From Sphingorhabdus rigui (GTDB lineage: Bacteria; Pseudomonadota; Alphaproteobacteria; Sphingomonadales; Sphingomonadaceae), in NCBI RefSeq assembly GCF_014196595.1, contig NZ_JACIEA010000001.1:808845-872844 (forward strand): 64,000 nucleotides of DNA, in the 5' to 3' direction. Positions 1-64,000 of this stretch are shown here, piece by piece. The notes beneath the pieces were generated by a model. That model made no database searches and was not told where the DNA came from. It worked only from the letters and a program-made list of their open reading frames with translations. Each line of letters starts with the position of its first letter. The first letter of the stretch is position 1. Position numbers and translations under genes: made by a program.

Positions 1-216
1 GTGCGCGGCGATGGAGCTGCAGAGCCCTTGCGTCTGTTTTTGGGTGTGGGTGTTTTGGGCGGCTTTACGACGTTCAGCGCATTTAGCCTTGAAATGGCGC
101 AGATGGTGCAACGCGGGCAGGGAATGATGGCGGCGGCATATGCTGCGGTTTCGGTAATATTGGCATTGGGTGCGGTCTTCGCCGGAATGATGCTGGCAAG
201 GACAATTTGGACATGA
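1..216 (+). CDS. crcB: Fluoride channel CrcB, C-terminal part (cut by window edge)
   Basis: These are the last 71 residues of a CrcB/Fluc fluoride channel, a small membrane protein that exports fluoride passively as a dual-topology dimer. The diagnostic stretch GGFTTFSAFSLE is at residues 20-31, and a hydrophobic final helix follows. The frame is open at base 1, so the true start lies outside the window; the GTG at base 1 is only the edge of the sequence. The stop overlaps the ATG of the next gene (ATGA), which suggests translational coupling to the pseudouridine synthase. Confidence 0.85.
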   Translation: MRGDGAAEPLRLFLGVGVLGGFTTFSAFSLEMAQMVQRGQGMMAAAYAAVSVILALGAVFAGMMLARTIWT

Positions 217-1448
217 GTAAGCAAGACGAAAAAGGCATTCGGCAATTCGTCGTCGCCCCTGATGATGACGGCATTCGCCTGGACCGTTGGTTTAAGCGGC
301 ATTTGCCCGACGCATCGTTCAACATCGTATCGCGTTGGGCGCGCACGGGGCAGTTGCGCGTTGATGGCAAGCGCGCGACGCCGGGCGATCGGCTGTTGGC
401 GGGGCAAACGCTGCGCGTGCCGCCTGCTGATGTGTCGGCATCGTCCAGCGCGCGTCCGGTGCGCAAGCGCCGCGATCTGACCGAAGACGAAATGGAATTT
501 GCGCTGAGCATGGTGATCCACAAGGATGACGCGGCGCTGGTGATCAACAAACCCGCTGGCCTTGCGACGCAGGGCGGCACCAAGACCGAGAACCATGTTG
601 ATGGTTTGCTCGACGCCTTAGGATTTGAACTCGATAACCGGCCAAAGCTGGTGCACCGGTTGGACAAGGACACGTCGGGCGCGCTTTTGTTGGCGCGCAC
701 GTCGCGGTCGGCAGGGCATTTTGCCAAGGCATTTTCATCACGCACCGCGCGCAAGGTATATTGGGCTTTGGTCGTTGGCGTGCCCGATATCGCCGATGGT
801 TTCATCGACCTGCCGATTGGCAAGCAGCCCGGCAGCGGCGGCGAGAAAATGCATGTCGATGAAAAGGACGGGCAGTCGGCCCGCACCCGTTATCGCATTG
901 TCGAACGCGCCGGAAACGCCACCGCATGGGTCGAATTGCAGCCCTATACCGGCCGCACCCACCAGTTGCGCGTGCATATGGCCGCCATTGGGCACCCGAT
1001 CGTTGGCGACGGCAAATATGGCGGCAAGGACGCGTTTCTGACGGGCACGATCAGCCGCAAAATGCATTTGCACGCGCGCCGCATCCGCATCGACCATCCA
1101 TCCGGGCACCAGATTGACGTGCGCGCCGACATGCCCCCGCATATGAAGTCGAGCTTTGACGATTTGGGCTTCGACATCGAAATGGGCGATGCACTGGTGC
1201 TGGATGCACCGAAGTTCAGCGAAACGGCGGAAGGCAAAAAGCGCGTTGCCGCCAATATCGCCAAATCTGCGCGCAAGGAACGCAAGGGCGAACGCCGCTC
1301 GCGCGGTTCCGTGTCGGACAAGCCCAAGGACAACAAACGCAGCCAAATGGCCGCCGGCAAGAAAATCGCCGCCAAAAAGCCAGTGATCAAAAAAGTCGCC
1401 AGCAAAAAACCGGCGGGGAAGAAGGTCACGTCAAAGGGTAAGCCCTGA
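213..1448 (+). CDS. rluC: RluA-family 23S rRNA pseudouridine synthase (RluC-like)
   Basis: This enzyme converts specific uridines of rRNA to pseudouridine. An S4 RNA-binding domain covers about residues 15-70. The catalytic motif HRLDKDTSG is at about 148-156, with the catalytic aspartate in RLD, and the motif GRTHQLRVH follows later. ATG 213, which overlaps the crcB stop, is preferred over a TTG two codons upstream. At 411 residues it is longer than Escherichia coli RluC because of a C-terminal tail of about 60 residues rich in Lys and Ala, resembling histone H1. The tail probably binds nucleic acid non-specifically (inference). It could equally be RluD-like; the family is certain, the exact target is not. 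Confidence 0.88.
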   Translation: MSKQDEKGIRQFVVAPDDDGIRLDRWFKRHLPDASFNIVSRWARTGQLRVDGKRATPGDRLLAGQTLRVPPADVSASSSARPVRKRRDLTEDEMEFALSMVIHKDDAALVINKPAGLATQGGTKTENHVDGLLDALGFELDNRPKLVHRLDKDTSGALLLARTSRSAGHFAKAFSSRTARKVYWALVVGVPDIADGFIDLPIGKQPGSGGEKMHVDEKDGQSARTRYRIVERAGNATAWVELQPYTGRTHQLRVHMAAIGHPIVGDGKYGGKDAFLTGTISRKMHLHARRIRIDHPSGHQIDVRADMPPHMKSSFDDLGFDIEMGDALVLDAPKFSETAEGKKRVAANIAKSARKERKGERRSRGSVSDKPKDNKRSQMAAGKKIAAKKPVIKKVASKKPAGKKVTSKGKP

Positions 1449-2047
1449 TGCATCCCAATGCTGCATTTCGTTGGGAAGATCGCGCCGCCATGCGCGCTTT
1501 GGCCAAGGATATCAGCTTTGGCATGTTGTTCCTGAATACCCCCGATGGGCCGCATGTCGCGCATCTGCCATTTGTATTTCTGGACGATGATCGCATCGGT
1601 TTCCATATGGCGCGCAACAATGCGATAGCGCGCCATCTAGACGGCGCAGAGGCATTGTTCGTCATCAACGGGCCGGACGGGTATATCAGCCCCGATTATT
1701 ACGGCATTCCTGACCAGGTGCCGACATGGAATTATGTCGCGGTTGAGCTTGTGGGCGCCGTTCGGAAAATGGACGAAGCCGCGTTAATTGCCCAATCGGA
1801 CGCGCTGTCCCATCATCAAGAATTGAAGCTGGCGCCCAAACCCGTTTGGACGCGCGCCAAAATGGCCGACGGCATGTTGGAAAAAATGCTGCGCGGGATT
1901 TACGGTTTTGAAATGCAGATCACGACGTGGCGCAGCACGTTGAAGCTGGGTCAAAATAAAGCCGAAGCTGTCCGGTTATCGGCAGCAGATGGCGCAGAGG
2001 AAGCGGGCAACGGTGCCATCGCCAATGCTATGCGTAACCTAACCTAA
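1448..2047 (+). CDS. PaiB-like FMN-binding family protein
   Basis: This 199-residue protein matches the PaiB family (FMN-binding negative transcriptional regulator), which has a split-barrel flavin fold related to pyridoxamine-phosphate oxidases. Visible features are an N-terminal HPNAAF segment, the HLPF strand, and the family block GYISPDYYG followed by VPTWNYVAV at about residues 77-98. PaiB of Bacillus was described as a regulator of sporulation and protease genes; a flavin-linked function is more likely in this organism, but the substrate is unknown. The start overlaps the preceding stop (TGATG), so it is co-translated with the pseudouridine synthase gene. Confidence 0.8.
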   Translation: MHPNAAFRWEDRAAMRALAKDISFGMLFLNTPDGPHVAHLPFVFLDDDRIGFHMARNNAIARHLDGAEALFVINGPDGYISPDYYGIPDQVPTWNYVAVELVGAVRKMDEAALIAQSDALSHHQELKLAPKPVWTRAKMADGMLEKMLRGIYGFEMQITTWRSTLKLGQNKAEAVRLSAADGAEEAGNGAIANAMRNLT

Positions 2048-2051
2048 CCCC

Positions 2052-2711
2052 ATGACAAAACTCGCCATTTTTGATTGCGACGGCACGCTGGTCGACAGTC
2101 AGGCAAATATTTGCATGGCGATGGAGCATGCCTTTGAAGAGGCGGGGCTGACGCCGCCGATGCGGCATGAAACGCGGCGGGTGGTCGGATTGTCTTTGGT
2201 GGAATCGATGCGGATGTTGTTGCCAGAGGCAGCAGATGATCTGCACCATGATTTGGCCGAAAAATACCGCGCGGCGTTCTGGGCATTGCGCAGCAACGGG
2301 CTGGTCGATGAACCATTATATGACGGCATCGCCGCGCTTTTATCGTCTTTGGATGAAAGCGGCTGGATGCTGGGCGTCGCTACCGGAAAGTCCGACCGCG
2401 GGCTGACACGTTGCCTCGACCATCATGCACTCCGGCCCTTGTTCGTCACATTGCAGACCGCTGACCGCCACCCGTCAAAGCCGCATCCGTCGATGGTGTA
2501 TCAAGCCTTGGCCGAAGCAGGGGCCGACGCCGCCAATGCGGTTGTCATTGGCGATACGGTATATGACATCCACATGGGCCGTGCGGCGGGGACACGCACT
2601 GTCGGGGTCAATTGGGGCTATCACAGCGTCGCCGACTTGCGCGAGGCAGGCGCCGATTACATCGCCGAAAGCATGGACGAACTTCAAATCTATCTGGAGA
2701 ATTTTGCATGA
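2052..2711 (+). CDS. HAD-superfamily hydrolase (phosphoglycolate-phosphatase-like)
   Basis: This 219-residue soluble phosphatase belongs to HAD subfamily IA. Motif I is DCDGTLVDS at residues 7-15, with the nucleophile and acid/base aspartates. Motif II threonine is in GVATGKSD at about 111-118, and motif IV is VIGDTVYDI at about 164-172. The alpha-helical cap between motifs I and II is of C1 type. Similar alphaproteobacterial genes are annotated as Gph or as HAD-IA of unknown substrate; nothing local decides between them. It begins four bases after the PaiB-like gene and its stop overlaps the next start (ATGA). Confidence 0.85.
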   Translation: MTKLAIFDCDGTLVDSQANICMAMEHAFEEAGLTPPMRHETRRVVGLSLVESMRMLLPEAADDLHHDLAEKYRAAFWALRSNGLVDEPLYDGIAALLSSLDESGWMLGVATGKSDRGLTRCLDHHALRPLFVTLQTADRHPSKPHPSMVYQALAEAGADAANAVVIGDTVYDIHMGRAAGTRTVGVNWGYHSVADLREAGADYIAESMDELQIYLENFA

Positions 2712-2947
2712 CGCCGCACGATGACAAGGCGCGCGACGATACGCAGGCGCAATATCGGTTTCTGGTCATCAATCTGTGCCGGATTGGCGGCGCGATCATG
2801 TTGGTGATAGGGCTGGCGGTCATCGCGCGTCAGGCATTTGGCCTACCCATCGCTGCGGGTTATGTGCTGTTTCTGATCGGCATGTTCGCCTTCCTGCTCG
2901 TGCCGGTGTTTCTGGCCAAAAAGTGGAAGAGCAAGCCGCAGCCATGA
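2708..2947 (+). CDS. Small two-helix membrane protein, unknown function
   Basis: This 79-residue protein has a charged N-terminus, two predicted membrane helices (about residues 18-40 and 47-68) separated by a short turn, and a basic KKWKSKPQP end. The chosen ATG overlaps the stop of the HAD gene, and its own stop overlaps the ATG of the ATP12 gene. It therefore sits within a coupled operon and is very likely translated. The position next to an F1-ATPase assembly factor is suggestive, but no family was recognised. Confidence 0.7.
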   Translation: MTPHDDKARDDTQAQYRFLVINLCRIGGAIMLVIGLAVIARQAFGLPIAAGYVLFLIGMFAFLLVPVFLAKKWKSKPQP

Positions 2948-3645
2948 GACGATTTTGGAAAGACGTTACCCTAGAGCCAAGCAGTTTTGGGCATGCAGTG
3001 CGGCTGGATGGCCGGCCGATTAAAACACCCACGCACAATGTGCTGGCATTGCCGACGCAAAAGCTGGCGGATGCGGTGGTTGCCGAATGGGACGCCGTGG
3101 AAAAGACCGTCGATCCGCTTTTGATGCCGATGACGGGCTTTGCCAACGCGGCGATTGATCGCATTGGCCCCGATAGGGATGGCTTTGCCGCCGCGATTGC
3201 GGCCTATGGCGAAACCGATCTGTTCTGTTACCGCGGCGCTGCGGGTGAAGCATTGGCGGATCGGCAAGCCGAAATCTGGGACCCGTGGCTTGATTGGGCA
3301 CGCACCCGTTATGATGTCAGCTTTGTGATTGTGGAGGGCATCATGCACCAGCCACAGCCCGAAGCGACGCTGGAAACCCTGCGCACCGCGGTGTCGGCGC
3401 GCGGCACGTTTGAACTGGCCGCCATGGCAAAGCTGGCGCATCTGTCGGGCTCGCTGATCGCGACGCTGGCCATTGTCGAACGCGCAGGAACGCCGGAGGA
3501 TATCTGGAACGCCAGCTGCCTTGATGAACTGTGGCAGGAAGAATTGTGGGGTGAGGACCATTGGGCGCAGAAAAACCGTGATGACCGCGCGCGTGAATTC
3601 ATGGCCGCCGTCCGGTTTCTCGACCTGCTAACACCGGGTATGTAA
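2944..3645 (+). CDS. ATP12-family F1-ATPase assembly chaperone
   Basis: This 233-residue protein matches the ATP12 family, chaperones that bind the F1 alpha subunit before assembly of ATP synthase; in bacteria the family is largely alphaproteobacterial. Typical features are the N-terminal RRFWKDV motif, LDGRPIKTP at about residues 22-30, the central AYGETDLFCYRG block, and the acidic C-terminal EELWGEDHWA segment at about 199-208. The ATG at 2944 overlaps the upstream stop. The start is set by the MRRFWK opening, which is common to the family. No atp genes are in the window. Confidence 0.9.
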   Translation: MRRFWKDVTLEPSSFGHAVRLDGRPIKTPTHNVLALPTQKLADAVVAEWDAVEKTVDPLLMPMTGFANAAIDRIGPDRDGFAAAIAAYGETDLFCYRGAAGEALADRQAEIWDPWLDWARTRYDVSFVIVEGIMHQPQPEATLETLRTAVSARGTFELAAMAKLAHLSGSLIATLAIVERAGTPEDIWNASCLDELWQEELWGEDHWAQKNRDDRAREFMAAVRFLDLLTPGM

Positions 3646-3723
3646 GCGCAACCATAGGTAAAAGCCCATCTTGGGGCAAAGTTGGTCCGAGTTTATGTGC
3701 ACGCAGCATGTAAGGAAACCCCG

Positions 3724-4224
3724 ATGACAGACGCTTCGCCCAAAAATACCGCGATATTCACGTTAAGGCCCTTGCCCAAGGCGGCATTTGTCGCGGGCTA
3801 TGCCGGTTTGTTGCCGCAGATTTTTGCCGCTTTGCTGGTGTTTTCGGGATCGGAATATCGCTGGACCGGGCTTGCTGCAGCTTATGGCTATGCGGCGTTT
3901 ATCTTCAGCTTTTTGGGCGGCATGTGGTGGGGACTGGGCGTCACCACGCGCCGCGATGATGCGTCTGCGACCGCGATATTTGCGCTGGCTGTGGCGCCAA
4001 GCCTGCTGGCGTTCGCCACTTATCTGCCGTGGATATGGGGCTGGGAATGGCCCGGACCGTCGCTGGCGTGGCTTGGGTTTTTTGTGCTGGGTTCACCGCT
4101 GGCGGATCGCTGGCTTTCCGCGCGCTGCCAGTTACCGGACGGCTGGATGAAGCTGCGCTGGCACCTGTCGATCGGCTTGGGCGGGATTACGCTGTTGCTC
4201 GCAGGTGTTGCCCCGACCGCTTAA
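3724..4224 (+). CDS. DUF3429 integral membrane protein
   Basis: This 166-residue protein has about five hydrophobic helices and the pattern of DUF3429 proteins: a proline-containing first helix (LPKAAFVAGYAGLLPQ), a GGMWWGLG turn at about residues 66-73, and a WP-rich fourth segment. The function is unknown; homologues occur in many alpha- and gammaproteobacteria. ATG 3724 is preferred over an upstream GTG because the hydrophobic N-terminus then aligns with the family. Its stop overlaps the 3' end of gmk by four bases in convergent orientation. Confidence 0.75.
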   Translation: MTDASPKNTAIFTLRPLPKAAFVAGYAGLLPQIFAALLVFSGSEYRWTGLAAAYGYAAFIFSFLGGMWWGLGVTTRRDDASATAIFALAVAPSLLAFATYLPWIWGWEWPGPSLAWLGFFVLGSPLADRWLSARCQLPDGWMKLRWHLSIGLGGITLLLAGVAPTA

Positions 4225-4874
4225 GACGCTGCAAGGTCGCGCACGAAACCAATGAGGCCCTTTTGCCGGCGACGCTTCATGCGTTCTGCGGCAAGAATCT
4301 GGCGGACCTTTTCAAAGCAGGTCTGCACATCGTCATTGATAAGGACATAATCATAGCCGTCCCAGTGGCCGATTTCGGCCTTGGCGCGGCTCATCCGGTC
4401 GGCGATGACCGCTTCGCTGTCTTGCGCGCGGCTATGTAGGCGGCGTTCGAGTTCTTCGATCGATGGCGGCAAGATGAATACGCGCACCACGTCGGGGCCA
4501 GCTTCCTGATACAGTTGCTGCGCGCCTTGCCAGTCAATGTCGAACAATACATCGCATCCGGCGGCAAGCTTTTCTTCCACAGGGCCCTTTGGCGTGCCGT
4601 AGCGATGGCCAAAAACATGCGCCCATTCGAGGAATTCGCCGTCTGCGGCCATTTTCTTGAACGTCGCCGTGTCGGTGAAATGGTAATGGACGCCCTCAAT
4701 CTCACCGGGCCGCGGTTCGCGCGTGGTGTAGGAAACCGATAAGGCGATTTTTTCGTCCGCTTCCAACAACATGCGTGAAAGCGTTGATTTACCTGCGCCT
4801 GAAGGTGACGAAAGCACGAATAGAAGGCCCCGGCGTTCCAGTTCGTGCGGCTTATGATTGTCGGTGTTGCCCAT
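4221..4874 (-). CDS. gmk: Guanylate kinase
   Basis: Phosphorylates GMP to GDP with ATP, an essential step of guanine nucleotide supply. The P-loop SPSGAGKST is at about residues 23-31. It is followed by SYTTREPRPGE with the GMP-binding residues, the VHYHF segment and FDIDWQGAQQL at about 111-121. At 217 residues it has normal family length, with a short extra N-terminus (about 12 residues) before the first beta strand. No close partner lies upstream, so it is probably transcribed alone. Confidence 0.97.
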   Translation of the reverse strand: MGNTDNHKPHELERRGLLFVLSSPSGAGKSTLSRMLLEADEKIALSVSYTTREPRPGEIEGVHYHFTDTATFKKMAADGEFLEWAHVFGHRYGTPKGPVEEKLAAGCDVLFDIDWQGAQQLYQEAGPDVVRVFILPPSIEELERRLHSRAQDSEAVIADRMSRAKAEIGHWDGYDYVLINDDVQTCFEKVRQILAAERMKRRRQKGLIGFVRDLAAS

Positions 4875-4939
4875 AGCCGCTAGTGCGCGAAAGGGCAGGG
4901 CGACGTCAAGAGGGAAGCTTTAGTGGCGATGAAAGCGCG

Positions 4940-5152
4940 TTAGCCCTCTTTGCGGCCCTTGCGCTGATCATATATGCTTTTCGCCACGATCGCGCCGCCG
5001 ACAAGCAATAGGCCCGGAATGGAGCGCGTCGCCAAACGGGTCGCCACCACGCCAATGCCTGCACCCAGCAAGCCATGGCCACGTTTGCGGCCAATCACTT
5101 CGCCGACAACGGCACCTGCGATGGATTTTAGGATTATCGACTTCCTTCTCAC
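4940..5152 (-). CDS. Small glycine-rich membrane-associated protein, unknown
   Basis: This 70-residue basic protein has two glycine-rich hydrophobic stretches (GAVVGEVIG and GAGIGVVATR), a third hydrophobic segment, and a highly charged KGRKEG end. The glycine spacing resembles glycine-zipper membrane segments. The only start in frame is GTG at 5152, directly beside a palindromic repeat, which leaves the start somewhat uncertain. No family recognised. Confidence 0.5.
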   Translation of the reverse strand: MRRKSIILKSIAGAVVGEVIGRKRGHGLLGAGIGVVATRLATRSIPGLLLVGGAIVAKSIYDQRKGRKEG

Positions 5153-5154
5153 TT

Positions 5155-5235
5155 CGTCATCCTGAACTTGTTTCAGGATCTTACTTTATCACCGTCCCAC
5201 GAAAATTAAGATGCTGAAACAAGTTCAGCATGACG
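5155..5235. repeat. Palindromic REP-like repeat, family A, full copy
   Basis: Two inverted units face each other. The first half contains CCTGAACTTGTTTCAGG and the second TGCTGAAACAAGTTCAGCA; each is itself a small palindrome, and each half is bounded by CGTCA/TGACG. The same element recurs at 10502-10562, and a single half occurs at 26972-26993. It lies between the small membrane protein and fumC, and in RNA it would form a stable hairpin. Confidence 0.85.
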
Positions 5236-5255
5236 GTGTGCGATACGGTGTGCGA

Positions 5256-6647
5256 TCAAACCATATCTTCCGGTCGGACATGGGCATTGAACATCGCTTC
5301 GTCAACCAGTCCGGATGCTAACGCGGCTTCGCGCAGGGTGGTTCCGTTTTTGTGGGCGGCCTTGGCAATGTTGGCCGCATTGTCATACCCAATGACGGGC
5401 GCAAGCGCGGTGACGAGCATGAGCGAGCGTTCGACAAGCTCCGCAATGCGATCGCGATCCGGTTCAAGCCCGGCGACGCAGTTTTTGGCAAAGCTGTCCA
5501 TGCCGATGCTGAGCAACTCCACCGAACGCAGCACATTGGCCCCGATAAGCGGTTTGAAGACGTTGAGCTGCAAATGTCCCTGCAGCCCGCCAATCGTGAC
5601 CGCCTGATGATTGCCCATAACTTGCGCCGCGACCATCGTCAGCATTTCGCACTGCGTCGGGTTGACCTTGCCCGGCATGATCGAGCTGCCCGGCTCGTTT
5701 TCCGGCAGATGCAGCTCGCCAAGGCCCGAGCGCGGGCCTGACCCAAGCAAGCGGATGTCGTTGGCAATTTTTGTGAGGGACACGGCAAGCGTGTTGAGCG
5801 TGCCCGACATTTGCACCAGCCCGTCATTCGATGCCAGCGCCTCAAATTTGTTGCGGGCGGGTTCAAAGGCGATGCCCGTCGCCATCGAGATTTCGGCGGC
5901 AATCGCGCTGTCAAAACCCGCTGGCGCATTCAGGCCCGTGCCGACCGCCGTGCCGCCCTGCGCAAGCTTTTGTACATTATGGACAATTGTCCCTTCGATC
6001 CGCGCACGGTTTGCAATCAGTTGCGCGACAAAGGCGGAAAATTCCTGACCCAAGGTCAGCGGCGTTGCGTCCTGCAAATGGGTGCGGCCGATTTTGATGA
6101 TCGCGCCCCACGCTTTGCACTTTTCGGTCAGCGCATCGGTCAGGCGTTGCAACGCGGGGAGCAGATCGCGCCACACCGCGATGGCGACCGCGACATGGAT
6201 TGCGGTGGGAAAGCTATCGTTCGACGATTGGCCCATGTTGACATGGTCATTGGGGTGCACCGGCGTTTTTCCGCCGCGTGTGCCCGACAACGCTTCATTG
6301 GCGATGCCGGCGATGACCTCGTTCACATTCATGTTCGACTGCGTGCCGCTGCCCGTTTGCCAGATGACGAGCGGGAATTGATTGTCATGCTTGCCCGCCA
6401 ATATGGCGTCTGCGGCGGCGATGATCGCGTCGGCAATGTCCGCAGGCAGCGCGCCCGATGCTTTGTGCGTTAACGCGGCGGCACGTTTTACATGGGCAAC
6501 ACCGTAGATAATGCCAATCGGCATCCGCTCATGCGCCGGAAAGGGAAAGTTCGCGATACTCCGCTGCGTCTGCGCGCCCCAAAAAGCGTCGGCGGGGACC
6601 TCTATCGGTCCAAAACTGTCGGTTTCAGTGCGGGTTTTCCCCGTCAC
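5256..6647 (-). CDS. fumC: Class II fumarate hydratase
   Basis: Interconverts fumarate and L-malate in the TCA cycle as an iron-free homotetramer. The 463-residue protein shows [10 protein letters not shown] at 98-107, [14 protein letters not shown] at 131-144, the [10 protein letters not shown] segment with catalytic His190, and the superfamily signature [11 protein letters not shown] at 320-330, which carries the catalytic serine loop. The start overlaps the sspB stop by four bases, so the two form an operon in the order sspB-fumC. Confidence 0.97.
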
Positions 6648-7120
6648 TTTTTCCGTCCGAAGTCCACGCTTACGACGTTTGAGCCGTCTTCGACGACGAC
6701 GGTGGGGCCGTCATTGCCGGCTTCTTCATGCGGTTCGGGCTCGCTTTCGCCTGCATCGACATGGAATTGCAGCGCGAAATCCACGGCCGGGTCAACGAAG
6801 GCGGTGATCGCGGAGTAGGGGATAAACAAATGCGACGGGATCTGGCTGAACGACAGGCCAACTTCGAAATGTTCGGCCTCAACCTTCAGGTCCCAATATT
6901 TGTGCTGCAGCACAATGGTCATTTCATCGGGGAAACGTTCGTGCAGATGCTGCGGAATGGCAACACCCGGGGCTTGCGTCTTGAACGTGATGTAGAAATG
7001 ATGGTCGCCGGGCAGGCCATCGCGCGCCACATCGCCCAGCACGCGGCCAACGACGGCGCGCAATGCCTCTTGCACGACATCATCATAAGGAATCAGGCTA
7101 TCTACATGCTCTTCGGTCAT
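6644..7120 (-). CDS. sspB: SspB-family ClpXP protease adaptor, alphaproteobacterial type
   Basis: SspB delivers ssrA-tagged proteins and some native substrates to ClpXP. This 158-residue protein has the conserved ligand-binding core ([37 protein letters not shown]). A flexible acidic linker follows (about residues 118-145), ending in a short basic tail [10 protein letters not shown], which corresponds to the ClpX-docking segment of the family. It is the first gene of the minus-strand pair with fumC and is divergent from hisB. Confidence 0.88.
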
Positions 7121-7213
7121 GGGCGCTTGGTGGACTTCCGCGCGTGTGAAATCAAGATACTTGTTGCCTTAAGCCAACTTGCCAAATGCGTGCATGTGGC
7201 TATATCGGCGGCC

Positions 7214-7801
7214 ATGCGTACAGGCTCCATAAGTCGCAAGACGAACGAAACGTCCATTGATGTTGAGGTCAACCTCGACGGCACTGGTGTGTATGACGTG
7301 TCAACGGGCATCGGTTTTCTCGACCATATGCTTGAGCAACTGTCGCGCCATTCGCTGATCGACCTAAAGGTGAAGGCCGTTGGCGACCTGCATATTGACC
7401 AGCACCACACCACCGAAGACACCGGCATCGCGATTGGCGAGGCGGTGTTGCAGGCATTGGGCGATAAACGCGGCATTACGCGTTATGGCACGGCCTATGC
7501 ACCGATGGACGAAACGTTGACGCGTTGTGCGCTCGACATTTCTGGGCGCCCCTATTTTGTATGGAAAGTATCGCTTGGCATGCCGCGTTTGGGCGAATGG
7601 GATACCGAGCTGATCGAACATTGGTTCCACAGCTTTGCGACCAGCGCCGGCATCACGCTGCACATCGAAAATCTCTATGGTTCGAACAACCACCACATCG
7701 TCGAAAGCTGCTACAAGGCTTTGGCCCGCGCCTTGCGCCAAGCGGTCGAGATTGACCCGCGCAAGGCGGACGCCATCCCGTCGACCAAGGGCACGCTCTA
7801 G
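7214..7801 (+). CDS. hisB: Imidazoleglycerol-phosphate dehydratase
   Basis: Removes water from imidazoleglycerol phosphate in histidine biosynthesis. The 195-residue monofunctional form shows the metal-binding motifs [10 protein letters not shown] (about 38-47), [16 protein letters not shown] (about 60-75) and the matching second-half motifs HWFHSFA and [11 protein letters not shown] 7214 gives the usual family length; the frame is open further upstream but runs antisense through sspB. It is the first gene of a hisB-hisH-hisA-hisF operon and has no N-terminal phosphatase domain. Confidence 0.96.
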
Positions 7802-7804
7802 GCC

Positions 7805-8416
7805 GTGTCACTTGCGCTGATTGATTATGGCGCGGGCAATCTGCATTCGGTGCACAATGCGTTGAAAGCGGCGGGCGCAGGCGACGTGCATGTCACCGCC
7901 GACCCTGATATTGTTGCCAAAGCCGACCGTATCGTGCTGCCCGGCGTTGGCGCCTTTGCGCATTGTATGGAGGCGCTGTCCGCGATTGACGGCATGATCG
8001 CCGCGATGGAGCAGCGCGTGCGCGTTGCGGGCATTCCGTTTCTGGGCATTTGCGTCGGTATGCAGCTGTTGGCCGATGCGGGCGTTGAGCACGGCACGAC
8101 GCGCGGGCTCGGCTGGGTCGGTGGCACCGTGCGCGCGATTGCACCGGCTGCGGATTTGAAAATCCCGCATATGGGCTGGAACGACGTTGTTCCGGCGCAA
8201 GGCGCGCCGCTCATCGAAGCAGGCGAGGCGTATTTTCTGCATAGCTATCATTTCGATGCAGCCAATGCGAACGATGTACTGGCTACGACGGACCATGGCG
8301 GCACGCTCGTCGCGGCTGTGGGCCGTGACAACATAATGGGGGTGCAATTCCATCCCGAAAAAAGCCAGGCTTATGGCATTAATTTCCTTAAACGCTTTTT
8401 GGAGTGGATGCCGTGA
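7805..8416 (+). CDS. hisH: Imidazole glycerol phosphate synthase, glutaminase subunit
   Basis: Class I glutamine amidotransferase that supplies ammonia to HisF. The 203-residue protein has the nucleophile Cys83 in GICVGMQLL and the His183/Glu185 pair in QFHPEKSQ, completing the catalytic triad. The oxyanion region LPGVGAF is at about 45-51. It starts with GTG at 7805, three bases after the hisB stop. Its stop overlaps the GTG of hisA. Confidence 0.96.
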   Translation: MSLALIDYGAGNLHSVHNALKAAGAGDVHVTADPDIVAKADRIVLPGVGAFAHCMEALSAIDGMIAAMEQRVRVAGIPFLGICVGMQLLADAGVEHGTTRGLGWVGGTVRAIAPAADLKIPHMGWNDVVPAQGAPLIEAGEAYFLHSYHFDAANANDVLATTDHGGTLVAAVGRDNIMGVQFHPEKSQAYGINFLKRFLEWMP

Positions 8417-9141
8417 TAGTCTTCCCCGCGATTGATCTGAAGGGTGGCGAAGTTGTGCGCTTGGCCGAAGGCGATATGAACCGCGCGACGGTCTATGCCG
8501 ATGATCCCGCTGCGCAGGCGATGCTGTTTGCCGAACAAGGCGCAGAGTTCCTGCATGTCGTGGATTTGGATGGCGCCTTTGCCGGCCGCCCCGAAAATGC
8601 CGAGGCGGTTGAGGGCATCATCGAAAATTTCCCCGGTTACATCCAACTGGGTGGCGGCATTCGCAATACGCAGACCGTCGAACGCTGGTTCGACATGGGC
8701 GTCGCGCGGTTGGTGATTGGCACCGCGGCGCTCAAAGACCCACAGTTCGTCAAAGAGATGGCACGCGAATTTGAAGATGGCATTGTGGTTGCCGTCGACG
8801 CGCGCGACGGCTTTGTCGCGACCGAGGGCTGGGCCGAAAAATCCGACATGCCGGTAATTGATCTGGCACGCCGGTTCGAAGATGCGGGCGTGGCGTCCAT
8901 CCTGTTCACCGATGTCGGCCGCGACGGGATGCTGACCGGATGCAATATCGACGCGACCGTTGATCTGGCGCGGCGCGTAAACATTCCCGTGATCGCCAGC
9001 GGCGGGGTGAAGGGCATTGATGACATCCACATGCTCGCGCTGCATGCCAAGGACGGCATTGAAGGCGTGATTACCGGCCGTGCGATTTATGATGGCCGGC
9101 TGGATCTGGCCACGGCGATTAAAGTGGCGGAGCGGGCGTGA
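8413..9141 (+). CDS. hisA: ProFAR isomerase (phosphoribosylformimino-AICAR-P isomerase)
   Basis: Opens the ProFAR ribose by an Amadori rearrangement in histidine synthesis. It is a 242-residue (beta-alpha)8 barrel with the N-terminal FPAIDLKGG carrying the first catalytic aspartate, the central TDVGRDGMLTG loop with the second, and a phosphate site in IASGGV. GTG 8413, overlapping the hisH stop as GTGA, is preferred to GTG 8404 because the protein then opens as MIVFPAIDL, as in homologues. Confidence 0.95.
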   Translation: MIVFPAIDLKGGEVVRLAEGDMNRATVYADDPAAQAMLFAEQGAEFLHVVDLDGAFAGRPENAEAVEGIIENFPGYIQLGGGIRNTQTVERWFDMGVARLVIGTAALKDPQFVKEMAREFEDGIVVAVDARDGFVATEGWAEKSDMPVIDLARRFEDAGVASILFTDVGRDGMLTGCNIDATVDLARRVNIPVIASGGVKGIDDIHMLALHAKDGIEGVITGRAIYDGRLDLATAIKVAERA

Positions 9142-9160
9142 TATTTGGCGCTTGCTTGGT

Positions 9161-9269
9161 TCCCCTCCCGCAGGCGGGAGGGGCTAGGGGAGGGCATCTA
9201 CCCTTCGCCGGATTTCGCTCGCCTTCGGCTCGCCCCACCCCCAACCCCTCCCGCCTGCGGGAGGGGAGA
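9161..9269. repeat. Palindromic repeat, family B, between hisA and hisF
   Basis: The outer arms CCCCTCCCGCAGGCGGGAG and the matching CTCCCGCCTGCGGGAGGGG are each palindromic and also mirror each other. The variable core between them contains a smaller GCTCGCC/GGCTCGCC repeat. A second copy with a different core is at 14371-14480. It fills nearly all of the hisA-hisF spacer and ends three bases before the hisF ATG, so its 3' arm also overlaps the likely ribosome-binding region. Confidence 0.85.
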
Positions 9270-9271
9270 GT

Positions 9272-10030
9272 ATGACCGTCCGCGTCCGTGTCATCCCCTG
9301 TCTCGACGTCTCCAATGGCCGCGTGGTCAAGGGTGTGAACTTTGTCGACCTGCGCGACGCCGGTGATCCGGTGGAGCAGGCACAGGCATATGATGCGGCG
9401 GGCGCAGACGAACTTTGTTTTTTGGACATTGGCGCAAGCCATGAAGGGCGCGGCACGATCATCGACGTGGTCCGGCGGACGGCAGAAGTATGCTTCATGC
9501 CGCTGACTGTCGGTGGTGGCGTACGCAGTGCAGAGGATGCGCGGGCATTGCTGCTGGCAGGGGCTGATAAGGTCGCGGTTAACAGCGCAGCGGTGGCGCG
9601 GCCAGAAGTCGTTGCGGATATCGCCGCACGTTTCGGCAGCCAATGCGTGGTGGCTTCGGTCGATGCGCGGCGGACGGGTAATGGATGGGAAATCTTCACC
9701 CATGGCGGACGCAAGCCAACAGGCATTGACGCGCTCGAACATGCCGTAAAGCTCGCCGAACTTGGCGCAGGTGAATTGCTCGTCACCAGCATGGACCGCG
9801 ACGGCACACGTGACGGCTATGACCTCGCGCTCACCCGCGCGATTGCCGATGCGGTCAACATCCCCGTTGTCGCCAGCGGCGGTGTCGGTAATCTTGCCCA
9901 TCTGGTCGACGGCGTGCGTGAAGGCCATGCGAGCGCGGTGCTCGCGGCATCGATTTTCCATTTTGGCCAGCACAGCATCGCAGATGCCCATGCGGCATTA
10001 CGGGCGGCGGGATTACCAGCCCGCGCTTGA
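9272..10030 (+). CDS. hisF: Imidazole glycerol phosphate synthase, cyclase subunit
   Basis: Uses ammonia from HisH to make imidazoleglycerol phosphate and AICAR. It is a 252-residue barrel with [15 protein letters not shown] at 7-21 (first catalytic Asp at 12), [11 protein letters not shown] with the second catalytic aspartate, and the phosphate loops VGGGVRS and VASGGVG. It is separated from hisA by a palindromic repeat. The hisE and hisI genes that often follow hisF are not here; the groESL operon follows instead. Confidence 0.96.
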
Positions 10031-10063
10031 CCTCCGACGCGAAAAAAATTCGCTTCCCGAGTC

Positions 10064-10092
10064 CTTGACCTGTCATAAAAACACCCTATCTG
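10064..10092 (+). promoter_or_regulatory. Putative heat-shock (RpoH-like) promoter of groESL
   Basis: CTTGAC at 10064-10069 is followed after 16 bases by CTATCT at 10086-10091, within CCCTATCT. This resembles the alphaproteobacterial sigma-32 pattern (CTTGAC, then C-TAT-T). It could also be read as a housekeeping promoter with TTGACC/TATCTG. It lies eight bases upstream of the CIRCE operator and about 110 bases before groES. The assignment is inference from pattern and position. Confidence 0.6.
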
Positions 10093-10099
10093 GGCTCCG

Positions 10100-10126
10100 T
10101 TAGCACTCGTCCTGTATGAGTGCTAA
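10100..10126 (+). promoter_or_regulatory. CIRCE operator (HrcA binding site)
   Basis: TTAGCACTC at 10100-10108 and GAGTGCTAA at 10118-10126 form a perfect 9-9-9 inverted repeat identical to the CIRCE consensus. CIRCE is the operator of the HrcA repressor, which controls groESL in many bacteria. Its place just downstream of a plausible promoter indicates repression by HrcA in unstressed cells. No hrcA gene is in the window. Confidence 0.97.
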
Positions 10127-10198
10127 TGCACATTCATTGCCGTCCCCTGCTTGTTGTAGGCGTGGCGGGATGGCGAAACAGAAAAAGGATAGTTCAAC

Positions 10199-10486
10199 AT
10201 GGCATTTCGTCCATTGCATGATCGCGTTCTCGTCCGTCGGGTCGAGGCCGAAGCAAAAACCGCTGGCGGGATCATCATCCCTGATACAGCTCAGGAAAAG
10301 CCACAGGAAGGCGAAGTCGTCTCCGTGGGTACCGGTACACGCGCCGATGACGGCACTGTAACCGCACTCGACGTCAAAGCTGGCGACAAGATCCTGTTCG
10401 GCAAATGGTCGGGCACCGAAGTCAAGATCGACGGTGAAGACCTGTTGATCATGAAGGAATCGGACATCTTGGGAATCGTTTCCTAA
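10199..10486 (+). CDS. groES: Co-chaperonin GroES
   Basis: A seven-subunit lid that caps the GroEL folding chamber. The 95-residue protein begins [16 protein letters not shown] and shows the mobile loop [16 protein letters not shown] (residues 21-36), which contacts GroEL, and ends in [14 protein letters not shown]. It is preceded by CIRCE and a heat-shock-like promoter. groEL follows 113 bases downstream with a palindromic repeat between. Confidence 0.98.
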
Positions 10487-10501
10487 ACGCACCGCAAATT
10501 C

Positions 10502-10562
10502 CGTCACCCTGAACTTGGTTCAGGGTCTTAATTAAGATGCTGAAACAAGTTCAGCATGACGG
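10502..10562. repeat. Palindromic REP-like repeat, family A, in groES-groEL spacer
   Basis: The first half contains CCTGAACTTGGTTCAGG and the inverted second half TGCTGAAACAAGTTCAGCA, each bounded by CGTCA/TGACG as in the copy at 5155-5235. The inner spacer is shorter than in that copy. The element lies inside the groESL transcript, 15 bases after the groES stop and 37 bases before the groEL start. Confidence 0.88.
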
Positions 10563-10587
10563 CTTTGAAAAGTAGAGTTCAAACTAA

Positions 10588-12255
<1,668 letters not shown>

Positions 12256-12285
12256 TAGTCCAACGCTTTTTGAAGCACAGAAAAT

Positions 12286-12316
12286 GGGCCGGAGGGGAAA
12301 CCTTCCGGCCTTTTTT
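12286..12316 (+). terminator. Rho-independent terminator of groESL
   Basis: GGCCGGAGG and CCTTCCGGCC pair with a small mismatch across a short GGAAA-type loop, followed by a run of six T. It lies 30 bases after the groEL stop. Confidence 0.9.
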
Positions 12317-12325
12317 GTTGTGTTG

Positions 12326-13018
12326 TTACTTTGCGCCGCGGCGCTGTTCGGCGATGCGTTCGGCGGTGAGGAGCAACGCTTCTAGGTCAGCCAAGTTGAT
12401 GTCGAACGTCTCTTGGGTTTCCTGCACGGCTTGATCGATATCGGCGCGCAAGAGTCCCACGGGCAGGGCGGGTGTAACCGCCGCGCGATGCGGATAGCTA
12501 TGGCTGCTGAAACGGTGGAATAACCATCCTGCCGCAAGCAATGCCGCCGAATTCGCAGCGACGATCGACATTGGGTATACATAGCCCGCGTCGACAATGG
12601 CTTGGCCACCCAAAATGGTCGTGATTGCGACAGCGCCGCTGGGCGGATGAAGGCAACGCAGCAACGACATCAATAATATCGACGCAGCCACTGCAATGGC
12701 GATGGCGGCAAAGGTGACGGGTACCATATGCAGCACCGTCACGCCGACCAACGCGGAAATGACATTGCCGCCGAATACGGGCCATGGCTGCGCCAAGGGG
12801 CTGGAGGGCACCACAAATACCAGCACCGCCGATGCGCCAATGGGGGCAATCAGGAACGGCAAAGCAGGGAATATGTCCTGAACGCCAAGTCCCGCAAGCG
12901 CCGCGACAAGGACACCAAGGCCAGCACCGGCACATGCGATCACCCGGTCATGCAAGCTTGCGCCGGCAAGTTTCGGCACGAACAGGCGCCACCGGCGTGA
13001 TGTGTCTCCGGTCGCCAT
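12326..13018 (-). CDS. HPP-family integral membrane protein
   Basis: This 230-residue protein has four to five membrane helices in residues 25-165, the family motif LHPPSGAVA at 123-131 and FLIAPIGASAVLVF at about 55-68. HPP proteins occur in bacteria and plastids; a plant member has been linked to nitrite transport, but the bacterial role is open. The C-terminal 60 residues are hydrophilic and probably cytoplasmic. It is convergent with groEL. Confidence 0.85.
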   Translation of the reverse strand: MATGDTSRRWRLFVPKLAGASLHDRVIACAGAGLGVLVAALAGLGVQDIFPALPFLIAPIGASAVLVFVVPSSPLAQPWPVFGGNVISALVGVTVLHMVPVTFAAIAIAVAASILLMSLLRCLHPPSGAVAITTILGGQAIVDAGYVYPMSIVAANSAALLAAGWLFHRFSSHSYPHRAAVTPALPVGLLRADIDQAVQETQETFDINLADLEALLLTAERIAEQRRGAK

Positions 13019-13022
13019 GCCT

Positions 13023-13415
13023 TTAGGCGCTCATGCGCTGCAGCATCTCGCCCATTTTCTGGTGGAGCATATTCATTGCCTTCAATGGGCGAACCATGAC
13101 CTTGAAATGGGTGATGAGGCCATCATCATCGCAGCTGATCATGTCGATGCCATTGATCGCGATACCGTCGATCACGGTTTGAAATTCCAGAATGGCGCTG
13201 TTTTCGCGGTGCCATTCGCCGACATAGGCAAATTCGGCATTGCCCAGCGTATGCCCTGCAGCGGCGAGATATTTGGCGGTGATCGCCTTGCCCATTTGCG
13301 GTGAGTGGACAACCGGGCTTTCAAACACACAATCGTCGTGCAGGACGGCGGATATCGCATCAACATCGCGTGACAGGGCAACTGTGTGCCAGATTTCGGC
13401 GGGGTTATGGGGCAT
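13023..13415 (-). CDS. NTF2-like / SnoaL-like small protein
   Basis: This 130-residue protein has the cone-fold pattern of the NTF2 superfamily: an N-terminal helix with HTVALSRDVDAISAVLHDDCVFESP, a middle strand WHRENSAILEFQTVIDG, and the strand ITHFKVMVRPLKAM. Members range from ketosteroid-isomerase-like enzymes to ligand-binding proteins; no catalytic assignment can be made. ATG 13415 is chosen over a TTG two codons upstream. It starts two bases after the stop of the dehydrogenase gene and ends four bases before the HPP gene, so these three minus-strand genes may form an operon. Confidence 0.7.
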   Translation of the reverse strand: MPHNPAEIWHTVALSRDVDAISAVLHDDCVFESPVVHSPQMGKAITAKYLAAAGHTLGNAEFAYVGEWHRENSAILEFQTVIDGIAINGIDMISCDDDGLITHFKVMVRPLKAMNMLHQKMGEMLQRMSA

Positions 13416-13417
13416 GT

Positions 13418-14362
13418 TCAATATCCCAGATCGAGGTTTACCATTGGCTCAAGCGGTGCGCCTTGGCGGTAGCGTTCGAGATTTTCGAAAAAGCGCGTGG
13501 CGGAACGCACGAACATTTTGTCCTGCGCGCGGCCCGACAGGTGCATGGTGATATGCGCGTTGTCGAGGCTCCATAACGGGTGATCGGCGGGCAAGGGTTC
13601 GGGCGTCGTCACATCAAGGAAGGCATTGGCGATGTGCTTGTCTTGCAACGCAGTGACCAATGCATCCTGATCGATGACGGAACCGCGCGCGATGTTGATG
13701 AGCGTTGCGCTATTCTTCATCGCGGCAAGTTCATCTGCGCCAATCATGCCGTCGGTTTCCGCGGTGGCAGGAACGGCAAGGATGACCCAGTCAAAATCGC
13801 CCAATTGCGCACGCCATTGATCGGGCGTCAGCGTGTTTGGACCCGCCGAGCGGCGCACAATGGTGACATCAACGCCAAAGGGCTTCAACCGCTCTTCAAT
13901 CAGCTTTCCAATCGCGCCATAGCCCAGCAGCAAAGCCTTGGAACCGAACAGTTCAACCTTGCCGGGCGAATCGAGCAGCCATTCGCGGCGTTCCTGTGCA
14001 CGGACAACTTCGCGATAGTTCTTCGCGACGGTCAGCATGCCCATAACGACATATTCGGCGATGGTTATCGCGTTAATGCCTGCACCATTGGTGACAACAC
14101 AGCCCTGCGCCTTCAACTGCACCAGCGGCATGCCGTCGACGCCGGCATAGATGCTGTTCAGCCATTTCATGTTGGTCGCGGCATTGATGACCGTGGCCAT
14201 ATCGCCCTTGTCATACATGTCGAACCAGCCAATCTCTGCCTGCGGTGCGAGTGCGAGCGCCTCTTCCTTCGACATGAAGAAATGCGGCTCGATCCAATCG
14301 GGCAAGCGCGGTTCAATCAGGGGGCGCACAAGCCCCGACATCACAAGTTTCGTTTTGGTCAT
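13418..14362 (-). CDS. D-2-hydroxyacid dehydrogenase family protein
   Basis: NAD(P)-dependent oxidoreductase of the D-isomer 2-hydroxyacid family, 314 residues. The Rossmann motif GYGAIG is at 147-152, the catalytic arginine lies in INIARGSVIDQDAL, the glutamate in TTPEPLP, and the histidine in ITMHLSGRAQDKMF. The last motif differs from the common PHxSG form, so the substrate is not predictable. ATG 14362 is supported by the MTKTKLVMSG opening and lies just beyond the palindromic repeat. Confidence 0.85.
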   Translation of the reverse strand: MTKTKLVMSGLVRPLIEPRLPDWIEPHFFMSKEEALALAPQAEIGWFDMYDKGDMATVINAATNMKWLNSIYAGVDGMPLVQLKAQGCVVTNGAGINAITIAEYVVMGMLTVAKNYREVVRAQERREWLLDSPGKVELFGSKALLLGYGAIGKLIEERLKPFGVDVTIVRRSAGPNTLTPDQWRAQLGDFDWVILAVPATAETDGMIGADELAAMKNSATLINIARGSVIDQDALVTALQDKHIANAFLDVTTPEPLPADHPLWSLDNAHITMHLSGRAQDKMFVRSATRFFENLERYRQGAPLEPMVNLDLGY

Positions 14363-14370
14363 TTTCTTCT

Positions 14371-14480
14371 CCCCTCCCGTAAACGGGAGGGGCCGGGGGT
14401 GGGCATCTCCCATGTTAAAAACATGACGTGATCGCATTCGGCCAAGCCCACCCCTAACCCCTCCCGCCTGCGGGAGGGGA
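14371..14480. repeat. Palindromic repeat, family B, second copy
   Basis: Outer arms CCCCTCCCGTAAACGGGAG and CCTCCCGCCTGCGGGAGGGG frame a core that differs from the copy at 9161-9269, while the flanking GGGTGGGCATC and AGCCCACCCCTAACC segments are shared. It lies between cysS and the dehydrogenase gene, both on the minus strand, and could act in RNA as a hairpin. Confidence 0.85.
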
Positions 14481-14491
14481 ATGCTGGCAGC

Positions 14492-15943
14492 TCAAACATC
14501 CAACTTCCAATCCCAACCAAGCGGGTCGCCGTCCATGACTTCAACGCCTTTGGCGATGAGGTCGTCGCGGATGGCATCGGACTTGGCGAAGTCTTTTGCG
14601 GCGCGCGCGTCTTTGCGCAGCAGCAGGGCGGTTTCGATTTCGGCCTCGGTAATGACGGCGGCTTTGGGCCGGATGCGGAGGTCGGCGCGTTCTAAACGTC
14701 CGAGATTCAGGCCCATTACCCTGTCCATGTGTACGACGGCCGTCGCTATACATTCGGGGGCGGTACCTCTTAGGCCAAGCATCTCTTCCAGCACCGTCAG
14801 GGCATCGGCAGTGTTGAGATCTCCGCATATCGCTGCATTGAAGCGGGCAACCAAGGCATTGGTTACACGCTCACGTTCCCAGCTATCGCCAGGGGTCATG
14901 CGCCCTTCTTTTAGTTGATCAGCCCATTTGCGATACGCCATCACCATCCGCTTCAATCGCACCAGAGCGGCTTGCAATCCCTCCCAGCTAAACTCCAGCT
15001 CGCTGCGGTAATGCGCTTGCAGGCACATCAGGCGGTAGGCGAGGGGGTGGAAGCCCTTGTCGATCAGCAATTGCACACGCAGGAACTCGCCCGATGATTT
15101 ACTCATCTTGCCGCTGCGTTCGATCAGGAAATTGTTGTGCATCCAAAATTGTGCGCCGCTGTGGTCACCGCCGCAGCGCGCCTGATTTTGCGCGATTTCA
15201 TTGGGGTGGTGGATTTCGCGATGGTCGATGCCGCCGGTGTGGATGTCAAACGGCAGGCCAAGCAGTGCCTCTGACATTACCGAGCATTCCAGATGCCAGC
15301 CCGGCGCGCCTTTGCCCCATGGGCTGTCCCATTCCATTTGCCGCGTTTCGCCCGCGGGCGTCTTGCGCCAAATGGCAAAGTCGGCGGCGTGACGTTTGCC
15401 TTCGACCTCTTCGATGCGGCCTTCTCCGTCCTCGGTCTTGGCACGGGCCAATGCGCCATAATTGGCAACGGTAGAGGTGTCGAAATACAGGCCCGATTCC
15501 AATTCATAGCAATGCTTGTCGGCAATGCTTTTGGCGTACTCGATCATCGCGGGCACATATTCGGTCGCAATCGACCAATGCGCGGGCTGACGGATGTTCA
15601 GCGCCTTGATGTCGTCCCAATAAGCTTGCGTATAATGCTTTGCGATGTCCCAGATCGACTGCGCCTTTTCCGCCGCCATCTTCTCCATCTTGTCCTCGCC
15701 CGCGTCGGCGTCGTCGGTCAGATGGCCGACATCGGTGATGTTGATGACATGGGTGAGCTTATAGCCCTTATATGACAGCACCCGGCCAAGCGTGTCGGCA
15801 AAAACATAGGCGCGCATGTTGCCGATGTGCGGATAATTATACACCGTCGGGCCGCAGGTATAAACGCGCGCCTCGCCAGCGTGGACGGGGGAGAAGGTTT
15901 CCAGTTGCCGGGTCAGGCTGTTGAAGAGTTTAAGCTCGGACAT
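14492..15943 (-). CDS. cysS: Cysteinyl-tRNA synthetase
   Basis: Charges tRNA-Cys. It is a 483-residue class I synthetase with the zinc ligand Cys30 in VYTCGPTVYNYPHIGN, the HIGH-type motif as HIGN at 39-42, further zinc-site residues in WHLECSVMS and HHPNEIAQ, and GKMSKSSGEF as the KMSKS loop. ATG 15943 gives the standard MSELKLFNSL opening, preferred to an upstream start. A long tandem repeat lies directly upstream. Confidence 0.97.
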   Translation of the reverse strand: MSELKLFNSLTRQLETFSPVHAGEARVYTCGPTVYNYPHIGNMRAYVFADTLGRVLSYKGYKLTHVINITDVGHLTDDADAGEDKMEKMAAEKAQSIWDIAKHYTQAYWDDIKALNIRQPAHWSIATEYVPAMIEYAKSIADKHCYELESGLYFDTSTVANYGALARAKTEDGEGRIEEVEGKRHAADFAIWRKTPAGETRQMEWDSPWGKGAPGWHLECSVMSEALLGLPFDIHTGGIDHREIHHPNEIAQNQARCGGDHSGAQFWMHNNFLIERSGKMSKSSGEFLRVQLLIDKGFHPLAYRLMCLQAHYRSELEFSWEGLQAALVRLKRMVMAYRKWADQLKEGRMTPGDSWERERVTNALVARFNAAICGDLNTADALTVLEEMLGLRGTAPECIATAVVHMDRVMGLNLGRLERADLRIRPKAAVITEAEIETALLLRKDARAAKDFAKSDAIRDDLIAKGVEVMDGDPLGWDWKLDV

Positions 15944-15971
15944 GGATGGTTCCTTGCGTTGCCAAACTGGA

Positions 15972-16273
15972 ATCGTCAACACTCACCGTAGCCCTGAGCC
16001 TGTCGAAGAGCGTTTATCGGTGTTGCGCTGTGGTCGAGAGGCGCCCTTCGACGGACGCAGGCGTTGCCTGCTGCTCAGGGCTACGGTAATATTTAGAACC
16101 CGTCCCAGCGGATCGCTTGCCCAAATCGTCAACACCCACCGTAGCCCTGAGCCTGTCGAAGGGCGTTTATCGGTGTTGCGCTGTGGTCGAGAGGCGCCCT
16201 TCGACGGACGCAGGCGTTGCCTGCTGCTCAGGGCTACGGTAATATTTCAAAACCCGTCCCAGCGGATCGCTTG
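15972..16273. repeat. Tandem duplication of a 153-bp palindromic element (family C)
   Basis: Two nearly identical units start at 15972 and 16125. Each opens with ATCGTCAACACYCACCGTAG and closes with CCCAGCGGATCGCTTG. Within each unit CCGTAGCCCTGAGCCTGTCG faces an inverted GCTCAGGGCTACGG near the end, with CTTCGACGGACGCAGGC inside. The copies differ by a few substitutions and one extra base. The array fills the gene-free stretch 15944-16307 between cobT and cysS; no gene was seen in it. Confidence 0.92.
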
Positions 16274-16307
16274 GTCGCGCCACGGCGTAGCTGCGCGAAA
16301 GGCCGGC

Positions 16308-18122
16308 CTATTCTTCGTCAAACAAGCCGGCGAGTTGTTCGATCATCGTGCCGCCCAATTGTTCAACGTCCATGATGGTGACGGCGCGTTTGTAATAACG
16401 GGTGACGTCATGGCCGATGCCGATCGCGACCAATTGCACGGGCGATCGCGTTTCGATCATTTCGATAACCTTGCGCAAATGCTGTTCCAGATAGCCGCCA
16501 TGGTTGACCGACAAGGTGCTGTCATCGACTGGTGCACCGTCGGAAATGACCATCAATATGCGGCGGTCTTCGGCGCGGGCGATCAGGCGGTTATGCGCCC
16601 ATAGCAAAGCTTCACCGTCGATATTTTCTTTCAGCAAGCCTTCGCGCATCATCAGGCCAAGGTTGCGCTTGGCATGACGCCATGGCTCATCGGCTTTTTT
16701 GTAAACGATGTGGCGCAAGTCGTTGAGGCGGCCGGGCATGGGCTGCCGTCCAGCGGCGAGCCAATCCTCACGCGCTTGACCGCCCTTCCACGCACGGGTG
16801 GTAAAGCCCAAAATTTCGGTTTTCACGCCGCAGCGTTCCAGCGTGCGTGCCAATATGTCGGCGCTGATCGCCGCTATGCTGATCGGCCGTCCGCGCATCG
16901 ATCCGCTATTGTCGATAAGCAAGGTCACAACCGTGTCGCGGAAATCGGTTTCGCGTTCGACCTTGTACGACAGCGAGCTGCCCGGCGAGACGACGATGCG
17001 CGCGAGCCGCGCTGCGTCGATCATGCCTTCTTCCTGATCGAAATCCCAGCTGCGGTTTTGCTGCGCCATCAGGCGGCGTTGCAGACGGTTGGCGAGCTTT
17101 GTCACCACCGATTGTAGGTTGGACAATTGCTGGTCGAGATAGGCGCGCAGCCGGTTCAGCTCTTCTTCGTCGGCAAGCTCGGTCGCGGTGATCGTTTCGT
17201 CATATTTGGTCGACCAGATTTTGTAATCGCTTTGCGGCAGATGGTCCCAATTGCGGCGCTGCGGGGTGACGGGCTGCATGCCGTCATCGCCCATTTCGCC
17301 GTCGGCACCGTCCTGGTCGTCCATATCCTGGCCGTCATAATCGGCCTCGGTTTCTTCGCCTTCGCCCTGTTGTGGTTCGGCGCGCGCTTCGGCTTGGCCA
17401 GCTTCGCCTTCACCATCATCGTCGCTGTCGCCATCTTGGTCTTGGCTGTCCTCGGCATCATCGCCGCCTTCATCGGCGTCGGACGGGTCGACGTCGCCTT
17501 CGGTCAGGTTCAGATGCTCCAGCATCGATTGCGTGAGCGCGGCAAATGCACCCTGATCGTCGAGCGCGAGGGCAAGCGCATCAAGATCGCTGCCTGCCTT
17601 TTCCTCAATCCAGCCACGCAGCATATCGACGCCAGCAACCGCGGCGTCAGGGATAGGCGCGCCCGTCAGGCGTTCGCGCACGATGAGCGATAAGGCGGTT
17701 GAAATCGGAACTTCGTCAGCGGACTGTGCGCGGCTGATCGGGTCGGTGCGCAATTTGAGTTCAAGCGCGTGACCCAGATTTGCAGCGATGCCCGCCATAT
17801 TGCGGGAACCCAATGCCTCAACGCGCGCATTTTCGACGGCATCAAATGCAGCGCCGGCAACGACTTCGGATGGACGCAAGGCGGCGTGGCGAGCGGCATT
17901 ATGGTGCTTGAGCTTCAGTGAGAAACTATCGGCAAAGCCACGCGCTTCGGCCACTTGCTCTGGCGGCAGCAACCGGCCGGGCATAGGCACTTTGAAATTT
18001 TTGCCCGCTTGCGTCGGGGCGTCGGCGGTGAACGCAAGTTCAATCTCCGGCTCATGCGCGAGCGCGCGGGCGGTGCCGGTCAGGACTTGCTTGAACTGTT
18101 CAAGTGGAGATTCGTTCGCCAT
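16308..18122 (-). CDS. cobT: CobT-type cobaltochelatase subunit (vWA protein)
   Basis: CobT acts with the AAA+ ring CobS and the large subunit CobN to insert cobalt into hydrogenobyrinate diamide. The 604-residue protein has an N-terminal helical domain (1-205), a very acidic low-complexity linker (about 208-285), and a C-terminal von Willebrand A domain whose MIDAS motif DNSGSM begins at Asp404. Its start shares one base with the stop of the lipoprotein gene. No cobN or other cobalamin gene is present, so a general MoxR/vWA chaperone role cannot be excluded. Confidence 0.9.
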
Positions 18123-19318
18123 TAATCCGCCACCCGCTTACATACCGCTGCAATGTCTGCTTTCGTCGGCTTAACCGGCGCACGCAGCGTAAAGACATGG
18201 GCCTGCGCGGTGGCCACGCGATCGTCGGTTGTCCGCGCGCCATTCACGACAGCCGCAAAATCCTTGCACACGGCAAGGCTGCGCAAATAATCGCTATGGC
18301 CAGCGCCGCCGCCCGATAGGTCGGTGGTGTCAATGATGGTAAAGCCCGTTTTGGCAGGCTCAGTCTGATATTTGGTCTTTGTCGCAAAGCAACGCTGCGG
18401 CAGTCCTTTGGCTTTCAAATCCTTGGCTTCGAACGGACTGAAGCAATAAGGTGATCCCAGCCGCGGATAGCCATGAACAGCACGCGACACGGCAAGGGCG
18501 CGGTCGCTGAGCGAGGCGTAGACGGTCACGCGCCGGTCGTTATTGACGCGGCGGGCGGCCAATACTTCTTCAGCGATATCGCGTTCGAAATCTTCACGAT
18601 CAACATCAGGTGCGGCCAATATGATATTGGAAATATTGCTGGAATCCGCATTCGTCGATGTCCGGTCGACATATTCCACGGCAGGGGTGACAAGCCGTGC
18701 GCCAAGCGAATGCGAGACAATCACGATCTCCTTGACCCATTCGGCGCGCGCCAATTTGGTCAAGAAGGTCCGGAAATTGCGCTCGTCCCAATACATGTTG
18801 GTTTCATCAACGGCGTAGCTCAACAGATTGCCCTGTGATGGCCAGCTATAATGGATAATCGGGCCGTCAAAATTGCTCATCGCGCCAATTTGGACGGTGT
18901 CGCGGGCGGTGGTTTGCAATGTTTCGCGATAGCCATGCACATATAAAAGGACGCGGCCCTTGCGCAGGTTCGCGGCATCACGCAAGCCATCCCACCACGC
19001 GTCTTCCGGCTGAAACGCTAACGGCACCACCAACTGCTTGTCGCCCTTGGCGGGCTTGATCGTTTCTGGCGGCGAGAACCGGCCAAATCGAACGCGGTCG
19101 GCGCGATGGTTGGTCAGTTTGATGGTGTCGCCGCGGCAATCAGGCAGCCGGCTGGTGACGATGAAATAGTCTTTTCCGCCAACCGATGCGCTGTCATTTT
19201 GCGCCGGGTTACAGCGCGGGTTTTCCGCCAGCACATTGTGGGGAATGTCGCCATATTCGACAGCCACAGTGCAGCCAGCCAGCAGCATCGGCAAAAGGAG
19301 AAGGGGAACTTTGCGCAT
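18122..19318 (-). CDS. DUF900-type alpha/beta-hydrolase lipoprotein
   Basis: This 398-residue protein has a lipoprotein signal (hydrophobic residues 4-13, lipobox LLAGC with the lipidated Cys16). The DUF900-type hydrolase domain shows [15 protein letters not shown], the strand [10 protein letters not shown] and the nucleophile elbow SHSLGARL at about 200-210, then [10 protein letters not shown]. It is expected to be anchored in the membrane facing the periplasm; the substrate is unknown. It lies between the peroxiredoxin and cobT, and both its ends share one base with these neighbours, indicating coupled translation. Confidence 0.85.
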
Positions 19319-19854
19319 TATTTCCCTTTAGGATTGGCTGCGCGCCATGCCTTTACCGCGTTTAGTGCGCCGGATACATGTCCCTTCACGCCCAGTTCGG
19401 AATAAGCGAACAGCACCTTTCCATCAGGCGCAATCACATAAGTCGTGCGGTTTGATCCGCCCATGATGGGCAGGCTGACCTTGTAGTTTTTGATGACTGG
19501 TTTGGATGCGATGCCAACGGTGAACTTGTTGCGGCATGCCTCCACCGAAAAACGCTTCAACGTGTCGATATTGTCCGCCGACATGCCAATGATGGATGCA
19601 CCATAGGCCGCAAAATCATCGGCTGCTTCCGAAAATTCATGCGCCTCGACGGTGCAGCCCGATGTGAATGCCTTGGGATAGAAATATAAAACGACAGGGC
19701 CGCGTTTCAGGGCCTTGTTCAAATTATAGGTGTATACGTCGCCCGCCAAAACAGCCTGCGTGGTGAAATCGGTCGCGCGTGTGCCGGGCTTGAGCGCAGC
19801 GAATGCGGGCGATGCGCTAAGTGCGAGCGCCAGAATAAGAGCAGTGCGTTTCAT
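19318..19854 (-). CDS. Exported peroxiredoxin (BCP/AhpC-TSA type)
   Basis: Thiol peroxidase of 178 residues with a cleavable signal peptide (residues 1-19, ending SPAFA). The peroxidatic Cys67 is in YPKAFTSGCTVEAHEF and a likely resolving Cys107 is in VEACRNKF. The thioredoxin-fold core is that of BCP-type peroxiredoxins, which are normally cytosolic, so the signal peptide places this copy in the periplasm. Translation from an earlier start would remove the N-terminal signal, so ATG 19854 is chosen. It is co-oriented with cobS and the lipoprotein gene. Confidence 0.88.
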   Translation of the reverse strand: MKRTALILALALSASPAFAALKPGTRATDFTTQAVLAGDVYTYNLNKALKRGPVVLYFYPKAFTSGCTVEAHEFSEAADDFAAYGASIIGMSADNIDTLKRFSVEACRNKFTVGIASKPVIKNYKVSLPIMGGSNRTTYVIAPDGKVLFAYSELGVKGHVSGALNAVKAWRAANPKGK

Positions 19855-19897
19855 AAATGGTCCCTTCAACGGTGTTTCGGCGAAATGGCCAACGTGC

Positions 19898-20890
19898 TTA
19901 TGACTTTCCAACAACGCTTTCGGGCAAATCCTGACCAAAGACGCGCTGATAATATTCTGCCACCAAAGCGCGTTCGGCATCGTCACATTTGTTGAGGAAC
20001 GACAGGCGGAACGCAAAGCCGACATTTTTGAAAATTGCGGTATTTTGTGCCCATGTGATGACGGTGCGTGGGCTCATGACGGTCGAAATGTCGCCATTGA
20101 TAAAGCCCTGACGCGTCATTTCTGCGACCTTGACCATGTTGGCGACGGTCGCGGCATCGGTGCCCGATGCCTTGGCCAAAACGATTTCGCTTTCGACCTG
20201 CGCGGGCAAATAGTTCAGGCCAACAACAATGTTCCAGCGGTCCATCTGACCCTGGTTGATCGCTTGCGTGCCGTGATACAGCCCGCTTGTATCGCCAAGG
20301 CCAACGGTGTTGGCGGTCGCGAACAGGCGGAAATAAGGGTTCGGGCGAATGACGCGGTTCTGGTCAAGCAACGTTAGCTTGCCCTCGGTTTCCAACACGC
20401 GCTGGATCACGAACATAACGTCCGGACGGCCAGCGTCATATTCGTCGAACACCAAAGCAGTCGGTGTCTGCAGCGCCCAAGGCAACAGGCCTTCACGGAA
20501 TTCTGTGACTTGCTGTCCATCGCGCAGAACGATCGCATCGCGGCCGATAAGGTCGATACGGCTGATATGCGCGTCGAGGTTGATGCGGATGCACGGCCAT
20601 TTCAAACGCGCGGCCACCTGTTCGATATGCGTCGATTTACCTGTGCCATGGTATCCCTGAACCATAACGCGGCGATTATGGGCAAAGCCGGCAAGGATCG
20701 CGAGCGTGGTGTCGGGGTCAAAGACATAGCTGTCGTCGGTGTCTGGAACGCGCTCATCGGCAACGGAAAAGGCAGGACATTCCATGTCGACATCGATGCC
20801 GAACATTTCGCGCACGCTGACGGTTTTGTCAGGGGCAGCTAGAATGGTCGTGTCGCTGCTGTTGGGCTGGATATTCGGAATGTCAGTCAT
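19898..20890 (-). CDS. cobS: CobS-type cobaltochelatase AAA+ subunit
   Basis: MoxR-like AAA+ ATPase that forms a hexamer with CobT. The 330-residue protein has Walker [10 protein letters not shown] at 79-87, Walker [15 protein letters not shown], the [16 protein letters not shown] segment and a sensor-type ATANT strand, all matching CobS. ATG 20890 follows the [10 protein letters not shown] opening. It lies upstream of the peroxiredoxin, lipoprotein and cobT genes in the same direction. In cobalamin loci cobS and cobT are usually adjacent; here two exported proteins separate them. Confidence 0.93.
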
Positions 20891-20900
20891 GTCGTTCTCG

Positions 20901-21497
20901 TCAAATAAAGGCGGGAGATGTTTTAAGGTGCGTATAGGCAGCAATGACGTCTTGCAAAGCCTTTTCATAAGACCGGTTGCCGCCATTTTTGTCAGGATGA
21001 TAGGCGCGGACCTTGGCGGAATAGGCGCCGCGTAATGCGTGCCTATCCGCATCCTCGCCAAGCCCTAGCGTCTTGAGCGCTTTGCGGTCCTCAGGCGACA
21101 GGAACTGCCCGTCGGCGCGTTCCTTGGGCATGCGTGACCGGAAGCGCGTGGATATGGCATCCAACGGGTCTTTGAAGTCCGCCCATTTGGGCGGCGAATC
21201 GACGCTGCCGTTGGCACGAAAGGCACGGGTTTCGCTTGGCCATACATTTATCGGGCTTTGCGCTTCCATGATTTCTTCGGCGGTCATGCCCGCGAACCAG
21301 TTATAGCCTGCATTAAACTGCCGGACATGTTCAAGGCACAGATATTGATAGTCGCCGGGGCCATTGGCCGACGCAAGCTGGCCATGTGGGTCAGGCGCGC
21401 GAAATTCGCCTGCTTCACGGCAGTGCGGATGCGCGCAATGCCGCTGCGCACCGCGAACGCGGCCGTGAAATCGGTCAAAGGGCTGCCGCGAATCCAT
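20901..21497 (-). CDS. J-domain (DnaJ-like) protein
   Basis: This 198-residue protein has a C-terminal J-domain (about 140-198) with the HPD signature at 167-169 in [19 protein letters not shown]. The N-terminal part carries [32 protein letters not shown] and a WPSETRAF segment; the Cys/His residues could bind a metal. Homologues lie upstream of cobS in several alphaproteobacteria. It would recruit DnaK to a specific client, unknown here. It ends 10 bases before cobS and is divergent from bolA. Confidence 0.87.
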
Positions 21498-21541
21498 AAT
21501 TCCCCTTGGCGAAAAACTGCGGATATGGGAATACAGAGCTT

Positions 21542-21817
21542 ATGGAAAAAGGCCCTGCACATATTGAAATGGAAACGCTGCTGACGGCGGCATTTGCGCC
21601 CACACATCTCGCGGTCATCAACGACAGCGCAAAACACCACGGCCATAGCGGTGACGATGGCTCGGGTGAATCGCACTTCACCGTGGAAATAGAGAGCGCG
21701 GCGTTTGCGGGCGTATCCCGCCTGATGCGGCAGCGAATGGTGAACAAGGCGCTGGGGGATATTCCGGGAACGCGCGTCCACGCGTTGGCGATCAAGGCCC
21801 GTGCACCGGGCGAATAG
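21542..21817 (+). CDS. bolA: BolA-family protein
   Basis: This 91-residue protein is of the BolA/IbaG family. It has the central NDSAKHHGHSG segment and the ESHFTVEIESAAFAG strand, followed by RMVNKAL. BolA proteins work with monothiol glutaredoxins in iron-sulfur cluster transfer and stress response. ATG 21542 is chosen because homologues begin shortly before the amphipathic helix HIEMETLLTAAF. It is transcribed divergently from the J-domain gene across a 44-base gap. Confidence 0.9.
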   Translation: MEKGPAHIEMETLLTAAFAPTHLAVINDSAKHHGHSGDDGSGESHFTVEIESAAFAGVSRLMRQRMVNKALGDIPGTRVHALAIKARAPGE

Positions 21818-21869
21818 CCGATAGCCTCAAGTGCAAACGAAACGACGGTCCAATGCGGGAGAGACGAAA

Positions 21870-22388
21870 ATGCCAAAGCTGACCTATGCAGTTCTTATCG
21901 CCGGCCTATGCGCGTCATCAGCGCACGCAGCCGAAACGACGGTCGATCGTCCCAAAGTGTATAGCGACATCGTTGCGTGCCGTGCCTTGGCAGATGCCGC
22001 TGCGCGCTTGGAATGCTTCGACGTCGCCAGCAAGTCGTTGGAAGAGGCAACCGAAAGCCGGCAGGTCGTGTTGCTTGATCAAGGCGAAGTTCGGAAAACC
22101 AAGCGGTCGTTATTTGGTTTCTCCTTGCCCAAAATTCCGTTCTTCGGCGAAAGCGACGAGGCGCAGGACGAAGAGTATAAGCAGATTGAAGGCGAAATCG
22201 ACGGTATTCAGGCACTTAGCAACGGCCGATATCAGTTTGCGGTAAACGACGCGGGCACATGGCAAACCACTGAAGGCAGTTGGATCATTCTGAAAAACGG
22301 ACAAAAGTTTAAAATCAAACGTGGCGCGGTTGGCAGCTATATGCTTGTGGTTAACGGCAGAGCGATACGCGTTAAGCGCGTTAACTAA
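21870..22388 (+). CDS. Exported protein of unknown function
   Basis: This 172-residue protein has a signal peptide (residues 1-20, ending SSAHA). The first mature part contains a Cys pair in VACRALADAAARLECFD, a spacing seen in small periplasmic proteins that probably forms a disulphide. A basic LFGFSLPKIPFFG stretch follows, then an SH3-like beta region with YQFAVNDAGTWQTTEG and WIILKNGQKFKIKRG. No named family was recognised. ATG 21870 is chosen for the signal peptide. Confidence 0.72.
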   Translation: MPKLTYAVLIAGLCASSAHAAETTVDRPKVYSDIVACRALADAAARLECFDVASKSLEEATESRQVVLLDQGEVRKTKRSLFGFSLPKIPFFGESDEAQDEEYKQIEGEIDGIQALSNGRYQFAVNDAGTWQTTEGSWIILKNGQKFKIKRGAVGSYMLVVNGRAIRVKRVN

Positions 22389-22532
22389 AGCCAAGTTTGG
22401 CGTATATTATGCCGGGGCGAAGCGCCGAGATGTTCCACCTGCGCGCCGATTTCCTGCAATCAAAATGGGCGTGTTGGCGGTTAGAAAAATACGCGGTCCA
22501 ACACCTGTCGCAATTCTATAAGGCACAACATC

Positions 22533-23447
22533 ATGACTGAACTAAAGCATCACCGTTTTTCCCTTTCAACCGGGATTGAAATGGATGCGTTTACGGCAGG
22601 CGATTCCGCTAATCCTGCGATCATATTCTTGCACGGATTTCCGGAATCGCACCGCACATGGCGGCACCAGATGGCCCATTTTTCGGACCGGTTTTTCTGC
22701 ATCGCGCCCGATCAGCGCGGTTATCGCAATTCATCAAAGCCCCAAAATGTTGATGCCTATACGGCGGACAAGTTGACCGCAGATATCTTTGCCCTGGCTG
22801 ACGCGCTTGGCATCCACAATTTCATCATTGCGGGTCATGATTGGGGCGGCGCGATTGCATGGAGTGTTGCACTCAATGGTCAACCGGGCGGGCCTAACCC
22901 CGCATGGGCAGGCCGCGTGACGCGTGCAATCATCGCCAATGCGCCGCATCCCTATCTATTCCAGCGGCTGATGATCAACGACATGCAGCAGCGGGCAGCC
23001 AGCCAGTATATCCGTGCGTTCCGTGACCCCGCAAATGATGCTGTGGTGCGTGAGGCCGGGCTGACAGGCTTGCTGCTGAAGACAATTAGCTGGGATAAAC
23101 CAAGCGCAATGGAGCCCGAAGAGCGGTCTGCGTTGCTGAAAGATTGGCAAGACCGCGATGCGTGCTTTGGCATGCTCAATTGGTACCGCGCATCGGCATT
23201 ATATGTGCCCGCGATGGATGAAGATGCCGAAATGCCTGCCTTTGCCGCAAGCGAATTTCCGAAACTTACGATCCCGACGTTGATTGTCTGGGCGATGGAT
23301 GATCTCGCGCTGCCCGCAAGCAACATCGACGGCATCGAAGCATTGGTGCCCAATGTGACGATTGCGCCCGTCGAGGATTGCGGCCATTTTGTCATCTGGG
23401 AGCGGCCGGACGCGGTGAATGCGGCCATGGAGGAGTTTCTAGGCTAA
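22533..23447 (+). CDS. Alpha/beta hydrolase, epoxide-hydrolase-like
   Basis: This 304-residue enzyme has HGFPESHRTW at 34-43, including the oxyanion HGFP, the nucleophile Asp103 in GHDWGG, a helical cap, and a C-terminal DCGHFVIWE with the catalytic histidine. An aspartate nucleophile is typical of epoxide hydrolases and haloalkane dehalogenases; the tyrosine pair needed for epoxide opening is plausible within the cap but not proven. Its last bases overlap the convergent DUF2332 gene. Confidence 0.85.
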   Translation: MTELKHHRFSLSTGIEMDAFTAGDSANPAIIFLHGFPESHRTWRHQMAHFSDRFFCIAPDQRGYRNSSKPQNVDAYTADKLTADIFALADALGIHNFIIAGHDWGGAIAWSVALNGQPGGPNPAWAGRVTRAIIANAPHPYLFQRLMINDMQQRAASQYIRAFRDPANDAVVREAGLTGLLLKTISWDKPSAMEPEERSALLKDWQDRDACFGMLNWYRASALYVPAMDEDAEMPAFAASEFPKLTIPTLIVWAMDDLALPASNIDGIEALVPNVTIAPVEDCGHFVIWERPDAVNAAMEEFLG

Positions 23448-24532
23448 CTGGCCCGCCAGTGTACCCACACGCCATGGGCCTGCGCTTCGGCCAGCAGGTG
23501 CCATGTGTCGGGCCCGGGCCAATATTTGACCAATAGCTCATGTTTGAATGTCTCTCGGTTCGTTTCGAGCATGATCCACGCCAACGGACGTTCGGCGGTT
23601 GCATCTTGTCCTGCCGCTTCAATGGCCGCACGAATTTTCCGCCGTCTTTCTTCGGGGATATATTGCCAGACGATTGAGTGGTTAAAGATCCGGCCGACAT
23701 GCGGTTCTTGCGGTGCGGAAAGACGTTCCGAAACCCAGTCGAGCGCATCTGCGTGCACAACATAGGGAGGCGACTGCGCAGCAAGCGCGATTGCTGCGTC
23801 CATGCGCTCCAGTCGGTCTGCATTTTCGGGCCAGACATAGCTTTTAACCCGCAGCGCAGCATCAGGGTCCGACAAATCAACGGGTGCCTGATCACATCCG
23901 CTAATTTGCACTATTTCGACGGATGCGTCGGGTGGTGTAGAACCTTTCCACTCCGGCTTGATCTGCATAAGCGATTGCGCTGGCCCTGCGGTTACGCCGC
24001 CAAGGTCATAATGATAGCGCTCCATCATCGTATTAATACCGGCGCTGGCACCGATTTCGTTCAATTCGAATGTGCCGCCGATTCTTGGCGATAGCCAGAG
24101 CAACGCAGCCATGAAGCTGGCGGAGCGTCCCGCTTCGTTGGTCTGTGGCGGACCATCAAGCCATGGCAGTAACCGGGCATCATGGTCAGCGGTCACGGCC
24201 GTCAACACGGCGTCGACATCGGCTTGCGCGCGGATTTCGCCCTGATAAATTGGCGCTAGGCGTTCGTCCGCGCCGGTGAGATGCAAATGGTGAAACCCGC
24301 CAGCGAGCCGCAAGGGCATGGCGTCTTCAAGCGGAAGGCCTGGCCACTGCGCAATGCGCTGGCCGCACATATTGTTGCCATGCATCAGCGCCAATTGCGC
24401 CTCTACTATGCGGGCGGTGATAGGCGCACCATTGCGCCGACAGTGTTCGGCCTGCACCTTAATGCCTTCGGCAATACGGCTGTCATCCATAACACCCTTG
24501 CCAAAATCGTGCGACTTCGTGGTTTCTGCCAT
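23444..24532 (-). CDS. DUF2332 family protein
   Basis: This 362-residue protein matches DUF2332: an N-terminal helix (CRRNGAPITARIVEAQLA), the core NEIGASAGINTMMERYHYDLGG (a methyltransferase-like loop), and the C-terminal FNHSIVWQYIPEERR. Function unknown; the fold looks like a Rossmann methyltransferase. The start is uncertain: ATG 24532 leaves only 39 bases to the divergent hisG, while ATG 24490 (MDDSRIAEG) leaves 81 and would suit a promoter better. Confidence 0.8.
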   Translation of the reverse strand: MAETTKSHDFGKGVMDDSRIAEGIKVQAEHCRRNGAPITARIVEAQLALMHGNNMCGQRIAQWPGLPLEDAMPLRLAGGFHHLHLTGADERLAPIYQGEIRAQADVDAVLTAVTADHDARLLPWLDGPPQTNEAGRSASFMAALLWLSPRIGGTFELNEIGASAGINTMMERYHYDLGGVTAGPAQSLMQIKPEWKGSTPPDASVEIVQISGCDQAPVDLSDPDAALRVKSYVWPENADRLERMDAAIALAAQSPPYVVHADALDWVSERLSAPQEPHVGRIFNHSIVWQYIPEERRRKIRAAIEAAGQDATAERPLAWIMLETNRETFKHELLVKYWPGPDTWHLLAEAQAHGVWVHWRAS

Positions 24533-24571
24533 ATTGCCCTTTCTGCGCGCGGCCCCTAAAGCGCGGGCATT

Positions 24572-25228
24572 GTGACTGAACGCATCATCTTTGCAATCCC
24601 CAAGGGACGGATTCTCGACGAGGCTTTGCCGCTTATGCAAGCGGCGGGTATTGAGCCTGAGCCTGCGTTCTTTGACGAGAGCAGCCGCGCGTTGCTTTTT
24701 GCGACCAACAATCCCGCGATCAGCATCATTCGTGTGCGCGCTTTTGATGTTGCGACCTTTGTAGCCCATGGCGCGGCGCATATTGGCATTGTCGGGTCCG
24801 ACGTGATCGATGAATTTGATTATTCGGAGCTTTACGCACCCGTTGATCTTGGCATTGGCCGCTGCCGCATTTCGGTCGCGATGCCGCGGGACGCCGTTGA
24901 TGATGTTCAGGCTGGGCATATCCGCGTCGCAACCAAATATCCGGCGACCACCGCGCGCTATTATCATGCGCGCGGCATTCAGGCGGAATGCGTCAAGCTG
25001 AACGGTGCGATGGAGTTGGCGCCGTCGCTTGGCCTTTCCGGACGCATTGTCGATCTCGTGTCGTCGGGCAAGACGCTCGCCGAAAATGGTTTGGTCGAAA
25101 CGGCGATCATCTCGCACGTTTCGGCGCGGCTGATCGTCAATCGTGCGGCCTTTAAAATGATGAGCGGCACTATTCCTGCATTGGTGCAGGCGTTCCGCGA
25201 ATTGTCGGGCGCACGTGCAGCGGCTTAA
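24572..25228 (+). CDS. hisG: ATP phosphoribosyltransferase, short form
   Basis: First enzyme of histidine synthesis. At 218 residues it is the short HisG form, which lacks the C-terminal allosteric domain and works in a complex with HisZ (a histidyl-tRNA-synthetase paralogue) in known examples. Typical segments are [16 protein letters not shown] at the N-terminus, the VGSDVIDEF loop, and [15 protein letters not shown] near residue 160, the PRPP-binding loop. Start is GTG 24572. No hisZ is in the window. It overlaps hisD by 14 bases. Confidence 0.95.
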
Positions 25229-26504
25229 CGCATCTGAGGCGGGCTTTGCTGACGCATTTGATGCGCTGGTAAATGGCCGGCGTGAGGCGGATGCCGATGT
25301 CTCCAGCGTCGTCACGCAAACCATCCGCGATGTCCGTGCGCGCGGCGATGTGACTTTGGCCGAAATGACCCAGCGTTTTGACGGCTTTGACCTGAATGCG
25401 GCGGGTTGGCAAATCGATGCCGCCCAGTGCAAGGCGGCCTATGAGGCCCTTGCGCCGGATCTGCGCGATGCGTTGACGCTCGCGGCAAAGCGGATAGAGG
25501 CCTATCATAAGGCGCAATTGCCCGAAAACCGGGACTATCGCGATGCCGACAATGTCCGTTTGGGCGCGCGTTGGTCAGCGGTCGATGCGGCGGGGGTCTA
25601 TGTACCCGGTGGCCGTGCCGCCTATCCATCGTCGGTGCTGATGAATGCCATTCCTGCGAAGGTTGCAGGGGTGGAGCGCATTGTCATGGTCACGCCAACG
25701 CCTGGCGGCGAGACAAACCAAGCCGTTATGGCGGCGGCCTATCTGGCTGGTGTCGACGAAATCTGGCGCGTCGGCGGCGCGCAGGCGATTGCGGCGCTCG
25801 CTTATGGTACGGAGCGTATTCGCGCCGTTGATGTCATCACTGGCCCCGGCAATGCATGGGTCGCCGAAGCCAAGCGTCAGCTATATGGTGTGGTCGGCAT
25901 TGATATGGTTGCTGGCCCATCCGAAATATTGGTGGTTGCAGATGCGAAGAATGATCCCGAATGGATTGCCGCGGACCTTTTGAGCCAAGCCGAGCATGAC
26001 CCGACCAGCCAGTCGATTTTGTTCACCGATGATGCCGGTTTTGCCGACGCAGTCGCAAAAGCCGTTGATGCCCAGATTGCATCACTCGCAACCGGCGCCG
26101 TCGCGCGGCAGAGCTGGGATGATTTCGGTGCGATTGTGCTGGTCGACGATCTGGAAGGCGCGATGCCACTGGTCAACCGCTTGGCGGGTGAGCATTTGGA
26201 GCTTGCCGTGGATGATGACCGCGCCGAACGGCTTTTCGATCTGGTGCGGCACGCAGGTTCGGTTTTCTTAGGGCGTATGACGCCAGAGGCCATTGGCGAT
26301 TATGTTGCCGGGCCCAACCATGTGTTGCCAACGGGACGCCGCGCGCGATTTGCGTCGGGCCTCTCGGTTCTCGATTTCATGAAGCGCACCAGTTTTATCG
26401 CGCTCGATAAAGCCGCCATCAATGCTATAGGCCCAGCAGCGGCAACGCTTGCCGATGCCGAAGGTTTACCCGCCCATGCGGCGAGTGTCAGGAAAAGATT
26501 ATGA
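25215..26504 (+). CDS. hisD: Histidinol dehydrogenase
   Basis: Performs the last two oxidations of histidine synthesis, using zinc and NAD. The 429-residue protein shows [44 protein letters not shown] and the zinc-site [12 protein letters not shown] motif with Gln/His ligands, then [17 protein letters not shown] 25215 overlaps hisG. hisG-hisD form a second his operon separate from hisBHAF, continuing into nusB by an ATGA overlap. Confidence 0.96.
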
Positions 26505-26962
26505 GTGCCAATAACGCAAGTGCGAAGTCTAAATCCCGTTCGGCAGCGCGTCTCGCGTCGGTGCAGGCGCTGTACCAAATGGATATGGAAAACATCGGCA
26601 TTGCGCGCCTTTTGAATGAATTTCATGCCCATCGTTTGGGGCAGGAAATCGAAGACGCACAATATGCGGACGCCGATGCCGACTTTTTTGACGACGTTGT
26701 ATCTGGCGTTGATGCCCGCCGCGAAGAAATTGACCTGCTCGTTGACGCAAAGCTTGGCGAACAATGGAAGATGGGGCGTCTGGACAAGACCATGCTTCAG
26801 CTATTGCGCTGCGGTACGTATGAATTGATTGCGCGGCCTGATGTCCCAACGGCGACGGTGATCGACGAATATCTCGACGTCGCGCACGCCTTTTTCGACA
26901 AGAAAGATGCGAAGTTCGTCAACGGTTTGCTGGACGCAGTTGCGAAAGATGTCCGTAATTGA
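26501..26962 (+). CDS. nusB: Transcription antitermination factor NusB
   Basis: Small helical RNA-binding protein that joins NusE (S10) on boxA RNA to prevent termination in rRNA operons. The 153-residue protein shows RSAARLASVQALYQMDME at the N-terminus, DKTMLQLLRCGTYELI and DVPTATVIDEYLDVAHAFFDKKDAKFVNG. The ATG overlaps the hisD stop. A half repeat follows the gene before thiL. Confidence 0.95.
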   Translation: MSANNASAKSKSRSAARLASVQALYQMDMENIGIARLLNEFHAHRLGQEIEDAQYADADADFFDDVVSGVDARREEIDLLVDAKLGEQWKMGRLDKTMLQLLRCGTYELIARPDVPTATVIDEYLDVAHAFFDKKDAKFVNGLLDAVAKDVRN

Positions 26963-26971
26963 ATGTCCTTT

Positions 26972-26993
26972 CGTCCTGAACATGTTTCAGGAT
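26972..26993. repeat. Half copy of REP-like family A
   Basis: CGTCCTGAACATGTTTCAGG resembles the first half of the family A elements at 5155 and 10502, but the inverted partner half is missing. It lies in the 58-base nusB-thiL spacer. Confidence 0.6.
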
Positions 26994-27020
26994 AGCGCAC
27001 ACATCGGCTAAAGTTGCAGC

Positions 27021-27938
27021 ATGACCACCGAATCCGCTTTCATCAATATATTGCGTGGTTTCGCGAAAGACCCTGCGGCGCGCGGGCTTCTGGATGACGC
27101 TGCGGTAGTGGAAATCGGCGACAGCTGCCTGATCATCACGCACGATATGATGGCCGAAGATGTGCATTTCAAATCCAATGCAAATCCCGCCGATGTCGCG
27201 TGGAAACTGGTCGCCTCGAACCTTTCCGACCTCGCGGCGAAGGGTGCTTCGCCCATTGGCGTGCTGCTGGGCTTCATGCTTGGTGATGATGATTGGGACA
27301 GGGCGTTTGCCGCCGGTCTGGAAAAGGTGCTTGGCCATTATGGCGTTGCTTTGCTTGGTGGGGATACGGTTTCCAACCGTGGCGACAAACGCGCGCTTGG
27401 GTTAACCGCGCTTGGTATTGCGGCCAATCGCCCGGTGCCTTCACGCGCGGGCGCGCAGGTCGGCGACATACTGTACGTGACCGGAACATTGGGTGACGCA
27501 CTGGCCGGGTTTGAGCTGATCGATGCTGGCTTTGATGAGGTGGGCCCGCTTGCCGACGCATTCAACCGGCCACAGGCGCGCTTGGCCGAAGGACAGAAGC
27601 TTGCGCCATTTGTCCACGCGATGATGGACATATCCGACGGGCTTTTGATCGATGCAGAGCGCATGGCGACCGCCAGCAGGCTTGGCATCGAAATCGACCT
27701 CGCGTGCATTCCATTGTCGCCTGCTTATGTCAGCTACCGCACGGACAGCCTCGAAAGCCGAATGCAGGCGGCAAGCTGGGGCGATGATTATGAACTGCTG
27801 TTCTGCGCGCCGGCGGACGCCCGCTTAAATGTCGACGCAACCGCGGTGGGACGTGTGATTGCGGGTGGGGGCCTGACATTGCGCAACGGCGATGAACTGG
27901 TGAAATTGCCGCCTACACTGGGTTATCAACACCATTGA
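27021..27938 (+). CDS. thiL: Thiamine-monophosphate kinase
   Basis: Phosphorylates thiamine monophosphate to the active cofactor. The 305-residue protein has the N-terminal DDAAVVEIGDSCLIITHDMMAEDVHF metal-binding block, the NLSDLAAKGASPIGVLL motif, GGDTVSNRG at about 112-120, and the C-terminal DISDGLLIDAERMA and GDDYELLFCAP. It follows nusB after 58 bases, as in many alphaproteobacteria, and precedes hppA. Confidence 0.95.
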   Translation: MTTESAFINILRGFAKDPAARGLLDDAAVVEIGDSCLIITHDMMAEDVHFKSNANPADVAWKLVASNLSDLAAKGASPIGVLLGFMLGDDDWDRAFAAGLEKVLGHYGVALLGGDTVSNRGDKRALGLTALGIAANRPVPSRAGAQVGDILYVTGTLGDALAGFELIDAGFDEVGPLADAFNRPQARLAEGQKLAPFVHAMMDISDGLLIDAERMATASRLGIEIDLACIPLSPAYVSYRTDSLESRMQAASWGDDYELLFCAPADARLNVDATAVGRVIAGGGLTLRNGDELVKLPPTLGYQHH

Positions 27939-28074
27939 CCGAAGCGGCGGAACTGGCGGCGTTTAAGGGTTGCTAAGTCTGACGATGCCGCCTTATACCC
28001 CTACGGCTTGCAGTTCTCGGGAGGAGAATGGCAACAGGAGTTGTTTTTATAAACAGGAGGGGAGAGATAATTTC

Positions 28075-30171
28075 ATGTCTCTGACAATTATTGCAATAAT
28101 ATGCGGGTTGCTTGCCGTCGTGTACGGTATTGTAACCAGCCGCCAGGTGCTGAGCGCCTCGGCTGGCAATGAAAAAATGCAGGAAATCGCCGCGGCTATT
28201 CAGGAAGGCGCAAAAGCCTATCTTGGCCGCCAATATCGGACCATCGCCATCGTCGGCGTTGCTGTTGCGGTGCTTGTGGCGGTTTTCCTTGGCGTCATTC
28301 CAACCGTTGGCTTCGTCCTCGGTGCGGTGCTTTCGGGCGTTGCGGGTTATATCGGGATGAACATCTCGGTCCGTGCAAACGTCCGCACGGCCGCTGCGGC
28401 GCAGACCGGGCTTCAGGCTGGTCTGACCATGGCATTCCGCGCAGGGGCGATTACCGGCATGCTCGTGGCTGGCCTTGCCTTGCTCGCGATTGCTGGCTTC
28501 TTTTGGTATCTGACCGATGTCGCGATGATGGCACCGAACAGCCGCCCCGTAATCGATGCGCTGGTCGCATTGGCATTCGGCGCGTCGCTGATTTCGATCT
28601 TCGCACGTTTGGGCGGCGGTATCTTTACCAAGGCCGCTGACGTCGGCGCTGACCTTGTTGGTAAGGTTGAGGCTGGAATTCCCGAAGACGATCCACGCAA
28701 CCCTGCGGTTATCGCCGATAACGTTGGCGACAACGTAGGCGATTGCGCTGGTATGGCGGCTGACTTGTTCGAAACCTATGTCGTCACCGTTGGTGCAACG
28801 ATGGTTTTGATCGCGCTGCTGGTGCAGGGCGTCACCGACACTGGATTGTTCATGAACCTCATGAGCTTGCCGCTGTTGATTGGCGGCGTGTGTGTTATCA
28901 CGTCGATCATCGGAACCTATTTCGTCCGTCTTGGTGGCGGCACGAACATCATGGGCGCAATGTACAAGGGCTTCCTTGTAACAGCAGTGCTTTCGGTTCC
29001 TGCGATCTGGTGGGCAATCAGCCATGCGCTTGGCGGCATGGAAACGGATGTTGGCGGGTTCACCGGCCGGACATTGTTCTATTGCTCGTTCCTTGGTCTG
29101 GTTATCACTGGCCTGATCATCTGGATCACCGAATATTATACCGGCACCAATTACCGTCCGGTCCGTTCGATTGCGAAGGCATCCGAAACGGGTCACGGCA
29201 CCAACGTTATTCAAGGTCTGGCAATCAGCCTTGAATCCACCGCGATGCCAACGATTGTGATCTGCGCGGGTATCATCATCGCGTATCAGCTTGCTGGCGT
29301 TATCGGCATTGCCTTTGCCGCAACGGCCATGTTGGCATTGGCCGGTATGGTTGTGGCGCTTGATGCATACGGTCCAGTTACCGACAATGCCGGTGGTATT
29401 GCCGAAATGGCTGGCCTTGATGAATCGGTGCGTGAAAAGACCGATGCACTCGACGCCGTTGGGAACACCACAAAGGCTGTGACCAAGGGCTATGCCATTG
29501 GTTCGGCTGGTCTTGCCGCACTTGTGCTGTTCGCATGCTACACCGCCGACCTACGGGAATATTTCCCCGATCTTCAGGTGAATTTCAGCCTTGAAAACCC
29601 CTATGTCATCGTCGGGCTCTTGCTCGGCGCGCTTCTGCCGTACCTGTTCGGTGCGATGGGCATGACAGCGGTTGGCCGTGCTGCGGGTGAAGTGGTGAAG
29701 GACGTGCGTGACCAGTTCGCGAACGACCCAGGCATCATGACCTTCAAGTCCAAGCCAAATTATGCCCGTACAGTTGACCTCGTTACCAAGGCCGCAATCA
29801 AGGAAATGATTATTCCTTCGTTGCTGCCAGTACTGACGCCAATTGCGGTATATTTCATCATCTCTGCTGTTGCAGGTCAGGCAGAGGGCTTTGCGGCTCT
29901 CGGCGCGCTCCTGCTTGGTGTGATTGTGGGCGGACTGTTCGTTGCTATCTCGATGACCTCGGGCGGCGGCGCATGGGACAATGCCAAGAAATATATCGAA
30001 GACGGCAACCATGGCGGCAAAGGTTCGGAGGCCCATAAGGCAGCCGTTACCGGTGATACCGTTGGTGACCCTTATAAGGACACCGCTGGTCCAGCCGTAA
30101 ACCCAATGATCAAGATCACGAACATCGTGGCCTTGCTTCTGTTGGCGGCATTGGCCCATGGTGCCATGTAA
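28075..30171 (+). CDS. hppA: Membrane-bound proton-pumping pyrophosphatase
   Basis: Couples PPi hydrolysis to proton transport. The 698-residue protein has about 16 helices and the substrate site [18 protein letters not shown] with the following DNVGDNVGD block (residues 189-223), and the C-terminal [14 protein letters not shown] signature. At the known selectivity position the sequence reads GNTTKA, with Lys467; lysine there marks the K+-independent class, whereas K+-dependent enzymes have alanine. ATG 28075 has a strong AGGAGG upstream. A terminator follows. Confidence 0.97.
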
Positions 30172-30196
30172 AACTTAACCGCATTAACGGTTTAAA

Positions 30197-30230
30197 AAGC
30201 CCCGCCGGAAGCGATTTCGGCGGGGTTTTT
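30197..30230 (+). terminator. Rho-independent terminator of hppA
   Basis: GCCCCGCCGGAA and TTTCGGCGGGG pair across a short GCGA-type loop and are followed by TTTTTCTTT. It begins about 25 bases after the hppA stop. Confidence 0.9.
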
Positions 30231-30339
30231 CTTTAGGAGGGGGCGCCACCTAACCTTGTCACTATTGAAGGCATATCGCTGGCGGTATAGGGCGTGATGC
30301 CTGCGAATGCGCAAATTACGCGTGGGCTGAACGCGGCAG

Positions 30340-33054
30340 TTAAAACCGCTTTCTAAAGCTCAGTTCAAACACACGGCCGCGCGGGTCGATATATCCTGGC
30401 TGATAGCCCAGCGGCACATTGCCGTTCTGGTCACGCACATCGACAATGTCGTTCAGGATGTTTTCGACACGGAATGTCACGCGGCTGCCCTTCAAGAAGG
30501 GCATTGCGTTCACAACGCGCGCCTGTTGGTCGAGGTTGATGAACAGGAAGGCGTTGACCGCTGCAAGATCGCTGAAGCGCAGATCATTGCTGCCGGGCAG
30601 TCCGGTGCCATTGGCGGCCGTGCCGCTCTTGTACGTGCCCTGCAGGCGCAAACCAAAGCCCTTGTGGAACATACCGCCCGAAAGCTCGACCTCATGCCGT
30701 GACGCGCCACCATTGCTGTTGGTGGCCGACCCATTGAGCAAATCGAGCACCGGAACGCCCGGACGGATCAGGACTTCCTCCTGAATGCGATATGTGTGGT
30801 ACAAGGCGATGTTCCAGCGGCTTGGCTGGCCGCCGCCACCGCCAAAGCCACCACCGCCAAAGCCGCCACCGGCACGTGGTCCACGCGGCACGCCAGCGGG
30901 GGCAGCCGCGCCGGGTGCGCCACCGGAGCCACGGGGAGCGCCCGCGCCAGGAGGGCCGCCAAAGGGCCCGCGCATTGGCGGGGCTGCGCCGATATTTCCG
31001 GACATGTTAAAGCCCCAGCGAATGCGTTGCGACGTTTCACGGTCATAATTCACCGGCCGCTGGTCCACGCTCACTAGGCGACCATTTACGTCACGCACGA
31101 CGCGGCTTGCGAACGCAGCCTCAATTTCGGGGGTCAGCAATGGAAAAGACGCGGTTGTATTGCGGCTGTTGTTCCGGAAATAGCTCGCCTGAAGCGCGAA
31201 ATCCTTAATGAAGGTCGGGGTCCAGTTGGCGTTCAGGATCAGATCGCGGCGCTTTTCACCAATCAACGCCGGATTGCCGCCGGTTGTGACATTGATGAAC
31301 AGGCTTTCCCCGCGGGTAAAGTCATAGGTCGCGACATTTGGCGTGACTAAGGTGGGGTTGCCGAGCTGGCCAATGCCGGACGCATTTTCATCACCGGTAA
31401 TGGACGCCTGAAATGTCAGGTTGCGGGCAGGGGCCCAACGCAAACCTGCGCCATATTCAACAAGTTTGCCAAAGTCCGACAGGTCGCTGAACCCGACATT
31501 GCCGTTGATCGACCATTCGCCGATGGTTGAACCAATGCCGAAATCGCGGCCTGTGATGGGTAGTTCGGCGTTAACCGATTGGTTTATGATATTGCGGCGC
31601 AGGGCAACATTTGTGGTGACACCCGACCGCCATGTTTCGCTGTCGAGCATCTGGCGTGTGAAACCGGAGGCCAATGTTGTCTGCACCTCGCCAGCGGGCA
31701 GGGTGAGCACGGAACCGGCCAACGTACTGCGGACATCCAGATTTTGGTTCAGGCTGCTCGCCAGATCAGGTGCCAGAAACAACAGATCCGCGCCAAAGCC
31801 CGCGGCAAACGGGTTCACCGTTCCCGCAAGGACGCCCGCACGCAAAGCGGTGTAGTCTGCGTTGCGCGTGGTGCGGGTTTCATTGTCGGTGCGCGCGTAA
31901 TTCCCCGTCACCGTCCAGCGCCATCGCCCCAGCACATGATTGAACGTGCCACCGGTTTGGAAAACATGCGTTTCGCTCTCGCGCTCGAGCGGGCGGGGCG
32001 TGTCGAAATAGCGGCTGAGCGTCACATCTTGGCCGAACGGGGAAAAGGGGCTGTTGCCCGGCAACACGAAGCTGGTTCCGGGCAAGCCAAGTAATGATGC
32101 GCTGCCATTCAGCGCATAATTGGCATTGAACGACAGCCCCGTCTGTGGGCCAAGCGATCGGCTCCATGTGCCATTGACTTCTAGCCGTTCGGTCCGTGGC
32201 AACAGCGTGCGGGCATCGCCGATGTCGCTATCGTTCAGCCGGTTTGCGGTGCCTGCAAATTGCGCCAAGGTTGGGTTGGCAATGCCAATCGGCACGCCAG
32301 CCTGTGTGACCGCCGCACCTGCAGCAGCGTTGAGCGATGGCGATATTACGCCATTGAGGCCAAGGCCGCTGATATTACCGCCACGGGCCAACAATGAACC
32401 ATTGGTTGCAATCAGGTCGCGTTCGCTTTCGGTCAATGCGGTCGCGCGTTCCAGTTCCACATCAAGGTTGAAGCGCGTGCTGGCGCCAATACGCGTCAGC
32501 GTCGCTTCCAATTCATTGCTACCAAAACCGCCCGCTTCGGGCTGTGCATGTTCAAACTCGGTTGCGAAGGATGCAAAATTGTCTTTCAATATGAAGTTGA
32601 TGACGCGTTGATCGGGGCGATAGCCATATTTCAACGCAACTTCTTCGGGGAAAATTTGGACCTGCCGAATGGCTTCGGGTGGCAGATCGCGCAATTCGCG
32701 AAAGCCGGAAACGCGCTGACCATTGAGCAAGATGATCGGCATGCCGCCGCCACGGCCACGCCCCGAATTGGCTTGCGGTGCAACCGCCGCGACCAGATCG
32801 GTCAACGATGATGCGCCTAAGGACGCAATATCGGCTTCGTTCAGCTGCTCCACGGGCGGAACGTCGGTATCAACTGACCCGCGAATGCGTTCTGCGGTCA
32901 CGACAATTTCACCCGATGCGCCTTCGTCAACGGGCATGTCTTCGTCGTCTTGCGCGATGGCAATAGTGCTGCCGGTGGCCTGTACATCAACGGCCGCCAT
33001 GGCAGGCACGGCAGTCGTGGCAAGCAGGATGATGCTGAACGGAAAAATTTTCAT
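30340..33054 (-). CDS. TonB-dependent receptor with a Gly/Pro-rich insert
   Basis: This 904-residue outer-membrane receptor has a signal peptide (about 1-20), a TonB-box-like GEIVVTAERIRG, a plug domain with PIILLNGQRVSGFRELRD and RVINFILK, a 22-strand-type barrel and the C-terminal aromatic strand ending ELSFRKRF. About residues 688-742 are an insert of mostly Gly, Pro, Ala and Arg (for example GGGFGGGGFGGGGGQ), placed within the barrel and so probably an extracellular loop. The substrate is unknown. No matching inner-membrane transporter is beside it; it is divergent from infA. Confidence 0.9.
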   Translation of the reverse strand: MKIFPFSIILLATTAVPAMAAVDVQATGSTIAIAQDDEDMPVDEGASGEIVVTAERIRGSVDTDVPPVEQLNEADIASLGASSLTDLVAAVAPQANSGRGRGGGMPIILLNGQRVSGFRELRDLPPEAIRQVQIFPEEVALKYGYRPDQRVINFILKDNFASFATEFEHAQPEAGGFGSNELEATLTRIGASTRFNLDVELERATALTESERDLIATNGSLLARGGNISGLGLNGVISPSLNAAAGAAVTQAGVPIGIANPTLAQFAGTANRLNDSDIGDARTLLPRTERLEVNGTWSRSLGPQTGLSFNANYALNGSASLLGLPGTSFVLPGNSPFSPFGQDVTLSRYFDTPRPLERESETHVFQTGGTFNHVLGRWRWTVTGNYARTDNETRTTRNADYTALRAGVLAGTVNPFAAGFGADLLFLAPDLASSLNQNLDVRSTLAGSVLTLPAGEVQTTLASGFTRQMLDSETWRSGVTTNVALRRNIINQSVNAELPITGRDFGIGSTIGEWSINGNVGFSDLSDFGKLVEYGAGLRWAPARNLTFQASITGDENASGIGQLGNPTLVTPNVATYDFTRGESLFINVTTGGNPALIGEKRRDLILNANWTPTFIKDFALQASYFRNNSRNTTASFPLLTPEIEAAFASRVVRDVNGRLVSVDQRPVNYDRETSQRIRWGFNMSGNIGAAPPMRGPFGGPPGAGAPRGSGGAPGAAAPAGVPRGPRAGGGFGGGGFGGGGGQPSRWNIALYHTYRIQEEVLIRPGVPVLDLLNGSATNSNGGASRHEVELSGGMFHKGFGLRLQGTYKSGTAANGTGLPGSNDLRFSDLAAVNAFLFINLDQQARVVNAMPFLKGSRVTFRVENILNDIVDVRDQNGNVPLGYQPGYIDPRGRVFELSFRKRF

Positions 33055-33237
33055 TGGGGGGAGAAACTCAGTTTATGTTGTTAAAGCACGGGTTTCATAA
33101 CGCATTACAACATTGCGTATAGCTGAACATTGTAGCATTTTGTCGCAATAACGTGAATATACTGTAGCGCTTCCCTTTTTCCAACATGTGGTTTAAAGGC
33201 GCAGCAAGTTTGGATTTTTGACGATTTAAGGGGCCGA

Positions 33238-33456
33238 ATGGCAAAAGAAGAATTACTCGAAATGCGCGGTACAGTACGTGAACTGCTGCCTAACGCGATG
33301 TTCCGTGTCGAGCTGGAGAATGGCCATGAAGTTTTGGGCCATACCGCCGGAAAAATGCGCAAAAACCGCATCCGCGTTCTCGTGGGTGATGAGGTTTTGT
33401 GCGAACTCACCCCTTATGATCTGACCAAAGGCCGGATCACCTACCGCTTTAAATAA
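33238..33456 (+). CDS. infA: Translation initiation factor IF-1
   Basis: This 72-residue OB-fold protein binds the A site of the 30S subunit. The sequence shows [20 protein letters not shown] and [20 protein letters not shown] followed by LVGDEV and [16 protein letters not shown], nearly invariant in bacteria. A good ribosome-binding site (AAGGGG) precedes ATG 33238. It begins a plus-strand operon with maf, an RNase E/G-like gene and yacG. Confidence 0.98.
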
Positions 33457-33468
33457 GGGCGGCAGACC

Positions 33469-34050
33469 TTGGGTCTGAATCCCACACTCATATTGGCATC
33501 ATCAAGCCCGCGCAGGCGCGAATTGCTTGCGCGGCTTGGCGTCGTGCCCGATCGCATAGCATCGCCGGACATTGACGAAACGCCGCGTAAGGGCGAGGTG
33601 CCGCGCGTTTACGCGCTGCGCATGGCCGAGGAGAAGGCTGTCGCTGTTCCGCGCGCAACCGGTGAAATTGTCATCGCGGGCGATACCACGGTCGCAGTCG
33701 GCCGCCGTATCCTGCCGCAAGCGGCCGATGGCGATATGCAACGCGGGTTTCTGGAGCTGCTGAATGGCCGCCGCCATCATGTTTTGAGCGCGGTCGCCGT
33801 GATTGACGCGGACGGACGGATGCGCAGCCGCCTTTGCGACAGCATCGTCCGCTTCAAGCGTTTGTCGTCCGAAGAAATCGAAAGCTACATCGCGTGTGGC
33901 GAGGGGCTGGGCAAAGCCGGTGGCTATGCCATTCAGGGCAGGGCAGAGGCGTTGATTGACTGGATGGCGGGCAGCCATTCGGGCGTCGTTGGCTTGCCGC
34001 TGTATGAAACGCGCACGTTGCTGCGCGCATCGGGTTATACGCTTGCCTGA
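33469..34050 (+). CDS. maf: Maf-family nucleotide pyrophosphatase
   Basis: This 193-residue protein is of the Maf/YceF/YhdE family, which hydrolyses non-canonical or methylated nucleoside triphosphates. It has the N-terminal LILASSSPRRRELLARLG motif, a PDIDETPRKGE loop, the AGDTTVAVG core with the metal-binding Asp, and the C-terminal GKAGGYAIQGRAEALIDWMAGSHSGVVGLPL. The start is TTG 33469; no ATG or GTG fits the conserved LASSSPRR opening. It overlaps the RNase E/G-like gene. Confidence 0.93.
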   Translation: MGLNPTLILASSSPRRRELLARLGVVPDRIASPDIDETPRKGEVPRVYALRMAEEKAVAVPRATGEIVIAGDTTVAVGRRILPQAADGDMQRGFLELLNGRRHHVLSAVAVIDADGRMRSRLCDSIVRFKRLSSEEIESYIACGEGLGKAGGYAIQGRAEALIDWMAGSHSGVVGLPLYETRTLLRASGYTLA

Positions 34051-35032
34051 ACTTTGGCGCGACGATGCGCCCGGCGAACGCCGCGCCGCCTACGTCGAAG
34101 ACGGTCAAATAGTCGAAATTCATATTCAGCGCGATGCACATTGGGTGCTTGGCGAATGCGGCATGGGCCGTGTCGACCGGCGTACACCGGCGGGCGCTTA
34201 TATCATTACCGAAGATGGCAGCGAAGTTTTGCTGCGCAGCAAGATGGGCGCGGCCGAAGGCACACATGTGGCGTTTGAAGTGACGCGGGAAGCCATTGCC
34301 GAGCCTGGCCGGATCAAGCCGCCGGAGGTTATCTTGCGCGATGGCTTGCCTGAAGACGCTTTGTCGAAAGATGGTCTGTGGGAACAGCGTCTGGCGGCTT
34401 TAGGCAGCTCCACTGCTAAGCAAGCTCTCGATGACGTCTTTGATACTGCCATTGCAGGCTATTCGCAGGTTGGGGATGTCATCATCAGTTTTCAACGCAC
34501 GAAGGCAGGGCTGGTATTCGATGTCGACGGTATTGGAGACGCCTTTGCCATTAACCGCGTCGCTGCCGGGGAAATCGCGCGGCTGCTCCGCCTGTATCAG
34601 GTGGGTGCGATGGTCATGATCGATTTTGTGTCGATGGAAGCCAAATCCCAGCGTGCGGAGATTGCGAACATTTTTGACGCGGCGTCGGCAAATGACAGCC
34701 GTCCCTTCGAACGCACCGCGATCAATGGCTATGGCCTTATGCAAGTCGTACGCGCGCGTCCTCGGCCTTCTGTGCTCGATCATCTGTTTGGCACCCGCAT
34801 TGCCGCCTTGTCCGATGAAACGCAGGCCTATTGGTTGTTGCGCAGCGCGGCGCGGTCATCGGGTTTCGGGGTCCGAACGATAACGGCCCGCCCCGCAGTG
34901 GCGCATGTGTTGTCGTCCGAACGCTGGCAGGCGCTGCGCACCGAATGCGCGCGTCTGGCGGGGGCAGGGATTGCGGTTGTTGCAGATGAAAATGCCACAG
35001 GCTATGGGCATGTGCATGTCGCGCAAAGCTAA
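34043..35032 (+). CDS. Short RNase E/G-family protein
   Basis: This 329-residue protein resembles only the catalytic core of ribonuclease E/G. The DNase-I-like part shows IDFVSMEAKSQRAEI with one catalytic aspartate position, NDSRPFERT with the second, and GYGLMQVVRARP. It lacks the CPxC zinc link of RNase E/G and has only a reduced S1-like N-terminal region. Start TTG 34043 overlaps maf by eight bases. Short forms of this type sit between maf and yacG in sphingomonads; activity is not proven. Confidence 0.8.
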   Translation: MPELWRDDAPGERRAAYVEDGQIVEIHIQRDAHWVLGECGMGRVDRRTPAGAYIITEDGSEVLLRSKMGAAEGTHVAFEVTREAIAEPGRIKPPEVILRDGLPEDALSKDGLWEQRLAALGSSTAKQALDDVFDTAIAGYSQVGDVIISFQRTKAGLVFDVDGIGDAFAINRVAAGEIARLLRLYQVGAMVMIDFVSMEAKSQRAEIANIFDAASANDSRPFERTAINGYGLMQVVRARPRPSVLDHLFGTRIAALSDETQAYWLLRSAARSSGFGVRTITARPAVAHVLSSERWQALRTECARLAGAGIAVVADENATGYGHVHVAQS

Positions 35033-35195
35033 TCAATGCCCTTTATGTGGGAAGCCACAACAGCCTGAAACCAAACCTTTTTGCAGTGAGGGATGCAAGG
35101 ATCGCGATCTGCTGAAATGGCTGGATGAGGGCTATCGCGTGCCTGGTCCACCGGCGGATTATGCAGATAGTTTTGGCGGAGACGACATAGACTGA
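35016..35195 (+). CDS. yacG: YacG-family zinc protein (DNA gyrase inhibitor)
   Basis: This 59-residue protein has a CPLCGKPQQPETKPFCSEGC knuckle (four cysteines that bind zinc), followed by KDRDLLKWLDEGYRVPG, matching YacG. In E. coli YacG binds and inhibits DNA gyrase. It overlaps the end of the RNase E/G-like gene. ATG 35016 is chosen; a further in-frame ATG two codons upstream is possible. Confidence 0.92.
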   Translation: MSRKANQCPLCGKPQQPETKPFCSEGCKDRDLLKWLDEGYRVPGPPADYADSFGGDDID

Positions 35196-35262
35196 TTTTG
35201 CGCTTGCCAAGGGGCGTATCGTCTCTCTATAGGCTGCGCTCCCACGCGGTTTTTACCGTGTA

Positions 35263-35337
35263 GCCCGAGTAGCTCAGGGGTAGAGCAGCGGATTGAAAAT
35301 CCGCGTGTCGGTGGTTCAAATCCGCCCTCGGGCACCA
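35263..35337 (+). tRNA. tRNA-Phe (anticodon GAA)
   Basis: The acceptor GCCCGAG pairs with CTCGGGC, followed by discriminator A and an encoded CCA. The anticodon loop TTGAAAA lies between GCGGA and TCCGC, so the anticodon is GAA at 35295-35297. The T-arm carries GGTTCAAATCC. 75 bases. Confidence 0.98.
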
Positions 35338-35418
35338 TTTTCCAGGTGTTTTATATTTATCCAGCGCGCGGCCTGTTTGGCCGGTCGTCGGCTTTTGTGC
35401 GCCGTGCATCTGCCGCAG

Positions 35419-35456
35419 GCAAAGAAAAAGCCGGAGCAGCACTGCTGCCCCGGCTC
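35419..35456 (-). terminator. Rho-independent terminator of the TonB receptor at 35482
   Basis: Read on the minus strand, GCCGGGGCAGCAG and CTGCTCCGGC form a stem-loop followed by TTTTTCTTT. It begins about 25 bases beyond the receptor stop codon and separates it from the tRNA-Phe gene. Confidence 0.85.
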
Positions 35457-35481
35457 AATCTGCCCTGAGGTTCTCAGGATA

Positions 35482-38034
35482 TTAGAACTTGTACTTCACC
35501 GAAGCACCATAAGTGCGTGGTGTGTTTGGATAGCCCGAAATCGAACCCGACTGCACAACACTTGGGAAGTTGACGGAAACATATTTCGCATTCGTCAAGT
35601 TGCGGCCCCAAAGCGAGAACTGCATACCAGTATCCAAACGCAACGTTACCGCTGCACTCAGGTCATTAACTTCGCGCTTATACTGACGCCAAGCTGGGTT
35701 TTCGTTGATAACGACATTCGATTCATTGTGGTAATCGGCGTTCAGGATCAGCGTTTTGCCGTCGTTCAATTCCGCTGTGTAGGTTGCACCCAATGTTGTC
35801 GACAATTCTGGAATACCAGCAACCGACTGGCCACTGATGTCACCAAATTGCGAACCAACATAGCTGTCATACTTGGCATCGAGGTAGACAAAGGCAGCAC
35901 GCAATTGCAGTGCGTCGGTCGGATTGACACTGCTGTCAAATTCGATGCCCTTTACAGACTGCTTACCCGCGTTAGCCAAAACAAAGCCCGTACCGATGAA
36001 GCTGTTGCCCTGGAAGTTTTTGATCGCCTGATCAAAAACGGTCAGGTTGAATGCAACGCTGTCCCATTTCGCTTTCAAGCCCAGTTCCTTAACCGTCGCC
36101 TCTTCAGGAAGCGCATAACGCGTTCCGCTGGTGAGGTTAACCAAGGAAAGACCTGCCGTACGAATTGGCGACGCGGTGATCGGTGCGCCTTGTGCAGGTG
36201 AACCCGCGACGAAATCCGAAACGAACGGACGCGAGTCAATCGACATGTTCCACGACGTTGCCTTAAATCCTGTGCCATAGCTGGCGTACAGGTTGATATT
36301 GTCGGTGGCTTCCCATGCCAAGCGTACCGAATAGGTCAACTTGCCATCGCTCGTGCGGCCATTTTCTACCGCATTCGGGATATTCAGGAATGGCGGCAAG
36401 AATTGCAGCGCCTGAAGGCCGAGGAACGGGTTACAGACAGTTGGCGCGCCATTAGTATTCGGGCAAGCCGTGATGCGTGGGTACAATGTGCTGGTATTGC
36501 CAACTGCACCAGCTGGAAGAACGGCAGGGACGCCCGCTGCACCCGCAACCTGGATCAAGTCGATGCTTGAGAACACATCCGTGATAGTGGTGTTGCTCGC
36601 AAGGTTCTTCTTGTCCTTGGTGTAGTTGAAACCGCCCGTCAGAACGAGGCCGTCTGTCAGTTCCAAATCAGCCGTACCGAAGACGGAATAGGCTTTGTTC
36701 TTGTAATCCCAATCTTCGAAACGACCTTGTCCTTGGCCACCAAATGGCGCGGCTGTCGAAGGGACGCCTGCCAAGGCGCGGATGAGCGCCTCATTGCTGG
36801 TATATGCACCGGCAGTTAAGGCGTTTGCATAGTTACGGAAATCACGACCAAGCGTCAGTGCCTGCTTATTGTTGATGCTTTCGTTGAAATAATAGGCACC
36901 AAGCAAGAAGTTGAATGGACCGTCAAAATCCGATGCCAAACGCAATTCCTGCGTTTTTGTGGTGATATCCACGTCGCCGCGGTTCGCACCAATCAAATCT
37001 GCACTGGTGAAATCACTGTCCGCATTCGTTTTTGCGCGTGATTCACGATAGGCGGTGATTGAGGTGAGGCTCAACGCGCCCATTTCATAGTCCGCCTGCA
37101 TCGAGACACCACCATTGGTGATTTTGTTTTCCGATGCAAAGTTCTGATATTCGCTATAGCTGAAGATGCCAGCCGAATTTACGCGACCACCGATAGCACG
37201 AATGGCTGCGCCGGTTGGGCCGTCAAAGATATTGCCGACGAAGCAGCAATCTTCGTCAATCTTGTCATAGTCGCCGATGAAACGCAGCTTGAAGCTGTCC
37301 GAAGGCTCGATCAACAATTGTGCACGGCCATACCAGCGGTTACGCTCGCTTGTTTTTGATCCGTCAACCAAGTTGGTGCCGTAACCGTCCGCCTTGTTGA
37401 TGCCGCCAGCAAGGCTGAAAGCGACATTGTCAGAGATTGGGCCCGTAATATCGGCCTTCGCTACGATTGCGTTACGATTGCCATAGCTGACTTCAGCCGA
37501 ACCGCCGAATTCATAGCTTGGTGCTGCAGTAACAATCGAGATAACGCCAGCCGAGGCGTTTTTGCCGAACAGGGTCGATTGTGGACCGCGCAACACTTCG
37601 ACGCGTTGCAGGTTTGGAAGATCACTGATCGCTGCAGCTGAACGCGAACGGTAAACACCGTCGATGAACACGCCAACCGAGCCTTCGATGCCTGGGTTGT
37701 TGGCGCCATTGCCGAAACCGCGAATGATGAAGTTCGTGTTGGCCGAGCTTTGCAGCTGGCTGACGCGGAGCGAAGGAACGAGTGTCTGCAGATCCTTAAG
37801 GTCGCGAACTTGCGCGCGTTCGATTGCAGCAGCCGAGGTCACCGAAACGGCAACTGGCACTTCTTCAAGTGTCTGTTCGCGCTTCGTTGCGGTTACGATG
37901 ATGACATTTTCGTCAACTTCATCGCTTGCCTGTGGCGCAGTGTCTTGTGCGAACGCTACCGAGCCAGCGCTCAGCGACACAATGCTGATCGTTGACAGCA
38001 TTGCAGCCTTCAGCAGATGATTTTCGAATTTCAT
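35482..38034 (-). CDS. TonB-dependent receptor
   Basis: This 850-residue outer-membrane receptor has a signal peptide (residues 1-29, ending SVAFA), TonB box VIIVTATKREQTLEEVP, a plug with IIRGFGNG, VGVFIDGVYRSR and VEVLRGPQSTLFGKNASAG, and a barrel ending in YGASVKYKF. Plug motifs are those of the sphingomonad receptors of unknown substrate. It is expressed alone, with a terminator; codons are rich in highly expressed forms, consistent with an abundant protein. Confidence 0.93.
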   Translation of the reverse strand: MKFENHLLKAAMLSTISIVSLSAGSVAFAQDTAPQASDEVDENVIIVTATKREQTLEEVPVAVSVTSAAAIERAQVRDLKDLQTLVPSLRVSQLQSSANTNFIIRGFGNGANNPGIEGSVGVFIDGVYRSRSAAAISDLPNLQRVEVLRGPQSTLFGKNASAGVISIVTAAPSYEFGGSAEVSYGNRNAIVAKADITGPISDNVAFSLAGGINKADGYGTNLVDGSKTSERNRWYGRAQLLIEPSDSFKLRFIGDYDKIDEDCCFVGNIFDGPTGAAIRAIGGRVNSAGIFSYSEYQNFASENKITNGGVSMQADYEMGALSLTSITAYRESRAKTNADSDFTSADLIGANRGDVDITTKTQELRLASDFDGPFNFLLGAYYFNESINNKQALTLGRDFRNYANALTAGAYTSNEALIRALAGVPSTAAPFGGQGQGRFEDWDYKNKAYSVFGTADLELTDGLVLTGGFNYTKDKKNLASNTTITDVFSSIDLIQVAGAAGVPAVLPAGAVGNTSTLYPRITACPNTNGAPTVCNPFLGLQALQFLPPFLNIPNAVENGRTSDGKLTYSVRLAWEATDNINLYASYGTGFKATSWNMSIDSRPFVSDFVAGSPAQGAPITASPIRTAGLSLVNLTSGTRYALPEEATVKELGLKAKWDSVAFNLTVFDQAIKNFQGNSFIGTGFVLANAGKQSVKGIEFDSSVNPTDALQLRAAFVYLDAKYDSYVGSQFGDISGQSVAGIPELSTTLGATYTAELNDGKTLILNADYHNESNVVINENPAWRQYKREVNDLSAAVTLRLDTGMQFSLWGRNLTNAKYVSVNFPSVVQSGSISGYPNTPRTYGASVKYKF

Positions 38035-38257
38035 ATTCACTCTCCTGTTGATCACTTTCGTAAGGCTTCCGGCCTTTTTTATTGGGGATGAACGCTTAAT
38101 TTGCCCCCAGCATCCCTCTGAGCGGCCTAAAGGCGTATTGGGCTGATAACGTTTGAAATGCTGCGCAGCAAATAGTTAGTTTCATTTGTAAAAATATAGC
38201 GGAAACTGCGATAAAAATGTTACGCATGTAATAGGCGCTCAAACATGGAAGTTCGCA

Positions 38258-38398
38258 ATGCCCAAGATGGTCAAAAAATCAGACCTGCCGTCGAAAATAT
38301 GCGCGGCATGTGAAAAGCCGTTTGCGTGGCGCAAAAAGTGGGCGAAAGATTGGGAAAATGTGCGCTTCTGTTCGGATCGCTGCAGGCGGGCGCGTTAA
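38258..38398 (+). CDS. DUF2256 small zinc-finger-like protein
   Basis: A short gene encoding 46 residues, [11 protein letters not shown] followed by [19 protein letters not shown] and [10 protein letters not shown]. Two Cys pairs flanking the WRKKW block match DUF2256 proteins, thought to bind zinc. The first ATG is used; an ATG three codons in (MVKK) is possible. It lies alone between the divergent TonB receptor and the convergent bufC gene. Confidence 0.85.
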
Positions 38399-38429
38399 CC
38401 GCGTTCTGGAGGGCCACTGGGCAGGCGTA

Positions 38430-39179
38430 TCAGGTTGCTGAGACGCTGACGGCTTCATCATCCGCCCACCGCGCCAAAAGCAAGCCAGCGCGTGCGATGC
38501 CGGCTTCCTCTCCATGTTTTTGCTCAAGCTGTGCGCAAATGTCCACAAAGCGCAACGCGGGGTTCATTTGCATGAAAATTTCCGCTTCGTCGGCATCAAC
38601 TATCCTAAAACACGGGGCCCAATCGCTTCTCCAAACGAGGATGTCGATGGGAGCCTTCGCAGTTTTGGGCACTGGCGAGATTTCCGCGCGCGACAGTGCG
38701 GACCAAATCTCAGCTGCGTTGCTGGTGTGACGCAGCACCTGGCCCCCCGACGCATGTGTGAGGGAAACCTGTTCCCAATCGAGATGCGTGAACATGTCAC
38801 GGGATAAGGGCAGTCGGTCGGCTGCAGTCTGGGCGTCGCTCAGCGCCAGCTCCAATTCGGCAAGTTCGTGTGCGACCAGATCATCGGGAAACAGCGTGCC
38901 GACTTCAGCGGCAAAGGACACAGGGTAGGCGTCAAGCGTCCACGCGACTGGTGGCTGCGCCATGATATGGCAACGGGCGCCTGCGTGAAACCGGTCACTG
39001 CCAAGCCATGTTCGCGTGTGGGGAAATGCGCGGTCAAGGCAATGCAGCAATTGCGTCCGGTAATTGTTGAGATAGACGTTAAGCCCTGGCTGCGCGGCAT
39101 CGCCGAAGTCTACGACGTAATCCGGGTTTCCGGTTTCGAGCCATCCCCTCATGGCCTTCTGTATGCTGGCGAGGTTCAA
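38430..39179 (-). CDS. bufC: DUF2063-type partner protein of the MNIO enzyme (BufC-like)
   Basis: This 249-residue protein has an N-terminal DUF2063 domain: LNVYLNNYRTQLLHCLDRAF, PHTRTWLGSDRF, IMAQPPVAWTLDAYPVSF and a helix LVAHELAELELALSDA. In bufferin-type and related loci such proteins bind the precursor and present it to the MNIO enzyme. The start is TTG 39179, giving a four-base overlap (TTGA) with the bufB stop, and is preferred to ATG 39152, which would cut the helix. Last gene of the operon. Confidence 0.85.
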   Translation of the reverse strand: MNLASIQKAMRGWLETGNPDYVVDFGDAAQPGLNVYLNNYRTQLLHCLDRAFPHTRTWLGSDRFHAGARCHIMAQPPVAWTLDAYPVSFAAEVGTLFPDDLVAHELAELELALSDAQTAADRLPLSRDMFTHLDWEQVSLTHASGGQVLRHTSNAAEIWSALSRAEISPVPKTAKAPIDILVWRSDWAPCFRIVDADEAEIFMQMNPALRFVDICAQLEQKHGEEAGIARAGLLLARWADDEAVSVSAT

Positions 39180-40000
39180 TGTCCCAATCCACGCTTTGCG
39201 GCAGCGTCTGCGCACGCACGTGCCATTGCAAGTTCGTCGAGCAATTCGCCAATCGGGGGGATATTGTTGTCGCGTTCAATCATAACCGCAACGGGCCCGA
39301 CGAGAGTCATTGCAGTCTCAAAAAGATCCCAGACGGCGTCGCAAACGGGTTGATCGTGCGTGTCAACCAGCACGTCCTGACCTTGGCTGTGGCCAGCGAT
39401 GTGGATCTGCCGCACATTAGCCATAGGAAAGTGCGCTATATAATCCGCAGGATCGAAACCCAGATTGAGGGCGCTTACATAGACGTTGTTCACATCCAGC
39501 AGCAGGCCGCAGCCAGTTTGCGCGCACAGTTTGGAGAGGAAGTCCCATTCGGGCATCTCTGACTCGGCAAAACCAAGATAGGCGGACGGATTTTCGAGCA
39601 GTATCTGTCGCCCAAGTATTTCCTGCGCCGCCTGAACATGGTTAGAAACGATGTCCAGCACCTCCTGCGTATAGGGCAGCGGGAGAAGATCGTGGGAGCT
39701 GAAGCCAGGAACCCGGGTCCAACATAAATGGTCGGACACGAACAGCGGATCGATGACATCGACCAATGCCCGAAGCCTCTGCACATAGTCCCGATCGAGA
39801 CCTGATGCGGAGCCTACCGACATCGAAACACCGTGCAAGGCAACCGGGCATTTTTCCCGGACAGCCAATAAATCAGCGAGCGGACGACCACCGGGAAACA
39901 TGAAATTTTCCGAGATTACCTCGGCAAAATCGAGTTGCACATTTCCCGACAGGACGTCTTCATAATGTGGCTTGCGCAGGCCCAGCCCGAACAACGTCAT
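39176..40000 (-). CDS. bufB: DUF692 / MNIO multinuclear iron oxidase (BufB-like)
   Basis: This 274-residue TIM-barrel enzyme belongs to the MbnB/TglH/ChrH family, which use two or three irons to oxidise cysteines of RiPP precursors. All expected ligand motifs are visible: ALHGVSMSVGS (His56), VSDHLCWT (Asp90, His91), LENPSAY (Glu136), LLLDVNNVYVSA (Asp169), IHIAGH (His200, His204), DTHDQ (Asp213, His215) and IERDNNIP (Glu242). It begins 36 bases after the second precursor gene and is coupled to bufC. The pairing with DUF2063 and DUF2282-like precursors points to a bufferin-type product. Confidence 0.92.
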   Translation of the reverse strand: MTLFGLGLRKPHYEDVLSGNVQLDFAEVISENFMFPGGRPLADLLAVREKCPVALHGVSMSVGSASGLDRDYVQRLRALVDVIDPLFVSDHLCWTRVPGFSSHDLLPLPYTQEVLDIVSNHVQAAQEILGRQILLENPSAYLGFAESEMPEWDFLSKLCAQTGCGLLLDVNNVYVSALNLGFDPADYIAHFPMANVRQIHIAGHSQGQDVLVDTHDQPVCDAVWDLFETAMTLVGPVAVMIERDNNIPPIGELLDELAMARACADAAAKRGLGH

Positions 40001-40036
40001 TGGCTGTTGCTCATGACTGGTTCAGCAAGCGAATTA

Positions 40037-40303
40037 CTACTTGGCAGACTTGGCAGGAGGCGTGGTTTTACCGCGTTCTTTTTCGCATGTGCCCTTGGCG
40101 ACATATTTCCATTCGGTTGCACTTTTATCAGCCTTTGCCTGACCAGCGCAGCTATGAACGCCGTTAGCGTCAGCACAATCATTCTGGCCTGCCTTGGCAA
40201 TACCATAGCATTTTTCTTTGCCATCGGCTGCTACAGCAGGCGCGGTGCTAAGGGCGACCGATACGGCGAGAGCCGCAATAGCGAATTTACGTTCCGTTTT
40301 CAT
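40037..40303 (-). CDS. bufA: DUF2282-like RiPP precursor, proximal copy (bufferin-type)
   Basis: This 88-residue protein has a signal peptide (residues 1-25, [13 protein letters not shown]) and a mature part with four cysteines at 32, 43, 52 and 73 in [25 protein letters not shown] and [11 protein letters not shown]. This is the DUF2282 pattern of bufferin precursors. In characterised bufferins, MNIO enzymes convert some cysteines to copper-binding groups and the peptide goes to the periplasm. ATG 40303 is chosen; a GTG two codons upstream is possible. It precedes bufB by 36 bases. Confidence 0.88.
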
Positions 40304-40383
40304 GATCACTGTGTTCTCATCTCATTAGATTTTGGGCGACATGATGCCAGCTAGTCCAAATCATTTTACAAGTATATTTAAAA
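40304..40383 (-). promoter_or_regulatory. Upstream block shared by both precursor genes (proximal copy)
   Basis: The 80 bases before the proximal precursor align with those before the distal one, including TACTTGTAAAAT, GGA, CATCA, AAATC and the translation-start context TGATCATGAAA. No clear sigma-70 or known copper-operator motif is visible. It shows that the duplication covered the 5' region, and may contain a promoter or mRNA leader. Confidence 0.45.
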
Positions 40384-40515
40384 GCGGAGAGCGACTTTCG
40401 TGCGCGCCCCACATGGATGTCCGCGCATCAATGTACTTTGCGATATATGCACCCAGTGAATGGCCAGTCCAAACAACGCCATTGGCCGCCGCGACAACTT
40501 GGTTCGGCAAGATAC

Positions 40516-40785
40516 CTACTTCTTACTAGGGGGCATGGTTTTGCCGCCGACTTTCTCGCATGTGCCTTTTGCGACGTATTTCCAGTCGTACGGATTATTA
40601 TCTGCTTTTGCTTGGCCAGCGCAGCTGTGGCTTCCGTCCGCACTAGCACAGTCATTGGCACCGGCTTTGGCAACACCAAAGCATTTTTCTTTGCTTGCTT
40701 TGTCACTGGCAGCCGCAGCAGGCACGGTGCTGAGTGCGACTGATATGGCAAGCGCCGCGATCGAATATCTACGTTCCGATTTCAT
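40516..40785 (-). CDS. bufA: DUF2282-like RiPP precursor, distal copy (bufferin-type)
   Basis: This 89-residue paralogue of the proximal precursor has a signal peptide (residues 1-26) and four cysteines at 35, 46, 55 and 76, with spacing 11, 9 and 21 identical to the other copy. The motifs are [26 protein letters not shown] and [14 protein letters not shown]. The C-terminal tail differs (PPSKK versus PPAKSAK), as does the loop after [10 protein letters not shown] (NNPYD versus KSATE). ATG 40785 is chosen; the ATG at 40791, two codons upstream, is equally possible and is nearer a GGGA ribosome-binding site. Confidence 0.88.
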
Positions 40786-40868
40786 GATCATTTTTTCCCA
40801 TCTTACTGGATTTGTGGAAGTGATGCGGTCAAATAATCCAATAAATTTTACAAGTACATTCAAAAACT
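40786..40868 (-). promoter_or_regulatory. Upstream block shared by both precursor genes (distal copy)
   Basis: Homologous to the block at 40304-40383, with the same ordered landmarks: TACTTGTAAAAT, GGA, CATCA, AAATC and ATGATCATGAAA. It is probably the leader or promoter region of the whole operon. The rest of the region up to the tRNA-Thr gene (40869-41010) holds no gene I can see. Confidence 0.45.
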
Positions 40869-41010
40869 GACGGGCACTACTCTCGTACCACGCACAGAAA
40901 TTAGGGCCCGAACGCGTCATGCTATGCGTCCGCCACTAGCTGGGTGATTTCTTGGAAAAAGGCCCGAATACAGATCCTATGGATCAAAATCGCAAGATGA
41001 ACGGGAAAAG

Positions 41011-41086
<76 letters not shown>

Positions 41087-41104
41087 ACTGTGGCGCCCAT
41101 TGCC

Positions 41105-41953
41105 TCAAATGATGCCAAAGGTCCAGCCCTCAGTTGCGGCTATTTCGCAATTTAATGCGGTTGGGGTCCAAAATTGTGGATTTGACGCGGTTGCGCGCAG
41201 CCATGCGGCGGTGAGTAGGGCATCTGTCGCATGGTCTGTGTAGCGTTCGAGCGGTGTGTGGGGCAGGGAACCCAACGCACTGAGAGCGTCGTCGAGCCCG
41301 TTTGCGTCGCGAATCTTGCTGCGGCCTTTGGCGACGCCTGCGGCGCGGGCGGCGATTGTTGTATATATCTCCACCACTACAGGCCCGCGTTCGGGCAACG
41401 GGTCAAATGGCCATATGGCGACATGGTCGCGGACATGGTGCAAAAAGCGCATGCCGGCAAAGCTGGCCTTTGCGACTTGCGACGCGCCGATCGCATCAAA
41501 GACGGTCGAGATTTTTCCGCTGCTGTGCTTGTTCAACAACTCGCACTGCCGCCAATGCAGAAATGTCGATTTTACGCCATCGGCAGCGCCGAAGTAAAAA
41601 TGGCGGCGATGGTGTTTTTCAAGGAATGAGGCTGCGCCCAAATCGGGATCATCGCAGATGTCGTCAACATAGGCCCAAAAAGGCTTCGCAGTTGTTGGCA
41701 ATTCATCGCCCGGTAAATAGGCGCCGCGCGCAATCATGGGCGGTGCAAAGCTGAAGTCGAAGGCAATCAGCAAATCATCATCTTGCGCCAGCAACCAATC
41801 GGCAACCGCCTGACGCGACCAAATGCCGGAGGGGGCAGGAACAAGGCGCGGGGCTTCATTGCCGGCTTCGCAGACGGCAAGGGCGATGCCGGGATGGCGG
41901 CTGCCCTTTGCCCCGGACCAATCGGCGCAGGCAAAACGCGCAAAGGGCCGCAT
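41105..41953 (-). CDS. Conserved hypothetical protein, possibly DUF429/RNase-H-like
   Basis: This 282-residue soluble protein opens with FACADWSGAKG, an aspartate-containing strand like that of RNase-H-fold proteins, and ends with DHATDALLTAAWLRA, similar to the final acidic helix of DUF429 proteins. Other acidic positions (FDFSFAPP, EIYTTIAARAAG) could complete a metal site. This assignment is by pattern only. It lies 25 bases after rarA in the same direction, so it may be co-transcribed with it. Confidence 0.5.
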   Translation of the reverse strand: MRPFARFACADWSGAKGSRHPGIALAVCEAGNEAPRLVPAPSGIWSRQAVADWLLAQDDDLLIAFDFSFAPPMIARGAYLPGDELPTTAKPFWAYVDDICDDPDLGAASFLEKHHRRHFYFGAADGVKSTFLHWRQCELLNKHSSGKISTVFDAIGASQVAKASFAGMRFLHHVRDHVAIWPFDPLPERGPVVVEIYTTIAARAAGVAKGRSKIRDANGLDDALSALGSLPHTPLERYTDHATDALLTAAWLRATASNPQFWTPTALNCEIAATEGWTFGII

Positions 41954-41978
41954 CAGGCGTTTTGGCGGTGGGCGGACA

Positions 41979-43304
41979 TCATGTCGCGTCTGGATCGGCT
42001 TTGCGGGCGCGCAGACGATCCCAATATTGCAGCCGTTCTATGATCTTGCGTTCAAAGCCTCGTTCGACCGGCTGATAAAGCTGCGTTGGCGGAACTTGGT
42101 CCGGCCAGTAATTGGCGCCGGAAAATCCGTCCGCGCTGTCATGGTCATACGCATATCCCGCGCCATAGCCGATGTCTTTCATCAGCTTGGTTGGCGCGTT
42201 CAATATGTTCGCGGGCGGCATTAACGATCCGGTATCGCGTGCCAGCTTCCACGCGGATTTTTGCGCTTTATACGCAGCGTTCGATTTTGGCGCGGTGGCC
42301 AGGTACAGGCATGCCTGCACAATGGCGACTTCGCCTTCGGGGCTGCCCAGAAATTCATAGGCGTCCTTTGCGGCGAGACATTGGACGAGCGCTTGTGGGT
42401 CGGCGAGGCCGATATCTTCGCTGGCGAAACGGACGAGGCGGCGCAGGACATATAATGGCTCTTCGCCCGCCACCAACATCCGTGCCATCCAATAAAGCGC
42501 GGCCTGCGGATCAGAGCCGCGCAAGCTTTTGTGCAGCGCGGATATCAGGTTGTAATGCCCTTCGCGGTCCTTGTCATAGACGGGCATCCGCCGCTGCAGC
42601 AACGCCGCCATCGCAGACGGGTCGAGCGGGTTTTCGATTGTGATGGAAAACAACGTCTCGGCTTGATTAAGCAGGAAGCGGCCATCGCCATCCGCGCTCG
42701 ATATCAACGCGGATTTGGCATCGGCCGTGACGGGCAGGGGGCGCTCCATGATATCTTCTGCGCGTGCGAGCAATATTGCCAACGCAGCGTCATCAAGACG
42801 GTGGAGCACCATGACCTGCGAACGCGACAACAAAGCGGCGTTCAGTTCGAACGACGGATTTTCCGTTGTGGCGCCAACGAGCGTGACCAAGCCGCTTTCG
42901 ACAAAGGGCAAAAATCCGTCTTGCTGCGCGCGGTTAAAACGGTGGATTTCGTCCACGAACAATAAGGTTTGCTTGCCCGTCCGCGCCATAGTCTCGGCTT
43001 CGGCAAACGCCTTTTTGAGGTCCGCGACGCCCGAGAAGACTGCGGAGATCGGTTTGTAATGCATGTTGACGGCATCCGCCAGCAAACGCGCGATGCTCGT
43101 CTTTCCCGTGCCCGGCGGACCCCAGAGGATCATGGACGACAACTTGCCCGCGGCCACCATCCGGCCAATGGCGCCCTCTGGTCCTGTCAGATGCTCCTGA
43201 CCAATGACCTCGCTCAACTGCGCAGGACGAAGCTTATCCGCCAGTGGCGCTGTTTTCGGCAGGGTCCCTGTTTGCGTTGGTTCATCGTGGAAAAGGTCGC
43301 TCAT
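41979..43304 (-). CDS. rarA: Replication-associated recombination protein A (RarA/MgsA)
   Basis: This 441-residue AAA+ ATPase related to clamp-loader subunits acts at stalled replication forks. Walker A is WGPPGTGKTS at 61-70, Walker B is LLFVDEIHRFN, and sensor 1 is VGATTENPSFELN. The C-terminal tetramerisation domain contains GSDPQAALYWMARML and RRLVRFASEDIGLADP. The N-terminus MSDLFHDEP resembles the usual variable lead. Gene neighbours suggest an operon with the downstream hypothetical. Confidence 0.94.
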   Translation of the reverse strand: MSDLFHDEPTQTGTLPKTAPLADKLRPAQLSEVIGQEHLTGPEGAIGRMVAAGKLSSMILWGPPGTGKTSIARLLADAVNMHYKPISAVFSGVADLKKAFAEAETMARTGKQTLLFVDEIHRFNRAQQDGFLPFVESGLVTLVGATTENPSFELNAALLSRSQVMVLHRLDDAALAILLARAEDIMERPLPVTADAKSALISSADGDGRFLLNQAETLFSITIENPLDPSAMAALLQRRMPVYDKDREGHYNLISALHKSLRGSDPQAALYWMARMLVAGEEPLYVLRRLVRFASEDIGLADPQALVQCLAAKDAYEFLGSPEGEVAIVQACLYLATAPKSNAAYKAQKSAWKLARDTGSLMPPANILNAPTKLMKDIGYGAGYAYDHDSADGFSGANYWPDQVPPTQLYQPVERGFERKIIERLQYWDRLRARKADPDAT

Positions 43305-43352
43305 GCGGATGGGGATCCGGTCCCAAGCAGCCCGTTCAACACATGCACCACG

Positions 43353-44519
43353 TCAGCGCGCAGCGATTGCACGTGCGGCATGTTGACGGATGAGGCGCAG
43401 GTAGGTGTCTGCAACGGTCTGGTTGATCGCATCCCAGCTATAATCATGTGACCTGCGTTCGCCGGCGCTGCCATGTTCGGCGCGCAGGTCTGCATTCACG
43501 CAATAGGCCTGCAATGCATCGGCATACTGGTTGATTGCGCCCGGCGTTATAAGGCGTCCCGACACTTTGTCTTCGACCAGACTTTGGCTGCCGGTTGCTT
43601 TTGCGGCGACGACGGGCAACCCGCAGGCCATTGATTCAAGCGTTACGTTGCCAAATGCTTCCGTGACCGATGGGTTGAAAAACACATCCATGCTCGCGAC
43701 GGCTCGCCCAAGATCAGCACCCACTTGAAATCCGGCAAATTTCGCGTCGGGTATCCGCGATTCAAACCATGCACGTGCGGGGCCGTCTCCGATAACCAAA
43801 ACCTGATGCGGGACGTTGCGTCGTTTCAGTTGGTCAATCGTGTCAGAAAAGACATCAAGACCCTTTTCCATCACCAGACGACCCAGAAACCCGATGACAG
43901 GTATATCGTCCGACATGCCAAGTCCGCGCCGCCATTCCATGTCACGGCGGCCTGGATTAAATATGCCCCTGTCGACACCACGCGACCAGATGTCGATGTC
44001 GTAGTTCATACGCTGTTGGCGCAAGACCTGAGCGAAGCTTTCGGACGGTGCAACCAAGGCATCGCATTTTCGATACAGGCGGCGGATCCATGCTTCGACG
44101 ACCGGCTCGATGAATGACATGTTGTAGTAGCGGAAATAGGTTTCAAAACGGGTGTGCACCGAACACAGAACGGGAAGGTTCTGCTTTTTTGCCCATTTGA
44201 CGGCCTTGCGTGAAACCCGGTCAGGGCTTGCGATGTGGACAATATTTGGATTGAAAGCTTCAAGATCACGTCGAACGCTTCGCGATAACGACAATGGTAT
44301 GCGATATTCGGGGCGAAAGGGAATGGCCATTGAAGGCACGGACACCAGATCGCCCGTTGCTTCAAATGCGGGATTTTCCACTGTCGGCGAATAAATACGC
44401 ACTGACGCGCCTTGGCTTAAAAGATATCCCACCAGCCGGTTGAGCGCCTGATTGGCGCCATCACGTACATAATTATAATTGCCGCTGAAAAGCGCAATGC
44501 GAAGGTCGCTGGTGTGCAT
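43353..44519 (-). CDS. Glycosyltransferase, GT4 / GT-B fold
   Basis: This 388-residue retaining glycosyltransferase has the N-terminal IALFSGNYNYVRDGANQAL sugar-acceptor region, the middle IGFLGRLVMEKGLDVF nucleotide-sugar motif, and the EAFGNVTLE motif (ExFGxxxxE) in the C-terminal domain. It resembles mannosyltransferases of the MgtA/PimB group; sphingomonads use such enzymes in glycolipid or polysaccharide synthesis. ATG 44519 is chosen; the frame runs on upstream without a better start. Donor and acceptor are unknown. Confidence 0.87.
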   Translation of the reverse strand: MHTSDLRIALFSGNYNYVRDGANQALNRLVGYLLSQGASVRIYSPTVENPAFEATGDLVSVPSMAIPFRPEYRIPLSLSRSVRRDLEAFNPNIVHIASPDRVSRKAVKWAKKQNLPVLCSVHTRFETYFRYYNMSFIEPVVEAWIRRLYRKCDALVAPSESFAQVLRQQRMNYDIDIWSRGVDRGIFNPGRRDMEWRRGLGMSDDIPVIGFLGRLVMEKGLDVFSDTIDQLKRRNVPHQVLVIGDGPARAWFESRIPDAKFAGFQVGADLGRAVASMDVFFNPSVTEAFGNVTLESMACGLPVVAAKATGSQSLVEDKVSGRLITPGAINQYADALQAYCVNADLRAEHGSAGERRSHDYSWDAINQTVADTYLRLIRQHAARAIAAR

Positions 44520-44590
44520 TTTGGGGCTTTTATCTGCGGTAAAGCAAAATGCCAATGGGAATGCTGCATTTGGTCGGATATGTTGTCGCA

Positions 44591-45265
44591 ATGATTTTAA
44601 CCCAAGTTGATACGCTGCTGATTGGCAGCCCCAAGGCCTTCCGCGCTGACGGCACGATGAGCGCCATGGCCCGCGCGCCTGTGGACCGGCCTGTGATGCT
44701 AGGCAAAATGGGGTTTGCCGGCGATCAAGTGGCCGATCCAACGGTGCATGGCGGCGTTGATAAAGCGGTGCATTTTTACCCTGCCGAACATTATCCCAAA
44801 TGGATTGCCCATTTCGCAGCGGAAGGTTTTACGAATCCGAAACTCGATTACGCTGGCGCCTTTGGCGAAAATATTAGTGCATCAGGGCTGACCGAGGACA
44901 AGCTGCGCATCGGTGACAGGCTTCGGATCGGAAAGGCCTTGATTGAGGTTGCGCAGGGGCGTCAGCCATGTTGGAAGCTGGACCATCATTTCGGTGTGCA
45001 TGGCCTGTCCGGCGTGGTCATTAGCTCAGGCCGCTGCGGCGGCTATTTTCGCGTTATTGAGGAAGGGGAAGTCGCGCCGGGTGACTGCATAGAGCAAGTC
45101 GAACAGGCGGGGCACGACTGGACCGTCGCCCGCACATTCAAACTGCTGATCGGCGGTGGGCATAAGCAAGTCGATGCGCTCGCGCAGTTGCAGGCGCTTT
45201 CGCAGCTTGAAACATTGGCCGAATCCTGGCGGATGCGCGCCGCGAAACTCGCCGCGCAGCTTTAA
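44591..45265 (+). CDS. MOSC-domain protein (YiiM-like)
   Basis: This 224-residue protein has the MOSC core of molybdenum-cofactor sulfurase-like proteins: HGGVDKAVHFYPAEHYPKW, GAFGENISASGLTEDKLRIGD and a conserved cysteine in QGRQPCWKLDHHFGVHG. E. coli YiiM detoxifies N-hydroxylated base analogues with a molybdenum cofactor. ATG 44591 is chosen, as it aligns with the domain start. It is convergent with corC and ends seven bases from it. Confidence 0.87.
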   Translation: MILTQVDTLLIGSPKAFRADGTMSAMARAPVDRPVMLGKMGFAGDQVADPTVHGGVDKAVHFYPAEHYPKWIAHFAAEGFTNPKLDYAGAFGENISASGLTEDKLRIGDRLRIGKALIEVAQGRQPCWKLDHHFGVHGLSGVVISSGRCGGYFRVIEEGEVAPGDCIEQVEQAGHDWTVARTFKLLIGGGHKQVDALAQLQALSQLETLAESWRMRAAKLAAQL

Positions 45266-45272
45266 CGCCGCC

Positions 45273-46211
45273 TTATTCGTCTATTTCGTCCGTGTCGGGC
45301 GATGGCGCGAACAACCGGATGCGCGTGACCCGTTTTTCGTCCGCTTCCAATATTTCGAGTTTCCACCCGCTCGCTTCGTGCGTCAGCATTTGGCCGACAT
45401 CGGGAACTTGCCCGGCAATAACAAACGCTAGTCCGCCCAGTGTGTCGACATCTTCTTCAACTTCGGACAATTTAGCATCAATGGCTTCAGCCAGATCGTC
45501 GAGCTCCGCGCGCGCATCGGCTTCCCACATGACGGGGCTTAACTGCGTGAACATCGCTTCAGGTTCTTCGTCATGCTCATCTTCGATTTCACCGACGATC
45601 TCCTCAACGAGGTCTTCAATCGTCACCAGACCTTCGGTGCCGGAATATTCGTCAAGAACGATGGCCAAATGCGTGCGCGTCCGACGCATTTCGTCGAGCA
45701 ACGCCAATACGCTCATATTCTGCGGAACGAAGCGGGGCTGACGGATGAAGGCTTCCAAGCTTTCCGGAGGCTGTTCATCAGACGCAAGAACGGCGAACAC
45801 ATCCTTGATATGGATCATGCCGATGATGCTGTCCAAAGTATCGCGATAGACGGGCAGGCGGCTGTGCCCATGCTCGGCAAAGGCCGCGATGCAATCGGTA
45901 AAGCCAGCGCTTTCCTCAATGGCGACAATATCACTGCGGGGCACCATGACGTCGTCAACCCGGTGCTCGCTAAAATGCAAAAGGTTGCGCAGCATGGTGC
46001 GCTCAACCGCGGTCAGGTCGCCGTCATTGTCCGATTGGTGGGCATTGTCGCTGTCTTCTTCATGCTCGGCAATCGCTTCTTCAAGCTGCTCGCGCAAAGT
46101 CGGCTCGTGATCGCGGCCAAAAAACATCGTTTTCAGCCGCTGCCATATTCGTCCGTCGTTATCGTCGTCGGTTGCGGTTCTTGAACCGCTAAAACTGTCA
46201 CCCTCGGGCAT
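45273..46211 (-). CDS. CBS-domain protein, CorC/HlyC type
   Basis: This 312-residue cytosolic protein has an acidic N-terminal segment, two CBS domains (VDDVMVPRSDIVAIEES, GHSRLPVYRDTLDSIIGMIHIKD, and the second at about 145-210), and a CorC_HlyC domain (ADARAELDDLAEAI and following). It lacks the N-terminal transmembrane DUF21 part of the magnesium/cobalt efflux protein CNNM/CorB type and is thus like E. coli CorC. It follows ybeY, as in the usual miaB-phoH-ybeY-corC order; lnt, often next, is absent. Confidence 0.9.
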   Translation of the reverse strand: MPEGDSFSGSRTATDDDNDGRIWQRLKTMFFGRDHEPTLREQLEEAIAEHEEDSDNAHQSDNDGDLTAVERTMLRNLLHFSEHRVDDVMVPRSDIVAIEESAGFTDCIAAFAEHGHSRLPVYRDTLDSIIGMIHIKDVFAVLASDEQPPESLEAFIRQPRFVPQNMSVLALLDEMRRTRTHLAIVLDEYSGTEGLVTIEDLVEEIVGEIEDEHDEEPEAMFTQLSPVMWEADARAELDDLAEAIDAKLSEVEEDVDTLGGLAFVIAGQVPDVGQMLTHEASGWKLEILEADEKRVTRIRLFAPSPDTDEIDE

Positions 46212-46243
46212 AATGGAAGCGTATTGGCCTCTTTTTAATGGAA

Positions 46244-46762
46244 TTAAGCGTCATATGGATTGTGAAGCCCCATGGATGCAAGCGCTTTTACTTCTAACGC
46301 CTCCATGGCTTCTGCCTCTTCGTCGTCAACATGGTCATGGCCAAGCAAATGCAACATGCCGTGGACTACCAGATGTGTTGCATGGTCAGCGACGGAAATT
46401 TGCTTTTCCTCCGCTTCGGCGGCGCAGGTTTCATACGCCAAGATGATGTCACCCAGCATGATTTCGGGCGCGTTATAGGTCCCATCCAGCAATGCGTCAA
46501 TTTCGTCATCGTCGAGCATAGGAAAGGACAGCACGTTGGTTGGCTTGTCCTTTTCGCGCCATTCACGGTTGAGTGCGTGCACCTCTGCATCGTCGGACAA
46601 CTTGACGCTGACGCTCATGGGCACAATGGGGTCGGCCAGTTCAGGTATCGCGGCAAAACGGACAGCCGCATCGACGGCCTTTTCAACTTCACTTTGCCCG
46701 AAATTGCAGCTGCCCCATGGCAAGCCGATGTCTAATTCGACGTCAATCACGCCCGCCCTCAT
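46244..46762 (-). CDS. ybeY: Endoribonuclease YbeY
   Basis: Single-strand endoribonuclease involved in 16S rRNA maturation and 70S quality control. The zinc motif HGMLHLLGHDH is at about residues 138-148 of the 172-residue protein. The N-terminal region has NREWREKDKPTNVLSFPM, typical of the family, and a LGDIILAYETCAAEAEEK block. ATG 46762 overlaps the end of phoH; a GTG at 46750 is another candidate start. Confidence 0.94.
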   Translation of the reverse strand: MRAGVIDVELDIGLPWGSCNFGQSEVEKAVDAAVRFAAIPELADPIVPMSVSVKLSDDAEVHALNREWREKDKPTNVLSFPMLDDDEIDALLDGTYNAPEIMLGDIILAYETCAAEAEEKQISVADHATHLVVHGMLHLLGHDHVDDEEAEAMEALEVKALASMGLHNPYDA

Positions 46763-47738
46763 ATGCATCGACGATCCGTCCGACCAATGGATGGCGGACG
46801 ACGTCGCTGCTATTGAAGCGGATGGTTTGAATACCGTCCACACCTTCGAGGCGTTGAACAGCGTCGTTCAGGCCCGACATCCGTTCGCCACCGGGGATAT
46901 CAACCTGATGCGGGTCTCCGCAAATGACCATGCGGCTGTTCATGCCAAAACGGGTCAGGAACATCTTCATCTGCGCGGCAGTGGTGTTCTGGGCTTCATC
47001 GAGAATGATAAAGGCGTCAGCGAGCGTGCGCCCGCGCATAAAGGCGATAGGGGCGATTTCGATTTCGCCCGAAGCGATGCGGCGTTCGACCTGTTCGGCG
47101 GGCAAGCAGTCGTACAACGCATCGTAAATGGGCCGCAGATAGGGATCGACCTTTTCCTTCATGTCGCCCGGCAAGAAGCCGAGCCGTTCGCCCGCCTCAA
47201 CCGCTGGACGCGAGAGGATGAGGCGTTGCACGGCGCCGGTAATCAGCATCGCCACAGCCTGCGCCACCGCCAGATAGGTTTTTCCCGTTCCCGCTGGTCC
47301 AAGTGCGAAGATAATCTCGTCGCGCGCCAATGCTTCCATATAGGGGATTTGCGTGGCGGAACGCGGCACTAGGGTTTTCTTGCGCGTGCGGATCATAATG
47401 CCGGGGGCGGCATTGTCTTCCTTGCGCAATATGCCTTCAAGCGTGGGTTCGGCGGTCATTGCGATAATCGACTGCACGGCTTCGGAATCCATTTCTTGTC
47501 CGCGTGAAATGCGCGAATAAATATCGTTGAGAACATCGCGTGTCCGGCCAATGGCACCAGCTTCACCTTCGATTTGGACGCGATTGCCGCGGGCCGAGAT
47601 ATAAACGCCAAGCCTGTTTTCAATTGTCACCAGGTTGCGATCAAATTCGCCAAACACCGCATTGATAAGATGTGGCTTGTCGAAGCTCATTTCCAGCCGG
47701 GACAGGTCACCGGCTTGCGCTTGGGCTTTTTTGGCCAT
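46743..47738 (-). CDS. PhoH-like ATPase (PhoL)
   Basis: This 331-residue protein has an N-terminal KH-like RNA-binding part and the PhoH ATPase core: ALGPAGTGKTYLAVAQAVAM (Walker A), GFLPGDMKEKVDPYLRPIYDAL, and DAFIILDEAQNTT (Walker B). PhoH proteins are predicted RNA helicase/ATPases linked to ribosome metabolism. It sits directly after the miaB stop and overlaps ybeY, forming the standard housekeeping cluster. Confidence 0.95.
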   Translation of the reverse strand: MAKKAQAQAGDLSRLEMSFDKPHLINAVFGEFDRNLVTIENRLGVYISARGNRVQIEGEAGAIGRTRDVLNDIYSRISRGQEMDSEAVQSIIAMTAEPTLEGILRKEDNAAPGIMIRTRKKTLVPRSATQIPYMEALARDEIIFALGPAGTGKTYLAVAQAVAMLITGAVQRLILSRPAVEAGERLGFLPGDMKEKVDPYLRPIYDALYDCLPAEQVERRIASGEIEIAPIAFMRGRTLADAFIILDEAQNTTAAQMKMFLTRFGMNSRMVICGDPHQVDIPGGERMSGLNDAVQRLEGVDGIQTIRFNSSDVVRHPLVGRIVDAYEGGRD

Positions 47739-49073
47739 TCAGGCGGCTGCTCTCATCGTTGGTTCACCTTTTAAGCTAAGGGGGCCAGAATCGGTAATCT
47801 GAACGCTAACAATATTGCCGATAGAAAGGTCCGGCGCAAGGACATGAACTGATTGAAGCCACGGTGATTTGCCAATCAATTGTCCGTCAAATTTGCCCGG
47901 CCGTTCGAGAAGAACATCGCAGGTTTTACCAACGGTATTTCGGTTGAACGCGGTTTGGTCCGCAACGATTTGCGCCTGCAACCGCTGGAGCCGTTCGTCC
48001 ATGATTTCCATCGCGATCTGGTCGGCCATATCGGCGGCGGGTGTGCCCGGACGCGGGCTATATTTAAACGAATATGCCTGCGCATGGCCGACTTCACGTA
48101 CCAAGCGCATGGTATCTTCGAAATCTTCTTCGGTCTCGCCGGGAAAACCGACGATAAAATCACCCGAAAAGGCGATGTCAGGCCGCACGGTACGTACGCG
48201 GTCCAAAATGCGCAGATAGCTGTCGCGGCTGTGGCTGCGGTTCATCGCCTTCAATATGCGGTCCGAGCCCGATTGTACGGGCAGGTGCAGGAATGGCATC
48301 AGCTTTTCGACATCGCCATGTGCGGCAATCAGCCCCTCAGTCATATCGTTCGGGTGGCTCGTCATATAGCGGATGCGGTGCAGACCGGGAATTTTGTCCA
48401 GCGCGCGGATGAGGCCATCGAGACCCTGCAACTGACCTTTGTCGTCTTCGCCATTCCAAGCGTTAACGTTTTGTCCCAATAACGTGATTTCTGCGGCACC
48501 GGCGTCAACGATGGCCTTTGCCTCATCAATCAACGCGCTCCAGCCGCGCGAAATCTCCGCGCCGCGGGTGTAGGGCACGACGCAATAGGTGCAGAATTTG
48601 TCGCAGCCTTCCTGAACCGTCAGAAACGCAGATGGCGCTTGCTTGCGGCGTGCAGGGAGTTTGCCAAATTTGTCGAGACCGGGCAGGTCCAGGTCGACCA
48701 CGCGTTCACCGCGTCCGACCGCGGCAACCATTTCAGGCAGATTATGATAGGCTTGCGGGCCGACAACGATGTCCACTTCGGGCGCTCTGCGGCTAATCTC
48801 GCCGCCTTCGGCCTGCGCAACGCATCCGGCCACAGCAATGACGGGGCTGCTGCCGTCCTTGCGACGCAGACGGCCGATTTCGGAATAGACCTTCTCTGCG
48901 GCCTTTTCGCGAATATGACAGGTGTTGAGCACGACGAGATCGGCATTCGCCTTTTCATCGGCGGGTGTCATGCCTTGGCTTTCGAACATTTCGGCCATGC
49001 GTTCGCCATCATAGACGTTCATCTGGCAGCCGTAATTTTTGATCGAATAGGTTTTGGGAGAATCCGTGCTCAT
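47739..49073 (-). CDS. miaB: tRNA-2-methylthio-N6-isopentenyladenosine synthase MiaB
   Basis: This 444-residue radical-SAM methylthiotransferase modifies A37 of tRNAs that read codons starting with U. It has the N-terminal UPF0004 domain with [12 protein letters not shown] and conserved cysteines for the second cluster, the radical SAM motif CDKFCTYC (three Cys) and GGE-type SAM-binding loops, and a C-terminal TRAM domain (about 380-440). It ends one base before the phoH start. Confidence 0.96.
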
Positions 49074-49082
49074 AGCGCGCGT

Positions 49083-49883
49083 CTATACATAGCGCAGTGT
49101 GCCGCCGCCACCCTCCATCGCTGCACCTATGCGCGCGCGCACTTCAGCGGAAATCGCCTTGCGGTCGGGGTAATGCAGCGGATCGAACGGTTCCAGAAAA
49201 TGCAGGGTCGCCGTTATCGGTTTCAGATAGGACAAAAGCCGCCAGAAATTCTCGGTCACTTTTTCATCGCCGACCCACGCCACACGCGGGGTATGGTGCC
49301 CGTAGCTTAGAAATACGGGCTGAACGAGCATGCCGGATGGTGGCGGAACGAGTGCGGCAAACAAAGATGGTTTGAACGGCAAAAGGCCCGAACCGTCATG
49401 GGTTGTGCCTTCGGGGAATATCGTGACGGGTTGATTGCCGGTCATTGCCGCGCGCAGATCTTCCACCTGATTTCCAACGCTGGCGCGGTTTTCGCGGTTC
49501 ACAAAGATGGTGTTGTTGATTTTGCAAAGCCACCCAATCAATGGCCAGCCCTCAATCCCGTCATTGGCGACAAAGGTGCAACCGGTGACGCCTGACATCA
49601 CGGGAATGTCGATCCAGCTATGATGGTTGGCGGCGTAAAACACATTCGCGCGCACGCGCTGTCCCTTCGTGGCGGTTGCAATACCGCTGGTCCAGCTGAT
49701 CGACAGAAGGAACAGGCGTGGCCACGGCGATGGCCGATTAAGAAGCCGCCAGAAATTGTGGAGAAGCAAGCTCGTTACCAAGCTGGCGGCCATCAGCAGC
49801 AGCCGGGCGGCAAATAAGCATTGGCCAGCTAAAAATGCAGCGGGGTTGCGGCGTTTAATCCTTGCGGTCGATGGCGACGCCAT
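49083..49883 (-). CDS. 1-acyl-sn-glycerol-3-phosphate acyltransferase (PlsC-like)
   Basis: This 266-residue membrane protein has an N-terminal hydrophobic segment (about 12-45) and the acyltransferase motifs NHHSWIDIP (motif I, HX4D), INNTIFVNRENR, and TIFPEGTTHDGSG (motif III). It makes phosphatidic acid from lysophosphatidic acid, or a related acyl lipid. The start is not certain: ATG 49883 overlaps the fur gene by 29 bases; a later ATG in the hydrophobic segment would shorten the protein. It follows fur in the same direction. Confidence 0.85.
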   Translation of the reverse strand: MASPSTARIKRRNPAAFLAGQCLFAARLLLMAASLVTSLLLHNFWRLLNRPSPWPRLFLLSISWTSGIATATKGQRVRANVFYAANHHSWIDIPVMSGVTGCTFVANDGIEGWPLIGWLCKINNTIFVNRENRASVGNQVEDLRAAMTGNQPVTIFPEGTTHDGSGLLPFKPSLFAALVPPPSGMLVQPVFLSYGHHTPRVAWVGDEKVTENFWRLLSYLKPITATLHFLEPFDPLHYPDRKAISAEVRARIGAAMEGGGGTLRYV

Positions 49884-50277
49884 AGAGTTCCATGCGATGG
49901 TCAACGAGACGGTAGCCGAGGCGTTCTGCAATGATTTTCTGCAGCGCTTCCAGTTCGGGATCGACAAATTCAACAACTTTGCCAGTTTCGACGTCGATGA
50001 GGTGATCATGATGTGCCTCGGGCGACGCTTCATAGCGTGCGCGCCCGTCACCAAAATCGTGGCGGTCCAATATGCCCGCTTCTTCGAACAAACGGACAGT
50101 CCGATATACGGTGGCGATGGAAATCTTGGGATCGATGGCGGACGACCGGCGATAGAGTTCTTCGACATCAGGATGGTCAGTCGAATCCGATATGACGCGC
50201 GCTATGACGCGGCGTTGATCGGTAATACGCAGGCCACGTTCGTTACACAGCGCTTCAATGTCGATTTTGATGTCCAT
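49855..50277 (-). CDS. fur: Fur-family transcriptional regulator
   Basis: This 140-residue iron-responsive regulator has a winged-helix part with RITDQRRVIARVISDSTDHPDVEELYRR, ATVYRTVRLFEEAGIL, and a metal-binding dimerisation domain with EASPEAHHDHLIDVETGKVVEF. The usual CxxC zinc pairs are absent, as in many alphaproteobacterial Fur proteins. ATG 50277 is preferred (MDIKIDIEALC); ATG 50289 would add four residues. A terminator separates it from mucR. Confidence 0.9.
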   Translation of the reverse strand: MDIKIDIEALCNERGLRITDQRRVIARVISDSTDHPDVEELYRRSSAIDPKISIATVYRTVRLFEEAGILDRHDFGDGRARYEASPEAHHDHLIDVETGKVVEFVDPELEALQKIIAERLGYRLVDHRMELYGVAIDRKD

Positions 50278-50310
50278 CGCGATGCACATTTAGTGCCGCG
50301 CCACGATTCG

Positions 50311-50343
50311 TCAAAGAAAAAGGCCGGAGAACGCTCCGGCCTT
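50311..50343 (-). terminator. Rho-independent terminator of mucR
   Basis: AAGGCCGGAG and CTCCGGCCTT pair across a four-base loop. On the minus strand the hairpin is followed by TTTTTCTTTG. It starts about 25 bases beyond the mucR stop and ends the transcript before fur. Confidence 0.9.
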
Positions 50344-50368
50344 ATTTTCCAGTGAAGCTGTTTGCGCT

Positions 50369-50803
50369 TTACTTGATTTTTTTCTTCCGGCCTGAACCCG
50401 GTGCACGACCAAGGCCGATTGCCTTTGCGAGTTCGCGACGTTGTTCTGCATAAGCAGGTGCGACCATCGGATAGTCGGCGGGCAAGCCCCATTTTGCGCG
50501 ATAGTCATCCGGCGTCATGCCATAATGAGTCATCAGGTGGCGCTTTAACATTTTTAGCTTCTTACCATCGTCCAAGCAGACGATATAATCGCGCTTCACC
50601 GAATTGCGGACTGGAACAGCGGGTTCCAAAACTGTTTCGGGTGCAGCAGCCGTTCCGGAAAGACCGGCGAGTGCAGCGTGCACATTTCCGATTAAAGTTG
50701 ATACGTCAGATACAGCCACACTGTTGTTGCTAACATGAGCCGCGACAATATCGGCGGTCAGAGTAATTAACAATTCTGCGGTATCGTTACTTTCTTGAGA
50801 CAT
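50369..50803 (-). CDS. Ros/MucR-family transcriptional regulator
   Basis: This 144-residue H-NS-like regulator has an N-terminal oligomerisation helix (LLITLTADIVAAHVSNN) and a zinc-finger-like DNA-binding part: VCLDDGKKLKMLKRHL followed by MTHYGMTPDDYRAKWGLP and the YPMVAPAYAEQR tail. The second cysteine of the classical Ros finger is replaced by Asp, as in several MucR proteins. It binds AT-rich DNA and silences many genes. ATG 50803 is used; an ATG seven codons upstream exists. Confidence 0.92.
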   Translation of the reverse strand: MSQESNDTAELLITLTADIVAAHVSNNSVAVSDVSTLIGNVHAALAGLSGTAAAPETVLEPAVPVRNSVKRDYIVCLDDGKKLKMLKRHLMTHYGMTPDDYRAKWGLPADYPMVAPAYAEQRRELAKAIGLGRAPGSGRKKKIK

Positions 50804-50900
50804 ATTTTGAACCCCTAGACCCATTTTTATATTTTGCGACTTACCGATTGCATATAGGCTTGAAATTACGTCGTCAAGAAAAGCCGCTAGCTTTCAAATA

Positions 50901-51356
50901 TTAAAGATCAATGAACATCGTAATCGCGTCTGGACTTATTCCTTCAGCGCTTTTGTAATAATTTTTGCGTCGTCCGATGGGTACAAAGCCAGCTTTAAAG
51001 TAGAAAGAAGATGCAGGGTTCCCGTCCCGAACTTCAAGAAATAATTTCTCCCGGCCCGCGGCTTTGCCTCTATTTATAACTTCGCTGAGCAGATTTTGGC
51101 CAATCTGTTGGCGCTGGTGATTTCGTGAAACGCCAATCATCAGCAATTCTTCATGCTCAAAAACCCAGCGCGTTATGGCGAAACCGCATACAATGTCACC
51201 ATCTTTGGCAAGTAACAGTTGGCAGTCCGGCAGTACTAAAGTGGACAGGCATTGCGCCGCCGTCCATGCTTCGCCAAAACGGCGGTCGAACGCATCGGAC
51301 ATAATGGGCATGATGGACGCAACGTCTTTTGCATCGCCGTCTACGATGTGGATCAT
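50901..51356 (-). CDS. rimI: GNAT N-acetyltransferase, RimI-like
   Basis: This 151-residue acetyltransferase has the acetyl-CoA loop GVSRNHQRQQIGQNLL and the segment LFLEVRDGNPASSFYFKAGFVPIG. In most bacteria RimI acetylates ribosomal protein S18, and it often follows tsaB, as here. ATG 51356 overlaps the tsaB stop by four bases. Enzyme target is inferred from context. Confidence 0.85.
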   Translation of the reverse strand: MIHIVDGDAKDVASIMPIMSDAFDRRFGEAWTAAQCLSTLVLPDCQLLLAKDGDIVCGFAITRWVFEHEELLMIGVSRNHQRQQIGQNLLSEVINRGKAAGREKLFLEVRDGNPASSFYFKAGFVPIGRRKNYYKSAEGISPDAITMFIDL

Positions 51357-51961
51357 GCCCGGACTGCAGCCGGTTTTGCGTCTGGCGCCCTTCCATACAC
51401 AGGAACGGGGGGAAGGGCATGGTCGTCGGGTAAATGTGCCCATGCTCGCGCGTCGGGCAGAATGTCGGTCCAGACACGATCGCCGCGTTGCGGGTCAATG
51501 TCGCCGGCAACATGGTCAGCGAGAGCAACAGTCGCCAATAGCTCAGGCAAAACCGAACGCGCTGGCGCTATCGAATGCCCGGTATCGTTAAATGCTTCAA
51601 AGAAATACTCACCATGGCCGCCGGTCATGATGACATCGACAGCTGCTTGTGATCCGCTTTGTGCACGCGCCATCGCGGCCACCAAGGATAGGCAACCATA
51701 GCCGTGCACTTGTATGCGCCACGCCAATCCCAATGCTTTGGCGGCGGCGACGCCTACACGGATGCCCGTGAAGCTGCCGGGACCAACATCCACCATAATC
51801 TGGTCGGCCTTGCCGTTATCCGGCAACGCGGCAATGAGCGGCAGCAAACGTTCCGCATGCCCCCGGCCAATCACTTCATGTTGGGCGGCCAGCAACTGCT
51901 TCCCGTCGAACAACGCAACTGAGCACGCCCGTGTGGCGGTATCGATGACCAATGTGCGCAT
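51353..51961 (-). CDS. tsaB: tRNA threonylcarbamoyladenosine protein TsaB
   Basis: This 202-residue ASKHA-fold protein works with TsaD and TsaE to form t6A37 in tRNAs reading ANN codons. It has the N-terminal VIDTATRACSVALFDG, the conserved GRGHAERLLPLI and VDVGPGSFTGIRVGVAAAKALG at about 58-80. It is a scaffold without its own catalytic residues. The neighbouring rimI is a typical partner in this operon. Confidence 0.94.
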   Translation of the reverse strand: MRTLVIDTATRACSVALFDGKQLLAAQHEVIGRGHAERLLPLIAALPDNGKADQIMVDVGPGSFTGIRVGVAAAKALGLAWRIQVHGYGCLSLVAAMARAQSGSQAAVDVIMTGGHGEYFFEAFNDTGHSIAPARSVLPELLATVALADHVAGDIDPQRGDRVWTDILPDARAWAHLPDDHALPPVPVYGRAPDAKPAAVRA

Positions 51962-51982
51962 GATCGCCTGCCGCCGTTTAGG

Positions 51983-52573
51983 TTAGGCGACCTGATTGAA
52001 GCGGGCAAATTCGGGGCGCGGGCTGCGTGCAAAAATGCTCGCTGTGTCGCCATAGCCAAGCGTACAGATGAAATTCGACTGCAGTTTGGTTCCGGCAAAG
52101 AATGCCTTGTCGACAGCGGCATTGTCAAAGCCCGACATTGGACCCGTATCCAGTCCCAATGCACGCGCGGCCAGCATCAGATAGGCGCCTTGCAAGCTGC
52201 TGTTCCGAAACGCCGTCTTTTCAATGAGCGCGTCGTTACCGACAAACCAGCTGCGGGCATCCGCATGGGGAAATAATTCGGGAAGCTGTTCGTAAAATTC
52301 GAGGTCCATTCCGATAATCGCCGTGACAGGCGCTTGCAGAATTTTGTCACCATTCGACGGCATCGTGCATGCCGCCAGCTTTTGCTTCGCTTCGGTGGAT
52401 GTGCACCAAATGATGCGCGCAGGAAGGCAGTTTGCAGATGTCGGGCCAAATTTCATCAGGTCCCAAATGCCCTCAAGCTGCGCCTGCGATACGGGCGTAT
52501 CGAGATAACCATTGTAACTGCGGGCTTCGCGGAACAGCTGATCAAGCGCGGTGTCATTTAAAGCTTCGGACAT
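51983..52573 (-). CDS. Nitroreductase-family protein, RutE-like
   Basis: This 196-residue flavoprotein of the nitroreductase family matches RutE/Had[16 protein letters not shown] at the N-terminus, [16 protein letters not shown], and the later [30 protein letters not shown]. RutE reduces malonic semialdehyde in pyrimidine degradation, but no rut genes are here, so the substrate may differ. It lies between nfu and tsaB in the same direction. Confidence 0.85.
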
Positions 52574-52596
52574 AAGATTTCTTTCAGGTGGAGAGA

Positions 52597-53172
52597 TTAG
52601 GCGGCACGCACTTCGATGACTTCGGGCACATAATGCTTCAGCAATTGTTCAATGCCATTTTTCAGTGTTGCCGAAGACGATGGGCAACCGGCGCATGCGC
52701 CTTGCATCTGCAAAAAGACGATGCCCTTTTGAAAGCCGCGATAGACGATGTCGCCGCCGTCATTGGCGACTGCAGGGCGGATTCGCGTTTCAATCAATTC
52801 CTTAATCTGGATAACGATGTCGGCATCTTCCGGATCATCGAGCGGATAGTCGGCATCTGCCAATGGGACAGAGAACCCAGCTGCGGCTGGTTTGAACAAC
52901 GGCATGTTTGCGCTGAAATGGTCGAGCAATATCGCAAGCACGTCGGGTTTCAGGTTGGACCATTCTGTACCGGGGGCAGCAGTGACCGATATAAATTCGC
53001 GTCCAAAAAATACCCCGGTGACATCACCAAGCCCGAAAAGTGCCTCTGCCAATGGGGAGGCTTCAGCCTCTTCCGGGGAAGCAAAATCGCGCGTTCCATT
53101 TTCCATCACGGCGCGGCCGGGCAGAAATTTGATCGTGGCGGGGTTTGGTGTGAGTTCAGTTTCTATCAGCAT
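52597..53172 (-). CDS. NifU-family iron-sulfur scaffold (Nfu)
   Basis: This 191-residue protein has an N-terminal Nfu_N domain ([22 protein letters not shown], residues 4-25) and a C-terminal NifU domain with [21 protein letters not shown], where the CxxC cysteines carry a 4Fe-4S cluster for delivery. ATG 53172 is chosen as the family usually opens MLIET; ATG 53181 would add three residues. It is the first gene of the long minus-strand run. Confidence 0.92.
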
Positions 53173-53269
53173 TTCACGCATGTGGTGCGGTGACGGTAAA
53201 AGTGCAAGCCAGAATGTCTTGACAGCGACGAAGCCACGGTTGACCAAGCGCGTCAAAGGGAGAGCAAAA

Positions 53270-54094
53270 ATGGTCGATCAGTCGCATAAAACAGCCTGGA
53301 TAACGGGCGCATCGTCGGGGATAGGTGAGGCGCTGGCCAAAGCATTTGTCGGAAGCGGCGGCCACGCGGTGTTGTCCGGCCGAAATGTGCCTGAACTGGA
53401 ACGCGTCGCGCATGCTACCGGCGTGCCTGAGCGCTGCTGCATCCTGCCATTTGACACCGTCGATTATGCGGCCTTGCCGTCAAAGGTTGCTGAAGCCATT
53501 GCCTATCAGGGCAAGATCGATGTGCTAGTCAACAATGCAGGCATTTCGCAGCGCTCACCCGCCCTCGATACCGATCTGTCGGTTTACCAGCGGATTGTTG
53601 ATGTCGATCTGCTTGCGCCGATTGCGCTCACGCAAGCGCTTTTGGGACATTTGGTCTCGAATGGGCATGGGCAAATTATTATGATCTCCAGTGTTGCTGG
53701 CAAGGCAGGCATCCCCATGCGGACTGCCTATTGCGCGGCAAAGCACGGGTTGATCGGCTATGCCGATGCGTTGCGCAGCGAAGTTGCCGGGCAGGGCGTC
53801 AAAGTGCTCGTCGTCGCGCCGGGTTCTGTGCGGACCAACGTATCGCGCAATGCATTGAATGCCGACGGAACGGTGCGCGGCACGAGCGATGCTGCCATCG
53901 ATAACGGTATTGATCCAGACGTTGTCGCAACCACGATTTGGGACGCAGTTGATGCCGGAAAGCGGGAGATTGTTATCGCCGAAGGGATGGAGGCAGGCAT
54001 TCCGGTTCTGCGCGCGCAGGATCCCGAAAAGCTGTTCGATATGGTCGAAGCGATGGTTGCCGACGGCTATGCGCAGAAAATCGCGGCGCGATAA
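53270..54094 (+). CDS. SDR-family oxidoreductase
   Basis: This 274-residue short-chain dehydrogenase has the NAD(P) motif TGASSGIGEAL (TGxxxGxG) at about 13-23, NNAG at about 88-91, and the catalytic Ser-Tyr-Lys in SSVAGKAG and YCAAKHG. ATG 53270 has a GGGAG ribosome-binding site; upstream in-frame starts would lie within nfu. The substrate is unknown. It is divergent from nfu and convergent with ccmB. Confidence 0.9.
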   Translation: MVDQSHKTAWITGASSGIGEALAKAFVGSGGHAVLSGRNVPELERVAHATGVPERCCILPFDTVDYAALPSKVAEAIAYQGKIDVLVNNAGISQRSPALDTDLSVYQRIVDVDLLAPIALTQALLGHLVSNGHGQIIMISSVAGKAGIPMRTAYCAAKHGLIGYADALRSEVAGQGVKVLVVAPGSVRTNVSRNALNADGTVRGTSDAAIDNGIDPDVVATTIWDAVDAGKREIVIAEGMEAGIPVLRAQDPEKLFDMVEAMVADGYAQKIAAR

Positions 54095-54147
54095 GCTGCG
54101 CGGCGGCGGGGCCGCACATGAGCCCCGCGACAGGTGCGGTTTGTTCC

Positions 54148-54795
54148 TTAAGTGCGGCCTGCGCGTAACGCCGCGCCGGCGGCAAAGGGCGACAAAGCCG
54201 TAATGGCCAGTGCAGTCGCGGCAAGCAGCTGCATCGCGTTGCCGGGATTTTCGGACAATGTGCCCGCGCCGAAGATCAGCAACGGTATCGTGATGGGTAC
54301 GAGCAGCAGCCCGCCCAGCGCGCTCGCCCCGCTAAGGCCCGCCGTTAGCGCTGCGATGGTGACCGACAGCCCGGAAAGCGCGGGCAGCGCCAAGGCGAGG
54401 CCAAGCAGCAATGTCCCCAATTGTGCCTCAGGCAATCCGATCAGCGCGGAACCGACAACGGTCGCGAGAAGGAGCGGAAGGGCAAAGGCAAAAATCTGGC
54501 CAATGATTTTGGCGGTGGCGACCAATTCGTCCGACCAGCCACGCATCGCCAGCTGATCCAATATGCCCGCTTGCCGGTCGGGGAGTATAAGCCGCTCAAT
54601 CGGCAGGAGCGTCGCCAGCAGCGCAGCAATCCACAATATGCCGCCGCCCGTGCGCGCAAGGAGTGCCTTGTCAGGCCCCGTCACAAACGGAAACAGCGTC
54701 GCAACCGCAAGATAAAATATCACTGGCAGCCATAGGCCGCCGCCCGTCCATGCCACACGCACTTCGCGCGCAACCAAGGCTGCAAATGCCTTCAT
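54148..54795 (-). CDS. ccmB: Heme exporter permease CcmB
   Basis: This 215-residue membrane subunit of the CcmABCD complex, needed for cytochrome c maturation, has about six helices and the N-terminal FAALVAREVRVAWTGGGLWLPVIFY, typical of CcmB. Also visible is LPIERLILPDRQAGILDQLAM, conserved in the family. It overlaps ccmA by four bases. ccmC-I are not in the window. Confidence 0.94.
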   Translation of the reverse strand: MKAFAALVAREVRVAWTGGGLWLPVIFYLAVATLFPFVTGPDKALLARTGGGILWIAALLATLLPIERLILPDRQAGILDQLAMRGWSDELVATAKIIGQIFAFALPLLLATVVGSALIGLPEAQLGTLLLGLALALPALSGLSVTIAALTAGLSGASALGGLLLVPITIPLLIFGAGTLSENPGNAMQLLAATALAITALSPFAAGAALRAGRT

Positions 54796-55403
54796 GCGTC
54801 GGCCTCCGGCCTGTCGAGAATGAGGCTGTGCGCCACGTTAATTGATGGCGGCTGGTGGGCCGCGACGAGCACTATGCCACCGGTTGCGGCGTGCGCCGTG
54901 ATGGCTTGATCAAGCCGGGCGCAGCTTGCACTGTCCAAGCCATTATAGGGTTCGTCGAGCAACCAGATATCCGCCTTCGACGTGAGCACGCGTGCGATAC
55001 TGGCGCGTTTGCGCTGGCCGGTCGACAGGAAGCGCACGGGAACCTGCGCCAGACCTTGCAAATCCATGTCCGCCAGTGCTGCGCTGCGCGCGTCGGCAGA
55101 TGCGCCGTCCATATCTGCCCAGAACATGAGGGCTTTTGCGACCGTCAAATTTGCATCAAGCGCGAGATTTTCATCGGCGAGGGCAATCCGGCCTTCCGTC
55201 TGTATCGACCCCGCTGTTGCATGCAAAAGACCGGCGATGAGCCGAAGCAACGTAGATTTGCCGCAGCCATTCGCGCCACGGACCCAAATGATATCACCAC
55301 TGCGCGCAGTGACCGTCAGCCCGCGCAGCACGAGCCGATTGCCACGGATAACCGCGACATTGTCAACGCTGATGGACGGCAAGGGCGCTTGACGTGACGA
55401 CAT
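54792..55403 (-). CDS. ccmA: Heme exporter ATP-binding subunit CcmA
   Basis: This 203-residue ABC ATPase has Walker [21 protein letters not shown], the signature [15 protein letters not shown] (LSxGQ), and Walker [12 protein letters not shown]. CcmA drives release of holoCcmE from CcmC in the cytochrome c assembly pathway. It is coupled to ccmB. It is divergent from phhB across about 50 bases. Confidence 0.95.
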
Positions 55404-55452
55404 TGGGCGACTTAGGCATGAATTCCACCAATTGCAAAATCAGGATGACGTT

Positions 55453-55752
55453 ATGCAGGTTTCAAGACTCGATGAAGCGGATCGCAACGCAGTTTTGGAA
55501 CAGCTGCCTTTGTGGTCATATGACGCTGATGCAAAAGGGATAAGGCGCACTTTGCGTTTTGCCGATTTTGCCGAAGCGTTCGGTTTCATGGCGCGCGTCG
55601 CGATCCTTGCCGAAAAAGCAGACCATCATCCCGAATGGTTCAACGTTTACAACCGCGTTGAGATATTGCTGACAACGCATGATGCCGGTGGTTTATCGCG
55701 GCGCGACGTTGATCTGGCCGCGGCCATCGACGCTATTGCGCCGACGGCTTAA
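55453..55752 (+). CDS. phhB: Pterin-4a-carbinolamine dehydratase
   Basis: This 99-residue protein recycles the tetrahydrobiopterin-type cofactor of phenylalanine hydroxylase. Hallmarks are the [15 protein letters not shown] helix and [20 protein letters not shown], with the active-site histidines at about 60-61, then [12 protein letters not shown] 55453 has an AGGA ribosome-binding site; a TTG seven codons upstream is less likely. No phenylalanine hydroxylase lies beside it. It ends by overlapping the convergent SDR gene. Confidence 0.93.
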
Positions 55753-56554
55753 CCACATCGCCTAAACCGCCCAGTAAGCCTAATTGCTTGCGCAACCGGT
55801 TCGGAAACCAGCGGGCAGAAAAAGCAAGTTGCTTCGCCATTTTGTTGACGGGCGTGTGTACCTTGTCACCGTGGATGGCGTCCCATGCGGCCGGACCTAT
55901 GATCGAGACCGGGCTGACTTCGACGCCAGCCGACTGCAATTTTTCTTTGCCGGTCATGTTGCTGTTCGTATCAACCGCGCCAATGATGTTGGTGTCGATA
56001 AAGCCGGGCATGAGGCTGCGGGCCTTAATCCCGTAAGGGCGCCATTCAATGTCATGCGCTTCGGCAAGACCGCGCACTGCGAACTTGGTTGCGCTGTACA
56101 CGCTAAGTCCAGCCGATCCGTAGATGCCAGCGGCTGAACTGGTGTAGAGGACGCAGGCATCAGACGTATTTTTCAACAGATCAAAACAGGCGCGGGTTCC
56201 GCTGATAACGCCAGTCAGGTTGATGGCGATCATCTTGTCGATGTCCTCGTCGGTCATGTCCTGAATAGGTCCGCCCGATCCAATGCCCGCATTGTTGAAC
56301 AAGACCGTCATGTGGCCATTTGTGTGCTTGGCAAAGTCGGCGACGGCGGCTTTCCACTGCGCACGATCCGTCACATCAAGGCGGTGGCGCGACCATTGAC
56401 CTGCTGGCAACAAAGCCGCGGTTTCGTCCAGACCCTTTTCATTGACGTCAGCAAGGCCCACGAACCAGCCGACATTGGCAAAGTAACGCGCAACTTCGCG
56501 TCCTAAACCCGACGCGGCGCCAGTGATGAAAATGCTTTTTTGCGTTTCGGACAT
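55733..56554 (-). CDS. SDR-family oxidoreductase
   Basis: This 273-residue short-chain dehydrogenase has [15 protein letters not shown] at about 11-25, NNAGIGSGG, and the catalytic [10 protein letters not shown] (YxxxK) plus a preceding serine in TSSAAGIYG. The C-terminal part contains a long segment before the stop that could be membrane-associated. Substrate unknown. It overlaps the phhB 3' end by about 20 bases. Confidence 0.88.
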
Positions 56555-56674
56555 AATTTCGTCTCTCCCTTATTCACATGTCTGTCAGCCACATTAATTT
56601 ACCCGAAACGTCAACTGAATATTGCTGCAGCGGCTTTGCTTGGACTGAAGAACGGACTGAAGCTCTAGCCTTGA

Positions 56675-57298
56675 TCAAATCGCCTGAAATCCCTTGGCGT
56701 AAATGTGCCAAGTGAAAATGGCGGCCGCGCCGCGATGGGGACGCCAGCGTTCGGCGATGACGCGTATGTCTTTTTCCGATGGCCGTGCATCCAGCTTCAG
56801 CAAACGGCCCACGCCTTCTTGCACAGCGAGATCGCCTGCGGGCCAAATGTCGGTCCGGCCCTCGGCAAAAAGCAAATATATTTCCGCAGACCAGCGGCCA
56901 ATGCCCTTTACGCGGGTGAGGTAGGCAATCGCCTCCTCATCATCGGCGGGCAGGGCATCGAGCGGCAATTCGCCCGACAGCACGAGCTCCGCAAGCGAGC
57001 GCGCATAGCCTTGTTTCTGGCGGCTCAACCCACAGGCTCTCAAGCCGTCGAAATCTTGCGCCAACAGCTTGTCTGGCGGGCATTCTGGGCCAATGAGCGC
57101 TTCAAGCTTGTTCCACACCGATGCGGCGGCCGCGACGCTCACTTGTTGCCCGACAATCGTGCGCAGCAATGTCGCATAGCCCGGTTCTCGGATGCGCTCG
57201 TCCGGGTAGCCCGTGACCGCAAGCGCCTGCGCTATGCCCGGTTCAAGCGCTGCCAGTGCATCAAGGGCAGCATGCAATTGTGCAGCAGGAATACCCAT
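56675..57298 (-). CDS. DNA-3-methyladenine glycosylase (AlkA-type HhH-GPD)
   Basis: This 207-residue base-excision repair enzyme has RTIVGQQVSVAAAASVWNKL, the helix-hairpin-helix LTRVKGIGRWSAEIYLLF at about 129-146 and the catalytic aspartate in WPAGDLAVQEGVGRLL. It removes alkylated purines from DNA. It lacks the N-terminal beta domain of E. coli AlkA, as in the short bacterial group. It is in the same orientation as the SDR gene 120 bases downstream. Confidence 0.9.
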   Translation of the reverse strand: MGIPAAQLHAALDALAALEPGIAQALAVTGYPDERIREPGYATLLRTIVGQQVSVAAAASVWNKLEALIGPECPPDKLLAQDFDGLRACGLSRQKQGYARSLAELVLSGELPLDALPADDEEAIAYLTRVKGIGRWSAEIYLLFAEGRTDIWPAGDLAVQEGVGRLLKLDARPSEKDIRVIAERWRPHRGAAAIFTWHIYAKGFQAI

Positions 57299-57387
57299 CA
57301 GCGCGCTACGCCTAGCACCGCCACCGGCGCAGCAGCGACCTTCATCCCTAAATTTACGCGATTCTGCAGCATCATTGGTGTCCTTGT

Positions 57388-58146
57388 TTAGCCCCGCCGG
57401 ACGGTGGCCGCATATAATGCGATCGCCGCAGCGTTCGATACGTTCAGCGACTCCATTTGTTCGCTGATTGGCAGCTTCGCCAGCTGGTCACAATGTTCTT
57501 CAATGTTACGACGCATGCCATCACCTTCAGCGCCCAGAACAAGCGCGTTGCGGCCCGGCGTCAACGCTTCGTCCAACGTCACGCTGGCATGGCCCGACAG
57601 ACCGATTCGCCAATATCCAGCCTCAGCAATTTCTTCCAATGCACGTGCCAGATTAACAACCCGGACCCATGGGGTGATTTCAAGCCCACCCGAAGCCGCC
57701 TTCGCCAGTGCCCCGGATTCAGGCGGCGCGTGCCGGTCCTGCGTCACAACGGCGACTGCATTGAATGCGGCGGCCGTGCGGAAGATTGCACCGACATTGT
57801 GCGGATCGGTGACCTGATCGAGAATCAGCAACGGGCGGTTATCATCATTGTCGACCGCAAGTGCATCGGTCAGCCAGACGTCCTCCAATGGCGCAACTTC
57901 AAGCACGAGTCCCTGATGCGGTGCATCTTTCGGTACAAAGCGCGCCAAATCATTCACCTCGGCATATTGAACCGTCAGCCCGTCGGGAATCACGATTTTG
58001 CCGATTTCTTCGCGGGTGCCCCACAGGTTGATGAGTCGCCGATCGGGATTATCGAGCGCGGCATATACGGCGTGACGGCCGTAAAATTTGGGATTGCCGC
58101 TGGAAACTGCAGCGCCGCGGCGGCGCTGGCTCTTATGGGAAGACAT
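57388..58146 (-). CDS. rlmB: 23S rRNA 2'-O-methyltransferase (RlmB/SpoU family)
   Basis: This 252-residue SPOUT methyltransferase has the N-terminal substrate-binding domain (FYGRHAVYAALDNPDRR) and the trefoil-knot SAM motifs: LDQVTDPHNVGAIFRTA, LVLGAEGDGM and LNVSNAAAIALYAA. In E. coli RlmB methylates G2251. ATG 58146 is chosen over an earlier in-frame start. tRNA-Tyr is upstream on the other strand. Confidence 0.92.
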   Translation of the reverse strand: MSSHKSQRRRGAAVSSGNPKFYGRHAVYAALDNPDRRLINLWGTREEIGKIVIPDGLTVQYAEVNDLARFVPKDAPHQGLVLEVAPLEDVWLTDALAVDNDDNRPLLILDQVTDPHNVGAIFRTAAAFNAVAVVTQDRHAPPESGALAKAASGGLEITPWVRVVNLARALEEIAEAGYWRIGLSGHASVTLDEALTPGRNALVLGAEGDGMRRNIEEHCDQLAKLPISEQMESLNVSNAAAIALYAATVRRG

Positions 58147-58290
58147 TTGAAACACCTGTTGATGAAAAAGAAGACGATATAGGCCCCTTTCCCACTTGAG
58201 GCATTGACAGGCAAGGGCCGTTTCGCCATTGGGCTGCTTCTTCGTCGGGACCGGCCCTTATGCTTTGGCATAATGCCCCGTCAAAGAAGT

Positions 58291-58376
58291 GGACAGGTGG
58301 CCGAGTGGTTAAAGGCAGCAGACTGTAAATCTGCCCGGTTTTCCGTACGCTGGTTCGAATCCAGCCCTGTCCACCA
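58291..58376 (+). tRNA. tRNA-Tyr (anticodon GTA)
   Basis: A long-variable-arm tRNA of 86 bases. The acceptor GGACAGG pairs with CCTGTCC, followed by A and an encoded CCA. The anticodon loop CTGTAAA is between GCAGA and TCTGC, giving anticodon GTA. The T-loop is GGTTCGAATCC. Confidence 0.98.
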
Positions 58377-58458
58377 TTTTTCTGAATAAGTGATTGTTAT
58401 ACAGCGATTTTATCGCTGCGCTTGATTTGGGCACCTCATGTGTTGAGGTCGCGCGCGC

Positions 58459-59475
58459 TTAAGCAGTTCCGCGCTTCAGCAGCTTAACCGGCACAGGTGC
58501 GATGTTTGGGGCATCGCCCTTCAAAACGGCGATCAAAGCCTCCACCAGCATTTCACCGGCCTGAACATAGTCCTGCTCAATCGTGGTGAGCGGCGGTTGC
58601 GCATAGGCGCCGGTTGCAATGCCATCAAAGCCGATGACGCGCACGTCGGTGCCAACCGCGATGTGGTGCTCATCAAGCGCGCGCATTGCGCCCAGCGCAA
58701 TGAAGTCGTTGGCGCAGAACAGGCCGTCAAAATCGATCTTGTCGCGGATAAGCCCGTTTACCGCTGCATAGCCTTGGTCTTCGCGTACCGCGTTTTCGGG
58801 AAGCGGCGGGCAGATGGGTGGCATGCCCTTTTGTGCCATCACCGCCATGTAGGTTGTCAGTCGATCCTGAAATGGCGGCTGTTCGCTGTTTGTGGGGCCA
58901 ATATAGGCAATTTTCTTACATCCGCTCGACAGCAAATGTTCAATGGCAAGTCGTGCACCCTGCACATTGTCGCTCTTGATGGAAATGAGGTCTTCTTTGC
59001 TTGCGCCCCAACAGATCATCGGCGTGTTGTGCCGCGCATATTCGCCAAAAAACTGCCAGCCTTCGATATTCTGGCCGCTGCCGATGACAATCAAGCCGTC
59101 TGCTTGTCTGCTGCCGGTGTAATTGGCGAAGAAGTTTGCCGGGGAATCCTGAAACGAAACGATAAGGTTGTAGCCGCGCTCGGAAGCGGACGCCGCGATG
59201 CAGCCCAATAGCGACAGGTAAAATGGATTGATGTTGGCCTTATTCTCTCCGCGCCGGCACAGAATAACCAGCGCAATGGAGTAAGTTTGCTGTGTGCGCA
59301 GGCGCAGGGCGTTGTGATCGACCGAGTAATTAAGTTCGTTGGCGAGCGCGACAATGCGCGCCCGCGTGACTTCATTTACCTTTTTGTCACCGCGCAACGC
59401 CCGCGACACTGTTGGTTGTGACACCCCCAGCATTGCGGCGATTTGATGCGCCGTTATTCTGCCCTCTTTGCCCAT
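58459..59475 (-). CDS. LacI-family transcriptional regulator
   Basis: This 338-residue regulator has the N-terminal helix-turn-helix ITAHQIAAMLGVSQPTVSRAL and hinge NELNYSVDHNALRLRT, and a periplasmic-binding-protein-like effector domain (GLFCANDFIALGAM, VRVIGFDGIA). The effector is probably a sugar or sugar derivative, unknown. No obvious metabolic target is adjacent; ald lies upstream in the same direction. Confidence 0.9.
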   Translation of the reverse strand: MGKEGRITAHQIAAMLGVSQPTVSRALRGDKKVNEVTRARIVALANELNYSVDHNALRLRTQQTYSIALVILCRRGENKANINPFYLSLLGCIAASASERGYNLIVSFQDSPANFFANYTGSRQADGLIVIGSGQNIEGWQFFGEYARHNTPMICWGASKEDLISIKSDNVQGARLAIEHLLSSGCKKIAYIGPTNSEQPPFQDRLTTYMAVMAQKGMPPICPPLPENAVREDQGYAAVNGLIRDKIDFDGLFCANDFIALGAMRALDEHHIAVGTDVRVIGFDGIATGAYAQPPLTTIEQDYVQAGEMLVEALIAVLKGDAPNIAPVPVKLLKRGTA

Positions 59476-59506
59476 GCAGTGCCGTTAGCACTTGAGCATG
59501 CGCAAG

Positions 59507-60634
59507 TCACGCGGCGAGCGCGGATTCCGGCGTGACAAAATCAAGGCCAAGGCTTTCAGCGACGGCTTGGCTCGTCACCTTGCCGCGATGTACGTTCAAA
59601 CCGGCGAGCAAACCGCGACCGGTTTCTGTGCCGCCATCAAGCGCGGCGGTACCCTTGCTTGCTAGCGCTAGGCCATAAGGCAATGTCGCGTTGTTGAGTG
59701 CCGCTGCGCTGGTTTGCGGAACGGCGCCGGGCATATTGGCGACGCAATAATGTATAATGCCATCAACGACATAGGTTGGCTCGGCGTGGGTGGTGGCATG
59801 GCTGGTTTCAAAGCAGCCGCCTTGGTCAATCGCGACATCGACCAGAACCGACCCCGGCTTCATATGCTTCAACATTTCGCGGGTGACCAGCTTGGGTGCG
59901 CTTGCGCCGGGAATAAGGACGGCGCCAATCACGGCGTCGGCGATGCTAATCTCATGGTCGATGGTTTCCAGTGTGGAATAGCGGGTACGAACCCGTCCGT
60001 TGAACAGCTCATCCAACTGGCGAAGGCGCGGGATTGAGCGGTCAACGATGGTGACTTCCGCGCCAAGGCCAACGGCCATACGCGCGGCGTGGGTGCCAAC
60101 AACGCCGCCGCCCAGAACGGTAACGCGGCCGGCAGGAACGCCGGGAACGCCGCCAAGCAATATGCCCGCGCCGCCCTTACTGCGCCGCATCGCTTCGCCT
60201 GCTGCCTCAATGGCCAAGCGGCCAGCGACTTCGCTCATGGGTGCCAGCAGGGGCAGGGTGCCCTTGTCATCGGTGACGGTTTCATAAGCAATTGCAGTGC
60301 AACCGCTGGCGATTAAGCCTTTGGCCTGCTCAGGATCTGGGGCGAGGTGGAGATAAGTGAAAAGCAACTGGCCGGGGCGCAGCAACACCCATTCGCTCGG
60401 TTGGGGTTCCTTGACCTTTACGATCATGTCGCAGCCAGCAAAGATTTCTGCGGCTGTTGCGGCGATTTCCGCGCCCGCTGCGCGATAGGCATCATCGCTG
60501 GCCATGATGCCCGCGCCTGCGCCCGATTGCACCATAACCTGATGGCCATGGGCGACATATTCACGAACCGCGCCGGGGGTTAAACCAACACGATATTCAT
60601 GCACTTTGATTTCGCTGGGGACGCCGACACGCAT
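59507..60634 (-). CDS. ald: Alanine dehydrogenase
   Basis: Interconverts L-alanine and pyruvate plus ammonia with NAD. The 375-residue protein opens [20 protein letters not shown], with [18 protein letters not shown], catalytic Lys in [28 protein letters not shown] (Rossmann) and the late [18 protein letters not shown] with the catalytic histidine. The divergent Lrp-type gene 130 bases upstream very probably regulates it, as in many bacteria. Confidence 0.96.
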
Positions 60635-60764
60635 AATCTCACTCCTGAAAAATTATCTGTATCGGAAATAGCATCTTCGATATGACGATACTGTGCAAAG
60701 ATTCGCCTGTTTGCGTGAATATGCGCATAGAATTGTCGAAATTACTTATATTGGCGAAGAATTT

Positions 60765-61232
60765 ATGCAGCTTGATCGGACAGACCGTAAATTATTGGGT
60801 GCACTCGTGCAGAATGGACGGGCAACGCAGGCGGAATTGGGGGAAGCTGCCGGCCTGTCGCCAAGCGCGGCTGCGCGGCGGCAAAAATCATTGGAGGATG
60901 AAGGGATCCTGCGTGGCTATCGCGCAGATGTGAATCTGCGCAAACTTGGGCTCGCGGCAACGGTGATGGTCACCATCACGCTTGATAGCCAAAGCGAAGA
61001 GGCCATGGCGGCATTTGAAGCCGCCGTGGTGGGAAGCCCGTCAACCATCCGGTGCCACCTTATGAGCGGCCGGAATGATTATCTGCTCGTTGTGCGTGCG
61101 GCATCGATTGAGGACTATGAGCTCATTCACCGGCAGGAAATTGCCCGATTGCCAAGGGTCGCGCGCATCGAAACCGCATTTGCGTTGCGTGAAGTCGTCA
61201 ATCGTACCGTCCCGCCGCGGCTGTTTGACTAA
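60765..61232 (+). CDS. Lrp/AsnC-family transcriptional regulator
   Basis: This 155-residue feast/famine regulator has an N-terminal helix-turn-helix (LDRTDRKLLGALVQNGRATQ, ELGEAAGLSPSAAARRQKSL) and an AsnC-type ligand domain with VMVTITLDS and GRNDYLLVVRA. ATG 60765 is preferred to an upstream start because the protein then opens QLDRTDRK. Transcribed divergently from ald, which it likely controls in response to an amino acid. Confidence 0.93.
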   Translation: MQLDRTDRKLLGALVQNGRATQAELGEAAGLSPSAAARRQKSLEDEGILRGYRADVNLRKLGLAATVMVTITLDSQSEEAMAAFEAAVVGSPSTIRCHLMSGRNDYLLVVRAASIEDYELIHRQEIARLPRVARIETAFALREVVNRTVPPRLFD

Positions 61233-61570
61233 TCGCTTAAAATCGAACTGGGCGGCAAGTTTGTAACGCCCCGGCCATTTAAGGAATTTTTGCGGCGTTA
61301 CTCTGTGCTGCGCTCGCCGATACCGCAATCCTGCGTCAGACTGTGACGGTTTTGTCACATTGCGTAAAAAGGACAATGACATTGACACAAAATTGCTTGC
61401 CTGCGGTAAGTTTTGATGTTTGTGTGCACCTGCACAATAAAGCGCAGGCCGATATGTATCGGTATTGCGCAGGCATTTAGATTTAGCGGGATAGAACGGT
61501 ATCTGCCGGATGTAGCGCTATGCGGTCGCTTTCGGCGCAGTTTTTTGTGTACCTAAGAAGGGGTAATTTT
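61233..61570. other. Gene-free region upstream of the porin
   Basis: This 338-base stretch holds no coding region that I can support. It includes a perfect TTGACA at 61382-61387, but no convincing -10 hexamer at the right spacing, and the hairpin at 61442-61470. It probably carries the promoter and 5' leader of the porin gene. Confidence 0.6.
61442..61470. promoter_or_regulatory. Inverted repeat in the porin leader
   Basis: CCGATA and TATCGG form a perfect six-base inverted repeat over a two-base loop, flanked by GCGCA and TGCGC arms that pair with small internal mismatches. It is about 100 bases upstream of the porin start. It could be an operator or an RNA hairpin; neither is shown. Confidence 0.4.
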
Positions 61571-62296
61571 ATGCGTAAATCCATTTTGAAGCTGGCAACA
61601 ATGAGCGTCGCGATGAGCGCGATGGCCATTTCCGTTCCTGCTTTCGCCCAGGACGCGGCGGCAGAAGAAGCCTCCGGCCCAATCACTGTTTCCGGCGGTG
61701 CCGCTTTGGTATCCGACTATCGTTTCCGCGGCGTATCGCTCTCTGATAAGGGCTTTGCGCTTCAGCCATATTTGACCGTCAAGCATGAGTCCGGCTTTTA
61801 TGTCGGTGCGTGGGCTTCAAATCTCTCCGAAAATGCGGGCGATGATCTTGAAGTTGATCTCTATGCCGGTTTTTCGGGCGGTGAAGAACTGACTTACGAC
61901 ATCGGTGCGACTTATTATGTCTATCCAGGCGTCTCCAGCTTCAACTATCTTGAGCTGACCGGTAAGCTCGGCTCAACCGTCGGACCCGCAACCGTTGGCG
62001 CTCAGTTGAGCTACGTCCCAAGCCAGGACAACACCGGTAACACCGATAACGTCTATGTCGCTACCAATGCGTCGATCGCTTTGCCTGACTCACCAATTTC
62101 GATCGTCGGCTCAATAGGCATTGAAGATGGCGCGTTTACCGCGGGCAGTGAAAAGCTCGATTGGACGCTTGGTCTGACGGCTAATGTTGCAGGCTTTACA
62201 CTTGGCGCATCTTATGTCGACACCAACCGTCGTTCGGTGTTTGCATTTAAAGACAGCGCGGCTGGCGTCGTATTTTCGCTCAGCTACGGTTTCTAA
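61571..62296 (+). CDS. TorF-family putative porin (TIGR02001 / Gcw_chp)
   Basis: This 241-residue outer-membrane protein has a signal peptide (about 1-25, ending SVPAFA), then the family opening GGAALVSDYRFRGVSLSDKG, repeated beta strands with aromatic ends (FYVGAWASNLSENAGDDLEVDLYAG), and a final phenylalanine (SLSYGF), typical for insertion by the BAM complex. Such porins are often near nitrogen genes; here a glutamine-synthetase-like gene follows. ATG 61571 is chosen as the signal peptide start. Confidence 0.88.
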   Translation: MRKSILKLATMSVAMSAMAISVPAFAQDAAAEEASGPITVSGGAALVSDYRFRGVSLSDKGFALQPYLTVKHESGFYVGAWASNLSENAGDDLEVDLYAGFSGGEELTYDIGATYYVYPGVSSFNYLELTGKLGSTVGPATVGAQLSYVPSQDNTGNTDNVYVATNASIALPDSPISIVGSIGIEDGAFTAGSEKLDWTLGLTANVAGFTLGASYVDTNRRSVFAFKDSAAGVVFSLSYGF

Positions 62297-62317
62297 GACC
62301 GTAAATTGAATTCCATG

Positions 62318-62370
62318 ATGTGCGCGGGCTGGCTTGACCTTTTCAAGTCGGTCTGCGCACATATTGTTTT
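62318..62370 (+). terminator. 19-bp hairpin with U-rich tail ending at the next start codon
   Basis: Bases 62318-62336 pair with 62344-62362 over a seven-base loop (ACCTTTT). The outer eight pairs are ATGTGCGC/GCGCACAT, and the inner eleven include four G-U pairs. ATTGTTTT follows directly and then ATG 62371. It reads as a terminator for the porin transcript or as an attenuator of the following gene; no ribosome-binding site is visible between it and the ATG. Confidence 0.75.
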
Positions 62371-63717
62371 ATGACTATAAACCTCGCCAATTGGATAGCC
62401 GAGCATAAGATCGACGAGGTCGAATGCATCGTTCCTGATATTAACGGCGTGCAGCGCGGCAAGGTTTTGCCGGCCAAGAAATTCCTGTCGTCTGTCCGCG
62501 ATAAATCGCTCCGCATTCCCGGTAGTGTCTTTATCTGCACAATCGACGGCCATTATCCCGAAGATATCGAAGATATTTGGGACAAGGATCCAGACAAAAT
62601 CCTGATCGCTGATCCCGACACCATCTGCGTTGCGCCCGGTTTTAAATCGCCAACCGCATTTGTGATTGCTGACGTCCTCCATGGTGATGGCACTGAAGTG
62701 GAAATCGCGCCGCGCACGATATTGAAAAAGATTCTGGCCCTTTACGCCAGCCGCGGGTGGAAACCCATCATTGCGCCCGAGGTTGAATTTTATCTCGTCA
62801 GCCAAAATGTCGATCCGGACTTTCCGCTTGTGCCGCCGACGGGGTCGAGCGGACGGGCGGAAACGGCAAGCCAGCCTTATGGGCTTGAGGCGATGAATGA
62901 ATATGAAGACATCATCGATCACATCTATGATGACTGTGAATTGATGGGTCTCGACATCGACACGATGATTCACGAAATGGGTGCTGCCCAGCTTGAGGTT
63001 AACTTTCTGCATGGCGACCCGCTGAAGCTTGCGGATCAGGTATTTCTATTCAAACGCGTTGTGCGCGCTGTGGCCAAGCAGCATGGTGTCTATGCCACAT
63101 TCATGGCCAACCCGATGGCGGGCCAACCGGGCAGCGCGATGCATCTGCACCAATCGGTGGTGGATGCTGAAACCGGCCGCAATCTGTTTTCGAACGCCAA
63201 TGGCCGCGACAGCGCGCTTTTCCGGAGTTATATCGCGGGGCTTGTGAAGTTCATGCCACAAGTATCGCCGCTTTGGGCGCCGAACGTGAACAGCTTCCGC
63301 CGGATGCGTCCCGACAGCGCCGCACCGATTAACGTCCAATGGGGCGAAGATAACCGCAGCTGCGGCTTCCGTGTGCCGATTTCTGACAAGGCCAATCGCC
63401 GCGTCGAAAACCGTTTGCCCGGCGCGGATTCCAATCCCTATCTCGCGATGTCCGCATCCTTGGTTTGTGGCTATATCGGCATGGTGGAACGCATGATCCC
63501 GGCCAAGGCGATAACGGGCAGCGCCTATAATCGTGCGCGGACGCTCCCCCGAACCTTGGAAGCAGCGCTGGACCGCTTCAGCGCGTGTAAGCCCGTCCGC
63601 AACCTGATTGGCGAAGAGTTTTTCGACATTTTCTATGCCATCAAAGACTATGAATTGTTCAATTACCAATCGGTCGTATCAAGCTGGGAACGCGAGCATT
63701 TGTTGCTGAGGGTGTGA
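62371..63717 (+). CDS. Glutamine-synthetase-family protein (gamma-glutamylpolyamine synthetase-like)
   Basis: This 448-residue ATP-dependent ligase of the GS fold resembles PuuA-type gamma-glutamylputrescine synthetases. It has the N-terminal ECIVPDINGVQRGKVLP, EVEFYLVS (metal-binding Glu), GAAQLEVNFLHGDPLKLAD, SAMHLHQSV, and FRRMRPDSAAPINVQWG. The absence of the adenylylation loop and the following FAD oxidoreductase support polyamine or amine catabolism rather than ammonia assimilation. The start codon has no obvious ribosome-binding site and is preceded by a hairpin. Confidence 0.88.
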   Translation: MTINLANWIAEHKIDEVECIVPDINGVQRGKVLPAKKFLSSVRDKSLRIPGSVFICTIDGHYPEDIEDIWDKDPDKILIADPDTICVAPGFKSPTAFVIADVLHGDGTEVEIAPRTILKKILALYASRGWKPIIAPEVEFYLVSQNVDPDFPLVPPTGSSGRAETASQPYGLEAMNEYEDIIDHIYDDCELMGLDIDTMIHEMGAAQLEVNFLHGDPLKLADQVFLFKRVVRAVAKQHGVYATFMANPMAGQPGSAMHLHQSVVDAETGRNLFSNANGRDSALFRSYIAGLVKFMPQVSPLWAPNVNSFRRMRPDSAAPINVQWGEDNRSCGFRVPISDKANRRVENRLPGADSNPYLAMSASLVCGYIGMVERMIPAKAITGSAYNRARTLPRTLEAALDRFSACKPVRNLIGEEFFDIFYAIKDYELFNYQSVVSSWEREHLLLRV

Positions 63718-64000
63718 TGCCTGATCGGTTGAATGACAGCTATTACCGCGCGACCGCGCATGGCTGGGAAACGCAGCGTCCGCTCGATTACGCTTTGGAT
63801 TGCGACGTCGCGGTCATTGGCGGCGGCTTTACGGGTTTGTCGGCCGCATTAGCCTGCGCCGAAAAAGGGCTTAAGGTCGCTTTACTTGAGGCCCAGACCA
63901 TCGGCTTTGGTGCATCAGGCCGCAATGGCGGGCAGCTCATTCCCGGGCTGCGTTGGTCGATGCGTGAAATCGACGCGGAGTTTGGACGAGAGCGGGCAAA
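63717..64000 (+). CDS. FAD-dependent oxidoreductase, PuuB-like (cut by window edge)
   Basis: The first 94 residues of a DAO-family flavoenzyme are visible, with the dinucleotide motif VAVIGGGFTGLSAALACAE (GxGxxG) at residues 32-50 and IGFGASGRNGGQ typical of PuuB/gamma-glutamylputrescine oxidase. The frame is open to base 64000. Its ATG overlaps the stop of the GS-like gene (TGATG), so the pair is translationally coupled and probably forms an amine-degradation unit. Confidence 0.88.
   Translation, partial: MPDRLNDSYYRATAHGWETQRPLDYALDCDVAVIGGGFTGLSAALACAEKGLKVALLEAQTIGFGASGRNGGQLIPGLRWSMREIDAEFGRERA

Follow-up and report, generated by a model that had tools for sequence, protein, structure and literature searches.

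We describe a four-gene operon in a 64,000-nucleotide stretch of the Sphingorhabdus rigui genome (hereafter, the window), which we read with fair confidence as a bufferin-type operon in which an MNIO/DUF2063 pair descended from the Buf2 lineage acts on two tandem Buf1 precursors. Its likely products are two small envelope peptides that bind copper. Precursor 1 comes first, followed by precursor 2, the MNIO and the DUF2063 protein; these genes and the associated sequence elements lie as follows:

40834 to 40854, minus strand: upstream element of P1, CTTGTAAAATTTATTGGATTA (motif pattern, genome search)
40516 to 40785, minus strand: precursor 1 (P1, P0001), DUF2282/Buf1, 89 aa, four Cys (PF10048, 83.9 bits)
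40464 to 40511, minus strand: stub of the MNIO leader and 5′ end, between P1 and P2 (alignment; repeat family D3)
40352 to 40372, minus strand: upstream element of P2, CTTGTAAAATGATTTGGACTA (motif pattern, genome search)
40037 to 40303, minus strand: precursor 2 (P2, P0002), DUF2282/Buf1, 88 aa, four Cys (PF10048, 81.8 bits)
39176 to 40000, minus strand: MNIO maturase (P0003), BufB, on the Buf2 side (PF05114, MNIO_BufB, profile difference, trees)
38430 to 39179, minus strand: DUF2063 partner (P0004), BufC/PME1, on the Buf2 side (PF09836, profile difference)

A first-pass annotation of this DNA had proposed a bufferin-type locus, and the curated models (PF10048, PF05114, MNIO_BufB and PF09836) support that assignment. 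Both peptides exceed the PF10048 (DUF2282) cut-off of 22.4 bits, and their four cysteines are indeed spaced identically, by 11, 9 and 21 residues; by eye, each starts with a putative signal peptide made up of a basic start, a hydrophobic stretch and an AxA-like end ahead of the first Cys. P0003 reaches 350 bits against PF05114 (cut-off 25) and 368 bits against the NCBIfam equivalog MNIO_BufB (NF050167, cut-off 310), and the solved structures 3bww, 8hci and several MbnB entries are related to it by sequence. The claim that it holds all expected iron ligands is likewise borne out: it has H56, H91, E136, D169, N172, H200, H204, D213, H215, E242 and D244, which we take to be the iron ligands or catalytic base of MNIO enzymes. 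Ten of these eleven positions are invariant in 121 MNIO relatives (52 Buf1-linked, 63 Buf2-linked, 6 EGKCG-type), the remaining one, H204, being His in 112 of the 121. At 50.6 bits against a cut-off of 27.2, P0004 is a PF09836 (DUF2063) match; it begins with TTG, and the TTGA at 39179-39176 that joins this codon to the stop of the MNIO gene is the overlap already annotated. Of the features of the bufferin/captophorin class, whose precursors are of DUF2282, Buf2 or EGKCG type, the locus thereby has a DUF2282 precursor, a BufB-type MNIO and a downstream DUF2063 (PME1) partner.

What might the products be for? Both bufferin classes, the gene order bufABC, tandem precursor genes and a role in copper handling are known from the sections of PMC12452194 covered here, and PMC12668002, likewise considered in part, deals with how thiooxazoles form and with selectivity. 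From the sequence, we infer that thiooxazoles may form and copper be bound at the window locus by the following route. BufC would bind the precursor, BufB would oxidise the two central cysteines to 5-thiooxazoles in the cytoplasm, Sec would export the modified peptide, the outer cysteine pair would form a disulphide, and the product would then buffer copper in the periplasm. The earlier suggestion that two precursors might yield two different products fares less well, as chemically different products are less likely given that the residues around the central cysteines are nearly identical between P1 and P2.

A role or metal other than copper (iron, zinc, gold, oxidative stress) is unlikely for the product, albeit far from negligible. 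Pointing that way are a TonB receptor downstream of the operon in the window and in one of two related genomes (G027; the other is G025, and the window genome is G000), a further such receptor near a bufferin locus in Asticcacaulis, the 'gig' bufferin operons named for gold induction in the covered part of PMC12452194, and a missing sigma-F/NrsF link; against it, the bufferin-class products described in the covered parts of PMC12668002 and PMC12452194 are linked to copper. The regulatory link is judged from a promoter motif and the NrsF gene alone and does not define the bufferin class. The Caulobacter sigma-F promoter is given as GTAACC-N16-CGAA in the section of PMC3511200 consulted, and a loose pattern for it occurs before 37 of the 46 GTSC-type Buf1 genes of the family (1.3 expected from shuffles) and 32 of its 39 Buf2 genes (1.0 expected). 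It precedes none of the five window-type precursors in the window genome, G025 and G027; since it is also found before none of the eight Buf1 genes of other subtypes in the family, its absence is not special to the hybrid. NrsF (PF06532) has no match in G000, G025 or G027, and a single one in G014, of the same genus, directly before the Buf2 gene. A different element, CTTGTAAAAT-N4-TGGA, stands before four of the five precursor copies of the three genomes. In the window genome it occurs exactly only before P1 and P2, with two weaker sites elsewhere (one and two mismatches), and it matches no site that we could name. Between the operon and the TonB receptor, on the opposite strand, lies a small DUF2256 gene (window 38258-38398, plus strand), also found in G027.

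The precursor pair arose by tandem duplication, which left behind a stub of the MNIO start. P1 and P2 form an imperfect tandem repeat with a period of about 480 bp (spacing 473-482) and two blocks of 76 and 78% identity, which in local alignment extends from about 80 bases 5′ of the start codons to about 20 bases inside the MNIO gene and so takes in the promoter region as well as the stub. Aligned with the true MNIO start, the stub scores 35, the best of 1000 shuffles reaching 25. By pairwise estimates, P1 and P2 differ by a dS of 1.03 with a dN/dS of 0.18, and the two precursor copies of G025 by a dS of 0.91, both dS values being rough (about 60 sites); P2 is closest to the P2 of G025 (dS 0.42). 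For the MNIO gene, dS is 0.66 between the window and G025 and 0.75 between the window and G027. Since the precursor copies are thus further apart than the orthologous MNIOs, the duplication seems to predate the divergence of the three genomes, and independent duplications in the window genome and G025 (1.03 and 0.91 between copies, as against 0.66 between MNIOs) are less likely. The junctions nevertheless differ between these two genomes, the two precursors of G025 lying about 110 bases apart without a stub; G027 has a single precursor at the locus, which by eye looks like a recombinant of both copies.

Could P2 be the sole real substrate, with P1 either in decay or adding only dosage? Of the two, P1 has diverged further (dS 0.96-1.42 from the other four copies), and G027 has one precursor at this locus. 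Yet P1 shows a dN/dS of only 0.16-0.22 against those same four copies and its upstream element is intact, so we think this reading rather unlikely; judged by pairwise dN/dS, both precursors seem to be kept as proteins. The operon is present in three Sphingorhabdus-group genomes (window genome, G025, G027) with common neighbours: upstream genes are shared by all three (for G027, within the fetched stretch, only the gene adjoining the operon) and the downstream TonB receptor by the window and G027. These common neighbours make inheritance in place seem the case, and a recent horizontal transfer of the whole locus finds no support. Seven genomes of the same genus carry a tandem DUF2282 pair (L034, L035, L036, L037, L038, L039, L040) with no MNIO match in the fetched stretch, and in six of them (G036, G013, G023, G011, G012 and G039) the single MNIO lies on another contig or far away. 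By eye, the L034 pair sits between apparent ammonium transporter and tRNA-guanine transglycosylase genes.

The ancestry of the enzyme and its partner was assessed with profiles and trees. P0003 scores 84 bits higher with a Buf2-linked than with a Buf1-linked MNIO profile; under five-fold cross-validation, this difference lay between +68 and +136 for 63/63 Buf2-linked MNIOs and at or below -18.9 for 51/52 Buf1-linked ones. For P0004 the corresponding BufC difference is +149 to +150 bits, with 41/41 Buf2-linked partners positive and 38/39 Buf1-linked ones negative (the partner profiles cover the 83 of 95 candidate proteins that passed a profile seeded with P0004, 12 being dropped). One and the same locus, that of G539, is the single exception in both tests. 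P0003 lies among the bufferin-linked MNIOs, not outside the precursor-modifying MNIO clades, the placement that would have refuted the first-pass annotation. The labels split almost cleanly in a tree of 128 MNIOs (de-duplicated, without G025 and G027), where only the window and G539, among Buf1-linked rows, fall within the Buf2-linked part. In a 76-row tree that includes G025 and G027 (a seeded sample of the 128-row set, with nine long-branch rows dropped and the nearest relatives forced in), the window MNIO groups with theirs (100/100) and then with Buf2-linked rows (98/82, 99/87). Loci L084-L111 served as outgroup, with six rows in the larger tree and five in the smaller.

An ordinary Buf1 operon, whose enzyme looks Buf2-like merely because Sphingomonad MNIOs evolve together, would explain the locus more simply, and Buf1- and Buf2-linked MNIOs are indeed close relatives, suggested to be isofunctional in the sections of PMC12452194 covered. 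In AU tests, whose groups were named after the trees had been seen, placing the trio (the MNIOs of the window, G025 and G027) outside the Buf2-linked MNIOs was rejected both in full (p 0.016) and in a 23-row, mostly Sphingomonad subset (p 0.005), but joining it to the Buf1-linked MNIOs was not (p 0.103). However, the profile differences of both P0003 and P0004 point to Buf2, and the Buf1-linked MNIOs in other genomes of the same genus are merely 35-45% identical to P0003; the 52 MNIOs behind DUF2282 precursors, trio aside, reach at most 49%. The closest MNIOs outside the trio, of the same family and up to 67% identical, stand behind six-Cys Buf2 precursors, as do those on one Paraburkholderia and one Cupriavidus plasmid (60-62%). 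An ordinary Buf1 operon is therefore improbable in our estimation, and by sequence comparison the enzyme and partner appear as members of a lineage otherwise serving six-Cys Buf2 precursors.

One residue of the enzyme had seemed informative. In a published model (PMC12668002, in the part covered), the residue that follows the ERD motif is adjacent to the substrate Lys. It is Asp in 56 of the 63 Buf2-linked MNIOs (Gly in 4, Ala in 3) and, within the trio, Asp in G025 and G027 and Asn in the window enzyme. Asn is common at this site elsewhere (10/52 Buf1-linked and 6/6 EGKCG-type rows), and we dropped it as a mark of the window enzyme. A repeated change at the site in Buf2-less genomes, suggested by a loose pattern (Ile in three), was rejected with a stricter one, by which six loci with a divergent Buf1 have Glu in three cases and Asp in three.

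The precursors, by their sequence, are to be classed as four-Cys Buf1 peptides of a subtype unseen in the other Sphingomonadaceae sampled, under labels that rest on cysteine patterns of our own definition. Both share an H-S-C-A-G pattern, which is absent from the 54 further distinct Buf1 peptides of the family in the set (46 of G-T-S-C type, 8 others). The closest precursors elsewhere, in other families, do have this subtype, and the precursors alone may have come from a foreign source. A precursor tree separates Buf1 from Buf2 with a support of 100 and puts the window peptides on the Buf1 side, although on 60 columns and with forks around the window peptides below 95. That they are Buf2 peptides which lost two cysteines and converged on the Buf1 pattern is very improbable: P1 and P2 match the BufA2 model weakly (29.5 and 26 bits, cut-off 60), the G025 and G027 precursors match the Buf2 profile weakly (23 and 21.8 bits), and H-x-C-x-G-Q is by eye common to P1/P2 and Buf2, but the DUF2282 scores of 82-84 bits, the lack of any Buf2 profile match in the window genome at E 0.001 and the clean split of the tree all speak against it. 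Of the Buf1 features, the locus has four conserved cysteines in a DUF2282 precursor and lacks an MNIO and partner of Buf1-linked lineage (by HMM and the two rejecting AU tests, with p 0.103 to be set beside them); of the Buf2 features, it has the MNIO and partner lineage (HMM and trees, under the same AU caveat) and lacks, in the window genome at E 0.001, a six-Cys precursor with Cys-Lys motifs.

How rare is such a combination? Among 178 distinct MNIOs in the sampled loci, classified by profiles that had some of these rows as their input and leaving out the outgroup loci, all 52 on the Buf1 side have a Buf1 gene upstream. On the Buf2 side, 108 of 126 have a Buf2 gene within 900 bases upstream, six have only a divergent Buf1 and eight neither precursor; the remaining four, with only a same-strand Buf1, are the window, G025, G027 and G539, a distant alphaproteobacterium. 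The loci were drawn from plasmids, two named contigs and searches of 119, 397, 398 and 398 genomes (the last two the same sampling), and as matches were fetched in part, the association counts are not frequencies in nature. In G814, a DUF2282 gene and the sole MNIO, of the G539 branch, lie on separate contigs (L252/L253). A distinct Sphingomonadaceae MNIO branch (L131:3872-4609, minus strand; L247, L248, L249) stands behind a Cys-rich protein of 231-245 aa that ends in ACGxSGxSGAGGC and has no obvious signal peptide by eye; this is possibly a further type of MNIO substrate.

Genome complements bear on how the mismatch came about. The window genome has one MNIO and two DUF2282 genes. A takeover of Buf1 substrates by a Buf2-lineage enzyme, as we infer it, is plausible since, of 15 other Sphingomonadaceae genomes picked for a Buf1 near a Buf2-side MNIO, 13 have one MNIO and two have two; any modification of Buf1 in the former must be the work of that Buf2-side enzyme. 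In g70, another genus of the family, six genomes picked for having no Buf2 upstream of the MNIO show no Buf2 match, keep the Buf2-side MNIO and have two Buf1 (DUF2282) genes each, and the seventh genome checked has Buf2 and one DUF2282 gene. We lean towards an exchange of substrate class in this Sphingorhabdus lineage, wherein a Buf2-lineage pair, having given up the six-Cys substrate along with sigma-F control, came to act solely on two Buf1 peptides whose subtype is foreign to its family; with the six of seven g70 genomes in mind, such an exchange would have happened independently several times. Were this so, PME1-dependent MNIO pairs would not be bound to a single precursor class, and the same pair could act on either. 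Which residues set selectivity is asked by Antoine et al. (PMC12668002), in whose covered sections the tie between MNIO and precursor is an open question. With precursors and enzyme from different classes in one locus, selectivity can be tested on just four small genes, with Buf2-retaining relatives as matched controls.

Compared with known systems, the window operon resembles the Buf1 operon of Caulobacter (CC3254-CC3257, in the covered part of PMC3511200) in its four-Cys DUF2282 precursor and the order precursor-MNIO-DUF2063, yet differs in that its MNIO and DUF2063 protein lie off the Buf1-linked side, in its two precursors, and in having neither DoxX among the neighbours examined nor a sigma-F-like motif. 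With the Buf2 operon on a plasmid of Novosphingobium sp. EMRT-2 it shares gene order, an MNIO 65% and a partner 36% identical over the aligned parts; unlike that operon, it has two four-Cys DUF2282 precursors in place of one six-Cys precursor, and no NrsF in the genome. The hybrid in G539, a genome of the same taxonomic class (L251: NrsF, Buf1 precursor, Buf2-side MNIO and partner in a row), likewise joins an H-S-C-A-G DUF2282 precursor to a Buf2-side MNIO (+47) and partner (+10.7), but with a single precursor, NrsF directly upstream and an MNIO that is 46% identical to that of the window and sits on a separate branch. Tandem precursor genes in an MNIO cluster are shared with clusters reported, in one sentence, by Antoine et al. 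2025 (PMC12452194), whose covered sections describe no mismatch between precursor and enzyme class such as that of the window; nor did we find a report of Buf1 precursors with Buf2-lineage enzymes in the parts of the bufferin literature searched (PMC12452194, PMC12668002). The window operon is a hybrid form of a known class, and it is the mismatch of precursor and enzyme, not the tandem precursors, that makes it unusual.
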